Positions 1 to 64,000 of a stretch of DNA of 64,000 bases are shown here, piece by piece. This DNA comes from Oscillospiraceae bacterium (GTDB taxonomy: Bacteria; Bacillota; Clostridia; Oscillospirales; Ruminococcaceae), in assembly GCA_014799385.1 (NCBI GenBank), contig JAAVIC010000033.1, forward strand, positions 124,001-188,000, in the 5' to 3' direction. Under the pieces are notes generated by a model. It saw only the letters and a list, made by a program, of their open reading frames with translations, searched no databases and was not told the origin of the DNA. The translations under genes were made by a program, and so were the position numbers. How positions within the stretch are numbered: position 1 is the stretch's first letter; every line of letters begins with the position of its first letter.

Positions 1-720
1 GTGTACACCTCCGCGGACAGCGTTTTCCAGATTGCCGCTCACGAGGACGTTGTTCCTGTTGAGAAGCTGTATGAATATTGTCGTATTGCCCGGGAAATAC
101 TTACGGGAGATTATGCGGTAGGACGTGTTATCGCGCGTCCGTTTGAGGGGGAACACCCGTACACGCGAACTCCTCGCCGACACGATTTCTCACTTGAGCC
201 GCCGCGTGATACCGCGCTTGATATTCTCAAAGCAAACGGCAAAGAGGTAATCGGAATCGGCAAGATTTACGATATTTTTGCGGGAAAGGGAATCACTAAG
301 TGTGACCGCCAAATCGGTAATAATGCTGATATGAAAATAACCGCGAAGTACCAACAGCAGGATTGGAGCGGTCTATGCTTTACGAATCTGGTGGATTTTG
401 ATATGCAGTACGGGCATCGCCGCGACCCCGAGGGCTACGCTGCCGCGCTGAATGAGTTTGACAGCTGGCTGGGCGGATTTATGCGTGATATGAATCCCGA
501 GGACGTGCTGATTATCACTGCCGACCACGGCTGCGACCCGTGCCATTCGGGTACCGACCACACGCGCGAGTATATCCCCGTGATGATTTACGGCAATGAG
601 ATCCGTTCGGTAAATCTCGGCACGCGAAACGGATTCGGCGATATTGGGGCAACGGTTTTGGAGCTTTTGAACGTCAGCGGAAAGGTTGACGGCGAGAGCT
701 TTGCCAGTTTAATTTTATAA
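1..720 (+). CDS. deoB: Phosphopentomutase DeoB, C-terminal part (5' truncated by window edge)
   Basis: Interconverts ribose/deoxyribose 1-phosphate and 5-phosphate in cytoplasmic nucleoside salvage. The 239 residues are about the last 60% of a typical protein of roughly 390 aa. The opening VYTSADSVFQIAAHE is the internal metal-site segment of DeoB, and later NLVDFDMQYGHRRDPEGYAAAL and ITADHGCDPCHSGTDHTREYIP carry the Asp/His ligands of the alkaline-phosphatase-like core. The GTG at base 1 is an internal Val codon, not a start. The stop is 11 bp before mrp, whose Shine-Dalgarno AAGGAG follows directly, so they are probably cotranscribed. Identification is firm; the N-terminus lies outside the window. 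Confidence 0.95.
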   Translation: MYTSADSVFQIAAHEDVVPVEKLYEYCRIAREILTGDYAVGRVIARPFEGEHPYTRTPRRHDFSLEPPRDTALDILKANGKEVIGIGKIYDIFAGKGITKCDRQIGNNADMKITAKYQQQDWSGLCFTNLVDFDMQYGHRRDPEGYAAALNEFDSWLGGFMRDMNPEDVLIITADHGCDPCHSGTDHTREYIPVMIYGNEIRSVNLGTRNGFGDIGATVLELLNVSGKVDGESFASLIL

Positions 721-731
721 GGAGATTTTTT

Positions 732-1559
732 ATGAGCGAATGTACACATGATTGCAGCAGCTGCGGAGAGAGCTGCTCGGAGCGTAAGCCCGAAAGTATG
801 ATTGAAAAGCCGCACGAGCTGTCGCATATCAAAAAGGTAATCGGCGTTGTAAGCGGAAAGGGCGGAGTCGGCAAGTCGTTAGTGACTTGTCTTTCTGCTG
901 TGCTGATGAATCGGCGCGGATTTAAGACCGCCGTTCTTGACGCGGATATTACCGGTCCCTCCGTTCCGAAGGCTTTCGGACTTACCGAAAAGGCTGAGGG
1001 CAATGAGAACGCGATTTTCCCTGTTGTAACGAAAAAGGGAATTAAGGTTATGTCCGTGAACCTGCTGCTGCCCGATGATACAGACCCCGTAGTCTGGCGC
1101 GGTCCGATTATCGCGGGCACGGCGAAGCAGTTCTGGACGGACGTTATCTGGGACGATGTGGACTATATGTTCGTGGATATGCCTCCCGGAACAGGAGATG
1201 TTCCGCTTACTGTATTCCAGTCTATCCCGCTGGACGGAATTATCGTTGTAACCTCGCCACAGGAGCTTGTTTCCATGATTGTAGGCAAGGCGGTTAAGAT
1301 GGCGAATATGATGAATGTTCCGATTATCGGTCTTGTTGAGAATATGAGCTACGTGCTCTGTCCCGACTGCGGAAAGCACATCAGCGTGTTCGGAGAGAGC
1401 CACATTGACGAAACAGCCAAGAAGTTTGACCTCAAGGTTTTGGCAAAACTGCCGATTGATCCCGAGATTGCGAAACTGGTGGACAGCGGAATGCTGGAGC
1501 TTACTGAAACGACTGCGGCGGACCCGATTGTTGATTCGATTGAGGAGTTCTGCAAGTGA
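732..1559 (+). CDS. mrp: Mrp/NBP35-family P-loop ATPase (Fe-S cluster carrier)
   Basis: A 275-residue MinD-like ATPase of the Mrp/ApbC/NBP35 group, which carries and delivers Fe-S clusters. The deviant Walker A GKGGVGKS is at about residues 42-49, and the cluster-binding CPDC pair is C210/C213. Residues 4-15 add a Cys-rich N-terminal leader (CTHDCSSCGESC), as in clostridial and NBP35-like forms. Start ATG follows SD AAGGAG. It overlaps the next gene by 4 bp (GTGA), and the nifS-nifU assembly genes lie just downstream, which fits an Fe-S role. Family assignment is firm; the client proteins cannot be seen. Confidence 0.93.
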   Translation: MSECTHDCSSCGESCSERKPESMIEKPHELSHIKKVIGVVSGKGGVGKSLVTCLSAVLMNRRGFKTAVLDADITGPSVPKAFGLTEKAEGNENAIFPVVTKKGIKVMSVNLLLPDDTDPVVWRGPIIAGTAKQFWTDVIWDDVDYMFVDMPPGTGDVPLTVFQSIPLDGIIVVTSPQELVSMIVGKAVKMANMMNVPIIGLVENMSYVLCPDCGKHISVFGESHIDETAKKFDLKVLAKLPIDPEIAKLVDSGMLELTETTAADPIVDSIEEFCK

Positions 1560-2014
1560 GCAATAAGGGCGATAAGGCATACAAAAACTTTTTGTCGGGA
1601 TATAACTGCACGCAAGCCGTGGCAGTCACATTTGCCGAGGAGCTGGGTTTGGACAAGGAAACCGCCGCGCGGCTGTCAAGCGGCTTTGGCGGCGGTATGG
1701 GCAGACTGAGAGAAGTGTGCGGCACATTTTCCGGTGTAGTCTTTGTTTTAAGCTCGCTGTATGGATACTCCGACCCAAAAGATACTGCGACAAAAAAGGA
1801 ATTATACGAGAAAATCCGCGCTCTTGCCGCGAAATTCCGCGAGGACAACGGGAGTATAATCTGTCGTGAGCTGTTGGGTCTGGATAAACCGGAAGATTCG
1901 GCGACTCCCGAAGCGCGCACTCCGGAATACTACAAGAAACGCCCTTGCCCCGAACTGTGCCGATATGCGGCGAATCTGCTGGAGGAGTATATTAGGGAAA
2001 ACCGCACAAAATAA
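1556..2014 (+). CDS. C_GCAxxG_C_C family protein (putative redox protein)
   Basis: A 152-residue member of the C_GCAxxG_C_C family, small proteins with spaced conserved cysteines found in anaerobes and often near redox or metal-centre genes; no biochemical role is established. Visible landmarks are NCTQAVAVTFAEELG near the start, GFGGGMGRLREVCGTFSG, ICRELLG and a C-terminal CPELC. It starts with GTG, overlapping the mrp stop in a GTGA junction, and a GAGGAG SD sits 8 bp upstream inside mrp. The translational coupling suggests a shared job with Mrp, possibly Fe-S handling; that is inference. Confidence 0.85.
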   Translation: MSNKGDKAYKNFLSGYNCTQAVAVTFAEELGLDKETAARLSSGFGGGMGRLREVCGTFSGVVFVLSSLYGYSDPKDTATKKELYEKIRALAAKFREDNGSIICRELLGLDKPEDSATPEARTPEYYKKRPCPELCRYAANLLEEYIRENRTK

Positions 2015-2071
2015 GACTTGAAATTTAATCAGTGATTTCTTGGGGATTTCACTATAAAATAAAAAAAGTAC

Positions 2072-2100
2072 TTGACAATTTACAAAAAATATGTTATAAT
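2072..2100 (+). promoter_or_regulatory. Sigma-A promoter for nifS-nifU
   Basis: TTGACA (2072-2077), a 17-bp spacer and TATAAT (2095-2100) form a consensus promoter 47 bp before the nifS start. No IscR gene, T-box or riboswitch-like structure is seen in the short leader. Confidence 0.85.
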
Positions 2101-2146
2101 CCTAGTAAAAAGATGTGATTACTTTGGATTGTGAATAGGTGGTAAA

Positions 2147-3340
2147 ATGAACAAAATATATGTAGACAACGCGGCGACTACAAAAATGAGCAAGACAGCG
2201 ATTAACGCGATGCTTATGCATTTGGAAGAGGATTATGGAAATCCGTCATCTTTGCATATGGTAGGTCAGCTTGCAAATGAATCGATGGTCAAGGCGCGTG
2301 AGCAAATTGCGGCTTGTATCGGTGCCGATCCGAAAGAGATTTTCTTCACCTCGGGAGGAAGCGAGTCGGACAATCAGGCACTGCTTACTGCTTTCGAATG
2401 GGGTAAGCGCAATGGTAAGAAGCACATAATATCCCAAAAAACCGAGCATCACGCAATTCTTCACACACTGAAGAAACTTGAAAAGCAAGGTTTTGAGATC
2501 GAACTTCTGGATGTTGACGGCGAGGGGAATGTCACTTCGGAACAGGTTCGCTCTGCCATTCACGAAGATACAGCATTGGTTACAATTATGGCTGCGAATA
2601 ACGAAATTGGCACTCAATTGCCAATTAAAGAGATTGCGGCAGTTTGCAAAGAAAAGGGAGTACTGTTTCATACAGACGCAGTTCAAGCGGTTGGTCATAT
2701 CCCAATTAATGTTAAGGAGATTGGGTGTGATATGCTGTCACTGTCTGCGCATAAATTCCATGGTCCAAAGGGAACGGGAGTGCTGTATGTTCGGAAAGGA
2801 CTTATGCCGTCCTGCCTTATTGAGGGCGGTGCGCAGGAGCGTGGCAGACGCGCAGGAACCGAAAATGTTGCCGGTATCTGTTCAATGGCAGCAGCCATCA
2901 AAGAAGCGGTCGATAAAATCCCTGAAAACACGCCAAAACTTATTGATATGCGAAACAGGTTGATTAATGGTCTGTTAGAAATACCGCATACGATATTGAA
3001 CGGAGCGAAATCCAACCGACTGCCGGGAAATGTGAACGTTTGCTTTGAGGGGATAGAGGGCGAAAGCCTGCTGTTGCTTCTGGATGCAAAGGGAATTTGC
3101 GCATCCTCGGGATCGGCATGCACCTCCGGGTCACTTGATCCCAGTCATGTTCTGCTTGCAATCGGAAGACCTCATGAAGTCGCACATGGTTCGCTCAGAC
3201 TAACGCTTTCCGAGGAAAATACTGTTGAACAAATTGATTATATTATCAAATCTACCAAAGAGGTAGTGGAGTATCTGCGCAAAATGTCACCGATTTGGCA
3301 AGATTTACAGGAGGGAAAAAGAAAATATGTTATACAGTGA
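2147..3340 (+). CDS. nifS: Cysteine desulfurase, NifS/IscS family
   Basis: PLP enzyme that takes sulfur from cysteine as a persulfide for Fe-S assembly. Length is 397 aa. The PLP lysine is K203 in LSAHKFHGPKG, and the persulfide cysteine is C325 in SSGSACTSGS, a class I type. VDNAATT at the N-terminus and RAGTEN are further signatures. Start ATG is preceded by AGGTGG and lies behind its own consensus promoter. The last 14 bases overlap nifU, so the desulfurase and scaffold are coupled. This two-gene unit replaces SUF or ISC in many clostridia. Confidence 0.96.
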   Translation: MNKIYVDNAATTKMSKTAINAMLMHLEEDYGNPSSLHMVGQLANESMVKAREQIAACIGADPKEIFFTSGGSESDNQALLTAFEWGKRNGKKHIISQKTEHHAILHTLKKLEKQGFEIELLDVDGEGNVTSEQVRSAIHEDTALVTIMAANNEIGTQLPIKEIAAVCKEKGVLFHTDAVQAVGHIPINVKEIGCDMLSLSAHKFHGPKGTGVLYVRKGLMPSCLIEGGAQERGRRAGTENVAGICSMAAAIKEAVDKIPENTPKLIDMRNRLINGLLEIPHTILNGAKSNRLPGNVNVCFEGIEGESLLLLLDAKGICASSGSACTSGSLDPSHVLLAIGRPHEVAHGSLRLTLSEENTVEQIDYIIKSTKEVVEYLRKMSPIWQDLQEGKRKYVIQ

Positions 3341-3755
3341 AAAGGTTATGGATCACTTTACCAATCCGCGTAATGTTGGTACTATGGAAAACGCAGATGG
3401 AGTTGGGGAAGTCGGAAACGCCAAATGCGGCGATATTATGAAAATCTTTTTGAAGATTGACAATGATATCATCACCGATGTGAAATTCAGCACATTCGGC
3501 TGCGGCTCGGCAATCGCAAGTTCATCAATGGCTACCGAAATGATTAAGGGAAAGCCTCTTTCGCAAGCGTTGGAGCTTACCAATAAGGCTGTTGTGGAGG
3601 CTTTAGACGGACTTCCGGCACATAAGCTGCATTGCTCTGTTTTAGCAGAGGAGGCAGTAAAAGCCGCAATAAAAGACTACTACGACAAGAATGGTATTGA
3701 ATACGACCATGAGAAATTCGCTCAACATCACGACTGCGAGCATTGCGGAGAATAA
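3327..3755 (+). CDS. nifU: Fe-S cluster scaffold NifU/IscU family
   Basis: A 142-residue scaffold on which clusters form from NifS sulfur. The three cluster ligands are C34 (NAKCGD), C59 (FGCGSA) and C103 (HCSVLAEEA). The protein is only the IscU-like domain: the long diazotroph NifU has extra ferredoxin-like and C-terminal domains that are missing here. The extreme C-terminus has an added DCEHCGE pair of cysteines of unknown use. The SD GGAGGG lies inside the nifS end, and the reading frame starts 14 bp before the nifS stop. It is followed by a bidirectional terminator. Confidence 0.95.
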   Translation: MLYSEKVMDHFTNPRNVGTMENADGVGEVGNAKCGDIMKIFLKIDNDIITDVKFSTFGCGSAIASSSMATEMIKGKPLSQALELTNKAVVEALDGLPAHKLHCSVLAEEAVKAAIKDYYDKNGIEYDHEKFAQHHDCEHCGE

Positions 3756-3761
3756 AAAATT

Positions 3762-3785
3762 GCGGATACATTAGCGTGTATCCGC
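3762..3785. terminator. Bidirectional terminator between nifU and the minus-strand cluster
   Basis: GCGGATACA and TGTATCCGC pair as a 9-bp stem around a 6-nt loop. T-rich tracts flank it on both sides (TTTATTTAT rightward, ATTTTTTATT on the minus strand), so it can end nifU and the convergent gene at 3787. Confidence 0.8.
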
Positions 3786-3786
3786 T

Positions 3787-4281
3787 TTATTTATAGTCAT
3801 TTGACTCGTTCAAAACCCACGGAACGTGAAATTCAATATCCATCGTGATTACCGGCGCAGGGAATCCGTCCTCAAGCAGAGCATCACCTCCGTTACCGAA
3901 TATGACATAATACCCATCATCAATTTCATAGAGATAGTCCTCATTTATGTATGAAACTGTGGTAATGCCGTCAACCTCTTGCGAAATCCACGCGTTATTG
4001 TCTTTGAGAACTGTCCCGCAAAGGTGATAAAATCCGCCGTAGAACAGCTTTTTGCCGTTTTCTTCGGAGCAGTTGACATATGCCTCGGCGGGCTTTCTTG
4101 GGTCAACTCCCAATCCTTGGAAAAAATCTCTCACCGATTCGGGAAACGAGTCCGCCGCTTTTTCAAAATTCATACAGCCGTTGCATCTGCAGCCTGCGGT
4201 GAGTGCTTCGGCGGTTTGATAGAAAGTACGGTTTTTCTCAACATCAACATCAATGGTGAACTTACCGAAAGTGAAAACCAC
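3787..4281 (-). CDS. Conserved hypothetical protein with CxCxxC motif
   Basis: A 164-residue acidic protein that I do not recognise. A GCRCNGCMNF cluster near residues 31-40 has three closely spaced cysteines that could bind a metal. The rest is mixed alpha/beta with no signal peptide or membrane segment. The likely start is GTG at 4281, because AAAGGAGTGATTAA places a strong SD 8-9 bp upstream; that SD overlaps the stop of the preceding gene, which suggests coupling. It is the last gene of the aro-region operon and ends at the bidirectional terminator. No function is assigned. Confidence 0.7.
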   Translation of the reverse strand: MVFTFGKFTIDVDVEKNRTFYQTAEALTAGCRCNGCMNFEKAADSFPESVRDFFQGLGVDPRKPAEAYVNCSEENGKKLFYGGFYHLCGTVLKDNNAWISQEVDGITTVSYINEDYLYEIDDGYYVIFGNGGDALLEDGFPAPVITMDIEFHVPWVLNESNDYK

Positions 4282-4285
4282 TTAA

Positions 4286-4837
4286 TCACTCCTTTTCAAC
4301 GAAATAATCATCGAGATACTTCACAAACGCATTTGGATTTTCGGTGATTTTGTGTTTGTACGAATCCGCCGTTTCCTCGTTTGGAACAATAACGGAAAAG
4401 TAATACTTCTGCACAGCAGTGATCTCGTCCATAATTGTGACACCAACTGTGCAGCTCCCGTCCGCGTTTTTGATGTAGCGAACCGAAACGGTTGAACCTT
4501 TCCTTTTCATTGCATCGCGTGTGTAAACCCGAACCGCCTCTTTGAACATCTTATCGCGGATTGAAAGCGGCAATGTCGCGCCCAACTCCCGCGCTGCCTT
4601 GATTCCTGCAGCGGAGTTGCCATAGAACAGTTCACCGTCAATCTCGATTTTCTCGCAGAGATGCGTTTCGGCTTTTTCAAGTGCCTGAACAAAGCTGAAA
4701 TAGTTCACCGCGTCCTCAAGCGAGGTGATTTCAATCAACTGCTTTTTGGAGAGAGGGCAGCCGAGCGAATAAATCAGGTAGCAAATCAGCACGCATATGT
4801 CGTCAATTTCCTCGATACGTATTCTCGGAATTTTCAT
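4286..4837 (-). CDS. DUF4364-like protein
   Basis: A 183-residue protein resembling the DUF4364 family of Firmicutes. Those proteins open with a winged-helix-like segment; here it is ICVLICYLIYSLGCPLSKKQLIEI, with the hydrophobic and Pro pattern typical of that family. The C-terminal half is a beta-rich region (VSVRYIKNADGSCTVGVTIMD). It has no membrane segment. It lies 4 bp downstream of aroC and 4 bp upstream of the 3787 gene, so it is in the same operon. A DNA-binding role is possible from the N-terminus but unproven. Confidence 0.65.
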   Translation of the reverse strand: MKIPRIRIEEIDDICVLICYLIYSLGCPLSKKQLIEITSLEDAVNYFSFVQALEKAETHLCEKIEIDGELFYGNSAAGIKAARELGATLPLSIRDKMFKEAVRVYTRDAMKRKGSTVSVRYIKNADGSCTVGVTIMDEITAVQKYYFSVIVPNEETADSYKHKITENPNAFVKYLDDYFVEKE

Positions 4838-4841
4838 ACAA

Positions 4842-5933
4842 TCACCCCAGTTTTGGATTTTCGAGTAATGCCGACACCAGTGCGATGTTCAGTGCGGATT
4901 CCACACACGGAACAGCGCGAGGAACAATACAAGGATCGTGCCGCCCCTTGATAACAAGCTCCTGTTCAGTAAGCTCCTTGAAGTCAACACTCTTTTGCGG
5001 GCGCGAAATTGACGGTGTTGGCTTGAACGCAACGCGGAAGATGATTGGCTCCCCGGAGCTGATTCCGCCGAGGATTCCGCCGTGGTTGTTGGTTCGCGTT
5101 ACGATTTTCCCGTTATCCATCGCAAATTCATCATTGTTCTCGCTGCCGAACAAATCCGCGCACGCGAATCCATTGCCGAACTCAATTCCTTTTACTGCGG
5201 GTATTGCGAAAACTAGCCGTGAAATAATGTTCTCCAGACCGTCCAATATTGGCGAACCGATTCCGGCGGGGAATCCGACTGCCGCGCATTCCACAATTCC
5301 GCCAACGCTGTCTTGATTCATTCGCGCAGAGTTTATCAGCTCACGCATTTGGGATTCCGCATCGATCGAAAGGGTAGGGAAGGGGCGGCTTTTTACGGAT
5401 TCCAGCTCTGCGGCGGTGATGTTCACGGGGTGGAACGCGGAATCCGAAATCCCTTTTATAGAGCGGATATGTGCGCCTGTTGTAATCCCGCGATGTTCCA
5501 GAATCTGTGCGCAGACCGCTCCCGCAAAGCACAGCGGCGCGGTAATCCGCCCGGAAAAGTGTCCGCCGCCGCGAGGGTCATTCGCGCCGTTGTAACGCAA
5601 AAATCCCGTATAGTCCGCGTGAGCGGGACGTGCAATATGGGAGATATTTCCATAATCTGCGGAGTGTTGGTCGGTATTGTAAATCACAGCCGCCAACGGA
5701 GTGCCGGTAGTTCTCCCCTCGTAAATCCCCGATAAAATCTCGGGAATGTCCTTTTCATTCCTCATTGTCGAGGTGCCGTCCTTTTTAGGGGCGCGCCGTG
5801 CCATAAACTCGCCGATTTTGTCCATATCAATCGGCTCGCCGCTCGGCAGATTGTCGATAACCACACCGATTCCGCGTCCGTGACTCTCCCCAAAAAGCGA
5901 AAACTTGATTCCGCCGTTGTAACTTGATGACAT
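4842..5933 (-). CDS. aroC: Chorismate synthase
   Basis: Converts EPSP to chorismate with reduced FMN, the last shikimate-pathway step. The 363 residues match the usual length. Signatures visible are GESHGRGIGVVIDNLPSGEPID near the N-terminus, the DPRGGGHFSGR loop, the SVGGIVEC segment and NNHGGILGGISSG. Start ATG has a GGGG-type SD. It is separated by 2 bp from the unknown 5936 gene and belongs to the aroB-aroA-aroC run. Assignment is firm. Confidence 0.97.
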   Translation of the reverse strand: MSSSYNGGIKFSLFGESHGRGIGVVIDNLPSGEPIDMDKIGEFMARRAPKKDGTSTMRNEKDIPEILSGIYEGRTTGTPLAAVIYNTDQHSADYGNISHIARPAHADYTGFLRYNGANDPRGGGHFSGRITAPLCFAGAVCAQILEHRGITTGAHIRSIKGISDSAFHPVNITAAELESVKSRPFPTLSIDAESQMRELINSARMNQDSVGGIVECAAVGFPAGIGSPILDGLENIISRLVFAIPAVKGIEFGNGFACADLFGSENNDEFAMDNGKIVTRTNNHGGILGGISSGEPIIFRVAFKPTPSISRPQKSVDFKELTEQELVIKGRHDPCIVPRAVPCVESALNIALVSALLENPKLG

Positions 5934-5935
5934 AA

Positions 5936-6391
5936 TTAATCCCCACCCTTAAATTTCGAATAAGCCTTGTCGATAAGCGGCTTTACTGCGTTGAATTCCG
6001 TATCGCCCGAAATCGTTTCATAAAAATCTCCGTTTATCACCGATTCTAAATCATTGAGAAAAAGATTTTCATCGGATTCATAGTACCATGCAACAAACGG
6101 ACGTATTTCATCCGAAACATCTACGTCCCAGAATTTACCATCGCAGTACTCCATCAGATATCGCGCACCGTTAATTTCTCCCTTGCGAACAAGCTCACAA
6201 CCCTCGGGATCGCTCTCGACACCCTCAAATCCACTTTCAATAATCCACTTTAGAAACAGCCCGATGTGGTCCGCCGCATAAAGGCAAACTTCCTCCGACT
6301 GTTCATCGGTAAGCTCGCCGCTGATATTGTTTCGTTCGCGGTATGCTTCCTCCGCGCTGTCATAGTGCCAATCGTATCTATCTATTGCCAT
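5936..6391 (-). CDS. Hypothetical protein (DUF7832-like)
   Basis: A 151-residue acidic cytoplasmic protein. The pattern DRYDWHYDSAEEAYRE...AADHIGLFLKWIIESGF recalls a small family (DUF7832) found near immunity-like and stress genes, but I am not sure of that link. It has no Cys motif, signal peptide or transmembrane helix. Start ATG has SD GAGGTG. It sits between the GNAT gene and aroC with 11-bp and 2-bp spacers, so it is cotranscribed with shikimate genes although nothing in it suggests an enzyme of that pathway. Confidence 0.65.
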   Translation of the reverse strand: MAIDRYDWHYDSAEEAYRERNNISGELTDEQSEEVCLYAADHIGLFLKWIIESGFEGVESDPEGCELVRKGEINGARYLMEYCDGKFWDVDVSDEIRPFVAWYYESDENLFLNDLESVINGDFYETISGDTEFNAVKPLIDKAYSKFKGGD

Positions 6392-6402
6392 TTTCTGTCA
6401 CC

Positions 6403-6855
6403 TCATAAATATTTTTTGAATGAGTAGGACGTTTTTGTGTAACCGAGCTTTTCGTAGAATTGGTGAGCTTCGGTGCGCTTAAAGTTGCTGCTGAGCGTCA
6501 TAAGCCGCGCCCCATTAGCTTTGGCGTTTGATTCCGCAAGCGTGAGAAGCGCAGTTCCCAATCCGCGCCCCTGATGCTCCGACTTAACGGTAAGCCCGAT
6601 CACGCGGTAATATTCGCCTGCCTCAAGACAAACCTCACGCACAGCCGAAACATACCCGTAAATTTTGCCGTTCTCTCCGGCAGCAATCGTGAAATAATCG
6701 TCCGAGGAAAGCATTTTCGCAAGTGAAGAGCGCACCTTGTCAACGGTAATATCCGCGTAGCCAAGCTCAATTTGAATAAGCTCACAAAGCCCTTCTGCGT
6801 CATCAAGTTCGCATTTGTGGAACATTATTTCGTTTGCCATATTTTCCCTCATCAT
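6403..6855 (-). CDS. GNAT family N-acetyltransferase
   Basis: A 150-residue acetyl-CoA-dependent acyltransferase fold. The acetyl-CoA binding motif A is VIGLTVKSEHQGRGLGTALL, followed by the C-terminal TEAHQFYEKLGYTKT typical of small-molecule or peptide acetyltransferases. The substrate cannot be read. Two starts are possible: ATG 6855, overlapping the aroA stop, with SD GGAG, or ATG 6840 with SD GAGGG. It is embedded in the aro operon. Confidence 0.85.
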   Translation of the reverse strand: MMRENMANEIMFHKCELDDAEGLCELIQIELGYADITVDKVRSSLAKMLSSDDYFTIAAGENGKIYGYVSAVREVCLEAGEYYRVIGLTVKSEHQGRGLGTALLTLAESNAKANGARLMTLSSNFKRTEAHQFYEKLGYTKTSYSFKKYL

Positions 6856-8081
6856 ATTTCTCCATATCTCCCGCCGATTTCTCTATACACGTCAAAGAAA
6901 TTCGGGAACGACTTGCGTACACATTCCGCGCCGCGTATTATCAACGGACTTTCGCAGCGTGTTGCCGCAATCGCCATGGACATCGCGATTCGGTGGTCGT
7001 TAAAGCACTCCACCTCACCGCCCGAAAGCGACTTAACACCATCAATTTCAAGGCAGTCCTCACTCGCCGAAACGCGTCCGCCAATACGGTTCAGACAAGT
7101 TTCCATCGCGGCAAGACGGTCACACTCCTTTATGCGCAGGCGCGCAACATTTGTGAGTCTGCTCTTGCCATTACAGAAGCTCGCCAGAACAGCAAGAATC
7201 GGAACCAAATCGGGAATATCCGAGCAATCCAATTCAAATGCGTTCCCGGTTTTGGTGAATTGTTCGCAGATTTCCACAATTTTCTTGTCGCCTTGACCGG
7301 ATTTTTCGTTTAACCCACGGATTTCAAGATTCGCGCCCAGTGCGTTCGCGACATAAAAGAACGCCGCCTGTGAGTAATCGCCCTCAACCGCAGAGTTATG
7401 AGGTTTTAGCCGTTGTCTGCCGCGAATTTGGTATTTGTTTTCCGTTTCGTGGATTTCACTCCCAAACGAACGCAGAACGTCCAACGTGATGTCCACATAC
7501 GGCTTTGAGTTAAACTTGTTGATTATATCAATTTCGCTGTTGCCGTCTGTAAGAGTTAATGCAAACAGCAGTCCAGTGATGAATTGCGATGAAACGCTCC
7601 CATCGATTTGATACCGCCCAGCTGAGAGCTTACCGGATACGCGGCAGGGGAGGGAATCGCCATTTTTCGCGTTCGAAAAGTCGAATGTGATTCCGTGGCG
7701 CGGAAGCTCCTCCGTGAACGTGGTAATCGGTCGCTGTGGGAGTTTTCCACTGCCGATAAATTCCGCGTTTACACCCAACGCGCACGCTACGGGAATCAAG
7801 AATCGCAATGTTGACCCGGACTCGTGGCAATCCAGAACAACTTTATCAGGCGAATTTTTAATACCTTCAATCATCGCAATATCGTTGTTGAAGTCGATTT
7901 TCGCTCCCAAAGAACGCATACAGTCCATAGTCGCGAGAATATCCACAGATGGATACAGGTTTGATATACGCGAAACTCCGTTTGCCAGTGCCGCCGCTAT
8001 AATCATTCGGTGCGCAACGCTTTTTGACGGCGGAACTGTAACCGCGCCGCGCAGTTCACTTGGAATAATCTGTAAATCCAT
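6852..8081 (-). CDS. aroA: 3-phosphoshikimate 1-carboxyvinyltransferase (EPSP synthase)
   Basis: Joins PEP to shikimate 3-phosphate. From ATG 8081 it is 409 aa; that start has SD GTGAGG 7 bp upstream and lies just after the aroB stop, whereas the in-frame TTG at 8087 overlaps the SD. The active-site strings are PPSKSVAHRMIIAAALANG near the N-terminus, HESGSTLRFLIPVA, GSVSSQFITGLLFAL and IKECDRLAAM near the C-terminus. The shikimate site carries Ala after the GSTLRF loop region as in divergent (class II-like) enzymes, which I could not classify further. Assignment is firm. Confidence 0.95.
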   Translation of the reverse strand: MDLQIIPSELRGAVTVPPSKSVAHRMIIAAALANGVSRISNLYPSVDILATMDCMRSLGAKIDFNNDIAMIEGIKNSPDKVVLDCHESGSTLRFLIPVACALGVNAEFIGSGKLPQRPITTFTEELPRHGITFDFSNAKNGDSLPCRVSGKLSAGRYQIDGSVSSQFITGLLFALTLTDGNSEIDIINKFNSKPYVDITLDVLRSFGSEIHETENKYQIRGRQRLKPHNSAVEGDYSQAAFFYVANALGANLEIRGLNEKSGQGDKKIVEICEQFTKTGNAFELDCSDIPDLVPILAVLASFCNGKSRLTNVARLRIKECDRLAAMETCLNRIGGRVSASEDCLEIDGVKSLSGGEVECFNDHRIAMSMAIAATRCESPLIIRGAECVRKSFPNFFDVYREIGGRYGEI

Positions 8082-8083
8082 AC

Positions 8084-9139
8084 TCAAACCTCACCCAACA
8101 GGAAAATCCGATACTCATCGACCGACATATTTACAACCTCGCTTTGCCCGATGTCGGTGCAAATTACGATATTCATTCCATTGGCGAGGTGTTTCTTATC
8201 ACCGAGCGACAGCTCGAACAAATCCTTTAGCGGCGCACGGTCGGTAATCGGCAGTCCGCATTTTATCAGCAATTCGTCCAAATGATTTGCAACTCCGGGA
8301 TTGCACATTCCGCGGCGTTCCGCGATATGTGTGAATGTACTCATTCCAATGGAAACCGCGCAGCCGTGTGTCAGTTTTTGGAAGTTGTAATATTTTTCCA
8401 GCGCGTGACCGAGAGTATGTCCGAAATTCAGCAGCATACGCTCGCCATGCTCACGCTCGTCATTCTCCACAACCTGTCCTTTAATCGTCACATTGCGGCG
8501 GATTATATCCACCATATTCTCTTTGATGTCTTTTGCGGAGAGTATGTCAAACAACTCTCGTGATTTGATCATTCCGTGCTTGATGACTTCCGCCATACCG
8601 TCCGAAAAAAACGCGGGGGTAAGTGTGTTTAAGGTATCCGTATCGCAGATAACGAGCCGCGGTTGATGGAATCTCCCTACAAGGTTCTTGCCAGCGGGGA
8701 TATCCACGGCTGTTTTTCCTCCTACGGAACTGTCAGACTGTGCGACAACCGTTGTCGGAATCTGAACAAAGTCGATTCCACGCATATAAGTTGACGCCAC
8801 GAATCCAGCGGTATCGCCGACCACTCCGCCGCCCAACGCAACAATAAAATCCGAGCGTGTGTATCCGTTTTCCGCAAGAAAATCGTATATGTTCAACAGG
8901 GTAGTGTGGTTTTTGGAAGACTCCCCGTGATTGAAAACGTACTTTTTTGCGTTTATCCCGGCATTGCGAAGCGATTTCATAACTCTTTCGCCGTAGTGGA
9001 AATTCACATTGTCATCTGTAATAACAGCGGCTTTTCCGCCTAATTCCAATTCGGCGATATATTCACCGCATTTATCAAGAATCCCCTTATCAATCAGAAT
9101 ATCATATTTTGTGCTTGCATTTACGATTACCTTTTCCAT
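8084..9139 (-). CDS. aroB: 3-dehydroquinate synthase
   Basis: Cyclises DAHP to 3-dehydroquinate using catalytic NAD+ and a divalent metal. The 351 residues match the family. NAD and metal signatures are FIVALGGGVVGDTAGFVASTY, the substrate loop IPTTVVAQSDSSVGGKTAVD, E190-region AEVIKHG, and NFGHTLGHALE with ligand histidines. It is the first gene of the aro operon, with SD GGAGGG and a promoter 30-60 bp upstream. No DAHP synthase, aroD, aroE or aroK gene is in the window. Confidence 0.97.
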   Translation of the reverse strand: MEKVIVNASTKYDILIDKGILDKCGEYIAELELGGKAAVITDDNVNFHYGERVMKSLRNAGINAKKYVFNHGESSKNHTTLLNIYDFLAENGYTRSDFIVALGGGVVGDTAGFVASTYMRGIDFVQIPTTVVAQSDSSVGGKTAVDIPAGKNLVGRFHQPRLVICDTDTLNTLTPAFFSDGMAEVIKHGMIKSRELFDILSAKDIKENMVDIIRRNVTIKGQVVENDEREHGERMLLNFGHTLGHALEKYYNFQKLTHGCAVSIGMSTFTHIAERRGMCNPGVANHLDELLIKCGLPITDRAPLKDLFELSLGDKKHLANGMNIVICTDIGQSEVVNMSVDEYRIFLLGEV

Positions 9140-9169
9140 TTTTTACCCTCCAATATTTTAGCTATTTAT

Positions 9170-9198
9170 ATTTTACCATATTCTGCACAGAAATTCAA
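9170..9198 (-). promoter_or_regulatory. Promoter of the aroB operon
   Basis: On the minus strand TTGAAT, a 17-bp spacer and TAAAAT lie 31 bp before aroB. The match to consensus is moderate; no attenuator or operator is evident between it and the gene. Confidence 0.6.
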
Positions 9199-9212
9199 GG
9201 GCTTTTTGCAAT

Positions 9213-9243
9213 AAAAAAGGCTGAGGATAAACTCAGCCTTTTT
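9213..9243 (-). terminator. Terminator of the chemoreceptor gene
   Basis: AAGGCTGAG and CTCAGCCTT form a 9-bp stem with a short loop, flanked by A and T runs (TTTTTTAT on the minus strand). It lies 14 bp after the chemoreceptor stop and separates it from the aroB promoter. Confidence 0.85.
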
Positions 9244-9256
9244 ATGTTTTAGTTTA

Positions 9257-11248
9257 TTATCTCTTCTTGAGAGTGAACTTATTGGTAAGATTCTGCAGCT
9301 CGGCAGCCTGACCGTTCAACTCTTCACTGGAAGCTGCGGACTGCTCTGCGGTAGCCGCGTTGGTTTGTACAACAGAGGAGATCTGGTCTACACCGACATT
9401 TACCTGCTCGATCATCGAAGCCTGCTCCTTAGAAGCAACGGAAATCTCGTCAATGAGCTTAACTGTCTGGTTGGTAACCTCAACGGAAGCGTTAAGAGCC
9501 TCTGCGGTTTCATTCGCGATATTAGAGCCACTCTCAACCGCGCTGATGCTCTGCTGGATAAGCTCTGTAGTGCTTTGTGCTGCCTCGGAGGACTTGGAAG
9601 CCAGATTGCGAACCTCGTCCGCAACAACCGCGAATCCCTTACCGGAAGCACCCGCTCTTGCTGCCTCGATAGCTGCGTTGAGCGCGAGAATATTGGTCTG
9701 GAATGCGATATCCTCGATGGTCTTGATGATGTTGCTGATTTCGTTGGACTTTTCGGAGATGTTGTTCATCGCCTTGATCATATCCTTCATATGGTCGTTG
9801 GACTGATCAATCTTTTCGCCCGCGATTCTTGCCTTGTTGTTAGCATCAGCAGCGTTCTTAGCATTAGAAGTAACCTTATCGTTCAAGGTTGCGATAATGC
9901 TTGCCAGCTCCTCAATAGAGGATGCCTGCTCGGTAGTACCCGAAGCCAACGAGGTTGCGCCATCGGCAATCTGAGTTGCGCCCTGATTTACCTGAGATGC
10001 CGCAATATCAATCTGCTCCATAGTTTCGCTCAACTTATCGGAAGCAGTGTCAAGCGCGTCAATAATCTGAATAAAGTCGCCATGGAATTCGATTTGACGG
10101 TGAACATCAAAGTTGCCGTCGGAAATATCCTGACAGATTCTGGAAACTTCGCTTACGTATGCATTCAGGGACTGAATGGTTCCGTTGATAGCCACTGCCA
10201 ACCGACCGGTTTCGTCATTGGAGGAGTGATTGACGGAAACCTTCAAATTACCGTTTTCAACATCATTCATAACATCCAAGATCTTCTTGATCGGATTAAC
10301 AATCATATTCGCCGACTGGAAACTGATGAAAATAGCCAAAACAATCATAACAACCGCTATAACAATAGTGACAACAATTCCCATATAGCAGCCGCTGAGC
10401 CATTCGCTTTGGTCTGTTGTGATACAAACAATCCAACCATCGGTATCGCCAATCAGTGAGCAAGCCGCAAACTGCGCTCTGCCTTCGGCAGTGAATTTTG
10501 AGAACTTCGCGTCATCCGGCTCGGTCAAAGTAAGAGCCATTTCTTCAAAATCTTTGTATCCATCAATCTCCGAAGTATCGCCATGATTTGTCATGTTGTT
10601 GAGCTGGTTTGTAACATGCGCATAATTATGGCTGGCGATATATGTACCGTCCTTATCCATGAAATAAGCCGTACCGGTCTTGCCGACTGTGATATGGCTG
10701 CAAATCTCACTTAAGAACGATGCCTCCAAACCAATATAAACGACACCAACGGTTTCGCCGTGATAAACACCATCTTGTTTGATGGGGCCGGCCATGTAAA
10801 TCAGCCACTTACCATCTACTTCCATAGGTTCGGTAACGACTTCCTCACCCTTCACAAATGCATATTCCCATACCTCGGATTTTAACGCGTCCGCTCCGTT
10901 GCCGGAAAGATCGGTATGGTTGACACCATTCTCATCGAAGTAGCCATAGACATCCAGACTGTAAATATCTTTTCTTTCCCGAATGGTTGCTATTTTTTCC
11001 TCCTCGGTTTTCGTAGGATTAGTGAATATGGGCATCAGACCCATCTCTCTAACAATGGTTCTGCTGCGTTCCAAACGGTTTTTTACACGATCGCTTGCCT
11101 GAACCGTTACCTCGTCAAGCATTTCCTGCATTGTTGTAATGGAACTTTGGTAGTTAAGCACGCTGCCAACGATACCTACAATAGCAATTCCGATAGTTAC
11201 CAGAACCAACATTCTCACAAGTATCTTGGCTTTAAGGGAGTTAAACAT
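9257..11248 (-). CDS. Methyl-accepting chemotaxis protein with dCache-type sensor
   Basis: A 663-residue transmembrane chemoreceptor that would signal through CheA/CheW. The order is a short N-terminal tail, a membrane segment (about 10-33), an extracellular region of about 250 residues with dCache/PAS-like features ([43 protein letters not shown]), a second membrane segment with [21 protein letters not shown], a HAMP domain ([18 protein letters not shown]) and the cytoplasmic coiled coil. The hairpin tip [22 protein letters not shown] and the [13 protein letters not shown] stretch are textbook. It has no C-terminal CheR pentapeptide. It is monocistronic. Ligand unknown. Confidence 0.95.
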
Positions 11249-11313
11249 CTCTGAAAAACCTCACTTTTATTTTTTTTTCACAACAAAAAGGAAATTTTGC
11301 TGTGTATGTCATT

Positions 11314-11342
11314 ATTATATCACAAAATAATCCGCTCGTCAA
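11314..11342 (-). promoter_or_regulatory. Sigma-A promoter of the chemoreceptor gene
   Basis: On the minus strand TTGACG, a 17-bp spacer and TATAAT lie about 65 bp before the ATG. It is a sigma-A type site rather than the flagellar sigma-D type often seen for chemoreceptors. Confidence 0.75.
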
Positions 11343-11439
11343 GACTTATTTTAGAAAAATTTTTACATTATCAGATAAAATATTTCCAAGTTCTGCGATA
11401 CTTATTCGCCAATTGCAGCCCGCGTGAATTTATGCGCGG

Positions 11440-12474
11440 CTATTCTCTTGGCTTTACACCCGCGAGAGGATTTTTTTGCATTGCCTGCTCCATCTGCTTG
11501 TCGGACAGGTGAGTGTAAATCTGGGTGGTATTGAGATTCTCATGACCGAGAACGTCTTTCAGCACGCGGACGTCCACTCCGTTTTGGTACATTAAAGTGG
11601 CGGCGGTGTGGCGGAGTTTATGTACGGAAAGCCCCATATTGTCCAGTCCGCAGCTCTTGAAGCATTCCTCAACTATCTGCTGAACGCGCCGATTGGAGAT
11701 TCCTGTTCGGCGGCGGCTCAGGAACAGATTGTCCGTGGGCGCGCTCATATCACGGCAGCCACGTGCGGTTCTGATATCGGGATCTGTAATATCGGGCGCG
11801 AGGTAGTCAAGATACGCGTCTACACAGGCTTGATTAAGGTAGATTATACGCTCTTTGCTGCCCTTACCGAGCACCTTTAACGTATAGACCTCACTGCCGT
11901 CCGCGTTATGCGTACTGCGGATATCCTTGAGTTTGATTCCGCACAACTCGCTTAGACGCATACCGCAATTCAAGAAGAACACGATAATGCAATAATCGCG
12001 CTTCTTATCGGGGGTATCAATGTGAGTGAGCATTTCCAATGCCTGTTCGAGCGTAAGGTATTTTGGCAGCGCGGGCTTGGGGCTGGGCAGCTCCAGATTC
12101 GCCATGGGGCTTACTTCAAACATATTCTTATTATTTGTAAGGAATTTGTAGAACTGCCGCAGCGAAACCGCCTTGCGGTAACGCGCCTTCTGATCGTTAT
12201 CCTTATGATCCTTCATATATATAAGAAACTCCTGCGCCGTTTGCAGGTCAACAGATTTGATATCCTCATCCGTTATATCTGAGATACCGATTTCGGAGAA
12301 CTCCTCGGGATTATCGGCGGCACGTCCACACTTTACCTTATAAAACCGAAAAAACGACCGAATATCGGTAAAGTAGTTTTTAACTGTAAGCTCCGAACGC
12401 CCCTTGACAATCTGCTCATAGTATATGAAGTCCTTAATTGTCTGCGGAGCGTTATCGTAATAGTTACCTTTCAT
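11440..12474 (-). CDS. Tyrosine recombinase, XerC/XerD type
   Basis: A 344-residue site-specific recombinase. The N-terminal SAM-like core-binding domain includes KGRSELTVKNYFTDIRSFFRF. The catalytic domain shows the first Arg in NCGMRLSELCGI, the HKLRHTAATLMYQNG box and LGHENLNTTQIYTHL with the second His and the nucleophilic Tyr. Length and layout fit housekeeping Xer proteins that resolve chromosome dimers better than phage integrases. No dif or att site was recognised. It is the second gene of a pair with 12480, with a 5-bp gap. Confidence 0.9.
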   Translation of the reverse strand: MKGNYYDNAPQTIKDFIYYEQIVKGRSELTVKNYFTDIRSFFRFYKVKCGRAADNPEEFSEIGISDITDEDIKSVDLQTAQEFLIYMKDHKDNDQKARYRKAVSLRQFYKFLTNNKNMFEVSPMANLELPSPKPALPKYLTLEQALEMLTHIDTPDKKRDYCIIVFFLNCGMRLSELCGIKLKDIRSTHNADGSEVYTLKVLGKGSKERIIYLNQACVDAYLDYLAPDITDPDIRTARGCRDMSAPTDNLFLSRRRTGISNRRVQQIVEECFKSCGLDNMGLSVHKLRHTAATLMYQNGVDVRVLKDVLGHENLNTTQIYTHLSDKQMEQAMQKNPLAGVKPRE

Positions 12475-12479
12475 AATCT

Positions 12480-13076
12480 TTACCTCGCTGAAATAATCAA
12501 ATTGTTATATGGAACTTCGACGCATTTTATCGTATTCGGTTCGCTCTTCCCAAATACAATGTTGAATTGGTCGTTATTCCAAAAAGTTCGGGAAATCAAT
12601 CTTGCCCTCTGATTTGAGAGTTTATCCAAAAGCAGTTCTTTATGAAAGCCGCAATCGCACAGACGCTCCAAAATGTAGTTACGCCTTTCTGCAAGACGAT
12701 TTTTTCCGCCGTTTTTTGTATCAATTTGCGACAAGATATTCAGCAGAAGATTGGCAACATATAATTGAAAATATTTATCAAAGCTCTTGAATTGATATAA
12801 AGTGCGAGAAACTTCATCATCTAGATTATAACAGGAAATCTTGAAAAACGCGTCGCGGTTATATCCGAGATCTCCAATCACTGGCTGTTCAACATTTGCT
12901 ATGACAGTAAACCTTTCGTGAACGTCAATATCGATGTGAGACAGCTCCGACAAAACAAGTTGGGCAATCCCAAAGGTTGCGGTATATAGGTGACTGTTAT
13001 CACAATAATTTGATGATTCTTTGATTTTGCGGTCTAAAATTTTGTCACCTTCAAAAGACAATATTTGCAATTTCAT
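12480..13076 (-). CDS. Hypothetical protein, cotranscribed with the Xer recombinase
   Basis: A 198-residue soluble protein that I do not recognise. I use ATG 13076, because AAGGAG lies 10 bp upstream and the upstream in-frame TTG (13130) sits almost on the predicted transcription start. The sequence begins MKLQILSFEGDKILDRKIKES and is mixed alpha/beta, with no Cys pair, signal peptide or membrane helix. The C-terminus is basic and could contact nucleic acid (RARLISRTFW). Its only context clue is the 5-bp spacing to the recombinase gene. Confidence 0.6.
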   Translation of the reverse strand: MKLQILSFEGDKILDRKIKESSNYCDNSHLYTATFGIAQLVLSELSHIDIDVHERFTVIANVEQPVIGDLGYNRDAFFKISCYNLDDEVSRTLYQFKSFDKYFQLYVANLLLNILSQIDTKNGGKNRLAERRNYILERLCDCGFHKELLLDKLSNQRARLISRTFWNNDQFNIVFGKSEPNTIKCVEVPYNNLIISAR

Positions 13077-13138
13077 TTTTTGCTTGCTCCTTATCCGTGT
13101 GATTATTTCCGTATTCCGTGAAATTTTCAACTACATAA

Positions 13139-13167
13139 AGTATATCATAATCAGCTCATAATGTCAA
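13139..13167 (-). promoter_or_regulatory. Promoter for the 12480-11440 operon
   Basis: On the minus strand TTGACA, 17 bp and TATACT. The start of transcription falls near 13132, which rules out the upstream TTG start and supports ATG 13076. Confidence 0.8.
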
Positions 13168-13229
13168 GCGATAACCAAACAGCTACTTGAATAAGTCATT
13201 TAACCAAGTAAGTCAATTTTGCTCCTTTC

Positions 13230-13259
13230 AATTGCGTAAAATTTCTATTTTACGCAATT
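13230..13259. repeat. Perfect hairpin AATTGCGTAAAA
   Basis: AATTGCGTAAAA and TTTTACGCAATT form a perfect 12-bp stem with a 6-nt loop. It lacks a T tract on either side, so it is not an obvious terminator. A near copy of the same arm occurs at 44649-44676 ahead of the PRPP synthetase gene. Confidence 0.6.
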
Positions 13260-13690
13260 AATGTTTGTGGTGTTTTTGTCTGTCCGCTATGTTACTCGAC
13301 CCTCCCTAGCTGTTCCGAAACCCTGTTTAATCCACAATATGCGATACGCAAGTCTGTTACACCCATTGAGGATTAAACAATGTTATGCCGTCCCTAAACC
13401 CCGCGTAATCCACAATAAGTTACATTACCGACACATGAAAACGAACATCAGAAAAACGAAATTGAACGTCTAAAAGCTGAAATCGAGTACCTAAGTTGAG
13501 CAAAACGGTATTATGAACGTATATATCAATATTCTCACAAACAAGTCCAATCCTATTGAAGTTAAGGAAAAAAAGAAACTGCTTTGTAGAATCAACCAAT
13601 ACACATAAATTACGAATCTCCCAGGTCAAGCAAATTTACATTAAATTTGGATAAAATTTCTTATAAAATGTGGATTTATCACAATAATTT
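13260..13690. other. Degenerate intergenic stretch with a possible IS OrfA relic
   Basis: No credible gene is seen here. Two imperfect copies of a TAATCCACAATA-containing motif lie about 79 bp apart (around 13316-13339 and 13395-13417). Reading + from about 13433, one frame gives HENEHQKNEIERLKAEIEYL and then a stop, which looks like the coiled-coil end of an IS3-type transposase OrfA. Stops follow in all frames. The stretch is probably decayed mobile DNA; this is a weak inference. Confidence 0.35.
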
Positions 13691-13701
13691 ACAAAAAACA
13701 G

Positions 13702-13730
13702 TTGAAATTTCAAAATAAATATGTTATTAT
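13702..13730 (+). promoter_or_regulatory. Promoter for the H1-tail/SCP2 gene
   Basis: TTGAAA, a 17-bp spacer and TATTAT lie 64 bp before the start codon. The AT-rich surroundings are typical of a strong vegetative promoter. Confidence 0.7.
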
Positions 13731-13793
13731 ATATTTGTAAGTAAAATATTTCCGAATTACCTGTTTCGGAAAGTCAATGGAAAGGAAATTAGT

Positions 13794-14372
13794 ATGAGAA
13801 ATTCCAAGAAAACGGAAGAAGTAAAGACTGCAGCAACTGCGGCAAGCAAGACTTCCACTAAATCGGAAACTAAGACCGAAACCAAGTCCGCCGCTGCAAA
13901 GACTACGGCTGCCAAAAAGTCCGTTGCCAAGAAGGCTGAACCTGCTAAAAAAGCAACTCCCGCAAAGAAAACCACTGCTAAGACGGCTGCGAAGAAAACC
14001 ACCGAGAAGGCTGCTCCCAAGGCTGCCGCTAAGAAAACAAAGTCCGTAACTATTGACACAATTTGCGAAAAGCTGGAGAAGAAGATCAACAAAACCAAGG
14101 CTGCGGCAATTGAAAAGACCATCGCAGTTGACATTGAGGTTTATGAGTTTGAGGACGGCTCAAATCAGAAGATGTATGTTGAAATCAAGGGCGGTAATGT
14201 AACCGTTGCCCCGCACAGCTATGATGACAAGAGCTTCAGAGTTGCGCTGAGCTTTGCGAACGCTGTTGCGTTTGTGAATGGCAAAATCACACTTGCATTG
14301 CTGCTGGATTCCGAGAAGTTCTACGCAGAGGGAAACATCGCCGATGCGATTAAGTTCGCTTCAATTTTCTAA
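13794..14372 (+). CDS. Histone-H1-like Lys/Ala tail fused to SCP2-like domain
   Basis: A 192-residue protein in two parts. Residues 1-83 are almost only Lys, Ala, Thr, Ser, Pro and Glu, with PAKKA- and AAKKT-type repeats like the C-terminal tails of histone H1 or bacterial H1-like DNA binders. Residues 84-192 read as a compact alpha/beta domain whose end (NGKITLALLLDSEKFYAEGNIADAIKFASIF) matches the closing helix of SCP2-like lipid-binding domains. The start has SD AAAGGAA, its own promoter and terminator, so it is monocistronic. A plausible reading is a nucleoid-bound or polyanion-bound protein with a ligand-binding head. The SCP2 call is from pattern only. Confidence 0.75.
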   Translation: MRNSKKTEEVKTAATAASKTSTKSETKTETKSAAAKTTAAKKSVAKKAEPAKKATPAKKTTAKTAAKKTTEKAAPKAAAKKTKSVTIDTICEKLEKKINKTKAAAIEKTIAVDIEVYEFEDGSNQKMYVEIKGGNVTVAPHSYDDKSFRVALSFANAVAFVNGKITLALLLDSEKFYAEGNIADAIKFASIF

Positions 14373-14407
14373 GCGTACAATTGTGAAAAAAGTCTGTATA
14401 TAAACTC

Positions 14408-14441
14408 GGGGTTCTCCCTGCCATACGGCATGGAGAACCCC
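14408..14441 (+). terminator. Terminator after the H1-tail/SCP2 gene
   Basis: GGGGTTCTCC pairs with GGAGAACCCC, with an inner TGCC/GGCA stem, followed by ATATTTTTATT. It can also stop the convergent HAD gene, which ends 27 bp to the right, though the T tract on that side is weaker. Confidence 0.8.
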
Positions 14442-14467
14442 ATATTTTTATTGAAACCGAGTTTACA

Positions 14468-15259
14468 TTACAGCAAAAATATCTCTCCAAGCCTCTTTTC
14501 GATGAAGTCCATCGTTTTTAGTGCGCTTCTCGCGCCGCCCGCCGCGACTTGGACATTCATCGGTCTAAGCGGCGAAGTATCTGGAATAAACGCGTAATCC
14601 CCATATTCAAGCATTTGCAAATCCAGCGCTCCGTCCCCGGATGTAACCACATATTGCGGATTCAGAATGTTTTCACACAGCCATTTCAGTGCCGACCCTT
14701 TGGTTACATTCGCCGGAATTGCCAGACATTTGTGACCTTGCCGCTCAAACTGCCAATCGGAATATATTTCGTTCAACTCGGCAGCCGCCGCGTCAAACTC
14801 GGAAACATCATCGAGCTTGCACAACAAAAAGATTGAATCCACAAATTCAACCTCGGTAGAACGTGTTTTGAACTTCGTTTCAAAATAGCGGGTAATTTCC
14901 TTACACGAAGTATGATCGATAGCCGATGTAACAATTTCGCTCCATTCCGGTATCGGTTCGTCATTATGGAGGATAAATCCTCCGTTGGATACAATAGCGT
15001 ACTCGGGAGCCGCTCCCTGCCACAGTTTGACCCGATTGTACCGCATTAGATCCCTTGTTGTAGCGGGAATAAAAATCACTCGCGAATCCTCTGCCAGACA
15101 TTTCAAATTCGTTTGCACTTCCCTGTCCATATAGCTCAATTCAGTATCATCGCGCCGTTCCACGCAGACAAAATCCCCCTCTGATTGGTGCACGTTCAGA
15201 AATCTTCGCGAGAAAATAAGCGTCTGATCCAAATCCGATGCGTAAACCAACTTGTCCAT
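14468..15259 (-). CDS. HAD-superfamily phosphatase of the Ter-type nucleoside module
   Basis: A 263-residue HAD hydrolase. I start at ATG 15259 (MDKLVYASDLDQTLIFSRR), because it lies behind the previous stop and puts the catalytic DLDQT (D9, D11) at the usual N-terminal place; the longer frame overlaps the upstream gene. Motif II is in FIPATTRDLM and motif IV in TSGDGALDLQML. A C2-type cap lies between. In Ter-associated operons such a HAD protein is thought to dephosphorylate the product of the phosphoribosyltransferases. It is the last of four tightly spaced genes. The substrate is unknown. Confidence 0.85.
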   Translation of the reverse strand: MDKLVYASDLDQTLIFSRRFLNVHQSEGDFVCVERRDDTELSYMDREVQTNLKCLAEDSRVIFIPATTRDLMRYNRVKLWQGAAPEYAIVSNGGFILHNDEPIPEWSEIVTSAIDHTSCKEITRYFETKFKTRSTEVEFVDSIFLLCKLDDVSEFDAAAAELNEIYSDWQFERQGHKCLAIPANVTKGSALKWLCENILNPQYVVTSGDGALDLQMLEYGDYAFIPDTSPLRPMNVQVAAGGARSALKTMDFIEKRLGEIFLL

Positions 15260-15270
15260 AAATCCTCCCG

Positions 15271-16377
15271 TTATGCGTCCGCCAATTCTTTGATAATTCC
15301 GCAAGCCTTGTAGCTGCCGAGATTGTACGGAATAACGCGAACCCCTTTCTCCTTGCACAATGTGAAAATATGCCGCAAATCAAAGTCGTTACGGTCGGCG
15401 CGTTCGTCTATCAACACCGCCCATGGAACACGGCGCAGCAGTACTCTCGTAGTTTCGCCAATTCCCGGCTTTACTTTGAGGTAATCCTTAATTTCAAAAC
15501 GTCCGCAAATCCGCTTAACCACCGACATTCCGGACTCGGTAAGCTCCTCAAATCCGCTTTGCTCATCGGATACGGGAGTAAAACACGCCGAAACTTCGTC
15601 CACAAAGCTACGGCTCAGGTCTTGCGGCTCGAAATCCGCGAAATACACCGCGCCGTGGAAATCTCCATCGGAAACTCTGATATGCTCATTAAGAATCGAT
15701 CTGCTGATAAGCCCGCTGACTATGCTGTTCAAACATGCCGTGGGGAGCAGAAAATCTTTGTGAGTGCCGCAGAAAGAAGTGATGTTCGCGGGGTCTGCCA
15801 GAACGTACAAATCATCGCGCAATCCCAGCCATTTTTTATCCGCCCGAATCAGGGATTTCACCGCGTCATTCAGTTGAGTTTTGATAGCGCCCTTCCCTGT
15901 CCAGCCGTCCACAAAGAAAATATCCGCCGCTGTGGAATGCCCGGTGGCTATTTCGTGATCGTAGATATATTCCATCGCATTGATGTCAATTCCCTTATCT
16001 CGGATAATGCTTATCGCGTAATGCGGACATTCGCAGTCCAAAAATTCGGCGAGATAACGTTTCAAAAGCACTCCCACGGGGATCCCCGCGCGCGCCAGAC
16101 TGACGATAACGGGTCTTGGAGATTTGGCGGAAAGCATCGCCGACAGTTTCGCGGTCATCTGCGCGATTTCGTGCTCATGATGTTCCACCGCTCTGAAATA
16201 CAAATCCAGATATTCCTTTGACGGCGGCTTCTCCAACGGGAGCATTGAGCTGTAATGCGAGCCGCTCTGAATCCGTTTTTCGCGCTCCTCTGCGGAAAGC
16301 GGAACCATAACCCCTGTTAAATCCTTGAGCAGAATCGTTACGTCATTGGAATCGTATGATGTTTTAACTAACTTCAT
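15271..16377 (-). CDS. Phosphoribosyltransferase-like (StiP/PRTase_1) with C-terminal PELOTA domain
   Basis: A 368-residue protein named cysteine protease StiP family in public annotation, but built as a phosphoribosyltransferase. RPVIVSLARAGIPVGVLL (about 88-105) is the hood/first loop, and DIFFVDGWTGKGAI (152-165) occupies the PRPP-loop position in altered form, with Asp-Gly-Trp in place of the usual acidic pair. Residues 303-366 (KPGIGETTRVLLRRVPWAVLID ... VRVIPYNLGSYKACGIIKEL) match a PELOTA/L7Ae-like RNA-binding domain. It overlaps the upstream PRTase gene by 4 bp. In Ter operons this pair is predicted to make a ribonucleoside-like metabolite; the reaction is unproven. Confidence 0.85.
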   Translation of the reverse strand: MKLVKTSYDSNDVTILLKDLTGVMVPLSAEEREKRIQSGSHYSSMLPLEKPPSKEYLDLYFRAVEHHEHEIAQMTAKLSAMLSAKSPRPVIVSLARAGIPVGVLLKRYLAEFLDCECPHYAISIIRDKGIDINAMEYIYDHEIATGHSTAADIFFVDGWTGKGAIKTQLNDAVKSLIRADKKWLGLRDDLYVLADPANITSFCGTHKDFLLPTACLNSIVSGLISRSILNEHIRVSDGDFHGAVYFADFEPQDLSRSFVDEVSACFTPVSDEQSGFEELTESGMSVVKRICGRFEIKDYLKVKPGIGETTRVLLRRVPWAVLIDERADRNDFDLRHIFTLCKEKGVRVIPYNLGSYKACGIIKELADA

Positions 16378-17504
16378 TTCCCCTCCGAAATACGTACAAC
16401 AATAAATCTTCCGCAGTCTAGCAGACTGCCCAAACGAGAAAAAACTTCGCTTTCAGCCGCGTCCGTAATCAATAACGCAATGTCGGTACGCTCCTCAATA
16501 TTATATAGGTATGTTGTGCGGTTGTGGTCGTAAACGCTCGGCAAACAGATTTTACCGTGGATTCCGTTCGGTTCGCGGCTTATTACATCAATTGGGCTTC
16601 GTGTAGTACTGTGGCAAACAACGTCAAATCCAAGATTTTCCAGATGCTCCGAGACGCGTATAGGAACATACATAAACTCCTCCGTGCCAATCACGCGGAT
16701 TGTGTCCCCCTTTAGTTTTAGGGAATCAACCGCAGTGAAAACGGAGGACAAATCACGGTTGGGTTTGTGCTCCAGCCGCTCTCTTATCGGAATTTCGACA
16801 TTGATAAACTCAATCGGTTTATTCCTCGAATAATTACACACCGATTCGGGGAGCGCATTTACATCTGACATCTTTTGATTGACATCGCGAATTTTCCCAG
16901 ACAACAGGTAGAACAAGTCAATTCCGTTCTTGCGGAATCGTTCACGTTCTTGTTCGTTCTGCCAGTTGCAGATACTCGCGATTCCGAACCGCGAATTTAT
17001 GCCCTCGCGGTTCAATCCCTCAATAAAATTCAACGCGGTATTCCCCGTGGTTATTTCATCATCTACAATCAGAATGTAGTCGAATTTCGTGAAAGACTTG
17101 CGATTCCCGTAAATACGCTGTTGAACCGCGTGGCTGTGTTCCTCGCGAAATTCAAACAGCACGCCGACATCATCTAGCGGCTCACGCGTTGTTTGGAAAA
17201 CGCACGAAATCTGCGGAATCTCATCCGCGACAAAATTCCCGATAGCGGTTGCGGTTTCGGCAAAAGCAACCACTGCAATCCGCAAATCGAGAGGTAAACG
17301 ATTTTTTATCACATCCGCCAATTCCCTGCACATCGCAATCATCTCGTGCGCAGAACACGGAATGTGCTTGCATTGCTTGCGATTTACGAATAAAAAGTCG
17401 CGTTTGGGATTGTTCGAGCGGTGCTCAACTATGATATTGTCACATGAGAATCCGTTTTCGGTAATACTCCCTACATATGTATTCAATTTTTTCATTGCAT
17501 TCAT
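16374..17504 (-). CDS. Phosphoribosyltransferase with C-terminal TRSP domain
   Basis: A 376-residue protein. The N-terminal half is a type I phosphoribosyltransferase, with AVVAFAETATAIGNFVADE (about 78-95) and a full PRPP-binding loop ILIVDDEITTGNT (144-156). The C-terminal part is a TRSP domain, named for the conserved Thr-Arg-Ser-Pro seen here as CHSTTRSPI (297-305), with GTEEFMYVP and HGKICLPSVYDHN nearby. This architecture is known from Ter-linked operons predicted to build a nucleoside-like compound. It lies 2 bp after the lyase gene and overlaps the PELOTA gene by 4 bp. Substrate base unknown. Confidence 0.88.
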   Translation of the reverse strand: MNAMKKLNTYVGSITENGFSCDNIIVEHRSNNPKRDFLFVNRKQCKHIPCSAHEMIAMCRELADVIKNRLPLDLRIAVVAFAETATAIGNFVADEIPQISCVFQTTREPLDDVGVLFEFREEHSHAVQQRIYGNRKSFTKFDYILIVDDEITTGNTALNFIEGLNREGINSRFGIASICNWQNEQERERFRKNGIDLFYLLSGKIRDVNQKMSDVNALPESVCNYSRNKPIEFINVEIPIRERLEHKPNRDLSSVFTAVDSLKLKGDTIRVIGTEEFMYVPIRVSEHLENLGFDVVCHSTTRSPIDVISREPNGIHGKICLPSVYDHNRTTYLYNIEERTDIALLITDAAESEVFSRLGSLLDCGRFIVVRISEGK

Positions 17505-17506
17505 TA

Positions 17507-18562
17507 TTAGTATCGGCTCACTCCACGCTCTTCATCAATAGTTCCGTAAACGGAAGCCAACCCGACTGTCTTCCGCGCCCAGTTAATGTGTGTTTTTACC
17601 TCGTTCATACGGTTTCCCGAAACACCTTTTGATACTCCGATTATGTTCTCGTTCATTCCGAGGATACTTACCGCCTCACGGTAATCTGTGAACTGTACGA
17701 TCAGGGATTTCTGCACCACGGGAAGCTGTGACGGGTGAATGCACGTTTTCCCTATGAATCCTTGAAGTCTGTCACGGCGAAGCTCGTTGCACAATCCGTG
17801 TTTCCACGCGGTGTCGGCGGGATTGTCCTTATTCCGGAAAAACTCCCAGACAGGACCGCTTACAACGTAACTCCTGCCGAACACGTTGATTATATCCTCA
17901 AGGACGCTGCGCACCGCGCCTATATCGTAAATAGTATCGGTTATCCCGCGGCGTATCCCGAGAATACTACAGAAATCCGCGCCGCCCACACGGATATTAA
18001 GCACCCGACCGCTGATCCAATTCAGCGTGTCATACATTTTCAGCAGATTTTCCATACGGAACTGTTTGTACAGCGCTTGTTTGTTCTCGATGATGGGCAT
18101 AATGTACAAATTCCCCGGGAGCGCGGAAAATTCGTCAATATACCGCGCGCAGTTCAGACGGTCGAATTTCGGGACAACAAATCCCGTGATGTACTTTATC
18201 GCACTCCCCAATGCCTTTACAACGGCGGACATTTGATTAAATCCGCGAATACGCACGAAAATAAGCGGAACATTCTCGTCCGCTAATGCGCTCCTTTCCA
18301 CAGCGTTTGCCAATACGGTTACGGTTCGGGAAATCGACTTCATTCCAAAATCTACCAAATCATCTCCGAGCGAATCCTCCAAATCGAGAACCATCGACTT
18401 CACGAACGAATACTCCCCGTTTATGATTTTTTTTGCGATTTTCGTGTTGCTTGCGGGCATATACAGCAATCCCCCGACAGCGTACTGAAGAACTTCCTTT
18501 CCGCTTGTTCTGCTGAACATCTGCGGCTGCGTGGAATATTCCAAATCAAACTTATACTGCAT
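17507..18562 (-). CDS. HpcH/HpaI aldolase / CitE-like lyase of the Ter-type module
   Basis: A 351-residue TIM-barrel lyase of the HpcH/HpaI-CitE type. Visible family landmarks are GGLLYMPASNTKIAKK, the metal/substrate motif MVLDLEDSLGDD, FVRIRGF, GFVVPKFD, IMPIIENKQALY, IRVGGADFCSILGI and GKTCIHPSQLPVV. It differs from genuine citrate lyase beta subunits in length and in the company it keeps: it is the first gene of the four-gene module and has its own promoter and SD GGAGG. In Ter-type operons the family is thought to supply or trim the carbon side chain of the metabolite; that is prediction. Confidence 0.88.
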   Translation of the reverse strand: MQYKFDLEYSTQPQMFSRTSGKEVLQYAVGGLLYMPASNTKIAKKIINGEYSFVKSMVLDLEDSLGDDLVDFGMKSISRTVTVLANAVERSALADENVPLIFVRIRGFNQMSAVVKALGSAIKYITGFVVPKFDRLNCARYIDEFSALPGNLYIMPIIENKQALYKQFRMENLLKMYDTLNWISGRVLNIRVGGADFCSILGIRRGITDTIYDIGAVRSVLEDIINVFGRSYVVSGPVWEFFRNKDNPADTAWKHGLCNELRRDRLQGFIGKTCIHPSQLPVVQKSLIVQFTDYREAVSILGMNENIIGVSKGVSGNRMNEVKTHINWARKTVGLASVYGTIDEERGVSRY

Positions 18563-18595
18563 TTTTCCTCCAAAATGTTCCGAATAGTTTCCTAT

Positions 18596-18624
18596 ATTAT
18601 ATCACATCTTTTACAAAATTTCAA
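18596..18624 (-). promoter_or_regulatory. Promoter of the Ter-type nucleoside operon
   Basis: On the minus strand TTGAAA, a 17-bp spacer and TATAAT lie about 34 bp before the lyase ATG. No operator palindrome is evident in the short leader. Confidence 0.8.
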
Positions 18625-18689
18625 TAGGAAAAGCAATTCTGCAAGAGTTGAAACCCATAGATGAAAATCATAATATATTTGGCATAAAC

Positions 18690-18975
18690 CGAGACTTTTG
18701 TTATAATATTACAGAAAAAACAAAAATTCCCAACGAGCGTTTCAGTGGAAATTAACAGCACGATATCCGTGCTATAATTTACTAACAACAAAGATTTTCG
18801 TTTTGACCTTACAGCGAAAACCTAAAATTCCCGATGAGCGTTTCATTGGAAATTGACTGCACGGATACCACGCTATGATTTACTAACAACAAAGATTTTC
18901 GTTTTAGCCCTACAGTGAAAACAAAAAAATTCCCAATGAGAATTTCATTGGGAATTGACTGCGTGGTTATCACGC
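18690..18975. repeat. Tandem repeats of about 101 bp next to tRNA-fMet
   Basis: Two full units (18723-18823, 18824-18925), a final half unit (18926-18975) and a decayed first remnant (about 18690-18722). Each full unit runs AAAATTCCC...GAGCGTTTCA...GGAAATT, a short GC hairpin, TTTACTAACAACAAAGATTTTCGTTTT and ACAG.GAAAAC. The last unit contains the working terminator of tRNA-fMet, and the GC hairpin corresponds to the sequence just before the tRNA 3' end. The array therefore looks like serial duplication of the tRNA's 3' flank. The stretch holds no gene. Confidence 0.75.
18926..18956 (-). terminator. Terminator of tRNA-fMet
   Basis: AATTCCCAATGA and TCATTGGGAATT form a perfect 12-bp stem with a 5-nt loop, followed on the minus strand by TTTTTT. 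It lies 19 bp after the tRNA. Confidence 0.85.
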
Positions 18976-19052
<77 letters not shown>

Positions 19053-19099
19053 ATAATTATTATTGTTGGCGATTTGTGCCGTTCAACAATAATAATTAT
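19053..19099. repeat. Perfect 16-bp inverted repeat at the tRNA-fMet promoter
   Basis: ATAATTATTATTGTTG (19053-19068) and its exact complement (19084-19099) flank a 15-bp centre. One arm covers most of the -10 box and the other ends at the tRNA 5' base. Transcription should start inside it, so the full hairpin cannot form in the RNA. It is more like a DNA-level operator or a duplication scar. Confidence 0.75.
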
Positions 19100-19123
19100 A
19101 TCACATTATGATGAATTTGTCAA
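19095..19123 (-). promoter_or_regulatory. Consensus promoter of tRNA-fMet
   Basis: On the minus strand TTGACA (19118-19123), a 17-bp spacer and TATAAT (19095-19100). Both hexamers are perfect, as expected for a stable RNA gene. Confidence 0.9.
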
Positions 19124-19172
19124 TACCTTTTTTTAATTTTTTTGAAAAATTTATATAATTTTGTGAAGAGTG

Positions 19173-20390
19173 TCAATTTTTGCCGCTTTTTTCAATATCT
19201 GCGAGAATATCATCTACAATATTGTCGCCGATTCGCGGCTTATTATGGTAATCGTCATCATCGGAAATCAAATCATCAATGCTCTTTGACGCGAGGATCT
19301 GCGAGCTTTTGCGACCCGAAACCGCACGAGGAACAGATTTCTTTGTTCCCTCACCCGATTTTTCGGAGTCGCTCTCCCCTGCCGTCTTTCCGATTTGCGG
19401 TGCGGAACGTTTTTGTCTGCCTGTTGTGGCGGTCGTTTGCGCAAAAAACGCATCGCTTGAATCACGCTTGGGAATAGTCTGAAGTTCTGCAGTTTTATCA
19501 TTGACAGCCGCGGTAACAAGCGGACTTTTGAGGTTCTCGGACACCTTTGAATACGTACCCATTGCGGCTGGTTTGGGAGATTTTGGATAGTCTTTCGGCT
19601 CGGCTGTAGGCTCCGGTCGGACGGGTTTCGCGGATTTTACGCTTTCTTGTCGCGGTAGGACTCCGGGATTGGGTTTGCTTACCTGTTCCGCTTGGAGCTT
19701 CTTTTGTTTGCGCGCCGCCAATTCAAACAAAACCTGATCCGCCGCCGAAGTATCGTATACTTTTTGACGATTGTAGGAGGCCTTCCCATCGCTGTTTACT
19801 CCGATAGTCTTATTCCGAACTTTGTTCTGCTGTTCAATAGCCGCTCTTTCAACAACGTTCTTGAATTGCGGCTCGACCTCGGCTTCGGGTCTGTTTTTAA
19901 CGCCCGCGCGGATAATATCGAAAAGAATTAGCGCAATACAAGGCAGTACGGCAATGCAGAACACCCCAATCGGAGACTTTATAAATAGGATAACTTGTCC
20001 CAAAAACGAGCTTGCCAGCTCCGCGTGACCGATGATCTGTGATTCGGCGGCAATATGCTCCTTGCCATTTTCATCAAGAGTCAGGCTGTAAACGCCGTCC
20101 GAGAGTGTGATTTCACGGATATATCCCAGGGCGGGTTGTTCATCATTATTTCTCCAAAGAACAAGATTTCCCTGTTCAAGCTCCAAAGCCCCGCATTTTC
20201 GCACCAAAACAGCGCTTCCCTTGGGAGCAGACTTAAACCCGTCAATGTCAACAATGTAAATATTGTATCCAAACACATCTACAGTCTTTTGAGAACCAAA
20301 TGCAGCAGTTGCAAATATCATGATAATACACAAAATTATCAATAATGCGCAAAAGAAGTATCCCAACCCACGAAAAATTTTTTTGCCCAA
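19173..20390 (-). CDS. Membrane protein with degenerate signal-peptidase-like domain
   Basis: A 405-residue protein. A membrane helix (about 8-30) is followed by an outside domain resembling SipW-type signal peptidase (FGYNIYIV...APKGSAVLVRK...LEQGNLVLW...ALGYIREI), a second helix (about 128-160), and a 240-residue polar, probably disordered cytoplasmic tail rich in Lys, Ser and Pro that ends in an acidic DDLISDDDDYHN patch. The residue aligning with the catalytic Ser of SGSM appears to be Asp, so it is probably not a peptidase. The start is TTG 20390: an in-frame TGA lies two codons upstream, SD AAGGAGG fits, and no other start precedes the helix. Function unknown. Confidence 0.7.
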   Translation of the reverse strand: MGKKIFRGLGYFFCALLIILCIIMIFATAAFGSQKTVDVFGYNIYIVDIDGFKSAPKGSAVLVRKCGALELEQGNLVLWRNNDEQPALGYIREITLSDGVYSLTLDENGKEHIAAESQIIGHAELASSFLGQVILFIKSPIGVFCIAVLPCIALILFDIIRAGVKNRPEAEVEPQFKNVVERAAIEQQNKVRNKTIGVNSDGKASYNRQKVYDTSAADQVLFELAARKQKKLQAEQVSKPNPGVLPRQESVKSAKPVRPEPTAEPKDYPKSPKPAAMGTYSKVSENLKSPLVTAAVNDKTAELQTIPKRDSSDAFFAQTTATTGRQKRSAPQIGKTAGESDSEKSGEGTKKSVPRAVSGRKSSQILASKSIDDLISDDDDYHNKPRIGDNIVDDILADIEKSGKN

Positions 20391-20415
20391 ATTTCAAAAA
20401 TCCTCCTTTTTCCTA

Positions 20416-20444
20416 TTGACAAATCCAAAAAAATAGTTTATAAT
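20416..20444 (+). promoter_or_regulatory. Consensus promoter upstream of tRNA-Thr
   Basis: TTGACA, a 17-bp spacer and TATAAT, 137 bp before the tRNA. The leader contains an imperfect inverted repeat, AAGAGCTTT...AAAGCTCTT (about 20489-20555). Confidence 0.75.
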
Positions 20445-20581
20445 ATAATAGTCGCAAGTACAGTATAACATATTCATTTGATTTTTGCAAGAGCTTTTTA
20501 TGTTTTTTGCTAATGAATTTGTAAAATATGCATAAAGCTCTTATGGATGTGAACAAATACTGAATTGCTGATATCTAATAT

Positions 20582-20657
20582 GCTAGTGTAGCTCAGTCGG
20601 TAGAGCAGCGCATTCGTAATGCGCAGGTCGGGGGTTCGAGTCCGTTCACTAGCTCCA
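20582..20657 (+). tRNA. tRNA-Thr (CGU)
   Basis: A 76-nt cloverleaf with encoded CCA. The acceptor stem is GCTAGTG/CACTAGC, the anticodon arm GCGCATTCGTAATGCGC with anticodon CGT, and the T arm GGGGGTTCGAGTCC. It would read ACG codons. Confidence 0.96.
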
Positions 20658-20665
20658 GCATGGTC

Positions 20666-20698
20666 AATTCCCATTGTTGTACACAATGGGAATTTTTT
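20666..20698 (+). terminator. Terminator of tRNA-Thr
   Basis: AATTCCCATTGT and ACAATGGGAATT form a 12-bp stem with a 5-nt loop, ending in a run of T. Its arm resembles that of the tRNA-fMet terminator. Confidence 0.88.
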
Positions 20699-20747
20699 AT
20701 TTTCTCTGTAAAGATAAGTCGAAAAGCATTTTAGCTCACGATATTAC

Positions 20748-20799
20748 AAAAACGCGAACCGCTCCAATTAACGCAGAATGCGTAAGTCGGAACGGTTCG
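20748..20799 (-). terminator. Terminator of the zinc-uptake operon
   Basis: On the minus strand CGAACCGTTCC pairs with GGAGCGGTTCG around an inner ACGCA/TGCGT hairpin, followed by CGTTTTTG. It lies about 50 bp after znuB. Confidence 0.75.
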
Positions 20800-20845
20800 A
20801 TAATATGGATATTCCCGCTTTCGGTAGGGTTATTTTTGTGCTGAT

Positions 20846-21685
20846 TTATGATTTTTGGCTTCTCGACAGCACTGCTCCCACCGCAAAAAATACCGCGTAG
20901 ACTACGATATTCACGCACACAATACTTGCTCCGCAAGGCGTATCCGCAATGTAGGAGATTATCATTCCGACAACGAACGTCACCACCGAAATCGCCGCCG
21001 AGCAGACAGTAACCGCACGGAAACTCTTAAACACGCGCATTGAGCATAGCGCCGGGAAAATTATCAGACTGGAAATCAGCATACTTCCCATCAATCGCAT
21101 TCCGATGACAATCGTTACCGCTGTAAGCAGCGCAATCAGCATATTGTATATGTTCGTGTTGGTTCCCGTTGCTTTGGCAAAGTTCTCGTCAAATGTGATG
21201 GCGAAAATCTTGGTGTAGAAAAATACAAATATTACCAGTACAACCAATGCCAGAATCGCACTGGTTATCACGTCTCCACGGCTGACGGAAATTATGCTTC
21301 CGAACAGATAGCTGTTGATGTCGATATTCATTCCCTTAGACATCGAGTTTGCCATAACACCGATTGCAAGCGCGCTTGTGGAAATCAGCGCAATCGCCGA
21401 ATCGCCATTGGTCTTGCTGTTTGAGGACAGACGCAGCAGCAGGAATGCCGCCGCGATCACTACGGGAATCGCCACTGCCATTGGCGCGAGGTTCATTACC
21501 GAAGCTACAGCCAACGCTCCGAAGCCCACGTGCGAAAGCCCGTCTCCAATCATCGAGAAACGCTTTAGAACAAGGCTCACACCCAACAGTGCCGCGCACA
21601 GCGACACCAGAATCCCGACAATCAGCGCTCTTACCAGAACCGGCGCGGAAAATATCTCCGAAATAACCTCAAACACCTTTATCAC
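20846..21685 (-). CDS. znuB: Zinc/metal ABC transporter permease, ABC-3 family
   Basis: A 279-residue multi-helix permease (8-9 hydrophobic segments) of the ABC-3 (ZnuB/MntB) family. The start of the family profile is clear: LVRALIVGILVSLCAALLGVSLVLKRFSMIGDGLSHVGFGALA. It forms the membrane channel for metal brought by the 23184 lipoprotein and driven by the 21669 ATPase. GTG 21685 overlaps the znuC end by 17 bp; GTG 21676 is an alternative. Zinc rather than manganese is inferred from the linked Zur-like regulator. Confidence 0.9.
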   Translation of the reverse strand: MIKVFEVISEIFSAPVLVRALIVGILVSLCAALLGVSLVLKRFSMIGDGLSHVGFGALAVASVMNLAPMAVAIPVVIAAAFLLLRLSSNSKTNGDSAIALISTSALAIGVMANSMSKGMNIDINSYLFGSIISVSRGDVITSAILALVVLVIFVFFYTKIFAITFDENFAKATGTNTNIYNMLIALLTAVTIVIGMRLMGSMLISSLIIFPALCSMRVFKSFRAVTVCSAAISVVTFVVGMIISYIADTPCGASIVCVNIVVYAVFFAVGAVLSRSQKS

Positions 21686-22376
21686 CGCCCTTCAGAAAGT
21701 TCGATGAATCACTTTTCAGGAACTCCTCTGTACTGCCGAAAAAGCAGTCATCCTCACGCATACATAGAATATGTGACGCGTATTTCACTGCCGCGGACAT
21801 ATCGTGAGTTACCATGATCACGGTAACTCCGTCATGGTTGATTTGCGAAATCAGCCCGTAAAACTCCACAGTGACCATCGGGTCAAGTCCCGTGACAGGC
21901 TCGTCCAGAAGCAGGATTTTCCGTGTTGCGCACAGTGCGCGCGCCAACAGTACACGCTGCTGTTGTCCGCCCGAAAGTTCGCGGTAGCTGCGTTTTTTGA
22001 GCTCCGAGATTCCCAGACGTTCCATATTTTCCGCAGCAATTCCCCTCTCCTGCGCCGAGTAGAAAGGTCGGATTCCGCGAGAGTTCAGACAGCCCGAAAT
22101 CACAACCTCGTAAACACTTGCCGGAAAGTCACGCTGAGCGTTGGTCTGCTGCGGAAGATAGCCGATTTCATTCTGCTGCAGACCGTCCCCGAACTCGATT
22201 AAGCCTCCCACCGGCTTTTTCAGTCCCAACAAAGCCTTAACCAGCGTGGATTTTCCCGAGCCGTTCTCTCCGACAATGCATAGGTAATCGCCCGGGGAAA
22301 CCTCAAAATTGAGGTCTTTGATCACCGTCATATTTTCATATGACAGCGTAAGATTTGTTGTTTTGATAAGTGACAT
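21669..22376 (-). CDS. znuC: Zinc/metal ABC transporter ATP-binding protein
   Basis: A 235-residue ABC ATPase. The Walker A GENGSGKSTLVKALLGL, Q-loop IGYLPQQ, signature ELSGGQQQRVLLARAL, Walker B KILLLDEPVTGLD and the H-loop VTHD are all intact. Pairing with the ABC-3 permease by a 17-bp overlap identifies it as the metal-uptake ATPase. It lies 8 bp after the alkyltransferase-like gene, so the transporter genes are split within one operon. Confidence 0.92.
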   Translation of the reverse strand: MSLIKTTNLTLSYENMTVIKDLNFEVSPGDYLCIVGENGSGKSTLVKALLGLKKPVGGLIEFGDGLQQNEIGYLPQQTNAQRDFPASVYEVVISGCLNSRGIRPFYSAQERGIAAENMERLGISELKKRSYRELSGGQQQRVLLARALCATRKILLLDEPVTGLDPMVTVEFYGLISQINHDGVTVIMVTHDMSAAVKYASHILCMREDDCFFGSTEEFLKSDSSNFLKGGDKGV

Positions 22377-22384
22377 TTTGCCCT

Positions 22385-22864
22385 CTACTTCAAGTCAAAC
22401 AGGAAACTTTGATAGTCCTTTACATAATACCGAATATTCGTTCTTCCCTTGGTGATAACCGTGAATCCCTCCGCCTCCAACAGTTTTTTCTGTTCCTCAA
22501 CGCCGCCCGGATATTTGGGATTCAGCTCACCATTCGCCTTAAGCGTCCGCCAGTATGGAGTCTTGTCGTCCTTGCGCTGAAAGCTCGCCCATGCCGCGAT
22601 AGAGCAGAAAATTCCGGCGGTTATCGGGTCGGTGAAGTCCGCGTTATTTTGCGCGGCAAAGTATTCCCGAATATCGCCGACCGTAATTACCTTTCCCAAA
22701 GAAACGCGGCGCATTACCGCGTCATAGTCGAGCGGCGGAGCGAAATACATCTTACTGCCGCCATACTTTTCGATGCTCTTTTCGTCTGTTATCGTGACGA
22801 TTTTGGGCATATCCTTGCTGTCCTTTAACATTGCGTTGAAGTCCTTTTGGTTTTCATTTGCCAT
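22385..22864 (-). CDS. Alkyltransferase-like (MGMT-fold) protein without active Cys
   Basis: A 159-residue protein containing the DNA-binding domain of O6-methylguanine-DNA methyltransferase: VSLGKVITVGDIREYFA, AGIFCSIAAWASFQR, PYWRTLKANGELNPKYPGG and LLEAEGFTV. The position of the PCHR active site is PYWR, so there is no acceptor cysteine, as in the alkyltransferase-like (ATL) group that flags bulky alkyl lesions for repair. An N-terminal 55-residue extension is unassigned. It lies between the tfoX-like gene and znuC in the zinc operon. Role in metal stress is unknown. Confidence 0.8.
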   Translation of the reverse strand: MANENQKDFNAMLKDSKDMPKIVTITDEKSIEKYGGSKMYFAPPLDYDAVMRRVSLGKVITVGDIREYFAAQNNADFTDPITAGIFCSIAAWASFQRKDDKTPYWRTLKANGELNPKYPGGVEEQKKLLEAEGFTVITKGRTNIRYYVKDYQSFLFDLK

Positions 22865-22923
22865 AATTCAACACCTCCATGCCCATTATAACGCATTACA
22901 ATATCAAATGCAATGAGACGGTT

Positions 22924-23181
22924 TTATTTTTTATGCGAATTATAAAATTCTTTCAGCTCCGCTTTGCGTTCAACGGGAATATCGGTTTTTCTTATTCCGC
23001 GAATCGCGCCTTCAAGTGCCAACAAACGATGAATACAAGCGGTTTCATCAATGGATTGTATCTTCAACCACGCATTCTCCGCGCCGATTTGAACCAATTG
23101 CTCGGTGTTTTCGATACCGACCCGGTTCAATTGTTCCTCAACAACTTTTCCTATATTTGGAAGATTCTCCAGTTGTCCCAT
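22924..23181 (-). CDS. TfoX C-terminal-domain protein
   Basis: An 85-residue protein that is all TfoX C-terminal domain: LPNIGKVVEEQLNRVGIENTEQLVQIGAENAWLKI, a helix-hairpin-helix-like fold, with the usual ALEGAIRGIRK ending. The N-terminal half of competence regulator TfoX is absent. Stand-alone copies are common in Firmicutes and have no set role. It follows znuA by 2 bp and has SD GGAGG. It could bind DNA, but nothing here shows that. Confidence 0.85.
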   Translation of the reverse strand: MGQLENLPNIGKVVEEQLNRVGIENTEQLVQIGAENAWLKIQSIDETACIHRLLALEGAIRGIRKTDIPVERKAELKEFYNSHKK

Positions 23182-23183
23182 AA

Positions 23184-24119
23184 TTATCCTCCGTTAAGCG
23201 CGTTTTTCAGCATTTCATAATTGCGCTCCATAAGCGAAACATAACTCTCCCCTGCCGCAAAATCGTCGGCGGTTATGTTGTGGCAGGTATGAAATTCCGC
23301 AGTCGGAAGTCCGTTTTCATTCGCCAGATTGTCCGCGAGTTTGCGGTTCGACAGTTCAATATGGAACACCGCGTCCACGGTATCGGGCTCTTTTAGCTTT
23401 TCAGCAAGGAACGCAACAACCTGAGCGGAAGGCTCGGTTTCGCTGCCGCAGCCCGGAAACGCCGCGTAGTAATTTAGGTCGTACTCCCGAAAGAAATACA
23501 GCAGCGGGAATCTGTCCCCGAACACGAAATGCCTTTCCTCCCCTTTCAGCAGTTCCGAAAACCGCTTGCCAAGGTTATTGATTTGTTGGACGTAATCCCT
23601 CGCCCGCTGTTCATAAAACGCGCTCTTTTCGGGATTTAACTGCACCGCTGCGGATTTGACGCTCTCCACAATCAGCGCGGCATTTTTCGGCGAGGTCCAG
23701 ATATGCTCGTCATATTCCTCGTCATCGTGTTCCACGTGACTTTCGCCGTTTTGAACATCTTCCTCGTGGAGTGCCTCCACCGAGTCCATCATACGCAAAG
23801 TGTTCACCTCGTCGGTGGATTTCAGCATCGTATCAACCCATGAATCCGACTCACCGCCGTTGTAGATAAACAGGTCGCAGTTGTCGATTTTAACGATGTC
23901 GCGCGCACTGGGGTCGTAGCTGTGGCTCTCCGAGCCGGGAGTGAGCAGAAGAGTAATATCCGCCGTATCACCAAACACCGCTCGCGCGAAGTCATACGCG
24001 GGGAAAATGGTGGTGATTATCTGCGGCTTTCCTTTGGATTTTCCGCTCTCTGCGCTCGAACAGCCGCACAACAGAGCCATCAGCGCAGCGGCAATCACCG
24101 AGATAACACGTCTAAACAT
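23184..24119 (-). CDS. znuA: Zinc-binding lipoprotein of ABC transporter (ZnuA/AdcA type)
   Basis: A 311-residue substrate-binding lipoprotein. The signal peptide ends in LLCGC with lipidated C20. The metal ligands sit in SHSYDPSARD, DEHIWTSPKNA and the later histidine and Asp regions. Between the first two is an acidic, His-containing loop (about 110-140: GESHVEHDDEEYDEH), a feature of zinc rather than manganese binders. It overlaps the Fur-family gene by 8 bp. It would capture zinc outside the membrane for the znuC/znuB pair. Confidence 0.92.
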   Translation of the reverse strand: MFRRVISVIAAALMALLCGCSSAESGKSKGKPQIITTIFPAYDFARAVFGDTADITLLLTPGSESHSYDPSARDIVKIDNCDLFIYNGGESDSWVDTMLKSTDEVNTLRMMDSVEALHEEDVQNGESHVEHDDEEYDEHIWTSPKNAALIVESVKSAAVQLNPEKSAFYEQRARDYVQQINNLGKRFSELLKGEERHFVFGDRFPLLYFFREYDLNYYAAFPGCGSETEPSAQVVAFLAEKLKEPDTVDAVFHIELSNRKLADNLANENGLPTAEFHTCHNITADDFAAGESYVSLMERNYEMLKNALNGG

Positions 24120-24516
24120 CGCCGCACTCCTTTCGACAGTCGCCGCAGATACCGTAAATCACGGTCTTGCCAATATCCACAAAAAAGTTGTGGCTTTTCT
24201 CAATGTGTGCGCTCATATCCGCCATAAATTCGCAGTCCATATGGATTATTTTCCCGCATTGCTCGCACTTTAGGTGAAAATGCCAAGAGCATTCCTCGCT
24301 TTCGTTAAGTTGGTAACACGAAGCGTCGCCGTCCGTATAACGCTTGAGGATTCCTTGATTCGTAAGCCGCGAGAGCGTTCTGTAAACCGTTGCCTCACCG
24401 GAGCTTACCTTTCCGCTCTTGATAATGTCCTTTGCCGTGAAGCACTTTCCGCGGTGTTGATTAAAAAACTCAACAATCTCATCACGCTGCTTGGTGTTGT
24501 AATTGTTTCTATCCAT
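24112..24516 (-). CDS. zur: Fur-family regulator, probably Zur
   Basis: A 134-residue Fur-family repressor. A winged helix (KRYTDGDASCYQL region) precedes the metal part: WHFHLKCEQCGKIIHMDC with the HFH regulatory site and the first CxxC, and GICGDCRKEC with the second CxxC of the structural zinc site. As first gene of the zinc-uptake operon with its own box in the promoter, it most likely senses zinc and represses the operon, itself included. Ferric or manganous sensing cannot be excluded by sequence. Confidence 0.88.
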   Translation of the reverse strand: MDRNNYNTKQRDEIVEFFNQHRGKCFTAKDIIKSGKVSSGEATVYRTLSRLTNQGILKRYTDGDASCYQLNESEECSWHFHLKCEQCGKIIHMDCEFMADMSAHIEKSHNFFVDIGKTVIYGICGDCRKECGDV

Positions 24517-24532
24517 TATGAAATCTCCAAAA

Positions 24533-24589
24533 TGATAATGATTTTCACTTTCATTTTCAAATTATAACATATTTTTTTGAAAATTTCAA
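24533..24589 (-). promoter_or_regulatory. Promoter and Fur-family operator of the zur-znu operon
   Basis: On the minus strand TTGAAA (24584-24589), 17 bp and TATAAT (24561-24566). Just past the start point, 24533-24547 is TGATAATGATTTTCA on the + strand: one mismatch from the 7-1-7 Fur-family box. This places the repressor on the initial transcribed bases. Confidence 0.82.
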
Positions 24590-24598
24590 TAGTTTTTA

Positions 24599-24627
24599 TT
24601 GATTTTTCTGAAAAAATATTGTATAAT
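24599..24627 (+). promoter_or_regulatory. Promoter of pduL
   Basis: TTGATT, 17 bp and TATAAT. It is back to back with the zur promoter. A small TTGGGCA/TGCCCAA hairpin (24641-24657) lies in the leader. Confidence 0.7.
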
Positions 24628-24691
24628 GAATACGTAAGTATTGGGCAATTTGCCCAAATCATATATTTTTATTATAATGGAGGAACTTAAA

Positions 24692-25270
24692 ATGGCAGAG
24701 GTACTTATTGAAACATCGGCGCGCCACGTTCACGTTACACAGGAAACGCTTGAAGTCCTTTTCGGCAAGGACGCACAGCTCACCAAAAAGAAAGATTTGT
24801 CCCAGCCCGGACAGTTCGCCAGCGAACAGAGAGTGACTGTTGTCGGTCCTAAGAAGGAACTTGCGAACGTTTCCATTCTCGGTCCGTGCCGCAATGCCGA
24901 CCAAGTGGAGCTTTCGGCGACCGACGCGCGCTCCATCGGTGTTGATATCGCTATCCGCGAGAGCGGCGACATCGCGGGAACTCCCGGCTGCACGCTTAAA
25001 GGTCCCGCAGGCGAGGTAACTATCAAGGAGGGTGTTATTGTTGCCAAGCGGCATATTCACCTCACCCCCGAAACTGCGGAGAAGCTGGGTGTTAAGAATA
25101 AGGACATCGTTTGGGTTAAGTGCAACACCAACGGTAGAGCGGCTATTCTCGGCGATGTTGTGGTTCGAGTAAGCGACAAATTCGCGGACGCTATGCATAT
25201 CGATACCGATGAATCCAACGCAATCGGCGCAACTCCCGGACTTATGGGAGAAATCATCAAGGAGGTCTGA
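24692..25270 (+). CDS. pduL: Phosphate propanoyltransferase PduL-type phosphotransacylase
   Basis: A 192-residue PduL enzyme that swaps CoA and phosphate on a short acyl group (acetyl or propionyl). I start at ATG 24692, after SD GGAGG; the longer frame runs into the leader. Two repeated beta-barrel halves each carry the zinc-ligand His motif: SARHVHVTQETL and AKRHIHLTPETAEKLG. The C-terminus GLMGEIIKE is typical. No microcompartment shell, aldehyde dehydrogenase or acetate kinase gene is near, and there is no encapsulation peptide. It probably serves as a general phosphotransacetylase in fermentation. Confidence 0.93.
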   Translation: MAEVLIETSARHVHVTQETLEVLFGKDAQLTKKKDLSQPGQFASEQRVTVVGPKKELANVSILGPCRNADQVELSATDARSIGVDIAIRESGDIAGTPGCTLKGPAGEVTIKEGVIVAKRHIHLTPETAEKLGVKNKDIVWVKCNTNGRAAILGDVVVRVSDKFADAMHIDTDESNAIGATPGLMGEIIKEV

Positions 25271-26440
25271 ATGTCAAACGAGGTACATCACCCGCCTAAA
25301 GATCATTTTAGGATACTTCTTGAAAAGATACACGAGATGTTGACCGAAACCACGGAGATACGCGAGGACTGCGTGTTTCTTCCGAAGTGGAATATGACGA
25401 TCCGCCCCGAGATCGAACAGCTTGAGGGACGAATGGCGGTGTTGAATTTCTACGTATATATGCCCGAATGGGACGAGCCGCTGTTTGAGTGCTGCGCCTC
25501 GACCGGCAATGATTCCGAGACGGCGTTCGGGATTTCGATTACGCAGTTCGTGTTCTGCTTTATGAACGGAGTTCTGGCAATGCTGAACGATGAGGAGCCC
25601 GAACCGTTAGAGAGCGAATTTGCGGGAAAAAATCACCGTTGGGGCGTTTATACGAGCAATTCCATAGGGCTTGGCGAATCAACACCTCCCGAATCCGACG
25701 ACATATGGAATATGCTGCGCGACCACATTGTCAAACGGCTCGGAAACCAGTCGGTAACATATGTAAAGGTTTATGCCTCAAAATGCATAGGCAAAGATGA
25801 TGAACAAGTCATTGGTGAGGTGCGCATAAACGACATTCCCAGTCGTGAGCTTAGTGATATGATGGCAGAGGTTGCCAAAAATTGGGACGTAGAGCAGTTC
25901 GCCTCAAAAAAGCAGTTCTTCTTCATCAAGCAAGACCCCGAAACCAAACTGCCGAACCGCTATGCCGGAGCATCGGGCAGAGCCGAATTTGCCTCGAAGA
26001 TAAAGACATCTTTGGATAGGTTTTTAAGCATCAATACGCAAGAGGATTATGACGATTATCAGGAAAATCTCGGAAGCATAATCGGCGATGACACGCTTGC
26101 GGAGGAGATTATCTACTTCCTGCCCGAAGCGGTAGCCGAGGACGCGTTCAGCGAGATGAAATTCGCGGAGGATATAAGAATCTCCATTGGCGGCGCAGAG
26201 CCGGTAGTTGTTTACAAGAACCAACTCACCGACTATTATCCGATTGTCAAAATCTTTTTCTCGATGTTAGGTTCAAATGTTTTCGGTGAGCAAACCAACG
26301 AAATGTACAGAATGCAAGTGGGAAACAGCTCGATTTACAGTTGTGTTGAACAGATGTCCGAAAACGGCGTAGAAGATCTTTCCAAATGTGTAATGACATC
26401 AACTACTTTCAATCCCTCAAAGAAGTTTGAAATAAGATAA
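25271..26440 (+). CDS. Hypothetical protein, DUF6348-like start
   Basis: A 389-residue acidic cytoplasmic protein that I cannot place with certainty. The first 190 residues (FRILLEKIHEMLTETTEIREDCVFLPKWNMTIRPEI...WDEPLFECCASTGND) have the look of the DUF6348 family of small Firmicute proteins; the rest resembles nothing I recognise. It has no signal peptide, helix or catalytic motif. It starts in the last codons of pduL (SD AAGGAGG inside pduL), so the two are coupled, and ends at a bidirectional terminator. Whether it aids PduL is unknown. Confidence 0.65.
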   Translation: MSNEVHHPPKDHFRILLEKIHEMLTETTEIREDCVFLPKWNMTIRPEIEQLEGRMAVLNFYVYMPEWDEPLFECCASTGNDSETAFGISITQFVFCFMNGVLAMLNDEEPEPLESEFAGKNHRWGVYTSNSIGLGESTPPESDDIWNMLRDHIVKRLGNQSVTYVKVYASKCIGKDDEQVIGEVRINDIPSRELSDMMAEVAKNWDVEQFASKKQFFFIKQDPETKLPNRYAGASGRAEFASKIKTSLDRFLSINTQEDYDDYQENLGSIIGDDTLAEEIIYFLPEAVAEDAFSEMKFAEDIRISIGGAEPVVVYKNQLTDYYPIVKIFFSMLGSNVFGEQTNEMYRMQVGNSSIYSCVEQMSENGVEDLSKCVMTSTTFNPSKKFEIR

Positions 26441-26444
26441 AACA

Positions 26445-26472
26445 AAATCCGCCATTTCAATGTGGCGGATTT
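26445..26472. terminator. Bidirectional terminator
   Basis: AAATCCGCC and GGCGGATTT form a 9-bp stem between two convergent units, with T or A tracts on both flanks. Confidence 0.82.
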
Positions 26473-26476
26473 GCTT

Positions 26477-26827
26477 TTATACCGTAAGATATTTTCGTAT
26501 TCGCTCCAAGGTTTTCTCGCCGATTCCGGAAACGTTCACCAAATCGTCAACGCTTGCGAAATCCCCGTGCTCATCACGGTACTTGATAATCGCCCGCGCC
26601 TTTGTTTCACCGATTCCGTCAATGCTCCAAAACTGATGAAGATTTGCGGTGTTGATATTGATAAGCCCGTTTTCAAGCTCCGGGATATCAACGGTAAACG
26701 CGGCAGCAGGCTCTATCTCGGGCGGATGATTCCTCGTATATTCGCAGTTGCCGAATATTTGTATCACGATAGCGATAGTCATAACAAGCATTGACAAATT
26801 CTGCATTATTCTATTAAAATTTTTCAT
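26477..26827 (-). CDS. ComEA-like helix-hairpin-helix protein 3 of 3
   Basis: A 116-residue protein. An N-terminal membrane segment (about 8-24) is followed by a ComEA-type double helix-hairpin-helix: LININTANLHQFWSIDGIGETKARAIIKYRDEHGDF and VSGIGEKTLERIRKYLTV. The domain binds DNA without sequence preference in competence proteins, outside the membrane. It lacks the SLBB domain of full ComEA. It is the last of three tandem homologues, 17 bp after the second. A job in DNA uptake is possible, but no other com gene is here. Confidence 0.82.
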   Translation of the reverse strand: MKNFNRIMQNLSMLVMTIAIVIQIFGNCEYTRNHPPEIEPAAAFTVDIPELENGLININTANLHQFWSIDGIGETKARAIIKYRDEHGDFASVDDLVNVSGIGEKTLERIRKYLTV

Positions 26828-26844
26828 TTCTATTGTCTACACCG

Positions 26845-27216
26845 TTAAACAGTGATTTCGTCTCGAATGCCCTCAAATACTTTTTCGGTTATGCCATCAA
26901 CCTCAATGATCTGCTCTATTGTTTCAAAATCGCCGTTTTCTTTACGATATTTAACAATCGCCTTTGCTCTATTCTCACCGATTCCGTCAAGTTTTTGAAG
27001 TTGACGAACAGAAGCGGTATTGATGTTTATAGGCTCCCACTCGTGAATGATTAATATTATCGATTCCCCATTCGCAGCAGAATCGTAAACAACAGGTAAA
27101 TCATCAGGCCAGTATTTCACATAAAACAATACTGCATATGATGAGAAAAAGGCTATTAAAATGATGGTTTCAATGATATAACCCACGTCCGAGAGTGTAT
27201 TTTTCAGCTTTTTCAT
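26845..27216 (-). CDS. ComEA-like helix-hairpin-helix protein 2 of 3
   Basis: A 123-residue homologue of its two neighbours. A membrane helix (about 12-32) is followed by WEPININTASVRQLQKLDGIGENRAKAIVKYRKENGDF and VDGITEKVFEGIRDEITV. In the second hairpin GIGEK is replaced by GITEK, so one DNA-backbone glycine loop is altered. It lies 6 bp after the first copy and 17 bp before the third. Confidence 0.82.
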   Translation of the reverse strand: MKKLKNTLSDVGYIIETIILIAFFSSYAVLFYVKYWPDDLPVVYDSAANGESIILIIHEWEPININTASVRQLQKLDGIGENRAKAIVKYRKENGDFETIEQIIEVDGITEKVFEGIRDEITV

Positions 27217-27222
27217 AAGTCA

Positions 27223-27726
27223 TTAGACCGTGATTCTGTCGCGGTTCTTTTCGAGTGTTTTCTCGCCGATTCCATTAACCTTGGTCAACTCATCGACAGT
27301 ACGGAACGCACCGTTAGATTCGCGATAATCAATAATCGCCTGTGCCTTTACCTTGCCAATTCCGTCAAGCTGCTGAAGCTGCTCTAAATCGGCTGAATTT
27401 ATATTGATTAAGCCGGTTTGGGGAGTATCAGCCGGAGTTTCGTTTTTCGGTGGTGGATTTGATGCGGGTTCTGAAATTACAGTAGGAGTGTGATTATCTG
27501 CTGTATCATTTGGGTTATCCGATGTGCTGTCCTCTACAAACGAACTCTCATCTGCTGAACTGATTTTGTCCACAACAGAATCAGAGCTGCTTTTGCCATA
27601 TAAATAGTCATCTAATATTTTCCTGTTCGCCGGATGGTAATTCATTGCGCTTATTACCCCAAGACCCGCCACAAGCAGTCCCATAATGGAATATTCGACT
27701 ATTCTTTCTAATCTGTCAGTTTTCAT
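27223..27726 (-). CDS. ComEA-like helix-hairpin-helix protein 1 of 3
   Basis: A 167-residue protein, the longest of the three. A membrane helix (about 10-28) is followed by a Ser/Asp/Pro/Thr-rich linker of about 60 residues, then the HhH pair GLININSADLEQLQQLDGIGKVKAQAIIDYRESNGAF and VNGIGEKTLEKNRDRITV. Both GIGK/GIGE hairpins are intact. The linker looks like a spacer through the cell wall. It follows tex by 14 bp, so the three genes appear to share the tex transcript. Confidence 0.85.
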   Translation of the reverse strand: MKTDRLERIVEYSIMGLLVAGLGVISAMNYHPANRKILDDYLYGKSSSDSVVDKISSADESSFVEDSTSDNPNDTADNHTPTVISEPASNPPPKNETPADTPQTGLININSADLEQLQQLDGIGKVKAQAIIDYRESNGAFRTVDELTKVNGIGEKTLEKNRDRITV

Positions 27727-27740
27727 AGGAATTGTCCTTT

Positions 27741-29888
27741 TTATACGGGCTTTTTCATTGTAAGTGAGATTCTTCCGCGCTTTATATCAACATCAAGCAC
27801 CCATACTTTGACGACCTCACCGACCTTAACCACTTCTAGCGGGTGCTTTATAAATCTGTTGCACATCTGCGAAATATGCACCAGTCCGTCCTCGTGAACG
27901 CCAATATCCACAAACGCGCCGAAATCGATAACATTACGAACCGTACCCATAAGCTCCATTCCGGGTTTGAGGTCTTTGATCTCCATTATGTCGCCGCTGC
28001 GCATAAGAGGCGGCGGAAGCTCGTCACGCGGGTCGCGTCCGGGCTTTTCAAGCTCCTTGACAATATCCGTCATTGTGGGAAGTCCCGTACCTGTTTCTTC
28101 GGCAACTTTCTTTAATCCGACAGATTTGACCTTTTCGCGGATTATTGCGCTGTTCCCAAGCTCTTCGGGCGTAATTCCGCACTTGTCGAGCAGAGCTTTC
28201 GCCGCGGTATAGGACTCGGGGTGGATTCCCGTGTTGTCCAGCGGATTCTTTCCGCCGGGAACGCGCAGAAATCCCGCGCACTGCTCATACGCTTTCGCAC
28301 CGAGTTTTTTAACTTTCAAAAGCTGCTTGCGGTCGGTAAACTCGCCGTTCTCCTCGCGATAGGCAACGATATTCTTTGCAACCGCGGAATTGATTCCCGA
28401 AATGTATGACAGCAGAGAGTATGACGCGGTGTTCAAATCCACACCCACCGAGTTTACGCAGTCCTCTACAACGCCTTTCAGAGCCTCGTCCATACGCGCC
28501 TTGGGCATATCGTGCTGATATTGTCCAACACCGATTGCCTTGGGGTCGATTTTGACAAGCTCCGCCAACGGGTCTTGCAGCCGCCGCGCTATGGATACCG
28601 CCGAACGCAGCGAAACATCATAGTCCGGGAACTCCTCCGCCGCAAGCGGCGATGCGGAATACACCGACGCTCCCGCCTCGGAAACCACCATATACGATAC
28701 CTTTTGCGGAATCGTTTTGATGAGGTCGGCGGTAAACTGTTCCGTTTCGCGGGAAGCCGTTCCGTTTCCGATTGCAATCGTGGAAACATGATGCTTTTCA
28801 ATCATTTTGGAGATTATCGTCTTTGCCCGTTCCATTTCGCCTTTGGAACGCGTGATGTAGATAATCGTGGTATCCAGCACCTTGCCCGTGCTGTCCACAA
28901 CCGCGCATTTACAGCCGTGCGCGTATCCGGGGTCAAGACCGAGTGTTACCGTATTTTTGACGGGCGATGCCATAATCAACTGCCGCAGATTTGACGCGAA
29001 CACCTTAATAGCGCCCTCTTGCGCGTTAGCGGAAAGCTCATTCCGCACTTCCCTTTCGATTGACGGAAAAATCAGCCGTTTGCAGCTGTCCTCACAAGCC
29101 GTGCGGACAAGTTCTCCGCACTTTCCGTTGTTCTTAACGTATTCCGCGATGACCGGCTTTTCACCCTCGCCATCGTCCAAAGCCACGGAGACCTTCAACG
29201 CGCCGTCTTTCTCGCCGCGGTCGAGCGCAAGAACGCGATGTCCCGCGATTTTGCACACCGGCTCGGAATACTCGAAGTAATTCTTGTACACATCGTCCGC
29301 CTCTTCGGAGGTCGCAGCAGAGCTTATCGTGCCGTATTTCAGATACATTTCGCGCAGCTTTTTACGTAGCTCGGCATTGTCGGACGCGTCCTCGGCGATT
29401 ATGTCCATCGCGCCTTGGAGTGCCTCCTCGGCGGATTGCACGCCCTTTTCCGCGTTCACAAATGCCGCCGCCTCATTCTCGGGAATCACCGACTTGTCCT
29501 GTTTCATCAGAATCTCCGCGAGCGGCTCCAAGCCCTTTTCACGTGCCACGGACGCTCTCGTTTTCCGCTTCGGCTTAAACGGACGGTAAATATCCTCGAT
29601 CTCCACCAACGTCATTGCACTCTCAATGGATTTCGCGATTTCGGGAGTCATCTTTTCCTGTTCGGTGATTGACGCGGAAATCTCTTCTTTGCGCTTTTCA
29701 AGATTCCGCAGATAGGTCAATCTGTCCGCAAGCTCACGCAGAACAACATCGTCCAGCGAGCCTGTCTGTTCCTTGCGATACCGCGCAATAAACGGAATGG
29801 TCTTATCATCGTCAATCAGAGCGACTGTATTGTCAACTTGCTCTTGCCGAAGATTAAACTCCTTGGCAAGTGTTTGGTTTATATTCAT
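27741..29888 (-). CDS. tex: Tex-family RNA-binding transcription accessory protein
   Basis: A 715-residue protein from ATG 29888, which has SD AAAGGAG 7 bp upstream; the longer frame runs into the promoter. The order is the Tex N-terminal helical region (IPFIARYRKEQTGSLDD), a YqgF-like RNase H fold (LGLDPGYAHGCKCAVVDSTG), a helix-hairpin-helix pair (VVEDCVNSVGVDLNTAS, ISGINSAVAKNIV) and a C-terminal S1 domain (GMELMGTVRNVIDFGAFVDIGVHEDGLVHISQM). It binds RNA and acts on transcription or RNA quality control. Catalytic residues of the YqgF fold were not verified. Confidence 0.95.
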   Translation of the reverse strand: MNINQTLAKEFNLRQEQVDNTVALIDDDKTIPFIARYRKEQTGSLDDVVLRELADRLTYLRNLEKRKEEISASITEQEKMTPEIAKSIESAMTLVEIEDIYRPFKPKRKTRASVAREKGLEPLAEILMKQDKSVIPENEAAAFVNAEKGVQSAEEALQGAMDIIAEDASDNAELRKKLREMYLKYGTISSAATSEEADDVYKNYFEYSEPVCKIAGHRVLALDRGEKDGALKVSVALDDGEGEKPVIAEYVKNNGKCGELVRTACEDSCKRLIFPSIEREVRNELSANAQEGAIKVFASNLRQLIMASPVKNTVTLGLDPGYAHGCKCAVVDSTGKVLDTTIIYITRSKGEMERAKTIISKMIEKHHVSTIAIGNGTASRETEQFTADLIKTIPQKVSYMVVSEAGASVYSASPLAAEEFPDYDVSLRSAVSIARRLQDPLAELVKIDPKAIGVGQYQHDMPKARMDEALKGVVEDCVNSVGVDLNTASYSLLSYISGINSAVAKNIVAYREENGEFTDRKQLLKVKKLGAKAYEQCAGFLRVPGGKNPLDNTGIHPESYTAAKALLDKCGITPEELGNSAIIREKVKSVGLKKVAEETGTGLPTMTDIVKELEKPGRDPRDELPPPLMRSGDIMEIKDLKPGMELMGTVRNVIDFGAFVDIGVHEDGLVHISQMCNRFIKHPLEVVKVGEVVKVWVLDVDIKRGRISLTMKKPV

Positions 29889-29994
29889 AGAAATACTCCT
29901 TTTGGGAATTTCCGAACCGCGCATGCGCGATCCGAATACCACAAGTATATTTTATCATATTTTACAATTAATTTCAAGTACTTTTTCAAAAAAA

Positions 29995-30023
29995 TTGACA
30001 ATTTTCGAAAATTATAGTATAAT
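29995..30023 (+). promoter_or_regulatory. Consensus promoter of the 30045 lipoprotein gene
   Basis: TTGACA, 17 bp and TATAAT, 22 bp before the start codon, with a strong AAAGGAGGG SD in the gap. Confidence 0.85.
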
Positions 30024-30044
30024 AGATTTGAAAGGAGGGTTTTT

Positions 30045-30665
30045 ATGAAAAAAACCAAAAAATTAATTGCCGCAGTTCTTGCGGTTACGATTTCGGCGGC
30101 ATTTACGGGGTGCGACAAGAGCGAAAATCCCGGTTCTGTGCCGGAAAGCCCCGCTGTTGTTTCGGACAGCGAAACCGGCTTTAATATTGATAGGGCACGA
30201 AAAAGTATTGTCGTGAAAGGTCAGCCGTTTGAGATTCCAACGCCACTGAAAGATATTAAGGGAGACTGGTCGTATACCATTGATGACAGAGTATGGCGTG
30301 AGGGAACTTGTCTTGTAAATGTTTATTACAAAGACGAACTTATGCTTGCTGGCGGCGGTGAAAACTATTTTAACGGCAAAGATAAGGAAGCCATTATGTA
30401 TAATACGACCATTAAGACAGACGATTGTTCAGTGGATGGTATAACGCCACTTAAAACCACCAAACAAGAGGTACTCGAAAAATACGGCGAACCAGATTCC
30501 ATCAATGAGGATTCTGAAGGTGAAATTTTTTACTATGGTGAAAGAGGACAAAACAACTATATAAATGGCAGAGCAAACGATCAATGTGTCACCATTGGAA
30601 TTAACAAAAACGGAATTGTTGATCTTGTCAGCGTAACTTACGCCGACTTGACTAAGGAATATTGA
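30045..30665 (+). CDS. Lipoprotein with BamE/SmpA-like G-P motif
   Basis: A 206-residue secreted lipoprotein. The signal peptide ends in FTGC with a lipid Cys at about 24, then a Ser/Pro linker. Near the C-terminus, DGITPLKTTKQEVLEKYGEPDSIN resembles the turn in BamE/SmpA-like domains (T..EVL...G.P), which fold as small alpha/beta protein-binding units. The 58488 lipoprotein has the same arrangement (VNGIVTGSTQSEVLKAIGDPWKK). The gene is monocistronic with a consensus promoter. Substrate and partner are unknown. Confidence 0.78.
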   Translation: MKKTKKLIAAVLAVTISAAFTGCDKSENPGSVPESPAVVSDSETGFNIDRARKSIVVKGQPFEIPTPLKDIKGDWSYTIDDRVWREGTCLVNVYYKDELMLAGGGENYFNGKDKEAIMYNTTIKTDDCSVDGITPLKTTKQEVLEKYGEPDSINEDSEGEIFYYGERGQNNYINGRANDQCVTIGINKNGIVDLVSVTYADLTKEY

Positions 30666-30720
30666 ACATCACATTCCGATTACAGCTTTATTTACCGCAA
30701 TGAATCACCTTGCTACACTC

Positions 30721-30749
30721 TTGACATTATGCGGAAAATGTGTTATAAT
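30721..30749 (+). promoter_or_regulatory. Consensus promoter of the FNT gene
   Basis: TTGACA, a 17-bp spacer and TATAAT. The start site near 30756 excludes any coding start upstream of it. Confidence 0.85.
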
Positions 30750-30780
30750 ATTGATATTAAACGATATAGGAGAAATTTTA

Positions 30781-31428
30781 TTGAAAAAGTTTGTAATGCA
30801 ATTCTTTAACGCAGTAATCGGCGGAATGATGATTGGAATCGGCGGCTGCGTTAGTCTTTCGTGCGAGAACAAGATTGTCGGAGCAGTGCTGTTCTCGTTG
30901 GGATTGTTCGCGATAATCCAGTTCGGTTTCGGTCTGTACACCGGGAAAATCGGATATGTGCCGCTCAGAAAGCCGCCTTATCTGCTTGAATGCCTGTCCA
31001 CACTGCTTGGGAACATCGTGGGAACGTTCATAGACGCGTTTCTGTTGCGAAACACTCGGATTTTCGCGGCAATCGGCGAGAAAGCAAACGCAAGTGTTCT
31101 TACAAAAGTGAACGATAATTTGTTAAGTTCGTTCATTTTGGCGGTGTTCTGCGGAATATTGATGTTCCTTGCCGTGGAAAACGCACGAGCTTGCCGCGAA
31201 GAGGGCGCGCACACCGAAAAAGTAATCGGCATTCTTCTGTGCGTGACGGTGTTCATTATCAGCGGATTCAATCACTGCGTTGCCGATATGTTTTACATAT
31301 TCCTCGCGGGACAATTCCCGTCCGCAATTGGGTATCTTGCGATTGTGATTCTCGGAAACTCGGTCGGCGGAATGCTGATTCCGATGTTGAAAATGCTTAC
31401 GGAAAAGCCGTTTGAGAAACAAAAATAG
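30781..31428 (+). CDS. Formate/nitrite transporter (FNT) family protein
   Basis: A 215-residue membrane channel with six hydrophobic segments. FNT features are VMQFFNAVIGGMMIGIGGCVSLS at the start, LSTLLGNIVGTFIDAFLL (the first broken-helix region) and FNHCVADMFYIFLAGQF...LGNSVGGMLIPML (the second; central His is in FNHCVADM). The start is TTG 30781, with SD AGGAGA, because the promoter at 30721-30749 leaves no room for the upstream ATG. The central HCVADM marks formate or nitrite/hydrosulfide-type pores; in an anaerobe formate is likely. Confidence 0.88.
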   Translation: MKKFVMQFFNAVIGGMMIGIGGCVSLSCENKIVGAVLFSLGLFAIIQFGFGLYTGKIGYVPLRKPPYLLECLSTLLGNIVGTFIDAFLLRNTRIFAAIGEKANASVLTKVNDNLLSSFILAVFCGILMFLAVENARACREEGAHTEKVIGILLCVTVFIISGFNHCVADMFYIFLAGQFPSAIGYLAIVILGNSVGGMLIPMLKMLTEKPFEKQK

Positions 31429-31430
31429 CA

Positions 31431-31457
31431 AAAGGGAGCGTTTCCGCTCCCCTTTTT
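31431..31457 (+). terminator. Terminator after the FNT gene
   Basis: GGGAGCG and CGCTCCC form a 7-bp stem with a TTTC loop, followed by CTTTTTG. It also faces the convergent XRE gene. Confidence 0.85.
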
Positions 31458-31459
31458 GT

Positions 31460-31675
31460 TTAATCGAAGTAGAACAACTCCTCGAACTTCTTGTCCAACG
31501 CGATACACAAAATCAGCGCCAGCTTTGCCGTTGGGTTGAACGAGCCTGTTTCGATGGAGCTTATCGTGTTCCGCGAGACCCCTACCACCGCCGCAAGCTG
31601 TGCTTGGGACATTCCCTTTTCGGTGCGCGCCTGTTTGAGGTTGTTTTTAAGTATTAGCTCACCGTCCATAATCAC
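31460..31675 (-). CDS. XRE-family transcriptional regulator (71 aa)
   Basis: A 71-residue helix-turn-helix protein of the YgzD type: NNLKQARTEKGMSQAQLAAVVGVSRNTISSIETGSFNPTAKLALILCIALDKKFEELFYF. It is only the DNA-binding domain. It is the last gene of a four-gene operon, overlapping the 31672 gene by 4 bp, and probably acts on the direct-repeat operator at 32615-32689. Such regulators are commonly paired with small membrane proteins in Firmicutes. Confidence 0.9.
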   Translation of the reverse strand: MIMDGELILKNNLKQARTEKGMSQAQLAAVVGVSRNTISSIETGSFNPTAKLALILCIALDKKFEELFYFD

Positions 31676-31986
31676 GCTCCAAAAAACTTCAGGAAGTAGA
31701 TCACAGCCACGAATATTCCCAATGCGGCGAAAATAATTCCAAGTATAAGATAATGCAGGTCTTTCAGCTTGATAAATCGGTATATGTTCCCGGCAGCAGC
31801 CGCAATATTCAATGTGGCTACGTAATCCTCAACAGGCATATCTCTTTCCAGACGCCCGTACGAGAATACGCATAAACATACAAACATTGCCAGAATAATC
31901 CATATCATTGACCTATCATGAATATGATTTTCCATTTCATCAGACTTCTCCGCTCTTGCTTTTGCAAGAATTTCATCTTTTTTCAT
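31672..31986 (-). CDS. Small two-to-three-helix membrane protein, DUF6442-like
   Basis: A 104-residue membrane protein. A short cytoplasmic start MKKDEILAKARAEKSDEMENHIHDR is followed by three hydrophobic segments (IIWIILAMFVCLCVF, TLNIAAAAGNIYRF, HYLILGIIFAALGIFVAVIYF). Its first 17 residues are nearly identical to those of the 32292 gene, so the two are duplicates. DUF6442-like proteins of this type accompany YgzD-like regulators. Function unknown. Confidence 0.72.
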   Translation of the reverse strand: MKKDEILAKARAEKSDEMENHIHDRSMIWIILAMFVCLCVFSYGRLERDMPVEDYVATLNIAAAAGNIYRFIKLKDLHYLILGIIFAALGIFVAVIYFLKFFGA

Positions 31987-32009
31987 TTGAGTTTCCTCCC
32001 CTTACATAG

Positions 32010-32279
32010 TTACGTCCCCAACAACTTGCGAAGGAAATCCACCGCGCAGAGAACACCTGCCGCCGCAAGGCAAATTCCCAGAACAAGCATTCGGCGGTTT
32101 TTTGTTTTTGCGAATTGGGTAAAAACAATCACCGCAGTTGAGAGGCACGCTATCGCGGAATAGTCCTCCATCGGAATATCCTCCGGGCGCAGCACCAGAT
32201 AAACACCCATCGCCGCTAACAGTGCCGCAATAATCCATGTAACCGGATTGTTCTTCTTGATTTTCATTTCGTTTTTCAT
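32010..32279 (-). CDS. Small membrane protein of the XRE-linked operon
   Basis: An 89-residue protein with three hydrophobic stretches (VTWIIAALLAAMGVYLVLR, IACLSTAVIVFTQF, LVLGICLAAAGVLCAVDFL). It lacks the charged AKARAEKSDEME head of its two neighbours but keeps their helix pattern and the PMEDY/D-A-F motif before helix 2. It is probably a third, trimmed paralogue. SD GAGG precedes ATG 32279. Confidence 0.7.
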   Translation of the reverse strand: MKNEMKIKKNNPVTWIIAALLAAMGVYLVLRPEDIPMEDYSAIACLSTAVIVFTQFAKTKNRRMLVLGICLAAAGVLCAVDFLRKLLGT

Positions 32280-32291
32280 AATTAGACCTCC

Positions 32292-32594
32292 TTAATGTCC
32301 TTGAAAATATCTGATGACCGAGAAAACTGTCAGTCCCGTCATAAGCAGCCCCATCAACAAATACCAAATCTGCTTCAGCTTGAAAAACCGATAAAACAGA
32401 CAAACCGATGTTGAAAAGCAGACAATAGCCGTCAAATCCATTATCGGTTCGCTCTCATCACGCATACACATGAAAAAAGCCGCCGCAATGGCTTCCGCTA
32501 CGACAGCCCAAATCGCCGATCTGTCACGTACCGCTTTTTCCATTTCGTCGCTTTTCTCCGCTCTCGCTTTTGCAAGTATCTCTTCTTTCTTCAT
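32292..32594 (-). CDS. Small membrane protein, DUF6442-like, first gene of operon
   Basis: A 100-residue membrane protein. I start at ATG 32594 (MKKEEILAKARAEKSDEMEKAVRDR), which follows SD AGGAGG; the longer frame enters the operator. Three hydrophobic segments follow (IWAVVAEAIAAAFFMCM, IVCFSTSVCLFYRF, LLMGLLMTGLTVFSVIRYF). The head is shared with the 31672 product. The operon order is this gene, 32010, 31672, XRE. Confidence 0.75.
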   Translation of the reverse strand: MKKEEILAKARAEKSDEMEKAVRDRSAIWAVVAEAIAAAFFMCMRDESEPIMDLTAIVCFSTSVCLFYRFFKLKQIWYLLMGLLMTGLTVFSVIRYFQGH

Positions 32595-32614
32595 CACAAA
32601 ACCTCCTGATAGTG

Positions 32615-32689
32615 TTGCCAAGTTTTCTTTGCAATTATATTATACCACTGCCAAGTTTACTTGTCAAGTACTTTTGCCAAGTTTTCTTT
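32615..32689 (-). promoter_or_regulatory. Promoter with three direct-repeat operators
   Basis: On the minus strand TTGACA (32662-32667), a 17-bp spacer and TATAAT (32639-32644). Three copies of AAAGAAAACTTGGCA or AAGTAAACTTGGCA lie at 32674-32689 (upstream), 32649-32662 (in the spacer, touching -35) and 32615-32630 (just past +1). They flank and fill the promoter as a repressor site would. Confidence 0.8.
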
Positions 32690-32699
32690 ACATTTGTGA

Positions 32700-32737
32700 A
32701 AAACGCACAATTTCCAAATATGGAAACTGTGCGTTTT
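32700..32737 (-). terminator. Terminator of the MBL hydrolase gene
   Basis: AAAACGCACA and TGTGCGTTTT, with an inner TTTCC/GGAAA, form a long stem 1 bp after the MBL stop. The minus strand then runs TTTTT. Confidence 0.88.
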
Positions 32738-32738
32738 G

Positions 32739-33524
32739 CTATATATGAATCTGAAAATCGCCAAAATCGTAGATTCCCTTGTTTTGGAAATTACCTTTCT
32801 CGTAAAGCTCCTCGAACGCGCTATCAATGCGGTCGATGATGTCCATAGGCAAATTTGGATTGTAGTGCCCCGGCATTATATCGGTAAAATCAAGCGTCTT
32901 GATTTTCTTTATCGACTCCCAGAACTGCATTGGGTCGGTAGACGGATAATACGCGTCCAGACAACCGAGATACACCAAATCGCCGGTGTAGAGGTATCCG
33001 CGCTGAAGTTCGAAAAAGCAGCAATGCCCCGGCGAGTGACCGGGCGTGTGGATTACAGTAACATCACGGTCGCCGAGCGAAAACACATCACCGTTATTCA
33101 GCAACATATTCGGTCTGCCGTTGAAAATACGGTATTGGTCGATGTCGAACCCGTCCGGCAGATATTCCGCGCCTTCAACTATCTGCCGCTTTACATTATC
33201 AAGCTCCAGCGGGAAATTGCCGCTTATCCAATCCAACTCTGCGGGATGAACGGCAATATTGTCAAATCCCGCGTGTCCGCCGATGTGATCCCAATGCGCA
33301 TGAGTTGTCACAACTTGAATCGCACGCGGATTCAGCTTCGGGAAGAACCTCCTCGCTATGTAATCCACCGCGAAAGCCAAGTCCTCGATACCCATACCTG
33401 TGTCAATAACAAGAATCCGATAGCTCCCAAATAAGACATAGCAGTGTGTTTCCTCACAGTGTGAGTACTCACTGAACAAAAACGTTTCTCTGTCGATTGC
33501 CTCGATTGTAAACCAATAATTCAT
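32739..33524 (-). CDS. MBL-fold metallo-hydrolase
   Basis: A 261-residue metallo-beta-lactamase-fold hydrolase with two metal sites: TTHAHWDHIGGH (the HxHxDH motif), the HTPGHSPGHCC His, YTGDLVYLG Asp, and MPGHYNPN His near the end. Start is ATG 33524 (MNYWF...), with SD AGGTGA just behind a promoter -10. Members act on esters, thioesters or phosphodiesters; the substrate cannot be told. It is monocistronic. Confidence 0.88.
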   Translation of the reverse strand: MNYWFTIEAIDRETFLFSEYSHCEETHCYVLFGSYRILVIDTGMGIEDLAFAVDYIARRFFPKLNPRAIQVVTTHAHWDHIGGHAGFDNIAVHPAELDWISGNFPLELDNVKRQIVEGAEYLPDGFDIDQYRIFNGRPNMLLNNGDVFSLGDRDVTVIHTPGHSPGHCCFFELQRGYLYTGDLVYLGCLDAYYPSTDPMQFWESIKKIKTLDFTDIMPGHYNPNLPMDIIDRIDSAFEELYEKGNFQNKGIYDFGDFQIHI

Positions 33525-33540
33525 ATAATCACCTGTTCTC

Positions 33541-33569
33541 ATTATAACACAGTTTTTCGTTGATTTCAA
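33541..33569 (-). promoter_or_regulatory. Promoter of the MBL hydrolase gene
   Basis: On the minus strand TTGAAA, 17 bp and TATAAT, 17 bp before ATG 33524. This excludes the longer reading frame. Confidence 0.75.
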
Positions 33570-33579
33570 GCAAATTTTT

Positions 33580-33602
33580 AACCCCCCGAGTTTCGGAGGG
33601 TT
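33580..33602 (-). terminator. Candidate terminator of the cotJ operon
   Basis: AACCC.CCG and CGG.GGGTT pair with one mismatch. The minus strand continues TTAAAAATTTG, so the T tract is poor and the termination role is only likely. Confidence 0.55.
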
Positions 33603-33608
33603 AAATTG

Positions 33609-34181
33609 TTATTTATTACCGCAATCGTCAATCTGACTCTGGTAGTAATCCAACAGCTCGCCGAAGCGTTGGAAATGCACTACCTCGCGCTCACGAAGGA
33701 ACTTTATAACCTCGTTTACATCGGGGTCATCGCTCATTCTGAGAATGTTATCGTAAGTAGCCCTCGCTTTCTGTTCGGCTGCCATATTATTTGTGAGATC
33801 CGCTATGGGGTCTGCCATAGACTGGATCAATGCCGCGTCCCACGGAACACCCGCCGCGCTTGACGGGAATATCGCGTTTCCGCGGTCAACATAGTAATCA
33901 CCTCTGCCGTACTTGTCGAAACTGCGTGCGCCCTCGCCATCGGTAAGCTGTCCGACAATACTTCCGATGATCTCAAGGTGGGCAAGTTCTTCCGTGCCGA
34001 TGTCTGTCAAAAGCGCCTTTCCGCGGTTATCGGGCATGGTGAACCGCTGTGACAGATACGTCAGTGACGCAGAAAGTTCGCCGTTAGGACCGCCGTATTG
34101 CGAGAGTATAATACCCGCAAGATGCGGATTCTTGTTCTTAATGCACACGGGAATCTGGGTTCTTTTCTCGAAAATAAACAT
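33609..34181 (-). CDS. cotJC: CotJC, manganese-catalase-like spore coat protein
   Basis: A 190-residue di-iron/manganese catalase fold. Ligand signatures are NGELSASLTYLSQRF, LLTDIGTEELAHLEIIGSIV, AAEQKARATYDNIL and LREREVVHFQRFGELL. In Bacilli and Clostridia CotJC is an inner coat protein made in the mother cell. It follows cotJB by 17 bp and completes cotJABC. The fold suggests removal of hydrogen peroxide in the spore. Confidence 0.95.
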   Translation of the reverse strand: MFIFEKRTQIPVCIKNKNPHLAGIILSQYGGPNGELSASLTYLSQRFTMPDNRGKALLTDIGTEELAHLEIIGSIVGQLTDGEGARSFDKYGRGDYYVDRGNAIFPSSAAGVPWDAALIQSMADPIADLTNNMAAEQKARATYDNILRMSDDPDVNEVIKFLREREVVHFQRFGELLDYYQSQIDDCGNK

Positions 34182-34198
34182 AATCTCACCTCACATTC

Positions 34199-34564
34199 TC
34201 AGCTCAGCGGAGGGAAGTTTCCGTTGAGCCAATCCCATTCGCCATCGATTCCCGCACTGGTTGCCGTCAGCGGATAGAAGCTCTCCTCAAACGCGGCTCT
34301 GCACGCTTGAAGCTGGCAAACCGCCTCGCGGAACATCTCAATCGCACGTGTATCATCGGGGTGAGTGTCGAGGTAGAGCTTCAAATCGGTCGCAAAGAAA
34401 TCCGCCTCCATAATCGCGCGCATAAGCTCCTCGCAGGACGCTCCGTTGCTGTTATTTCCGCCGTTGTTGCTGTTGCGCGAGTTCTGCATATTGTTGCGAA
34501 TATTCTGAACGTTCTGCTGATTCGAGCGGCTGTTCTGACGGTTGTTCATCATATTATTTCCCAT
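34199..34564 (-). CDS. cotJB: CotJB spore coat protein with Asn/Gln-rich head
   Basis: A 121-residue protein. The C-terminal 75 residues (LMRAIMEADFFATDLKLYLDTHPDDTRAIEMFREAVCQLQACRAAFEESFYPL) are CotJB. Residues 1-43 are nearly all Asn, Gln, Arg, Ser and Met, an unusual low-complexity head for this family, which is normally about 90 residues. ATG 34564 overlaps the end of cotJA by 11 bp. Confidence 0.9.
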   Translation of the reverse strand: MGNNMMNNRQNSRSNQQNVQNIRNNMQNSRNSNNGGNNSNGASCEELMRAIMEADFFATDLKLYLDTHPDDTRAIEMFREAVCQLQACRAAFEESFYPLTATSAGIDGEWDWLNGNFPPLS

Positions 34565-34718
34565 TAAAAAGCCCCCTCTCGTACTCGTCAATAGTGATGT
34601 TCAGCTCTGGGAAAATCGTTCCCGCGCGCATCGCCTTGTTCGGAGAGTAAACCTTTTCCATTCTCTGCATGGGTACATACGCGTATCCCACGCGCCTAAG
34701 AGATTTCGTTATATCCAT
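34554..34718 (-). CDS. cotJA: CotJA spore coat protein (54 aa)
   Basis: A short gene of 54 codons. The translation begins MDITKSLRRVGYAYVPMQRM and includes AGTIFPELNITIDEYERG, the conserved CotJA core (YVP.Q...Y....A...GTIFPEL). The SD AAGGAAG lies 7 bp before ATG 34718. It is first in cotJABC and overlaps cotJB by 11 bp. CotJA is a spore coat assembly protein. Confidence 0.9.
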   Translation of the reverse strand: MDITKSLRRVGYAYVPMQRMEKVYSPNKAMRAGTIFPELNITIDEYERGLFNGK

Positions 34719-34832
34719 AAAATCTTCCTTTCATATAGATTGCGGCTATTCCCGCTGTTTAATTTTATGTATTCCGTATGGATTTGGTTACATAATTCGC
34801 CGTTTTCGGTAATATATTGTACAAGCAGCACA

Positions 34833-34859
34833 AGAACCTGTACCAATAGCACAGGTTCT
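34833..34859. repeat. Inverted repeat ahead of the SpoVB-like gene
   Basis: AGAACCTGT and ACAGGTTCT form a perfect 9-bp inverted repeat with a 9-bp centre, in the 167-bp gap between cotJA and the flippase. There is no T tract, so an operator for either gene is more likely than a terminator. Confidence 0.5.
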
Positions 34860-34885
34860 AACAAACTCCCGAAAGGAAAAGAGAT

Positions 34886-36595
34886 ATGGTTGAAAAACGA
34901 TACATAAAAAACACCGCGATTTTGTTCGTTTCTATGGCGATAACCAAAATCGTGGGCGCGCTGTTCAAAATTCCGTTGGCGAATCTGCTTGGCGGTACGG
35001 GAATGGGATTTTTTTCCACCGCGTATGGTCTTTATTCACCGATTTTCGCGCTGACCGCCGCAGCCGTGCCTACGGTTATTATGCGGATTACCGCGCGCAA
35101 CACCGCAATCGGCAACGGACAGTATACGACCGCAGTACGTAAATACGCGCTGATTTTATTCACTGTAATCGGAGCACTTGGAACGGCAGCGGCGGCAATT
35201 TTCGCGAAACCCTTTGCCGAACACGTTGCTTGCTCCCCGGAGAGCATAAGCGCGATTTTCTGTATCTCCCCAGCTGTGATGCTTTGCTGCATCGCATCGG
35301 TTCTGCGCGGATACCGCGAGGGTCTGTCGGACGTGGTGCCTTCGGCGGCGGCGTCAATCGTGGAAGCGCTCTCCAGAGCCGTTTTCGGGTTGGGAATATC
35401 ATACGCGGTGATTTTTTACTCGAAAGACGCGTTTCTTAACGGCAGGAGCATATTCGGGCAGAATGCCTCCACAATGGAACAAGCGTACTCCGCCGCTTTA
35501 CCCTACGCCGCCGCAGGAGCGATACTGGCGGTGAGCATCAGCGAGTTTTGCGGACTGCTGACTCTGATTATCGGGGAGCGGAAATTCCGTAAACACGAAC
35601 CGCTCCCGCCGCGCCATACCTACCGCAAACGAGACATCTGCGCTCAATTGATTCGCGAAACCGTTCCGTTAGCAATGTCCGCACTGGTGATGAACTGCGT
35701 TTCCTTTGTAGATTTGCTGACCGTAACACGCACGCTGTCGATGTCCGCGCGGCAAAACCCGGAGTATTTCAGCGCAGCATTCGGCGGAATTTTCACCGAA
35801 TGCGGCGGATTGGATGGACTCCCGAACTTTATGTACGGCAGTTATACGGGTATCGCGATGTCGCTGTTTATGTTGATTCCGTCTTTCGCGGGAATGACCG
35901 AAAAGACCGCCGCTCCCGAAATCGCCGCCGCATGGGAGCGCAAGGATAAGAGTACGTTATCCGCGAAAATAGCTATGCAGCTCCGCGCGGGCGCGCTTAT
36001 CGCCTGCCCCGCATGCTTTGGAGCGGCGGCCTTGGCAGCTCCGATTATGCAATTACTTTACCGTTCGCGAAGTGCGGAAGTTTCCGTATGTCTAAATTCG
36101 TTTGTAATTTTGTGCCTTGGCGGAATATTTATGGTTATGTCCTCGGCGATATTCGGCACATTCCAATCTATCGGAAAAGCGCATATTCCATTGATTCTGA
36201 TGATTTGCTCGGTATTTATTAAGCTGCTGCTCAATCCGATCCTGATTTCGATTCCGCAGCTTAACATCGCGGGGGCGGCTCTGGCAAGCATATGCGGATA
36301 CATATTTATGACCATCACTGGAATTATCGCGCTTAAGAAACATCTTCCATGTAAAATCGGAGTCTTTTCGGCAGTTCGTTCTCCGCTGATTTGCGGATTA
36401 ATATGCGGATTGGCGGCATTCCTAACAAGAAACTTGTTGCAGGATCGGCTGAATTTGCTGCTTACCATCATCTTTTCAACAATTACAGGCGGATTTATTT
36501 ATGTAATTTTACTAATTTTAAGCGGCAATTTTCGTACATTTGGCATAATTAAACAAAAAAATGTAAAAAAATTTCAAAAACCCCTTGCAAAATAA
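34886..36595 (+). CDS. SpoVB/YabM-like MOP-superfamily oligosaccharide flippase
   Basis: A 569-residue polytopic protein (about 14 helices) of the MurJ/SpoVB branch of the MOP exporters. The start IKNTAILFVSMAITKIVGALFKIPLANLLGGTGMGFFSTAY is the family's signature, as are VPTVIMRITAR, VLRGYREGLSDVVP and VPLAMSALVMNC. It sits where B. subtilis has yabM, ahead of mazG, rqcP, yabP, yabQ and divIC. It probably flips lipid-linked glycan (peptidoglycan-type) precursors, in sporulation or growth. SD AAAGGAAAAG. Confidence 0.92.
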   Translation: MVEKRYIKNTAILFVSMAITKIVGALFKIPLANLLGGTGMGFFSTAYGLYSPIFALTAAAVPTVIMRITARNTAIGNGQYTTAVRKYALILFTVIGALGTAAAAIFAKPFAEHVACSPESISAIFCISPAVMLCCIASVLRGYREGLSDVVPSAAASIVEALSRAVFGLGISYAVIFYSKDAFLNGRSIFGQNASTMEQAYSAALPYAAAGAILAVSISEFCGLLTLIIGERKFRKHEPLPPRHTYRKRDICAQLIRETVPLAMSALVMNCVSFVDLLTVTRTLSMSARQNPEYFSAAFGGIFTECGGLDGLPNFMYGSYTGIAMSLFMLIPSFAGMTEKTAAPEIAAAWERKDKSTLSAKIAMQLRAGALIACPACFGAAALAAPIMQLLYRSRSAEVSVCLNSFVILCLGGIFMVMSSAIFGTFQSIGKAHIPLILMICSVFIKLLLNPILISIPQLNIAGAALASICGYIFMTITGIIALKKHLPCKIGVFSAVRSPLICGLICGLAAFLTRNLLQDRLNLLLTIIFSTITGGFIYVILLILSGNFRTFGIIKQKNVKKFQKPLAK

Positions 36596-36613
36596 AAGAA
36601 AATAGGTTAATAT
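36585..36613 (+). promoter_or_regulatory. Candidate promoter for mazG
   Basis: TTGCAA, 17 bp and TAATAT at the end of the flippase gene and 33 bp before mazG. The match is modest. Confidence 0.45.
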
Positions 36614-36645
36614 AGTAAAGTAGACCGAATTTGAAAGGGGTTTAG

Positions 36646-37443
36646 ATGTTGGACTTTGAATTGAAAAACAGGTATAACATTGGCGACCTCTTAAAAATTA
36701 TAAGAGTCTTGCGCTCGGAAAACGGCTGTCCGTGGGATAAGGTTCAAACGCATGAATCCATACGCACCGATCTTATCGAGGAAGCCTACGAGGTTTGCGA
36801 AGGGATAGACTGCAACAGCCCGGAAATGCTCCGAGAGGAGCTTGGTGATTTGCTGTTACAAGTGGCATTCCATGCGGAAATCGAAACCGAGCAAGGTAAT
36901 TTCAATTTTGATGATGTTTGTAATGATATTTGCCAGAAGTTGGTTTACAGGCATCCGCATGTCTTCGGAGACGTAAAGGCGGATACCGAAAGCGAGGTCC
37001 TCAAAAATTGGGACGCGCTGAAAAAAGCCGGCAAGCATCAGGAAACGTACAGCGAAACGCTTGAAAGCGTACCCAAGACCTTCCCCGCCCTGCTTAGGGG
37101 CGAAAAGGTTTGCAAGCGCGCGATGAGAGCAGGGCTTCCGATTGACGGCGCACAAGACTGCATAGACGAGATTAAACGCAGTCTGGATAGACTGGATACG
37201 GAAAACGCCGGTGCTGATAATGCGCAAAATCAGCAGACACTTGGCAAAATCGCTTTAAGTTTATGTAACTTGAACAGAATTTTGCATATAGATGGCGAGA
37301 AAGCATTGACTTATTCAACAAATGAGTTTATAACGGCTTTCAAAGCTGCCGAAGAGGAAATTATTTCCGGCGGCGGCTCTATGGACAAGCTATCCGACAA
37401 GGAATTGCAACGGATGGCAGACAAGTTAATTAGCGCTCTTTAA
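36646..37443 (+). CDS. mazG: MazG nucleoside triphosphate pyrophosphohydrolase
   Basis: A 265-residue tandem MazG protein that hydrolyses NTPs to NMP and PPi, clearing modified or excess nucleotides. The first domain has the full Mg site: CPWDKVQTHESIRTDLIEEAYEVCEGID...EELGDLLLQVAFHAEI. The second domain is shortened and contains HVFGDVKADTESEVLKNWDALKKAGK. Relative to B. subtilis YabN, the N-terminal methylase domain is absent. Start ATG follows SD AAAGGGG. Confidence 0.93.
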   Translation: MLDFELKNRYNIGDLLKIIRVLRSENGCPWDKVQTHESIRTDLIEEAYEVCEGIDCNSPEMLREELGDLLLQVAFHAEIETEQGNFNFDDVCNDICQKLVYRHPHVFGDVKADTESEVLKNWDALKKAGKHQETYSETLESVPKTFPALLRGEKVCKRAMRAGLPIDGAQDCIDEIKRSLDRLDTENAGADNAQNQQTLGKIALSLCNLNRILHIDGEKALTYSTNEFITAFKAAEEEIISGGGSMDKLSDKELQRMADKLISAL

Positions 37444-37483
37444 GAACGCTATATATAAAGAATTTTTTGGAGGTATTAACACA

Positions 37484-37759
37484 ATGACAAAGGCAGAATT
37501 AGTAACAGCTATTTCGGAGAAGTCCGAACTTACCAAGAAGGATAGTGAAAAGGCTCTTTCGGCTGTAATCGAGGCAATCAGCGAGTCTTTGGCTAACGGC
37601 GAGTCCGTTCAGCTTGTAGGCTTCGGTACCTTTGAGGTTCGTGAGCGCAAGGCTAGAACAGGTATCAACCCCCGTACCAAGAAGAAGATCCAGATTGAGG
37701 CTACAACCGTTCCCGCTTTCAAGGCAGGCAAGGCTCTCAAGGAGAAGGTTAGCAAGTAA
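37484..37759 (+). CDS. hup: DNA-binding protein HU
   Basis: A 91-residue HU histone-like protein that bends and compacts DNA as a dimer: TKAELVTAISEKSELTKKDSEKALSAVIEAISESLANGESVQLVGFGTFEVRERKARTGINPRTKKKIQI, ending VPAFKAGKALKEKV. The DNA-clasping beta arm (RTGINPRTKKKIQIEA) has its Pro at the tip. In Clostridia it commonly sits between mazG and yabO. SD GGAGG. Confidence 0.97.
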   Translation: MTKAELVTAISEKSELTKKDSEKALSAVIEAISESLANGESVQLVGFGTFEVRERKARTGINPRTKKKIQIEATTVPAFKAGKALKEKVSK

Positions 37760-37780
37760 TTATTTGCTTTGTTGCTAATG

Positions 37781-37839
37781 GCGGCAGGTCAGCTTGCCAT
37801 CCGCGGATTCGTGGACGGCGGGTTTTCTTGCCGCTTTTT
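37781..37839 (+). terminator. Terminator after hup
   Basis: GCGGCAGG and CTTGCCGC form the closing stem around an inner hairpin (GCCATCCGCG...CGTGGACGGC), followed by TTTTTG. Some read-through into rqcP 22 bp later is likely. Confidence 0.65.
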
Positions 37840-37861
37840 GCTATTATAAAGGAGTACAGAA

Positions 37862-38098
37862 ATGAGATTGGATAAGTATTTGAAAGTATCGCGCCTGATC
37901 AAGCGCAGAACAGTCGCCAATGAGGCTTGTGATGCGGAAAAGGTTCTTGTGAACGGTAAGGCGGCACGCGCTTCTTATGAGGTAAAAACGGGTGATATTA
38001 TAGAAATCCTGATTGGAAAGCCGCTGAAAGTGCGTGTTCTGGACGTCAAGGAGTTTACCAAAAAGGACGAAGCGGCGGCACTCTATGAGGTTGTTTAA
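37862..38098 (+). CDS. rqcP: S4-domain ribosome quality control protein RqcP (YabO)
   Basis: A 78-residue S4 RNA-binding protein: MRLDKYLKVSRLIKRRTVANEACDAEKVLVNGKAARASYEVKTGDIIEI. RqcP helps RqcH add alanine tails to stalled nascent chains on the 50S subunit. Length and locus (after mazG and HU, before yabP) match YabO. SD AAGGAG lies 9 bp upstream. Confidence 0.93.
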   Translation: MRLDKYLKVSRLIKRRTVANEACDAEKVLVNGKAARASYEVKTGDIIEILIGKPLKVRVLDVKEFTKKDEAAALYEVV

Positions 38099-38132
38099 TC
38101 ATAATCAGTTTGTAGAAAAAGCCACCCTTCAT

Positions 38133-38255
38133 ACTGTCGAGAAGCCCTCAGATACGAGGACGAATGACCGCTTTGCGGTCAACCTATGCACCGCGGCTAG
38201 CCTTAATGGCTGCCGCGTGTGCGGTTGACGAAGTAGATGAGGGGTTATCGACAGT
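38133..38255. repeat. Long palindromic intergenic element, copy 1
   Basis: A 123-bp element between rqcP and yabP. Ends ACTGTCGAGAAGCCCTC (38133-38149) and GAGGGGTTATCGACAGT (38239-38255) pair imperfectly. Nested inside are GACCGC-TTT-GCGGTC and a long GTCAACC...GGTTGAC stem with CCGCGGC/GCCGCG. It shares the edge TTATCGACAGTCTG with copy 2 at 39465-39537. It has no coding frame. Confidence 0.7.
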
Positions 38256-38308
38256 CTGTCATAATTCCCTCCCCTGTTGAATACACTGTACAAGGGAGGG
38301 ATATTTTT

Positions 38309-38581
38309 ATGCAGAAAACAACCGCTGCGGTTCCGCATAATCTGATTATGGAGAACCGCAAAAATCTTCGCGTATCCGGTGTCAAAGACATCGACAGTTT
38401 TACGGAAAACAGGATCGTGCTGTCCACTGTAATGGGAGAGCTTGTTATCAAGGGCGATGACCTGCACATAATCACTTTGGACGCAGAAACAGGCGACTTC
38501 TCTATGACCGGGTGCGTAAATTCCTTGTCATACAATCGCCACAGTGTTATGGACGGACCAATAAAGAAGCTGTTCAGATAA
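38309..38581 (+). CDS. yabP: Sporulation protein YabP
   Basis: A 90-residue YabP-family protein: HNLIMENRKNLRVSGVKDIDSFTENRIVLSTVMGELVIKGDDLHIITLDAETGDFSMTGCVNSLSY. It works in the mother cell in coat or cortex formation, with YabQ. I start at ATG 38309 after SD GGGAGG; the longer frame would run through the palindrome. The stop is 11 bp before yabQ. Confidence 0.95.
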   Translation: MQKTTAAVPHNLIMENRKNLRVSGVKDIDSFTENRIVLSTVMGELVIKGDDLHIITLDAETGDFSMTGCVNSLSYNRHSVMDGPIKKLFR

Positions 38582-38592
38582 GGGAGGACAAA

Positions 38593-39129
38593 ATGGGCTT
38601 TTCAATTCCCGATTGCTTTATGATTGCGTTTGCGGCAGGACTGCTGTTTGGACTGGTTTATGAGGCGCTGCGAATTATCCGACTGATTCTTCGTTTCAAG
38701 GCGGCAACATTCGTGTGTGATATTGTTTTTTTCGCACTTTCCGCATGGGCGGTCTGCACGATTTCCAAGTCGCTTGGGAACTACATTCGTGTGTACACGA
38801 TCCTCGGATTCGGGGCGGGGGTGTTCGCCTATATCGTAACACTGGGAAGGCTGCTCAATCTCGCCGAGAGCGCGGCATCTGTTGCGTGGAGAAAAACAAT
38901 TGGCAGATTCGTCCGCTTTATCGGGAGAAATCTCAAAAAGATGTTTGGTGAAATTGCACAAATCTCTCGTGATAAATTGTCTAAAACCACCAAATATATC
39001 ACTGACAAACGAAAAAATGCCCCCAAACACTTGCATTCAGGTAGGAAAATAATGTATAATAAAAACATATCAGAAAATAATGGGGAGAATCGTCATGTCA
39101 TTAAAGCTAAGATCACAAAAAGTCCGTGA
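38593..39129 (+). CDS. yabQ: Sporulation protein YabQ
   Basis: A 178-residue membrane protein with four or five helices: PDCFMIAFAAGLLFGLVYEALRIIRLILRF (YabQ motif), FVCDIVFFALSAWAV and YTILGFGAGVFAYIVTLG, then a basic C-terminal tail. It is needed for spore cortex in B. subtilis. ATG 38593 follows SD GGGAGG. The basic tail overlaps the divIC start by 35 bp. Confidence 0.93.
   Translation: MGFSIPDCFMIAFAAGLLFGLVYEALRIIRLILRFKAATFVCDIVFFALSAWAVCTISKSLGNYIRVYTILGFGAGVFAYIVTLGRLLNLAESAASVAWRKTIGRFVRFIGRNLKKMFGEIAQISRDKLSKTTKYITDKRKNAPKHLHSGRKIMYNKNISENNGENRHVIKAKITKSP
39031..39060 (+). promoter_or_regulatory. Candidate internal promoter for divIC
   Basis: TTGCAT, an 18-bp spacer and TATAAT, inside the 3' end of yabQ and 35 bp before divIC. 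It would free the division gene from sporulation control. Confidence 0.55.
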
Positions 39130-39427
39130 AGTCAAGCGCAATAAACATGGATTTGTCCGTCTGCTTGCCGGCGCGGCAATTATGGTGACGGCGATTTATG
39201 TTATTGTGTCAATCATAGGCAGCAACATTTCCATTCGCAAAAATATAGAGGAATACAACGAGTTGGAGGCGTTGACAAACTCTGTTAATGAAGAGAACGA
39301 GAAGATTTCCGGTTACCTGGAAAATGAATCAAATCTCGATGAATATGTCGAGATTATTGCGCGGGAAAAACTCGATTTTGCCAAACCGGACGAAAAAATT
39401 TATTACGTTGTTCCCGCCGGGGAGTGA
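39095..39427 (+). CDS. divIC: FtsB/DivIC-family septum formation initiator
   Basis: A 110-residue bitopic protein: short basic inside end, a membrane helix (about 24-44: LLAGAAIMVTAIYVIVSII), then a coiled coil (IRKNIEEYNELEALTNSVNEENEKISGYLE) and the closing YVEIIAREKLDFAKPDEKIYYVV typical of DivIC/FtsB. It joins the FtsL-DivIB complex at the septum. Start ATG 39095 follows SD GGGGAG. It stands where B. subtilis has divIC, ending the yab run. Confidence 0.9.
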   Translation: MSLKLRSQKVREVKRNKHGFVRLLAGAAIMVTAIYVIVSIIGSNISIRKNIEEYNELEALTNSVNEENEKISGYLENESNLDEYVEIIAREKLDFAKPDEKIYYVVPAGE

Positions 39428-39464
39428 TTCGTGAAAGTATAAAGCGGGTTTAATTTACATTCAC

Positions 39465-39537
39465 CAGACTATTGATAAACCCTCGCATCGTGCCGCCGCA
39501 AAGAGGCGGCGCGGTGCGAGGGTTTATCGACAGTCTG
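39465..39537. repeat. Long palindromic intergenic element, copy 2
   Basis: A 73-bp near-perfect stem: CAGACTATTGATAAACCCTC... pairs with ...GAGGGTTTATCGACAGTCTG around a GCCGCC-GCAAAGA-GGCGGC tip. The outer edge is shared with copy 1 at 38133-38255. No T run follows, so it is not a plain terminator, though it could stall RNA polymerase after divIC. Confidence 0.75.
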
Positions 39538-39567
39538 CAAGGCGGTCGAAAGACTGCCTTTTGTTAT

Positions 39568-39596
39568 TTGACAAAACGCAAAAAATGGTGTATAAT
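39568..39596 (+). promoter_or_regulatory. Consensus promoter of cls
   Basis: TTGACA, 17 bp and TATAAT, 65 bp before the cardiolipin synthase start. Confidence 0.82.
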
Positions 39597-39661
39597 GATA
39601 TTGTACTGTATTTTATGGCTTTTATCGTCGATGTAAAGCCTTGCAAAAAAGGATGACTTAA

Positions 39662-41200
39662 ATGAACTTTATTACAAAACTGCTTAAGCGTATTTTTAAC
39701 AGGATCACGGTGTGCGTTATCGGGATTCTGCTTCAAGTGGGATATATGGTGTCGCTGTTCTGGTCGCTTGGCACAATGTATACCTATTCGTATTTGATCT
39801 TTGAAATTGCGGGCATTCTGATTTCGCTGACGATCGTTAATTCCGATATAAACCCCAGTTATAAGATCGCGTGGATTATTCCAATCTTAACTGTGCCTGT
39901 TTTCGGAGTGATGTTCTATATCTTCTTTGGAAACAACCATTCCGGGGATCGCCTGCGTAAACGTATGAACAGCTTCAATGAGGAGGAGCGTTTACTTCTG
40001 CACCAGAATGTCAGTTTTGAAAAGCTAAACGATGATTCTGTGATGCGACAAGCCTCCTATCTGTACGATTTTGGTGGATATCCCATTTGCACCAATACAT
40101 CCACCACATATTTCAAGGGCGGCGAGGAGAAGTTTGAGGCAATGAAAATCGAGCTTGAAAAGGCTGAACGCTTTATCTTTCTTGAATACTTCATCATTCA
40201 GGAGGGTATAATGTGGGACACGCTCTTGGAGATTCTGGAGCGTAAAGCGAAAGAGGGCGTCGATGTTCGGGTAGTGTATGACGACATCGGATGCTTGCTT
40301 ACTCTCCCCTATCGGTATTTCGAGAAGCTGGAAGTCAAGGGAATCAAATGCAGGTTGTTCAATCCGTTCAAACCCATATGGTCTGCGAAGATGAACAACC
40401 GCGACCACCGAAAAATCCTTGTTATTGACGGACATACGGCATTCAACGGCGGTGTAAACCTTGCGGACGAATATATCAACGCATACGAAAAGCACGGACG
40501 TTGGAAAGACTCCGCCGTAATGATCAAGGGTGAGGGAGTATGGAACTTCACAATGATGTTTCTGACAATGTGGAACTATCTGAACAATTTGAAACCCTCA
40601 TCATATGATTACTATATGCCCCGCCCCGAGGACATTTCCGATATTAAAGGCAACGGTTTTGTGATTCCGTTTACGGACAGCCCGCTGGACGATGAACCGG
40701 TTGGCGAGAATGTATATCTCAATATTATCAATGACGCGAGCAAATATCTGTATATCACCACACCTTATCTGATTATTGATAACGAGGTATCCACGGCTTT
40801 GATTCTGGCGGCAAAAAGCGGTGTTGATGTGCGGATTATCACACCGCATATCGCGGATAAATGGTTTGTTCACGCTGTTACACGCGCTCATTATAAACGT
40901 CTTACCAAATACGGTGTGCGGATTTATGAGTACACTCCGGGATTCATTCACGCAAAGAACTTCGTATCGGATGATAAAGTGGCAGTTGTCGGAACGATCA
41001 ATCTTGATTTCCGCAGTTTGTATCTTCATTTTGAGTGCGCTACCTGGATGTACAGGACAAGCTGTATACCGGATATCAAGGAAGATTATTTCAAGACCCT
41101 TGAGGATTGTCAGGAAATCACCTATGATGATTGCTGCAAAGTGAACTTCTTTGTACGGCTGTTCAGGGCATTGTTGAGGTTGTTCGCGCCGATGATGTGA
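39662..41200 (+). CDS. cls: Cardiolipin synthase (PLD family)
   Basis: A 512-residue bacterial cardiolipin synthase that joins two phosphatidylglycerols. Two N-terminal helices (VGYMVSLFWSLG, AWIIPILTVPVFGVMFYIFFGNNHSG) precede two HKD phospholipase D motifs: NNRDHRKILVIDGHTAFNGGVN and GFIHAKNFVSDDKVAVVGTINLDFRS. Both His-Lys-Asp sets are intact. It has its own promoter and terminator. SD AAAAGG. Confidence 0.95.
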   Translation: MNFITKLLKRIFNRITVCVIGILLQVGYMVSLFWSLGTMYTYSYLIFEIAGILISLTIVNSDINPSYKIAWIIPILTVPVFGVMFYIFFGNNHSGDRLRKRMNSFNEEERLLLHQNVSFEKLNDDSVMRQASYLYDFGGYPICTNTSTTYFKGGEEKFEAMKIELEKAERFIFLEYFIIQEGIMWDTLLEILERKAKEGVDVRVVYDDIGCLLTLPYRYFEKLEVKGIKCRLFNPFKPIWSAKMNNRDHRKILVIDGHTAFNGGVNLADEYINAYEKHGRWKDSAVMIKGEGVWNFTMMFLTMWNYLNNLKPSSYDYYMPRPEDISDIKGNGFVIPFTDSPLDDEPVGENVYLNIINDASKYLYITTPYLIIDNEVSTALILAAKSGVDVRIITPHIADKWFVHAVTRAHYKRLTKYGVRIYEYTPGFIHAKNFVSDDKVAVVGTINLDFRSLYLHFECATWMYRTSCIPDIKEDYFKTLEDCQEITYDDCCKVNFFVRLFRALLRLFAPMM

Positions 41201-41216
41201 AAGTTTATTATGATTC

Positions 41217-41244
41217 AAATCCCCCTCAAAAGAGAGGGGGATTT
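41217..41244 (+). terminator. Terminator after cls
   Basis: AAATCCCCCTC and GAGGGGGATTT form an 11-bp stem around a 6-nt loop, followed by CTGC; the T tract is inside the stem. Confidence 0.75.
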
Positions 41245-41303
41245 CTGCATATTTCCTGAAACCGCGGCATAAGTATAAGTAGATTAAATGTTGGAGGTAC
41301 AAA

Positions 41304-42233
41304 ATGACAGAATATATGCCGGAAGGCTTTTTGTACGGTACAGCGGAAAACTTGAGCTGTATCGGTTCGGTTCAGGCTCTCACGGAAAGTATGCAGTCGC
41401 GGAAAATTCTCGAAGCTACTTGTATTGTTTGTGACAGCCGCCACAATCTGATTGTCGATTTGCCGTGTATGCGCGGAATTATCCCACGCGAGGAGGGCGC
41501 GTTAGGTATCGCCGAGGGCAGAACCAAGGACATCGCGCTGATCTCACGCGTGAACAAGCCGGTATGCTTTATCGTGACAGACATCGCCCGTGATGAAAAC
41601 GGTATTTATGCGGTGCTCTCCCGCCGCGCCGCGCAGCAGATGTGTATGGACGAGTACATATTCTCGCTTACTCCGGGAGATATAATTCCCGCGCGGGTGA
41701 CGCATATGGAGCAATTCGGCTGTTTTGTAGACATCGGCTGCGGGATTCCCTCGCTTATTCCGATTGATTTGATTTCCGTTTCCAGAATTTCTCATCCATC
41801 GGACAGATTCCACGTGGGTCAGGATATAAATGTTATAATCAAATCATTTGAGAGCGACAGGGTTTGTCTTTCGCACAAAGAACTTCTTGGAACTTGGGAG
41901 CAGAATGCCGCAATGTTCGAGCAGGGCGAAACCGTTATGGGCATAGTGCGCTCTGTTGAGGATTACGGTGTGTTTGTGGAGCTTGCGCCGAACCTCGCGG
42001 GGCTTGCCGAACCGCGTGATGATGTCTTGGTAAACCACAGAACGAGCGTTTACATCAAGGCGATAATCCCCGAAAAGATGAAAATAAAGCTCATCATTGT
42101 GAACTCGTTCGACAACGATTATCACAACAATGAGCTGAATTATTTCATTGATTCCGGGCACATCGATTCGTGGATTTATTCACCCGAAAGCTGTTTCAAG
42201 CGGGTGGAAACAATGTTTAGAGAGAACCTTTAA
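41304..42233 (+). CDS. S1-domain RNA-binding protein (ribosomal protein S1-like)
   Basis: A 309-residue protein with at least two clear S1 folds: GDIIPARVTHMEQFGCFVDIGCGIPSLIPIDLISVSR...VGQDINVIIKSFESDRVCLSHKELLGTWEQN and GETVMGIVRSVEDYGVFVELAPNLAGLAE. The N-terminal third (ATCIVCDSRHNLIVDLPCMRGIIPRE) resembles a decayed third S1 domain. Such short S1-like proteins occur in Clostridia. Its end overlaps the convergent rarA end by 17 bp, with no terminator between. Confidence 0.85.
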   Translation: MTEYMPEGFLYGTAENLSCIGSVQALTESMQSRKILEATCIVCDSRHNLIVDLPCMRGIIPREEGALGIAEGRTKDIALISRVNKPVCFIVTDIARDENGIYAVLSRRAAQQMCMDEYIFSLTPGDIIPARVTHMEQFGCFVDIGCGIPSLIPIDLISVSRISHPSDRFHVGQDINVIIKSFESDRVCLSHKELLGTWEQNAAMFEQGETVMGIVRSVEDYGVFVELAPNLAGLAEPRDDVLVNHRTSVYIKAIIPEKMKIKLIIVNSFDNDYHNNELNYFIDSGHIDSWIYSPESCFKRVETMFRENL

Positions 42234-43467
42234 TTTTCGCCCAGTACTCTCGCGCAGAGGCTTCAAGCTTGTTATCCCCGAAATGATAGTAAACCTTGTC
42301 CTTGAGATTATCGGGCAGATATTGCTGCTTTACATAGTGATTTGGGAAATCGTGCGGATAGAGATAGTGCTGACCTTTGATTTCCGCGTCCTCTCCATCG
42401 CAGTGCTTATTCTGCAAATGCCGCGGGAAATCGCCCACAAAACCGTTGCGGACGTCCTCAAGCGCCGCGTCCATCGCAAGGTAGGCGCTGTTGGACTTGG
42501 GCGAGGTCGCCAGCAGCACGATTGCGTCTCCAAGCGGAATCCGCGCTTCGGGAAGCCCGAGCTGCATTGCGCTGTCAACGCACGCTTTCACAATCGGAAT
42601 CGCTTGCGGATAAGCAAGCCCGATGTCCTCGGCGGCGATCACCAACAGCCGCCGCGAAAGCGAGATAATGTCCCCCGCGTCAATCAGCCGCGCCGCGTAA
42701 TGCAGCGCGGCATTTTCATCAGAGCCGCGAATCGACTTCTGGAGCGCAGATAACAAATCGTAATGCTGATCTCCGTCACGGTCATAGCGCATATTGCTGC
42801 GTTGGGTAAGCTCCCGCGCAATTTCGATGTCTACGTTGCCCTTTATTGATGACAGCGCGCATAGCTCCACGGTGTTCAGGCACTTGCGCACATCTCCGCC
42901 GACACCGCGGCAGATGTAATTCACTGCCTCATCGGACACGCTGTACTCCACGCCCGTTTCCTTGGAGATAGCGTCAAAACCGCGCCGGACAGCCCTCTCC
43001 ATATCCCCGGGCATTACGGGCTTGAACTCAAATACCGTGCTGCGCGACAGAATGGCATTATACACATAAAAATACGGATTTTCTGTGGTAGACGCAATCA
43101 GCGTAATGCTACCGTCCTCAATATATTCGAGCAGGCTCTGCTGCTGTTTCTTATTAAGGTATTGGATCTCATCAAGATACAGCAGAATGCCGTTGCTGCC
43201 CAGAAATGTGTCAATCTCTGAAACAATGCTCTTGATGTCCGCCGTTGAAGCGGAGGTTCCGTTGAGCTTGTGCAGCCGCATATTCGCGGATTCGGCAATG
43301 ATTCGCGCAACAGTGGTCTTCCCTACCCCGGACGGACCGTAGAAAATCATATTCGGGATTTTCCCGGATTCAATAACCCGCCGCAGCGGCTTGTTTTCAC
43401 CGAGCAAATGCGGCTGCCCGACAACGTCCGAAAGCTCAGCCGGGCGGATTCTATCGGCAAGCGGCAT
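42217..43467 (-). CDS. rarA: Replication-associated recombination protein A (RarA/MgsA)
   Basis: A 416-residue clamp-loader-like AAA+ ATPase that acts at stalled forks. It starts MPLADRIRPAELSDVVGQPHLLG, then Walker A GPSGVGKTTVARI, Walker B GILLYLDEIQYL, sensor 1 IASTTENP and the C-terminal tetramer region (GLAYPQAIPIVKACVDSAMQLGLPEARIPL, LYPHDFPNHYVKQQYLPD). It is shorter at the N-terminus than B. subtilis RarA by only a few residues. It is 2 bp downstream of the PRPP synthetase gene. Confidence 0.95.
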   Translation of the reverse strand: MPLADRIRPAELSDVVGQPHLLGENKPLRRVIESGKIPNMIFYGPSGVGKTTVARIIAESANMRLHKLNGTSASTADIKSIVSEIDTFLGSNGILLYLDEIQYLNKKQQQSLLEYIEDGSITLIASTTENPYFYVYNAILSRSTVFEFKPVMPGDMERAVRRGFDAISKETGVEYSVSDEAVNYICRGVGGDVRKCLNTVELCALSSIKGNVDIEIARELTQRSNMRYDRDGDQHYDLLSALQKSIRGSDENAALHYAARLIDAGDIISLSRRLLVIAAEDIGLAYPQAIPIVKACVDSAMQLGLPEARIPLGDAIVLLATSPKSNSAYLAMDAALEDVRNGFVGDFPRHLQNKHCDGEDAEIKGQHYLYPHDFPNHYVKQQYLPDNLKDKVYYHFGDNKLEASAREYWAKIKGSL

Positions 43468-43469
43468 AA

Positions 43470-44621
43470 TTACAGACCCTTATGCTCGCGCAGCAGCGCT
43501 TTGATTTTCTCGTTAGGATCCATAACATTGCTGATTGAGGTGTCGTGATTGATACACGCAACGAAATACGCAATGTACTTCGATACGTCCACTTCCTTAT
43601 ACCACGGACGCTTGAGCAACTCGGGCATACGGTAGGTGAGATTGGAGCTGAATACCGCGTCAATCATACCCTCCTCATATGCCTTATCAAATGCCGCAAG
43701 ACCGTTGGTGAAAATTCCGTAGGTTGCATACGCGAAGAAACGCTTTGCATTGCGCTTTTTAAGCTCCGAGGCAATATCGAGCATCGACTCACCCGAGGAA
43801 ATAATATCGTCCGCGACAAATACGGTCTTTCCCGAAACGTCCGTGCCAAGGTATTCGTGAGCGACAATCGGGTTACGTCCGTTTACAATTGTGGAGTAAT
43901 CGCGGCGCTTGTAGAACATTCCCATCTCAACTTCCAACATCGAGGCATAGAACATATTGCGGTTGAGCGCGCCCTCATCGGGGCTTATTACCATAAAGTG
44001 ATCCTTGTCGATTATAAGGTCGGGGAATGCAGCGAACATCGATTTCAGCACCTGGTATGACGGAATTACGTTGTCAAAGCCCATCAGCGGGATTGCGTTG
44101 CATACGCGAGGGTCGTGAGCGTCAACGGTAATTACGTTTTCAACTCCCATATCGCGCAGCTCCTGGAGCATAAACGCGCAGTCCAGAGACTCACGGTAGG
44201 AACGTCTGTGCTGACGACCGCCGTACAGCAGCGGCATAATCACGTTGATTCTGTGGGGTTTGCCGCTTGCCGCCTGGATAATTCTCTTCAAATCCGCGTA
44301 ATGGTCATCGGGAGACATATAGTTCTCCTTGTCAAACAACTTGTATGTACAGTTGTAATTGCCCACGTCAACGAGGATAAACAGGTCCTTTCCGCGGACG
44401 GTGTTCTTGATCAAGCCCTTTGCATCTCCCGATGAGAAACGCGGACACTCACTCTCAATCATAAATTCTTGATGAGGTCTGCCGTTTCTGTCTGCCCATC
44501 GAATGAGATACTTGTTAATGCGCGAAGCAAGCTCCTCTGTACCGCGCATTGCGATCAATCCAATCGGAGCAACCTCGTTGTATTCCCGATACAAAACTTC
44601 CGTATTCTTTACCGTTCCCAT
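43470..44621 (-). CDS. prs: Ribose-phosphate pyrophosphokinase (clostridial long type)
   Basis: A 383-residue PRPP synthetase. The start is ATG 44621, since GGAG lies 7 bp before it and only 1 bp before ATG 44627. It matches the long, divergent PRPP synthetase of Clostridia: MPLLYGGRQHRRSYRESLDCA, ITVDAHDPRVCNAIP (first catalytic region), ISPDEGALNR and the PRPP loop VFVADDIISSGESM. It is about 65 residues longer than B. subtilis Prs. PRPP is the donor needed by the phosphoribosyltransferases at 15.3-17.5 kb. Confidence 0.9.
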   Translation of the reverse strand: MGTVKNTEVLYREYNEVAPIGLIAMRGTEELASRINKYLIRWADRNGRPHQEFMIESECPRFSSGDAKGLIKNTVRGKDLFILVDVGNYNCTYKLFDKENYMSPDDHYADLKRIIQAASGKPHRINVIMPLLYGGRQHRRSYRESLDCAFMLQELRDMGVENVITVDAHDPRVCNAIPLMGFDNVIPSYQVLKSMFAAFPDLIIDKDHFMVISPDEGALNRNMFYASMLEVEMGMFYKRRDYSTIVNGRNPIVAHEYLGTDVSGKTVFVADDIISSGESMLDIASELKKRNAKRFFAYATYGIFTNGLAAFDKAYEEGMIDAVFSSNLTYRMPELLKRPWYKEVDVSKYIAYFVACINHDTSISNVMDPNEKIKALLREHKGL

Positions 44622-44648
44622 TTCCATTCTCCTTATTTCAATTTACCA

Positions 44649-44676
44649 ATTGCGTAAAATAATTCTTTTGCGCAAT
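44649..44676. repeat. Hairpin in the prs leader
   Basis: ATTGCGTAAAA and TTTTGCGCAAT pair with one wobble, 28-55 bp before the prs start. The arm ATTGCGTAAAA repeats the one at 13230-13259. A T tract is lacking; a role in mRNA stability or in regulation is possible. Confidence 0.5.
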
Positions 44677-44700
44677 ATTAGGCGATTTTATACACAACCG

Positions 44701-45486
44701 TTATTTCAGTTTCAGCTCCGCGTAAGCCGCATAGTGTTTCACACAGAACTTATCGGGAGCAATTTTATTCAGCATCTCAAGATGTTTGCGCTCAAATTGA
44801 GCAACTTCCGTTTCAGAAAGTGACGCTCCCACACCGCGGCAAGCCTTCATTCTGCCGTTCCAGCTCTCACGTGTGAACGGCACGTCAAGTAAATATTCCT
44901 CGTGTTGAACAAACTCAAATCGCGAGAAATAGCACTCAGGAATCTCAATTGGGTGTATGGTTTCCCCCGCTCCGCTCCACTGTGGACTGTATTTCAGTAC
45001 CAAACGCTCGCTCTCCCCCGCTATTCTGTCCTCATACGGCAGCCAAGCCATATACAGAATCAAAAGTCTGCCATTTGGTTTCAATATTCGGCACAACTTT
45101 GGAAGAATTTGCTCATGTTTGAAATACCAAAAGCATTGACACGCGGTGATAACGTCAAATGAACCGTCCGCGAAATTAATCTCCTCGGCGGGTGTCGCGT
45201 AATAATCGATGTTCATACCCTTTGACAGACGTTTTGCCTGCGTAATCTGATTTTCCGAGATGTCCGTACCTGTCCATTTTGCACCATAGGAGTACATATT
45301 CCTCGGCAGAACTCCCGTTCCAGTGCCCAAATCCAGAACAGACTGACCGTTTATACACAAGCAACGCTCAACTATTTTCTCGTAGAACTCGCGCGGATAA
45401 ATATCGCGGTATTTCGCGTAGTCCTCGGAGGTTCTCCCCCAATCGAACGCGTTTCCGTTGTCAATATCAGGGTTTGATATATTCAT
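44701..45486 (-). CDS. Class I SAM-dependent methyltransferase
   Basis: A 261-residue methyltransferase: SVLDLGTGTGVLPRNM (motif I), WTGTDISENQITQAKRL (motif II), FDVITACQCFWYF (motif IV) and LCRILKPNGRLLILYMAW (motif VI). It resembles the Methyltransf_11 type that acts on small molecules. Substrate not identifiable. Its start overlaps the NADAR gene end by 20 bp, so the two are coupled behind glyA. Confidence 0.9.
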   Translation of the reverse strand: MNISNPDIDNGNAFDWGRTSEDYAKYRDIYPREFYEKIVERCLCINGQSVLDLGTGTGVLPRNMYSYGAKWTGTDISENQITQAKRLSKGMNIDYYATPAEEINFADGSFDVITACQCFWYFKHEQILPKLCRILKPNGRLLILYMAWLPYEDRIAGESERLVLKYSPQWSGAGETIHPIEIPECYFSRFEFVQHEEYLLDVPFTRESWNGRMKACRGVGASLSETEVAQFERKHLEMLNKIAPDKFCVKHYAAYAELKLK

Positions 45487-46042
45487 CTTCTCTGCCCTCT
45501 CGAATAATATCCCGTGCTTCCATCAAACAAAATCCGAGAAAATTCGTGCCGTTCCAAAGCGTGGGATTCTCACAGCGCGGGTCGTCTTGAGCCATTCCAA
45601 TGCCCCAGATTTTGTCATAGGGGCTGGCTTCAACCAAAACGCGCTCGTTTGTGTTCAGCAGAAACGCTTTCAAATCCTCGTTTTGTGAGAACTTTGCAAC
45701 GTTCCCTTTTACTACAATATCACAGCAATTTTTGTCCCAAACCTCTTGAACAAATCCCGAAACCTTTTGCCCCAAAGCCTTAAACTGTTTTGGGTGCTTT
45801 GCCGCCATAATTTCCGCGAGGATTTTCTCATCGCCGAACAGCACAGCCTTTTGCGCCATCATATACTGCTCGGCGGTGTGATATTCCACACCGTCAACCG
45901 TGAAACAGCAATCCCACCACTGACTAAGACAGGTTTTAGTTACGGAATCGTCCGTGGTTTTTCCGTGCCCCCAAAAGAAGATGAACTTCAGACGCTCTTC
46001 ACGTTTGAACTTATCCTCTATCTGTGTTCTTGTATATTTCAT
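45467..46042 (-). CDS. NADAR-family protein (YbiA-like)
   Basis: A 191-residue NADAR-domain protein: SQWWDCCFTVDGVEYHTAEQYMMAQKAVLFGD, IMAAKHPKQFKALGQKVSGF, WDKNCCDIVVKGNVAKFSQNEDLKAFLLNT and WGIGMAQDDPRCENPTLWNGTNFLG. Members clear damaged riboflavin intermediates (N-glycosidase, as in YbiA) or act on ADP-ribosyl guanine. The Glu in HTAEQYMMAQK is the usual catalytic site. It lies 11 bp after glyA. Confidence 0.9.
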   Translation of the reverse strand: MKYTRTQIEDKFKREERLKFIFFWGHGKTTDDSVTKTCLSQWWDCCFTVDGVEYHTAEQYMMAQKAVLFGDEKILAEIMAAKHPKQFKALGQKVSGFVQEVWDKNCCDIVVKGNVAKFSQNEDLKAFLLNTNERVLVEASPYDKIWGIGMAQDDPRCENPTLWNGTNFLGFCLMEARDIIREGREDEYIKP

Positions 46043-46053
46043 AAAATTCTCCG

Positions 46054-47307
46054 TTATTTATACAGCGGATACTTATCGGTAAGCTCTGTAACCATTCCGC
46101 GAACCTTTTCAACGTTGTTGTCGAAGTCCTTTGCGGTGAGGTAGATGCACTCGCCGATTGTTCGCATATCGTCCTCTTTCAAGCCACGCGTTGTAACTGC
46201 TGGAGTTCCGATACGTACACCGCTTGTGAACGCGGGCTTCTGCGGGTCGTTGGGGATTGCGTTCTTGTTTACGGTGATGTAAACCTCATCAAGGTGAGTT
46301 TCAAGCTCCTTGCCAGTGATGTTGAACGGACGCAGATCCACCAGCATAAGGTGATTATCAGTGCCGCCCGATACGAGGTTGAAGCCCTTTTCGAGCAAGG
46401 TATCCGCAAGAACCTTGGCATTCTTGACGATCTGCTCGCCGTATGCCTTGAACTCGGGCTTGAGAGCCTCGCCAAAGCAGACAGCCTTTGCCGCAATCAC
46501 GTGCATAAGAGGACCGCCTTGTGTTCCTGGGAAGATGGCCGAGTTGATCTTCTTTGCAAGATATTCGTTATTGGTAAGGATAAGACCGCCGCGCGGACCG
46601 CGAAGCGTCTTGTGAGTGGTAGTTGTAACAATATCCGCATACGGCATGGGGCTTTGGTGCTGACCCGAAGCCACAAGACCGGCGATATGCGCCATATCTA
46701 CCATAAGATACGCGCCGACCGCTCTTGCGATAGCGGACAGCTTTGCGAAATCTATCGCTCTGGGGTATGCCGAAGCACCTGCAACGATGAGTTTGGGCTT
46801 TACCTTGTTAGCCTGCTTATACAGTTCCTCGTAATCTATAAAGCCGTCATCATTTGTACCGTAAGGAACGAAATTGAAGTACTTACCGGAAATGTTTACG
46901 GGAGAACCGTGTGTAAGGTGTCCGCCGTGTGCGAGGCTCATACCCATTACGGTATCGCCGGGCTGCAGCAGAGCCACATAAACAGCCGTATTCGCCTGTG
47001 CTCCGGAATGTGCCTGAACATTCGCGAACTGCGCGTTAAACAGCTTCTTAGCGCGCTCGATGGCGATGTTCTCTACCACGTCCACATGCTCGCAGCCGCC
47101 GTAGTAGCGCTTTCCGGGATAACCCTCGGCATATTTGTTGGTGAGAACGCTCCCCATTGCAGCCATAACCGCCGGGGATACGATATTCTCGCTGGCGATA
47201 AGCTCCAGATTGCGCTGCTGACGTTTAAGCTCAAGAGCCATAGCGTCCGCGATTTCCTTGTCGTAATTGTCGACAAAACCTATTGAATCCATCAAATCGT
47301 TGTACAT
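46054..47307 (-). CDS. glyA: Serine hydroxymethyltransferase
   Basis: A 417-residue PLP enzyme that makes glycine and 5,10-methylene-THF from serine. Start ATG 47307 follows SD GGGAGG; the longer frame enters the promoter. Signatures are [62 protein letters not shown], and the PLP lysine in [15 protein letters not shown]. It heads the glyA-NADAR-methyltransferase transcript. Confidence 0.97.
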
Positions 47308-47343
47308 TGTATTATCCTCCCAGATATATTGTTTACTAATTAT

Positions 47344-47372
47344 AGTATAACGCAAAATATGGCATTTTTCAA
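47344..47372 (-). promoter_or_regulatory. Promoter of the glyA operon
   Basis: On the minus strand TTGAAA, 17 bp and TATACT, with a second TATAAT-like string right after. It lies 37 bp before the ATG. Confidence 0.7.
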
Positions 47373-47495
47373 GGGTTTTTTGAAATTTGATGTTTCGTAC
47401 ATTATCTTTGCAAAAAATCGCGGATTTTTGGTAAAAATAACAAAAATTGCGGATAATTTTATTAGTGATTTGAACAGTATCCAAATTATGGTATT

Positions 47496-47828
47496 TTAAT
47501 CAAACACGAAAGTCTTTATTGCCACTCCCATTTTGCCGCACTTATCTATCACAAATTTGGTTCCCAAAGAAGTTCCGTTCCATAGCGCAATTACCAGATC
47601 GGCATTCTGAATTATCGTGATATTGCGCTTCAGCGGAGCGCCACGTCCGTATTTTTCAAACTCCGGGAGAAATTCGGTGAGTTTGATGTTATGTGAAATC
47701 GCGTAATTCCTCGCGCAGGTGTCGATTCCTTTCGCGCCGCCCGAGATGATTTCCGTTGTATCGGCGAAAAGATAAATCCCTAAATCATCTACCGTAAGTC
47801 CTCTTGAACCTATTACTGCTACTTTCAT
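47496..47828 (-). CDS. SLOG-type nucleotide-binding protein (DprA/LOG-like fold)
   Basis: A 110-residue protein: [11 protein letters not shown], then [17 protein letters not shown], the glycine loop of SLOG/DUF2493-like folds that bind nucleotide-derived ligands, and [22 protein letters not shown]. Free-standing small SLOG proteins are often sensors in phage-defence and toxin modules. It is monocistronic and transcribed away from an RHH-XRE-RHH trio through a shared intergenic region. Ligand unknown. Confidence 0.82.
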
Positions 47829-47855
47829 TTTTTGTCCTCCTAAAAAAATGCGTCA

Positions 47856-47932
47856 CTTTACCACCATTATACCACCTTATTTGTAATTTTTCAATATTAT
47901 TTTTATATAATAACATTAAAATGGTGGCAAAG
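47856..47932. promoter_or_regulatory. Divergent promoters with paired AATGGTGGYAAAG sites
   Basis: Minus: TTGAAA (47889-47894), 17 bp, TATAAT (47866-47871). Plus: a weaker promoter with TATAAT at 47906-47911. The site AATGGTGGTAAAG lies on the minus strand at 47856-47868, and AATGGTGGCAAAG on the plus strand at 47920-47932. Each copy falls at the start of its own transcript, facing away from the other, so one regulator could control both. Confidence 0.65.
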
Positions 47933-47942
47933 AGGTGATATT

Positions 47943-48137
47943 ATGGAGGACAAACTGTTAAGATATACGCTGCGTATGGATAGACGCTTATTCGCAAAAT
48001 TCCGTTATGTGGCAGAGTATGAAGGACGTTCTGCAAACAGGGAAATTGAACAAATGATTAGAAAGCGCGTTGAAAAGTTTGAAAAGATTAACGGTGAAAT
48101 TCCACTTTCCGAAAAAGACAAATATGATTTAGAATAA
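47943..48137 (+). CDS. Arc-type ribbon-helix-helix protein (64 aa)
   Basis: A 64-residue Arc/MetJ-fold protein. LLRYTLRMDRRLFAKFRYVAEYEGRSANREIEQMIRKRVEKFEK shows the strand (RYTLRMDR), turn and two helices, with EGRSANREI as the RHH hallmark. It resembles the 48516 protein over its length. SD AGAGGTGA. It is first of three regulator genes, so it may repress this set through the sites at 47856-47932. Confidence 0.85.
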   Translation: MEDKLLRYTLRMDRRLFAKFRYVAEYEGRSANREIEQMIRKRVEKFEKINGEIPLSEKDKYDLE

Positions 48138-48178
48138 AAAAGTTCACTGATCTTTAAGGTTACAAGAGGGAGAATAAT

Positions 48179-48484
48179 GTGAATTTAGGAAAACGTCTAC
48201 AGGAGCTTCGCGAAGCCAAGGGATTAACACGTTATAGAATTACACAGATTACAGGCATTTCCGGAGAGCATATAAAAGGTATTGAAGAAGGAACACAGCA
48301 GCCGACAATTGAAACGCTCAAAAAGATGATCGAGCCTTTGGGAATCACGCTTGCCGAGCTTTTTAACGAGGGTGAAAGCACATTCCTGTCTGAAAAAGAG
48401 CGTCAGTTAATTCAAAACTTTCGCACAATATCTGAGGAAAAGGCGGATGCACTGCTAATTATAAGCGAAGCACTTAAAAAGTGA
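48179..48484 (+). CDS. XRE-family helix-turn-helix regulator
   Basis: A 101-residue protein whose first 65 residues form an XRE helix-turn-helix: LGKRLQELREAKGLTRYRITQITGISGEHIKGIEEGTQQPTIETLKKMIEPLGITLAELF. The C-terminal 35 residues are helical and may dimerise. The start is GTG 48179 with SD AGAGGGAG. It lies between two RHH genes. Confidence 0.9.
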   Translation: MNLGKRLQELREAKGLTRYRITQITGISGEHIKGIEEGTQQPTIETLKKMIEPLGITLAELFNEGESTFLSEKERQLIQNFRTISEEKADALLIISEALKK

Positions 48485-48515
48485 ATAATACAAAACACAA
48501 AAAGGAGTCAAAATT

Positions 48516-48719
48516 ATGGCAATAAAAAGTGTATCTATACGAATTGAAGAGGAAATGTTACGCAAAATAGCCTATGTTGCGGATTACGAAGGACGCTCCA
48601 TAAACAGTCACATTCTCGTCCTTGTGCGAAACAGTATCAAGGAATTTGAAGATAAAAACGATAAAATTCCTATTGGAAAGTCGATTTCAGCAGAAGATAA
48701 TGTAAAACCTGCCAAATAA
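48516..48719 (+). CDS. Arc-type ribbon-helix-helix protein (67 aa)
   Basis: A 67-residue RHH protein: VSIRIEEEMLRKIAYVADYEGRSINSHILVLVRNSIKEFEDKND. It shares YVA.YEGRS.N..I with the 47943 product, so the two flank the XRE gene as paralogues. SD AAAGGAG. No toxin gene follows, so an antitoxin reading is not supported. Confidence 0.85.
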   Translation: MAIKSVSIRIEEEMLRKIAYVADYEGRSINSHILVLVRNSIKEFEDKNDKIPIGKSISAEDNVKPAK

Positions 48720-48721
48720 AA

Positions 48722-48753
48722 AATGGTGTTAAGCAAAATTGCTTAACACCATT
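48722..48753. terminator. Terminator between the regulator trio and leuB
   Basis: A 15-bp perfect stem (AATGGTGTTAAGCAA and its complement) with a 2-nt loop. The T run (TTTTTTATTT) is on the minus strand, so it mainly ends the leu operon; on the plus strand it can still slow the trio's transcript. Confidence 0.75.
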
Positions 48754-48829
48754 CATACTGTATAAAATATCCTAAACCGTACAGCGACAACGTTTAGTCT
48801 AAAATTACACCGTATTGGGAATCGGGATT

Positions 48830-48877
48830 CCAAAGGGGCGAGCCCCTTTGGCGGGGGTGTGGGGGCAGAGCCCCCAC
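48830..48877. repeat. Twin GC-rich hairpins after leuB
   Basis: CCAAAGGGG-CGAG-CCCCTTTGG (48830-48851) and GTGGGGGC-AGA-GCCCCCAC (48859-48877) stand side by side 10 bp past leuB. This pair looks like a dispersed intergenic repeat of Firmicutes; only one copy is in the window. Confidence 0.65.
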
Positions 48878-48886
48878 GCTGAAAAA

Positions 48887-49969
48887 TCAAATATTTTCCG
48901 CGATTTTGTCGCCCATCTCCGAGCAGGAAACGAGCGTCATTCCGTCGCTCATAATGTCGCCGGTACGGAATCCGCTTTCGAGTACTGCATTAACGGCTTT
49001 TTCAACAGCGTCCGCTTCCTTGTCCATCTTGAACGAATAACGCATCATCATTGCCGCCGACAGAATCGTTGCAATGGGGTTCGCCTTGTTCTGTCCCGCG
49101 ATGTCGGGCGCAGAGCCGCCGCTCGGCTCGTACAAGCCGAAATTGGTTTCGTTCATACTTGCGGAGGCGAGCATTCCGATTGAGCCTGTAATCATCGACG
49201 CTTCGTCCGACAAAATGTCACCGAACATATTCTCCGTAACCATTACGTCAAACTGCGCAGGGTCTTTTACAAGCTGCATTGCGGCATTGTCAACCAACAT
49301 ATGCTCGAATGTTACCTCGGGATAGTCCTTTGCGACCTCCTCAATTACCTTTCTCCACAATCTGGAGCTGTCAAGAACGTTCGCCTTGTCCACACTTGTA
49401 ACCTTCTTGCTGCGCTGCATTGCCACATCAAACGCTTTTTTCGCGATTCTGCGGATCTCATTTTCGTTGTATTCGAGGGTATCAACTGCTGTCATTACGC
49501 CATTTCTCTCCTCGGTGAAACGCTTACCGAAGTACAATCCGCCCGTAAGCTCACGCATAATCAGCATATCAAAGCCCTTGGAGCTGATTTCCTCTTTCAG
49601 CGGGCATGCTCTGCTCAGCTGCTTGAACAGCAGACAAGGGCGCAGATTGGCAAACAATCCCAGTGCCTTGCGCAGACCAAGCAATCCCGCTTCGGGACGT
49701 TTGTCCGCGGGGAGCTTGTACCACGGCGATGTGCTGGTGTTTCCGCCGATTGAACCCATAAGAACCGCGTCCGCCGCCTTGCAGCGTTCAATTGTTTCCT
49801 CGGTGAGCGGAACTCCGTTTGCGTCAATGGAGCAGCCGCCCATCAACAGTTGTTCATAGTTGAACTTGTGACCGAATTTATCAGCCACCTTGTCCAGAAC
49901 TTTCATAGCTTCGGTGACGATTTCGGGACCTATTCCGTCACCCTTGATTACTGCAATGTTCTTTTCCAT
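48887..49969 (-). CDS. leuB: 3-isopropylmalate dehydrogenase
   Basis: A 360-residue NAD-dependent oxidative decarboxylase of leucine synthesis. Start ATG 49969 with SD AAGGGG; the upstream GTG has no SD. Signatures: [64 protein letters not shown] and [11 protein letters not shown]...[27 protein letters not shown]. It ends the leu cluster. leuA is not in the window. Confidence 0.97.
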
Positions 49970-50005
49970 TCTAAACACCCCTTCAAAATTATTACGCTTC
50001 CGTTT

Positions 50006-50401
50006 TCAATTCCTTAGACATGGTTCTATGCCCAAAGAATACTTTACCTCTTTTGTAATATCCGCGTCGGACAAATCATATGGAAACGGATCGCAATCCT
50101 CCATAATATTTTTTATAACCTTATCAACTGTATCGGCATACTCCAACACAATAAACGGCTTTTCGGGAAACAAAACCTCGTCAATACGATAATAACCGTT
50201 AGTGAATTTGTATAACGGACGATCAGAGATCCATGATCGATGATACTCGCCGGTGATCGAGGTCGTTTTCTGAATGTAATTAAGCTCAATCTTCACCGGT
50301 TCGCAGCCAAGCTCACACATGATCTGCGCAACAAGATCCTTGCGCCTTTCAAATTCAGCACGGCTTACTCCCTCATAAAAATCCGTTTTCTGCTCGTTCA
50401 T
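50006..50401 (-). CDS. Hypothetical protein in the leu cluster
   Basis: A 131-residue acidic cytoplasmic protein: FYEGVSRAEFERRKDLVAQIMCELG, RSWISDRPLYKFTNGYYRIDEVLFPEKPFIVLEYADTVDKVIKN. The pattern resembles small immunity-like or SUKH-like proteins only vaguely. It starts at ATG 50401 right after kptA (the TGA and ATG are adjacent), SD GGGGGA. Its function is unknown. Confidence 0.65.
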   Translation of the reverse strand: MNEQKTDFYEGVSRAEFERRKDLVAQIMCELGCEPVKIELNYIQKTTSITGEYHRSWISDRPLYKFTNGYYRIDEVLFPEKPFIVLEYADTVDKVIKNIMEDCDPFPYDLSDADITKEVKYSLGIEPCLRN

Positions 50402-50944
50402 TCAGCGTTCCCCCAAAAATTCTGGCGGAACCGATTTAGTAAGCCAGACTCCGTTTTCGGAGAGATAGAATTTGTATCCCGCGCGGAACATCTTCCCCGA
50501 ATGAACAAAGAAAATGTGCGGTTTTCCGTGACGCGCGCCCACCTTTTCGGCGGTTCCCTTGTCCTTGGACAGATGAACATACAGCCTTGACTGCGGTTTC
50601 AATCCCTCTTTGCGTATAGACGCGGCGGATTTCTCACCCGTTCCATGGAATAACTGTTCGGGCGGCTCGGCTTCTTTCAACTCCACATCTACGTTGATTG
50701 AATGCCCTTGATTGGCGCGAATCAGCGTATGGTCATCGTTAAAGCTGTACCGCTGTTTATTGTCGGTTCTGACAATTGTTTCCAGCATATCCATATCAAG
50801 ATAATATCCATCGGTTTTATTGATTCCCGCGATAAGATCCTGTACACTTGCCCAACCGTGAGAGTCAAGCGAAATTCCGATAGCTTCAGGCTTATGTCGC
50901 AGAATCAGACTCATAAATACGCTTGTTTTCTTTAAGTCTTTCAT
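50402..50944 (-). CDS. kptA: RNA 2'-phosphotransferase Tpt1/KptA family
   Basis: A 180-residue Tpt1 enzyme that moves a 2'-phosphate from RNA to NAD+. MSLILRHKPEAIGISLDSHGWASV (R16/H17), IRANQGHSINVDV (R76, H81), LFHGTGEKSAASI (H100) and RLYVHLSKDKGTAEKVGARHG (R120 region) match the catalytic pockets. Bacteria lack the tRNA splicing that makes its yeast substrate; the bacterial role is open. It is inside a leu gene cluster. Confidence 0.93.
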   Translation of the reverse strand: MKDLKKTSVFMSLILRHKPEAIGISLDSHGWASVQDLIAGINKTDGYYLDMDMLETIVRTDNKQRYSFNDDHTLIRANQGHSINVDVELKEAEPPEQLFHGTGEKSAASIRKEGLKPQSRLYVHLSKDKGTAEKVGARHGKPHIFFVHSGKMFRAGYKFYLSENGVWLTKSVPPEFLGER

Positions 50945-50946
50945 TT

Positions 50947-51429
50947 TTACAGTATCCTCGTGAAGATTATTTCGTAGATTCCGGTGTGATCAGGAGAGGA
51001 CTTTTGGACATCAAACCCTAATCCCTTGAAAAGACGTACAGTCTGCTCTTCAAAGCCATCATCCGCGCCGCCCAAGCACCTCGCGTATGCGTTCTTAAAG
51101 CCATTTTTCCGAGCTTCATCGAGTGAGTGTAAAATCAGCTTTCGGGCAAAACCATTACCTTGCATTTCGGGTACAACACAAATTTCCGAAATTTCCGCAT
51201 AACCCGAATAATCCTCGTCCTCGCATTTCAGAACAATGCAAACTGCCGCGATTTGCCCATCATAGGTCAATGCGAAAATATCCGCGCCGCCGTTCAGAAG
51301 TTCAGTGTAAGATTCCTTGCGGAATTTCTGCGGCTCGGAAATGCTTGAATCATTCCAATACGCCTTTGTTTCAACAAGCGCAAGTTCCTCCGCGTCTGCG
51401 GATACGGCGCGCCGAATCCCGATTTCCAT
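50947..51429 (-). CDS. GNAT family N-acetyltransferase
   Basis: A 160-residue acetyltransferase (start ATG 51429, SD AGGAAAG). Motif A is EISEICVVPEMQGNGFARKLILHSLDEARKNGF. The C-terminal section (RLFKGLGFDVQKSSPDHTGIYEIIF) is normal. It lies 8 bp after its neighbour 51438 and 2 bp before kptA. Substrate unknown. Confidence 0.85.
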   Translation of the reverse strand: MEIGIRRAVSADAEELALVETKAYWNDSSISEPQKFRKESYTELLNGGADIFALTYDGQIAAVCIVLKCEDEDYSGYAEISEICVVPEMQGNGFARKLILHSLDEARKNGFKNAYARCLGGADDGFEEQTVRLFKGLGFDVQKSSPDHTGIYEIIFTRIL

Positions 51430-51437
51430 AACTTTCC

Positions 51438-51893
51438 TCACAAGTCGATCACATAGGTGATATATCCGTTTAATCCGCCAACCTCGCGCCCGAACCCGAA
51501 ACGCTCATAAAACCGCCGCGCGCCTGAATTATCCTCGGCGCATTCCAGAACAGCGTGAAGAAATCCCTTTTCGCGCATTTGGGCAAGCGTATGCGTCAAC
51601 AGTTTTTTCCCGATACCCCTGCCCTGCCGCTCCGGGAGAACGTATAAATCCTTTATGTACGCGTATCCGAGAAATGGCTTGGTATTACGCTCCCGAACGG
51701 TACAGAACGCGGTCGGAATCCCGTCAACAATCCATACAAACACGTTTTGACGCTCGTCAAGAAATGCCGTAAGATACCTAAGCTCCGCGCAGAACATTGT
51801 CGAATCGGGATTATAGCTCTCTCCGCGCGCCATCTGTTTGATCCGCGCCAGCTCGGGTAGATCACGATAAATCGCGGGTCGGACGTTTTTCAC
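51438..51893 (-). CDS. GNAT family N-acetyltransferase
   Basis: A 151-residue acetyltransferase: [32 protein letters not shown] with R-Q-G-R-G-I-G for acetyl-CoA, then [16 protein letters not shown]. The start is GTG at 51893, overlapping the leuD stop (GTGA), so translation is coupled. A weak SD favours such coupling. Substrate unknown. Confidence 0.85.
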
Positions 51894-52372
51894 TTCTTTA
51901 AGGAGTTAAGCAATCCGCCCTTGCTGATGATTTCCTTGATGAAATCGGGGAACGGCTGTGCCTTGTAGGTCTTACCCTTGGTGATATTGGTGATTACGCC
52001 CGTGTCAAAGTCGATTTCGACCTCGTTTCCCGCGTCAATGTCCTTTGCAGCCTCATCGCATTCGAGAATCGGCAAACCGATATTTATCGCGTTGCGGTAG
52101 AAAATCCGAGCGAACGTGGAAGCGATTACGCAGCCCACACCGCTCGCCTTAATTGCAATCGGAGCGTGCTCGCGCGAGCTTCCGCAGCCGAAATTCATAT
52201 TTGCGACCATAATGTCGCCGTACTTGACGTTCTTTACGAAATCCTTGTCGATGTCCTCCATACAGTGAGAGGCAAGCTCCTTATGGTCGGAAGTATTGAG
52301 ATAACGCGCGGGAATAATTACGTCTGTATCAACATTATCTCCGTATTTATGAACAAATCCATGTGCTTTCAT
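51890..52372 (-). CDS. leuD: 3-isopropylmalate dehydratase small subunit
   Basis: A 160-residue Leu[30 protein letters not shown] and [48 protein letters not shown] are the classic swivel-domain motifs. With LeuC it isomerises 2- to 3-isopropylmalate. The LeuC/D pair of this short length belongs to the archaeal/clostridial type. A hairpin region separates it from leuC. Confidence 0.97.
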
Positions 52373-52413
52373 ATAAATTAACCCTCCTGATTTGAATTTG
52401 AAATTCCGAAAAC

Positions 52414-52436
52414 GTCCAAACGCTTTGCGTTTGGAC
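52414..52436. repeat. Hairpin in the leuC-leuD gap
   Basis: GTCCAAACGC-TTT-GCGTTTGGAC is a perfect 10-bp stem, followed by a GCG-rich stretch with smaller partly palindromic strings (52441-52485). No T run follows. It may tune leuD expression against leuC. Confidence 0.6.
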
Positions 52437-52517
52437 TAGCTAAGCGTCACAGCACGCCGCGCTATGCGCGTCATGCTGCGCCGCTTGCTTTTCGTAATTT
52501 CCTGCACCTTTATTACG

Positions 52518-53780
52518 TTAATCTTTAACAGCGGATATATAACCCGTCAATGCGCTTGCCGCTGCAATTGCGGGACTTGCAAGGTAAACCTCGGAGGTTA
52601 CATCGCCCATTCTTCCGACAAAGTTGCGGTTTGTTGTGGAAATCGCGCGCTCACCCGGAGCAAGGATTCCCATATGTCCGCCGAGGCAAGGACCGCAAGT
52701 CGGCGCGGAAACTACCATTCCCGCCTCAATAAACGTTTCAAGCAGACCATTTTTCAGAGCTTCCATATAGATTTTCTGTGTCGCGGGGATCACAATCGCG
52801 CGAACGCCCTTTGCCACTTTCTTGCCCTTTACCACAGCCGCCGCCGCTTCAAGGTCGCTGTAACGTCCGTTGGTGCAAGAACCTATCACCACTTGGTCTA
52901 TTTTGATTTTCAAGCTCTCCGCCTCGTCAATGGTCTTGGTGTTCTCGGGGAGATGCGGGAATGAAACGGTGGACTTGATTTCCGACAAATCAATGTCGAT
53001 AACGCGGTTGTAATGCGCGTCCTCGTCAGCCTTGAATGTTTCAAAGGTGCGGTCGGTTCTGCCCTTTACATATTCGCGGGTAACATCGTCCACCTCGAAA
53101 ATTCCGTTTTTCGCGCCCGCTTCAATCGCCATATTCGCCATACACAGGCGGTCGTCCATCGAGAGATTATGTACTCCCTCGCCTGTGAACTCCATCGACT
53201 GATACAACGCGCCGTCCACACCGATCATTCCGATGATGTGGAGAATTACGTCCTTGCCGCTTACCCATTTGTTCAGCTTACCAGTAAGATTGAACTTAAT
53301 CGCGCCCGGAACCTTGAACCACGCTTCGCCGGTAGCCATTCCCGCTGCCATATCGGTAGAGCCGACACCGGTGGAGAACGCTCCCAGAGCGCCGTAAGTA
53401 CAGGTGTGCGAATCCGCGCCGATTACACAGTCGGACGGCACGACTAAACCTTTTTCGGGGAGCAGCGCGTGCTCAATTCCAACATTGCCGACATCGTAAT
53501 AATTCACAATATCGTACTTATCCGCGAAGTTTCTGCACTGCTGGCACTGGATAGCCGCTTTGATGTCCTTGTTCGGTGTGAAGTGGTCCATAACCAACGA
53601 GATTTTGTTCTTGTCGAAAACGCTGTTAAAGCCGTTCTTGTTGAACTCGTTGATTGCCACGGGACTGGTAATATCGTTTCCGAGAACCATATCCAGCTTT
53701 GCACGGATCAACTGCCCTTCTTCAACGCTCTCCAAACCCGCGTGCTTAGCGAGAATTTTCTGCGTCATTGTCATTCCCAT
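52518..53780 (-). CDS. leuC: 3-isopropylmalate dehydratase large subunit
   Basis: A 420-residue 4Fe-4S aconitase-fold subunit (start ATG 53780, SD GGAGGG). Cluster ligands are in VIGSCTNGR and [48 protein letters not shown] carries the first cysteine. It is first in the leu cluster behind a sigma-A promoter. It is a likely client of the NifS/NifU system. Confidence 0.97.
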
Positions 53781-53820
53781 ATTTGTTCCCTCCAATTAAA
53801 ATATAAAATCATACATATTT

Positions 53821-53849
53821 ATTATAACACTTTTTTTGCCTTTTGTAAA
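53821..53849 (-). promoter_or_regulatory. Promoter of the leuC cluster
   Basis: On the minus strand TTTACA, 17 bp and TATAAT, 41 bp before leuC. The leader is too short for a T-box, so leucine control, if any, is by a DNA-binding factor. Confidence 0.75.
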
Positions 53850-53869
53850 GTGTTTTTGGAAAAAATATA

Positions 53870-53899
53870 AAAAACGCAAAACCGAAGTCTTGCGTTTTT
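53870..53899. terminator. Terminator of the 53960 gene
   Basis: AAAAACGCAA and TTGCGTTTTT form a 10-bp stem with a 10-nt loop. T tracts are on both sides, so it also insulates leuC from upstream read-through. Confidence 0.82.
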
Positions 53900-53959
53900 G
53901 GAAATTATCATATTGCTTACATTTTATTCTGCCTCACCGAATGTTTAGAGGAAATTCCC

Positions 53960-54265
53960 TTATGCCCAATCGTATTTGAAATCAAAGCCATCTTCGGGTT
54001 CGCCAATCTCATATCCGAGTTGCTCGGTGAGTTTTGACTTCAGTTCTGCGTACCATTTGTTCCATAGATTTTCGGGCATAGTCCCTGCGATTTGTATACC
54101 GCTCGGCTCTACCGATGCCCACAAATCAATCCCCTCGCCTTTCCAACACGGAGAGTCGGGAGAATTTTCGCACCAATACCCCATAGAGAGGTAAACCGCC
54201 GATATTCTTTCCCACACCCAATCGGGCGCGGTGTAGTGAATGTTCAGATTTATGTCGTGTTCCAT
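53960..54265 (-). CDS. Hypothetical protein (101 aa)
   Basis: A 101-residue acidic, Trp-rich protein (start ATG 54265, SD TAGGAG): EHDINLNIHYTAPDWVWERISAVYLSMGYW, SPCWKGEGIDLWASVEPSGIQIAG. Nothing known is recognised. It has no signal or membrane helix. It lies 46 bp after the 54312 gene and ends before a terminator. Confidence 0.6.
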   Translation of the reverse strand: MEHDINLNIHYTAPDWVWERISAVYLSMGYWCENSPDSPCWKGEGIDLWASVEPSGIQIAGTMPENLWNKWYAELKSKLTEQLGYEIGEPEDGFDFKYDWA

Positions 54266-54311
54266 TATTGCTCCTAGGTACTTCAATACCAAATATCTCC
54301 TCACAAGGACG

Positions 54312-54764
54312 TTATTCAACGCTCAAATCATCACATTCCACTTCTTCAAAGCGCATCTCCGAGAACTCCGCGAGGTCTTTATGCGATAAAAGCTCCGGCT
54401 TGTCCATATCTTCCCAATCAAATGCGCTCCAATCAAAGGCATTCTCATCAGGTATCGAGCATTGTCCCGACGCGGTGGTGGTAATTCTCAGAAGCTGTTC
54501 TTCTCCACTTTTCGCGATCATAACAAACGGCATTTCGAATCCGAAAGAGATCCTGCCATTTTCCGTGTTGCTGTCGAATATCTCCGGCTCCTCCGAATCC
54601 ATTATCTCCATGTCATCGACCTTTTGAATTATCTCGTCTTTGTTTTCGATATACCCCACATTGCGCAGCATATCAGGCAAAAAACGCGGATGTTCAATAT
54701 ACGCCGAAACGATTTCCCATAAAAATGTTTCGGATAATCCGTCAAGCAATTCCTGTGTTTCCAT
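54312..54764 (-). CDS. Hypothetical acidic protein (150 aa)
   Basis: A 150-residue protein with strong negative charge, rich in Glu and Asp (WDMDKPELLSHKDLAEFSEMRFEEVECDDLSVE). The start METQELLDGLSETFLWEIVSAY is helical. No family recognised. It follows gatB by 15 bp. Confidence 0.6.
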   Translation of the reverse strand: METQELLDGLSETFLWEIVSAYIEHPRFLPDMLRNVGYIENKDEIIQKVDDMEIMDSEEPEIFDSNTENGRISFGFEMPFVMIAKSGEEQLLRITTTASGQCSIPDENAFDWSAFDWEDMDKPELLSHKDLAEFSEMRFEEVECDDLSVE

Positions 54765-54779
54765 TTTGTAAATCCGCCC

Positions 54780-56213
54780 TTATTGTTCCAAATACTTCAA
54801 CACCAATTCCTTGCACTTCGCGGGGTTCGCCTGACCCTTAGATGCTTTCATACACTGCCCCACAAGGAATCCGAGCGCGTTGGTCTTGCCGCCGCGGTAG
54901 TCGTCCACGGACTTCTGATTCACCGCAAGAACGTCATTTACGATCTTCTCAATCGCGGAATCGTCCGAAATCTGCGCCAGACCCTTATCCTCGATGATTT
55001 TGTCAATGTCATCGCCGCCGTTCACAATTTCCTCAAAGATGATTTTTCCCGAATTGTTGGAGATTTTCCCGCTCTCGATAAGCGAGATTATCTTAACCAG
55101 CTTTTCGGCAGTGAGATTTGTTTCGGCAATGTCCTTGCCCGTTTCGTTCATATATTTGGAAACATCCGCCAGTACCCAATTGGAAACATTCTTAGCGGAA
55201 CATCCGCCTAATTTCACACATTCGTCAAACAGACGACAACGCGGCAGATTCTCCGCGATAAGCTCCGCATCTGTCTGCGAAAGACCAAGCTCCTTGACAT
55301 AGCGTTTGATTTTCGCGTTCGGCAGTTCGGGGATTTGGCTTTTCAGCTCCTCGACTTTTTCGCTCGGGACATAAATCGTTCCCAAATCCGGCTCGGGGAA
55401 ATAGCGGTAATCCTGCGCGTCCTCTTTGGTGCGCAGCAAGAAGTTCTGCCCCTTGGCATCGTCCCAACGGCGGGTTTCCTGGTTGATTTCCTCGCCGCGC
55501 TCCAATGCCTCAATCTGTCTGTTGGACTCATAATCGATAGCTCTCATCGCGCCGGAAAAGCTGTTTACATTCTTCATCTCCACGCGCTTGCCAAATTCGG
55601 TCGAACCCTTCGGTCGAACCGAAACGTTCACGTCACAGCGAATCGAGCCTTGTTCCATCTTACAATCCGAAATGTCGATGTACTGGAGAATAGATTTCAG
55701 CGTGTCAAGATACGCTTTCGCCTCGGCACTGGAGCGCATATCCGGCTCGGATACTATCTCGATAAGCGGCACCCCGCAGCGGTTGAAGTCCACCAACGAG
55801 CCTTGGAACGCGTCATTGTGGAGCATTTTGCCAGCGTCCTCCTCAATGTGGATTCGCGTGATTCCGATACGCTTTTCCTCGCCGTTCAGCATTATATCCA
55901 CGTATCCGTGCTCGCACAACGGAATGTCCGCCTGAGAAATCTGGTAAGCCTTGGGCAAGTCGGGATAGAAATAGTTCTTTCTGTCCTGCTTGCATACATT
56001 GTTTATCGAGCAGTTTGTCGCGTGACCCATCTTCACCGCGTACTCGACAACCTTTTCATTCAGCGTCGGCAATGTTCCGGGCATACCCGTGCAAATCGGG
56101 CAGATCTGGGTGTTGACCTCCAGCCCGAACGCGTTTTTACAGTTACAGTATATCTTGGTCTTGGTGTTAAGCTCCGCATGGACTTCAAGACCGACAATCG
56201 TTTCGTATTCCAT
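54780..56213 (-). CDS. gatB: Asp/Glu-tRNA amidotransferase subunit B
   Basis: A 477-residue GatB that activates tRNA-bound Asp/Glu with ATP. VGLEVHAELNTKTKIYCNC, ICPICTGMPGTLPTLNEKVVEYAVKMG, RKNYFYPDLPKAYQISQ and RCDVNVSVRPKG are standard, with the YqeY-like C-terminal tail. The gatC-gatA-GNAT-gatB order is transcribed together. It implies no direct GlnRS and/or AsnRS route. Confidence 0.97.
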   Translation of the reverse strand: MEYETIVGLEVHAELNTKTKIYCNCKNAFGLEVNTQICPICTGMPGTLPTLNEKVVEYAVKMGHATNCSINNVCKQDRKNYFYPDLPKAYQISQADIPLCEHGYVDIMLNGEEKRIGITRIHIEEDAGKMLHNDAFQGSLVDFNRCGVPLIEIVSEPDMRSSAEAKAYLDTLKSILQYIDISDCKMEQGSIRCDVNVSVRPKGSTEFGKRVEMKNVNSFSGAMRAIDYESNRQIEALERGEEINQETRRWDDAKGQNFLLRTKEDAQDYRYFPEPDLGTIYVPSEKVEELKSQIPELPNAKIKRYVKELGLSQTDAELIAENLPRCRLFDECVKLGGCSAKNVSNWVLADVSKYMNETGKDIAETNLTAEKLVKIISLIESGKISNNSGKIIFEEIVNGGDDIDKIIEDKGLAQISDDSAIEKIVNDVLAVNQKSVDDYRGGKTNALGFLVGQCMKASKGQANPAKCKELVLKYLEQ

Positions 56214-56223
56214 TATAATCTCC

Positions 56224-56694
56224 TTATTTAACCAAAAACTTCATTGGAGTAAACCGTAGTCCGTCCTCCTCCAGTTCCTCGGACTGCGGAACAAAACCCA
56301 AATGCAGATAAAACGGCAGTCCGTAAGGCGAGGAATTTAATGTAATCTCGGACAGCGAGGGGTTTTCCCAGCGCAAATCTTGAAGCAAGAATCGGAAAAT
56401 CTCGGTTGCAATACCACGGCGATGAAATTCCTTTTTAACGAACGCAAGGTTAATGTGCGTTTTGTTTTCCCTCATTCCGATAACTCCGATAATTTTTCCG
56501 TTATCAAAAGCCGCGTACATAGGTGCTATTCCCCGCTTAAATCCTTGAATCAGCTTTTCATCTCCAATAAAGCTCTTAAAAGTTTCAATTCCCTCAGGTT
56601 TGTAATCGGGAGCTTCAAACTCCATAAAAACCTCAAGCGCAAGACTTAAAGCCTCATCAACCTTGTTGGATTGAACTTTTCGTATATCGTACAT
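56224..56694 (-). CDS. GNAT family N-acetyltransferase
   Basis: A 156-residue acetyltransferase between gatA and gatB. Motif A is HINLAFVKKEFHRRGIATEIFRFLLQDL. GLPFYLHLGFVPQSEE ends the fold. Spacers are 15 and 10 bp. Substrate unknown; its insertion between gatA and gatB is unusual. Confidence 0.85.
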   Translation of the reverse strand: MYDIRKVQSNKVDEALSLALEVFMEFEAPDYKPEGIETFKSFIGDEKLIQGFKRGIAPMYAAFDNGKIIGVIGMRENKTHINLAFVKKEFHRRGIATEIFRFLLQDLRWENPSLSEITLNSSPYGLPFYLHLGFVPQSEELEEDGLRFTPMKFLVK

Positions 56695-56709
56695 GAAATC
56701 TTCACTCCA

Positions 56710-58167
56710 TTATACATTGACAGGCTTAGCTTCACCGTTCAGCTTTTCAACGGAAAATGCAGTATTAAGCAGCGTTTGCTCCGAGAACTTCCGCCCTATA
56801 AACTGCAGGCCCACGGGCATATTGTTTACCTTGCCGCATGGAACGCTTATCGCGGGCAGTCCCGCAATGTTCACGGTAACAGTACAAATATCGGCAGCGT
56901 ACATCTTGGTGGGATCGCCCATATTCTCACCGAGCTTGAATGCTGTTCCGGGAGTTGCGGGAGTGGCGATAACGTCACATTTTTCAAATGCCGCGTTAAA
57001 CTCCTTGACGATTTCCAATGCCACAAGCTTTGCTTTCTTGTAATACGCGTCAAAAAATCCGCTGGACAGCACGAACGTTCCGAGCATAATTCTGCGCTTG
57101 ACTTCATCGCCAAAGCCCTCGCTGCGCGTTTTTTCGTACATATCGATAAGGCTCTCGTAATTCTCGGTGCGGTAGCCGTATTTTACCCCGTCAAAGCGCG
57201 CAAGATTGGAGCTTGCCTCCGCTGAGGAGATAATGTAATATGCGTTCAGCGCGTATTTGGTGCTTGGAAGCGATATTTCCACGATTTCCGCGCCTTGCTT
57301 TTCCAGCTCGCGGACGGTGTTCATAACCGACTCCTTTACGGAATCGTCCACACCCTCTCCGAAATACTCTGCGGGAATACCGATTTTCAAGCCCTTGACA
57401 TCGCTGTTCAGATTCGCCGCGAAGTCGGGATATTCGTGTTCCGCCGAGGTGGAATCCATATCATCATGACCGCAAATAACGCTGTACAACATCGCCGTGT
57501 CGGTGACATTGCGCGCCATCGGTCCGATTTGGTCGAGCGAGCTTGCGAACGCAACCAATCCGTACCGAGAAACGCTCCCATATGTCGGCTTTAATCCTAC
57601 AACACCGCAGTAGGACGCGGGCATTCTGATAGAGCCGCCCGTATCCGAGCCGAGCGAAATCACCGCACTGCCCGCCGCGACTGCTGCCGCCGAGCCGCCC
57701 GAAGAGCCACCTGGAACGCAGTCAAGGTTATGCGGATTATGGGTTTTCTTAAAATACGAATTTTCCGTGGACGAACCCATTGCGAACTCGTCCATATTCA
57801 GCTTTCCTGTAACAACCATATCCGCAGCGTTGACCTTGTTCATTACAAAAGCGTCGAACGGCGGAACATAGTTATACAGCATTTTGGAAGCGCAGGTAGT
57901 CAGCCAATCCTTGGTGCTGATGTTGTCCTTTATTCCTATAGGTATTCCGGCAAGCTGGTGAAGAGAGCTTGAATTTTTAGCGAGCTTTTCGTCCACCTCG
58001 CGGGCTTTAGCAAGCGCTCTTTCATCGCAGATCGAGAGGTAAGCGCCTACCTTGTCCTCGGTTGCCGCCGCTCTATCCAGAACGGACTTTGTAAGCTCCT
58101 CGCTGCTGCACTTCTTTTCGGAAAGCATTTTCGACAGCTCGTGAGCCGAATATTCGTAAAGTTCCAT
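56710..58167 (-). CDS. gatA: Asp/Glu-tRNA amidotransferase subunit A
   Basis: A 485-residue amidase-family GatA that frees ammonia from glutamine. The Ser-cisSer-Lys set is in IPIGIKDNIS (Lys) and GGSSGGSAAAVAAG (both Ser), with SLGSDTGGSIRMPASYCGVVGLKPTYG. It follows gatC by 24 bp. Confidence 0.97.
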   Translation of the reverse strand: MELYEYSAHELSKMLSEKKCSSEELTKSVLDRAAATEDKVGAYLSICDERALAKAREVDEKLAKNSSSLHQLAGIPIGIKDNISTKDWLTTCASKMLYNYVPPFDAFVMNKVNAADMVVTGKLNMDEFAMGSSTENSYFKKTHNPHNLDCVPGGSSGGSAAAVAAGSAVISLGSDTGGSIRMPASYCGVVGLKPTYGSVSRYGLVAFASSLDQIGPMARNVTDTAMLYSVICGHDDMDSTSAEHEYPDFAANLNSDVKGLKIGIPAEYFGEGVDDSVKESVMNTVRELEKQGAEIVEISLPSTKYALNAYYIISSAEASSNLARFDGVKYGYRTENYESLIDMYEKTRSEGFGDEVKRRIMLGTFVLSSGFFDAYYKKAKLVALEIVKEFNAAFEKCDVIATPATPGTAFKLGENMGDPTKMYAADICTVTVNIAGLPAISVPCGKVNNMPVGLQFIGRKFSEQTLLNTAFSVEKLNGEAKPVNV

Positions 58168-58191
58168 AAATGTAGTTATCCCCCTCAGTAG

Positions 58192-58464
58192 TTATTCAAC
58201 CGTCTTAGGCACAACAACGCACCCCGCCTGCATTTGCGGCGCGTTGGCGAGCAGCTCCGCGCGCGGGAGCTTGTCCATGCCCTCTGTATCTTCACGGAGC
58301 TTCATCGGATGATTCGGGTCTAAATTCCACGCGTCTCCCGATACATCGGGGAGCTGTTCCACCATTCCGACTATGCTCTCCATATCCTTTTCAAACTTCG
58401 CCAGCTTGTCATCCTCAATACGCAGACGAGCCAGCTTTGCCAGATGTTTAACATCAATACTCAT
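58192..58464 (-). CDS. gatC: Asp/Glu-tRNA amidotransferase subunit C
   Basis: A 90-residue GatC that clamps GatA and GatB: VKHLAKLARLRIEDDKLAKFEKDMESIVGMVEQL and PMKLREDTEGMDKLPRAELLANAPQMQAGCVVVPKTVE. It heads gatCAB and follows the lipoprotein gene by 23 bp. Confidence 0.95.
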   Translation of the reverse strand: MSIDVKHLAKLARLRIEDDKLAKFEKDMESIVGMVEQLPDVSGDAWNLDPNHPMKLREDTEGMDKLPRAELLANAPQMQAGCVVVPKTVE

Positions 58465-58487
58465 AAACTTCCTCCTACATAAATAAT

Positions 58488-60985
<2,498 letters not shown>

Positions 60986-61690
60986 TTATGAAATTACTGC
61001 CCCAAAGTCATTCAATGTTCCCGCGAGATCCGAAGATTCGGTGACAACGTGTGTATACGCTTCGGGAACTCTTCCCACGATAATCGTTTCCGCCGCGATA
61101 ATGCTGGTGCTTACCGGCACACGCGTGGAAAACCCCGGAATCAGCGCGTCAACGTCCGCGTTGATTTCGATTATGATCCTATGGAGCGTCTGGTTAATCC
61201 CCGCCTCGGTGAACTCGCTTATTACAGTGGTTGTCGCATATCCTACCGGAACCACGCTCATTCCCACATTAAAACCTTTGCCATGAAGAACCTGAAGCCC
61301 AAGCAGCGTTCCGATCGGAATTTCGATATTCACCGCGGACATTCGCTCTATTTCGCGCTCTATACGCTCGGCGACTTCGGTTTTCAAGCGGTTAATGTTC
61401 ATCACATTGCTCTCTACGGAAACAATTTCCCCCTCGGCATTTGCGGTTAGATTAACCAACGTTGAATATTGTGCGCCCTCGCGTTCGATTTCCGCCAAAA
61501 CCGCGTCATTGATTATCTTGGATACCATTTCGTGACACTGATAAGCGTTGATGGATTCCACCATCGGACGGAAGCTCAGATCTGCCAGAAACAGCAATCC
61601 TAAAACAATCAGAGATAACGCGATAAGTTTTATCCCCAGCTTTTGTAAAAAGCCGCGCGGTGATTTTCTTCTTGCGCTTCTTGTACTCAT
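60986..61690 (-). CDS. yunB: Sporulation protein YunB
   Basis: A 234-residue membrane-anchored YunB. Start ATG 61690 follows SD GGGAGG at 10 bp; the GTG at 61699 would touch the SD. An N-terminal helix (LGIKLIALSLIVLGLLFLADL) is followed by the outside YunB domain (ESNVMNINRLKTEVAERIEREI, VEIPIGTLLGLQVLHGKGFNV). YunB is made in the mother cell and is needed for normal sporulation in B. subtilis. Confidence 0.92.
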   Translation of the reverse strand: MSTRSARRKSPRGFLQKLGIKLIALSLIVLGLLFLADLSFRPMVESINAYQCHEMVSKIINDAVLAEIEREGAQYSTLVNLTANAEGEIVSVESNVMNINRLKTEVAERIEREIERMSAVNIEIPIGTLLGLQVLHGKGFNVGMSVVPVGYATTTVISEFTEAGINQTLHRIIIEINADVDALIPGFSTRVPVSTSIIAAETIIVGRVPEAYTHVVTESSDLAGTLNDFGAVIS

Positions 61691-61752
61691 TCGGCTCACC
61701 CCTCCCGTATTATATGTTTATTACGGAAAAGTGTGAATTATGGCTTTGTCCT

Positions 61753-61773
61753 AAACATCGCTACGCGATGTTT
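61753..61773. repeat. Hairpin between the M18 peptidase and yunB
   Basis: AAACATCGC-TAC-GCGATGTTT is a 9-bp stem, and the plus strand then reads TAGCGTTTTTTT. It follows the M18 stop by about 40 bp on the minus strand, where there is no T run, so it is only a weak terminator there. Confidence 0.5.
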
Positions 61774-61814
61774 TAGCGTTTTTTTCTCCAAATTGTTTGT
61801 AAATGATTTACAAT

Positions 61815-63221
61815 TTAACTGTTAATAAAAGCCTCGAATGCCTTAAATGCCGCGTATACATCGGTCTTGGCGGTGATTTCAAACGGAGCGTGCATACTCA
61901 TAACCGGTACGCCGATGTCGATCGTATCAACATTGAGATTCGCGATATAAGCAGCAACTGTTCCGCCGCCGCCGATGTCCACCTTGCCGAGCTCGCCCGT
62001 CTGCCAGATTACGCCTTTTTTGTCAAGCAAAGCGCGGATTTCGCCCACGAACTCCGCCGATGCGTCCGAAGTTCCGCTCTTACCGCGCGAGCCGGTGTAT
62101 TTTGTTACGCATACTCCGCCGTTCAGCACGGAAGCATTGTTCTTCTCGAATACGTCCGGAAAGGTCGGGTCGTATGCCGCGTTTACATCTGCGGAAAGGC
62201 ACTTTGAATTTGAAAGCACCTCCCTGCCCTTCACACCGAAAGTCGCCGCCAGATCCGCGATAAAATACTTCAGATACGCGGAGCGCAAGCCCGTGTTGCC
62301 ATCGGAGCCTGTTTCCTCCTTATCGGTGAGAATCGCGATAGCCGTTTTGCGCACGGATTTCGCGTTCAGCACCGCCATAAGCTCGGTATACGCGCACACT
62401 CTGTCGTCTTGACCGTAGCCGCCGACAAGACTTCTGTCAAAGCCAATATCGCGCGCCTTAAACGCGGGAACGGCTTCCAGTTCCGCAGAGAGAAAATCCG
62501 CCTCGGTAATTCCGTACTTCTCATTGAGAATCATCAGCAGATTGAGCTTTACGGCCTCGCTTGCCTCATCGTCCTTAAACGGGCGCGAACCAACGATTAT
62601 ATTCAGTTCCTCGCCCTTTACAAGCTCAGTAGAGGGACGTTTCATCTGCGTGGTCGCCAAATGCGGCAGCAAGTCCGACACGCAGAACACCGGGTCGCCC
62701 TCATCCTCGCCGATATTCACGGTGATTTTGCTTCCGTCCGTCTTGACAATCACGCCGTGCAGCGAAAGCGGTACGGTCGGCCACTGATACTTCTTGATTC
62801 CGCCGTAGTAGTGGGTCTTGAAATAACCTACCTCGTCCTTTTCGTACAGCGGATTTTGTTTCATATCCAAACGCGGGGAGTCGATATGCGCAGCCACGAG
62901 ATTTACGCCCTTTTCAATCGGCTCCTTTCCAACAATTGCCAGAATCACGGACTTTTCGCGATTTACGAGATACACCTTGTCCCCCGCTTTGTAGGTCTTA
63001 TCCTTGTCAAACGGAGCGAATCCGTGTTCCTTGGCAGCCTGTTTGATAAACGCTGTTGCTTCGCGTTCGGTCTTAGCCGCATCGAGGAAGTGCTTATAAT
63101 CCTCGCAGAATTTGTCCATCTTCTTGATTTCCGCATCGCTCATTCGGAGATATGCGTTCTTTTTCTGCATAAACAGCTTTTCCTTAAGCTCCTTTGCCGA
63201 CTGATTTTCTTTTTTAGCCAT
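61815..63221 (-). CDS. M18-family zinc aminopeptidase
   Basis: A 468-residue aspartyl-type aminopeptidase. The di-zinc site is visible in LVAAHIDSPRLDMK (His), GYGQDDRVCAYTELM (Asp), ILTDKEETGSDGNTG (Glu), LSADVNAAYDPTF (Asp) and VMSMHAPFEI (His). M18 enzymes trim N-terminal residues of peptides in the cytoplasm. SD AAAGGGAA. Confidence 0.93.
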   Translation of the reverse strand: MAKKENQSAKELKEKLFMQKKNAYLRMSDAEIKKMDKFCEDYKHFLDAAKTEREATAFIKQAAKEHGFAPFDKDKTYKAGDKVYLVNREKSVILAIVGKEPIEKGVNLVAAHIDSPRLDMKQNPLYEKDEVGYFKTHYYGGIKKYQWPTVPLSLHGVIVKTDGSKITVNIGEDEGDPVFCVSDLLPHLATTQMKRPSTELVKGEELNIIVGSRPFKDDEASEAVKLNLLMILNEKYGITEADFLSAELEAVPAFKARDIGFDRSLVGGYGQDDRVCAYTELMAVLNAKSVRKTAIAILTDKEETGSDGNTGLRSAYLKYFIADLAATFGVKGREVLSNSKCLSADVNAAYDPTFPDVFEKNNASVLNGGVCVTKYTGSRGKSGTSDASAEFVGEIRALLDKKGVIWQTGELGKVDIGGGGTVAAYIANLNVDTIDIGVPVMSMHAPFEITAKTDVYAAFKAFEAFINS

Positions 63222-63241
63222 AATAATATTTCCCTTTCGGT

Positions 63242-63826
63242 TTATTTTTTATTGTAAAGCCTGAGATACATATCCATAGCTTTAGTGATCTTGCGAACAT
63301 AGTGCTCGGTGTCCTTGATCGGAATTTTGTCGAGATGTTCGCCGTCCAATGAATATCGCCTGTCCGCAAGCCATTCGTTGACATTTCCGCGACCCGCGTG
63401 ATAAGCCGCCGCGACCGCCTCAACATTGCCGAACTCCTCATACAGATACCCCAACAGCCAACAACCGTATTTGATATTAGTTTCGGGGTCATACATATCG
63501 GTATACACTGTGTCATCATCGTCCATCTTGAACTTTATCCAGTCGAAGGTATCCTCCATAATCTGCATAAGTCCGCGTGCGCCGACATTGGAAACAGCGT
63601 CCCGACGGAATCCGCTTTCGGTCTTGATCACCGCATAGACAAGATATTTGTCTACATTATATTCAGCCGAGTATTTCTCGACATATTCCTCATATTTAAT
63701 CGGGTAGTTTCGATCGATATATATACTGTATATGATATATACAAGCATTCCCAACAGCATAGCCGATATAATCGATACAACTATCACAAACGGCGCTATG
63801 CTCTTTTTTCTTTTACGAGTTGTCAT
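63242..63826 (-). CDS. Lytic transglycosylase (SLT domain)
   Basis: A 194-residue anchored lytic transglycosylase that cuts peptidoglycan glycan strands. An N-terminal helix (IAPFVIVVSIISAMLLGMLVYIIYSI) precedes the SLT fold: VYAVIKTESGFRRDAVSNVGARGLMQIMEDTFDWI with the catalytic Glu in KTESGF, then AAAYHAGRGNVNEWL. It overlaps coaE by 4 bp. Confidence 0.93.
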   Translation of the reverse strand: MTTRKRKKSIAPFVIVVSIISAMLLGMLVYIIYSIYIDRNYPIKYEEYVEKYSAEYNVDKYLVYAVIKTESGFRRDAVSNVGARGLMQIMEDTFDWIKFKMDDDDTVYTDMYDPETNIKYGCWLLGYLYEEFGNVEAVAAAYHAGRGNVNEWLADRRYSLDGEHLDKIPIKDTEHYVRKITKAMDMYLRLYNKK

Positions 63827-64000
63827 TTTATGCCTTTCAATTTGTCAATCACATCATAAGCGCGCTCGAAAAGCCGCTCCTTTGTGTCGTTATTTTCGAT
63901 GGTAAAGTCGGAATGTTCCTTGAAAAACTCCGCAGAATGCTGCGAGGAAAGCCGCGCTTTTGCTTGCTCTTCGGTTAGCTTATCGCGCCTGCAAATCCGT
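63823..64000 (-). CDS. coaE: Dephospho-CoA kinase, C-terminal part (5' truncated by window edge)
   Basis: The last 58 codons of a reading frame running off the right edge. The translation contains RRDKLTEEQAKARLSSQHS and SDFTIENNDTKERLFERAYDVIDKL, the closing lid and helix of dephospho-CoA kinase (RD.LTEEQA..R...Q). It makes CoA from dephospho-CoA. It is upstream of the transglycosylase with an ATGA overlap. The N-terminal P-loop is outside. Confidence 0.88.
   Translation of the reverse strand, partial: RICRRDKLTEEQAKARLSSQHSAEFFKEHSDFTIENNDTKERLFERAYDVIDKLKGIK

Follow-up and report, generated by a model that had tools for sequence, protein, structure and literature searches.

Four adjacent genes in a 64-kb stretch of bacterial DNA (64,000 nucleotides, hereafter the window) raise the question of why a biosynthetic module associated with tellurium-resistance (Ter) genes should lie where no TerD or TerC gene is in sight. 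The product of this module was reportedly predicted in 2012 by Anantharaman, Iyer and Aravind to be nucleoside-like. Our analysis indicates that the operon is that known module, and that what is particular to it is its detachment from the Ter partners in this lineage. It is probably a complete, apparently functional copy, placed apart on the chromosome and serving its Ter partners in trans. According to PMC7824862, PMC5571608 and PMC8115787, this module belongs to the Ter-dependent stress response, and its nucleoside-like product is still presented there as a prediction.

Organization of the operon

The operon consists of four genes downstream of one putative promoter:

18596 to 18624, minus strand: putative sigma-70-like promoter, TTGAAA-17-TATAAT, TG-extended, matching the consensus at 11/12 positions
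17507 to 18562, minus strand: C-C bond lyase of TIM-barrel fold, HpcH/HpaI-CitE-like, 351 aa (Pfam PF15617 C-C_Bond_Lyase, E 1.8e-94)
16374 to 17504, minus strand: PRTase_2 + TRSP protein, 376 aa, loop VDDEITTGNT (Pfam PF15609, 4.2e-43; PF12500, 6.2e-20)
15271 to 16377, minus strand: StiP + PELOTA_1 protein, 368 aa, loop VDGWTGKG (Pfam PF11202, 5.8e-89; PELOTA_1, 1.1e-26)
14468 to 15259, minus strand: HAD-type phosphatase, 263 aa if begun at the ATG (Pfam Hydrolase_3 on the frame 14468-15358, 3.8e-9)

The lyase and PRTase_2 genes are separated by 2 bp, and the PRTase_2 and StiP genes share 4 bp (ATGA). For the HAD gene, the most likely start is the ATG at 15259, which is preceded by a GGAGG and lies 11 bp after the StiP gene; position 15358 is merely the first GTG of the frame. 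The promoter hexamers and their spacing recur upstream of the operon in G570, the closest relative found. Promoter-type sites number 14 against 8.7 expected in shuffles, so that by itself the operon promoter counts as a consensus match only.

A preliminary description of the window had recognized a four-gene operon with a single promoter, encoding a lyase, a PRTase-TRSP protein, a PRTase-PELOTA protein and a HAD phosphatase, and had identified it as the Ter-associated nucleoside-like module. The Pfam matches agree throughout, including the TRSP and PELOTA profiles that it had proposed as a check; its PRTase_1 is the StiP domain (PF11202) of Pfam. Its 2-bp spacing holds between the lyase and PRTase_2 genes, and its 4-bp spacing is an overlap rather than a gap. 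Each component of the Ter-linked module is present: the C-C lyase, the PRTase_2 with a C-terminal TRSP domain, the second PRTase with a C-terminal PELOTA_1 domain, and the HAD phosphatase, which is matched by generic HAD models alone and stays below every NCBIfam cut-off.

Residues E62, D63, R104, E159, D196 and K272 of the lyase are present in 37/37 aligned lyases (the window copy and 36 of 62), and the HAD motifs D-x-D-x-T, one lysine and G-D...D are invariant in 13/13 aligned proteins (the window copy and 12 of 51). Type I PRTases carry a canonical PRPP loop, an acidic pair followed by T-T/S-G(-x-T). The PRTase_2 protein, aligned as the window copy with 67 of 69 PRTase_2 frames, combines a PRTase fold with the acidic pair and a T-T/S-G-x-T loop; its structural matches, listed over residues 14-215, are of the free-base APRT/XPRT type. 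A sequence search of the PDB with all four proteins returned no close solved relative (best E 0.052).

The same gene order is found on the Lactococcus plasmid pFI430 (NC_025249.1), with an HpcH/HpaI-type lyase, a phosphoribosyltransferase, StiP and a hypothetical protein in the HAD position, but there the operon runs directly into YceG, TelA (toxic anion resistance), three TerD genes and a DUF475 protein. The Klebsiella pneumoniae ter locus likewise contains a putative biosynthetic cluster for a predicted nucleoside-like metabolite, in its case adjoining terZ-F, and terZ-F alone suffice for tellurite resistance in E. coli (PMC8115787). The module is therefore not needed for the tellurite-resistance phenotype.

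Ter genes elsewhere in the same genome

Genome-wide profile matches placed no TerD, TerC or Ter-type ATP-grasp inside the window, as the preliminary description had observed. Its further wording, a module without any Ter genes, is ruled out by the rest of the genome, which holds three TerD matches over the cut-off, the nearest 91-95 kb away on the operon's own contig, and a Ter core locus on another contig (vWA (TerY-like), PP2C, kinase, P-type ATPase, TerD, YceG and TelA). The module thus looks like an orphan because its Ter genes sit beyond the 64-kb window, and the main correction is that genes missing from such a window may still be encoded elsewhere in the genome.

Compared with the module described in 2012, the operon shares PRTases and a HAD phosphatase of the described kind, as well as a StiP that, over the cut-off, occurs only with TerD in our samples; it differs in its distance from TerD and the Ter core, and in that neither TerC nor a dedicated Ter ATP-grasp was found in the whole genome, the only ATP-grasp match being carB-sized, at 39.9 bits, on another contig. 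Because the ATP-grasp model also matches carB-size frames in many genomes (among the matches listed), a Ter-type ATP-grasp was called only near 350 aa and above 100 bits, a rule satisfied by G028, G094, G096 and G111 among the matches listed. The gene appears optional, being present in 15 of the 80 named loci (the best 80 of 595 confirmed), many of which end at a contig edge.

Co-occurrence of StiP and TerD

An alternative, which we consider unlikely, is that in this lineage the four enzymes serve an end that has nothing to do with Ter genes. In a family sample of 148 genomes, 11 had StiP over the cut-off, as did 24 of the 398 in a phylum sample, and TerD accompanied it in 11/11 and 24/24, respectively (34/34 StiP genomes of the two samples taken together), yielding Fisher p values of 1.3e-11 and 1.5e-35 when genomes are treated as independent of relatedness. 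A twelfth family genome, G032, which lacks TerD, was excluded from the 11 with a StiP match of 19.1 bits, under the cut-off. TerD lay within 10 kb of StiP in 6/11 family and 21/24 phylum genomes. This adjacency, missing here, holds for 27 of these 34 genomes and is taken as usual rather than defining, since the other seven, some on short contigs, do without it. In the StiP tree (137 sequences, the partial L136 having been dropped from a set of 138), the nearest rows outside the genus are L034 and L035, in both of which this set of four genes adjoins TerD.

These counts, like the Ter core locus in the same genome, argue against a use apart from Ter genes. The preliminary description, which had the module working alone, had staked that reading on Ter genes not adjoining the module in relatives; by this test of its own, the family and phylum counts, together with the genome's own TerD genes, go against it. 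What favors separate use is that the nearest TerD is at least 91 kb away and that detached copies are not rare: of the 44 named loci, among those listed, whose sequence extends 9 kb or more to both sides, 15 have neither TerD nor TelA within 9 kb of StiP, and two plasmid copies have no annotated Ter gene within 9 kb in an incomplete gene table. The loci compared, being the best 80 of 595, are biased toward near kin. Given the tie to TerD at genome level, such detached copies imply that linkage alone under-counts Ter systems.

Conservation, fusion and loss within the genus

Within the genus, TerD is present in 43/43 genomes and StiP in 32, leaving 11/43 with TerD and no StiP; as TerD is universal here, the genus adds no support to the StiP-TerD tie. 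G570 retains all four genes at 87-94% protein identity and a dN/dS of 0.09-0.22, flanked as in the window by the tRNA-Met on one side and the SCP-2 gene on the other. The operon is therefore not a chance assembly and, as judged from this sequence comparison, is under purifying selection. The G570 contig carrying it, 8.8 kb long, has no TerD match, which again would suit a function separate from Ter. Only 5 of the 32 StiP genomes have StiP and TerD on one contig and less than 10 kb apart, a count from which short contigs may hide some. A rearrangement in this genome only is too simple, given the shared placement in G570 and this low count. A recent island at the tRNA-Met (18976-19052) is unproven, since no 14-base segment of the tRNA recurs in the part of the window from about 8 to 24 kb, and the GC content of the operon region resembles that of its flanks.

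PRTase_2 and StiP are fused into one protein of ~700 aa in 17 of the 32 StiP-bearing genomes, a count based on frame lengths, with both halves confirmed by BLAST in 16 loci and Pfam run on two; the G544 fusion rests on frame length and StiP position. All 17 fused-type copies are on contigs without TerD matches, a further point for a Ter-independent role. The lyase was not found in any of these 17 genomes, several of which are incomplete, and its step thus cannot be essential everywhere. Together, these natural fusions and losses within a single genus suggest that the pathway is built around the double PRTase and that the lyase is dispensable.

The StiP-PELOTA protein

The StiP domain is modelled as a PyrR/HGPRT-like PRTase, and the PELOTA_1 domain matched L7Ae/Snu13/15.5K chains with a Foldseek probability of 0.99-1.00. 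Unlike PyrR and HGPRT, StiP has DGW-x-GKG where the acidic pair and T-T/S-G loop are usual, as well as the extra fused L7Ae-like domain. Identity is just ~10-18%, a range that covers both StiP against PyrR/HGPRT and the PRTase_2 domain against APRT/XPRT. The top Foldseek row by E-value was a glycine-cleavage complex (probability 0.41), and chains of aminotransferases and cysteine desulfurases also appeared (0.18-0.44). We read these as noise, since the rows naming L7Ae and PRTase proteins reach 0.87-1.00.

Residues D, G, W, G and G of the loop VDGWTGKG are conserved in 138/138 StiP sequences (153 matches minus 15 identical rows), and the PELOTA motif K-P-x-x-G-E-x-T-R-V-L-L-R-R is almost invariant across them; the StiP-locus alignment comprised the window copy and 70 of the 80 loci. 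The preliminary description had called the loop altered, but it is the signature of the family and does not support a degenerate or merely structural copy here. Of its proposal that one partner may be structural or RNA-directed, the second half may hold and the first is not supported. The PELOTA-linked protein does have an RNA-binding-type domain.

A proposed pathway and its alternatives

In the favored reading, that of a detached module serving Ter partners in trans, the CitE/HpcH-type lyase would make or trim a small acyl or base-like precursor, to which the APRT-like PRTase_2, with its canonical loop, would join the 5-phosphoribose of PRPP. StiP-PELOTA may then carry out a second phosphoribosyl step, or gate the first under RNA control; the fusions in the genus suggest that the two PRTases are working partners. 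The HAD phosphatase would strip the 5'-phosphate, and the product could be sensed by TerD-type proteins at the other loci, which adjoin the vWA/PP2C/kinase signalling triad, TelA, YceG and a P-type ATPase. We counted in favor of this account the intact motifs in all four proteins, the folds, the fusions and the purifying selection, and against it that genes found together in genomes need not be coupled in trans.

PyrR, among the best structural matches of StiP, is an RNA-binding PRTase. RNA-linked phosphoribosylation is the boldest reading of the StiP-PELOTA/PRTase_2 pair, and in our view an improbable one: the pair would act on a structured RNA to which PELOTA binds, phosphoribosylating it or exchanging one of its bases, the phosphatase would trim the added phosphate, and no free nucleoside would arise. 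The L7Ae-type matches and the near-invariant PELOTA motif are consistent with such a role, for which Rit1 provides a precedent of PRPP addition onto RNA (PMC7694415). Conversely, PRTase_2 resembles free-base enzymes, an Rfam scan of the window gave two tRNAs and nothing else, and a shared fold alone proves no function. It is similarly doubtful that the two PRTases act as a single enzyme, guided by RNA or modifying it, which PELOTA would recruit to attach or exchange phosphoribosyl groups on structured RNA; the fused PRTase_2-TRSP-StiP-PELOTA would then be its core, a phosphatase would finish the reaction, and the lyase and ATP-grasp would be suppliers of an optional kind. The finishing phosphatase would be of the HAD type here and perhaps of the PHP type in some relatives. 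The L7Ae-like domain of the model makes an RNA-linked role testable.

Finally, a cysteine protease, which would turn the operon into one of proteolysis plus metabolism, is named in Pfam, by NCBI and in the plasmid annotation, but we set this label aside as very improbable, given that the best-conserved cysteine column holds Cys in 128/138 sequences and L/I/F/H in the other 10, that PRTases make up most of the best structural matches, alongside those to the L7Ae-like domain, and that the one paper found with the phrase is, by its title and the start of its abstract, an enzyme survey.

Operon architecture and conservation

The lyase, TRSP, PELOTA and HAD domains named in the preliminary description were all recovered by Pfam above cut-off, with scores far above it for the C-C lyase, PRTase_2+TRSP and StiP (PF11202)+PELOTA_1 proteins and a modest match for the HAD phosphatase. 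The corresponding features are:

14468–18562, minus strand: four-gene operon (Pfam matches)
18624–18596: sigma-70-like promoter match (consensus match)

Along the operon, the 2-bp spacing described earlier holds; it is followed by 4 bp that prove to be an overlap and, taking the ATG at 15259 as the HAD start codon, by a further spacing of 11 bp. The closest relative found, G570 (contig L163), has identical promoter-like hexamers and spacing, and its four operon proteins are 94, 89, 88 and 87% identical to those of the window, with dN/dS of 0.09, 0.17, 0.13 and 0.22, respectively (the HAD comparison began one codon ahead of its ATG). Convergent with the operon, positions 13794–14372 encode a 192-aa protein whose N-terminal half is rich in Lys and Ala and which has a weak SCP-2 domain; G570 retains it at 91% identity. 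A terminator-like hairpin lies at 18928–18956; a second, partly decayed copy closer to the operon (about 18720–18755, by eye) has a counterpart in G570.

Ter genes in the source genome and its relatives

The lack of Ter genes noted earlier for the window does not extend to the source genome G000 (2.69 Mb, 99.91% complete), in which the window spans C33:124001-188000. Genome-wide profile searches returned three TerD matches (C27:214276, C27:215612 and C33:233568), no TerC, and a single ATPgrasp_Ter match, whose frame of 1073 residues is the size of carB. The TerD nearest to the module on its own contig, C33:233568, is 91–95 kb away. On contig C27, the frame order is vWA, PP2C phosphatase, protein kinase, P-type ATPase (so called from the reading frame; a G115 homologue at 51% identity carries P-type domains), TerD, TerD-containing protein, YceG and TelA.

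StiP exceeded the cut-off in 11/148 Ruminococcaceae genomes and TerD in 20/148; all 11 StiP genomes carried TerD, and a twelfth, G032, had a sub-cut-off StiP match and no TerD. Among 398 Bacillota genomes at least 90% complete, StiP occurred in 24 and TerD in 27, the latter in every StiP genome (Fisher p = 1.3e-11 and 1.5e-35 for family and phylum, uncorrected for relatedness). G000 is the sole genome common to both StiP sets, which thus comprise 34 distinct genomes. StiP lay within 10 kb of TerD on one contig in 6/11 family genomes (G006, G028, G111, G115, G136, G139) and in 21/24 phylum genomes (exceptions G000, G423, G445). In G115, the four module genes are flanked by a P-type ATPase on one side and TerD-TerD-TelA-YceG on the other. 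This adjacency in relatives is what the preliminary description named as refuting its proposal that the module works alone. The module belongs to the known Ter-linked kind, here in an unlinked layout.

StiP types within the genus

All 43 genomes of the genus contain TerD, 32 StiP and 12 the lyase. StiP takes three forms: separate, fused to PRTase_2, and that of the window and G570. Separate StiP lies within 10 kb of TerD in G548, G555, G576, G579 and G584; in G094, G552, G573, G582 and G583, lyase and TerD are neighbours on one contig, with StiP on a different one. ATP-grasp immediately precedes PRTase_2 in G094 and G582.

The fused form joins PRTase_2-TRSP and StiP-PELOTA in a single 699–770-aa frame in 17/32 StiP genomes, sorted by frame length, which excludes G559 (contig end) and G558 and G566 (fragments). 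In every case the contig bearing this frame differs from those that carry TerD, and no lyase match was found genome-wide in these 17 genomes. BLAST confirmed both halves in 16 loci, and Pfam did so in two. The 17 fused-clade loci examined (L156–L162, L164–L173) contain the whole frame in 16 cases, L172 being cut by the contig end.

In 10/17 of these loci a PHP-type protein sits immediately upstream in the same orientation; HAD is downstream in 7/17, both occur in 3, and a DUF1015 protein is downstream in 8/17 (Pfam on one representative each). The PHP/HAD distribution hints that a PHP phosphoesterase stands in for HAD in part of the genus. In one genome, G560 (L167:627-8040), the fused PRTase and HAD follow 2.3 kb after a w22385-znuC-znuB block 76–81% identical to that of the window, with no SipW or tRNA-Met match between block and PRTase. 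The fused PRTase apparently occupies the same locus as the window's different version, a possible replacement in place.

Origin of the window copy and detached modules

A tree of 137 StiP proteins places the window and G570 on a long branch of their own, and the fused clade, including G559, is separate at support 100. Outside the genus, the proteins closest to the window and G570 come from other Clostridia (L034 and L035), at a support of 86, short of the 95 mark; both loci carry lyase-PRTase_2-StiP-HAD with adjoining TerD. The isolated branch and this affinity suggest either sideways gain or retention with loss in kin; GC gave no sign of recent gain.

Among the best 80 of 595 confirmed StiP loci, 15 of the 44 with at least 9 kb on each side had neither TerD nor TelA within those 9-kb flanks, the stretch that this count covers in each genome; some had YceG, vWA or ATPase matches. 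Module copies on Bradyrhizobium (L182) and Brevibacillus (L183) plasmids had no annotated Ter genes within 9 kb. These 15 loci and two plasmid copies count against a TerD tie. Both plasmid copies have transposase genes within 5 kb.

The StiP family is common, with matches in 2566/72,556 plasmid records (mostly Klebsiella, Escherichia, Enterobacter and Salmonella) and 3/50,697 phage records, two of them entries of one phage, ME3. A StiP-PELOTA relative (46% identical) occurs at 7095–8144 of L184 (MT836648.1), a faecal contig labelled 'Bacteriophage sp.', unannotated and unverified, that may be bacterial DNA. L056, L068, L088 and L090, which form one clade, have StiP-PELOTA and HAD with no PRTase_2 recognised nearby (L068 being the one read frame by frame).

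Proposed pathway

In the most likely scheme, the lyase would provide or trim a precursor, PRTase_2 would add phosphoribose, StiP-PELOTA would perform a second phosphoribosyl step or RNA-based gating, HAD would take off phosphate, and the product would reach TerD-type sensors encoded at other loci. Natural fusion of the two PRTases argues for a partnership between them, and the lack of a lyase alongside the fused type argues for an optional lyase step. The scheme resembles roles outlined in one source, in which PRTases and HADs produce a nucleoside signal with TerB/TerD perhaps as its sensors (PMC7824862). Another locates a 'putative biosynthetic cluster' next to terZ-F in Klebsiella and reports that terZ-F alone is enough for E. 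coli tellurite resistance (PMC8115787). The PELOTA_1 protein of pathogenic E. coli has been described with modelled kink-turn binding (PMC5571608). Literature searches aimed at other questions met no publication on detached modules or PRTase fusions, and we claim no priority.

An RNA-directed double PRTase (PRTase_2 and StiP) seems improbable; Rit1 is a precedent for an RNA enzyme using PRPP (PMC7694415).

Amid the TerD genes of the G136 Ter operon lies a xanthine/uracil permease-family protein (L028:5904-7274), a possible clue to a nucleobase-like acceptor or product.
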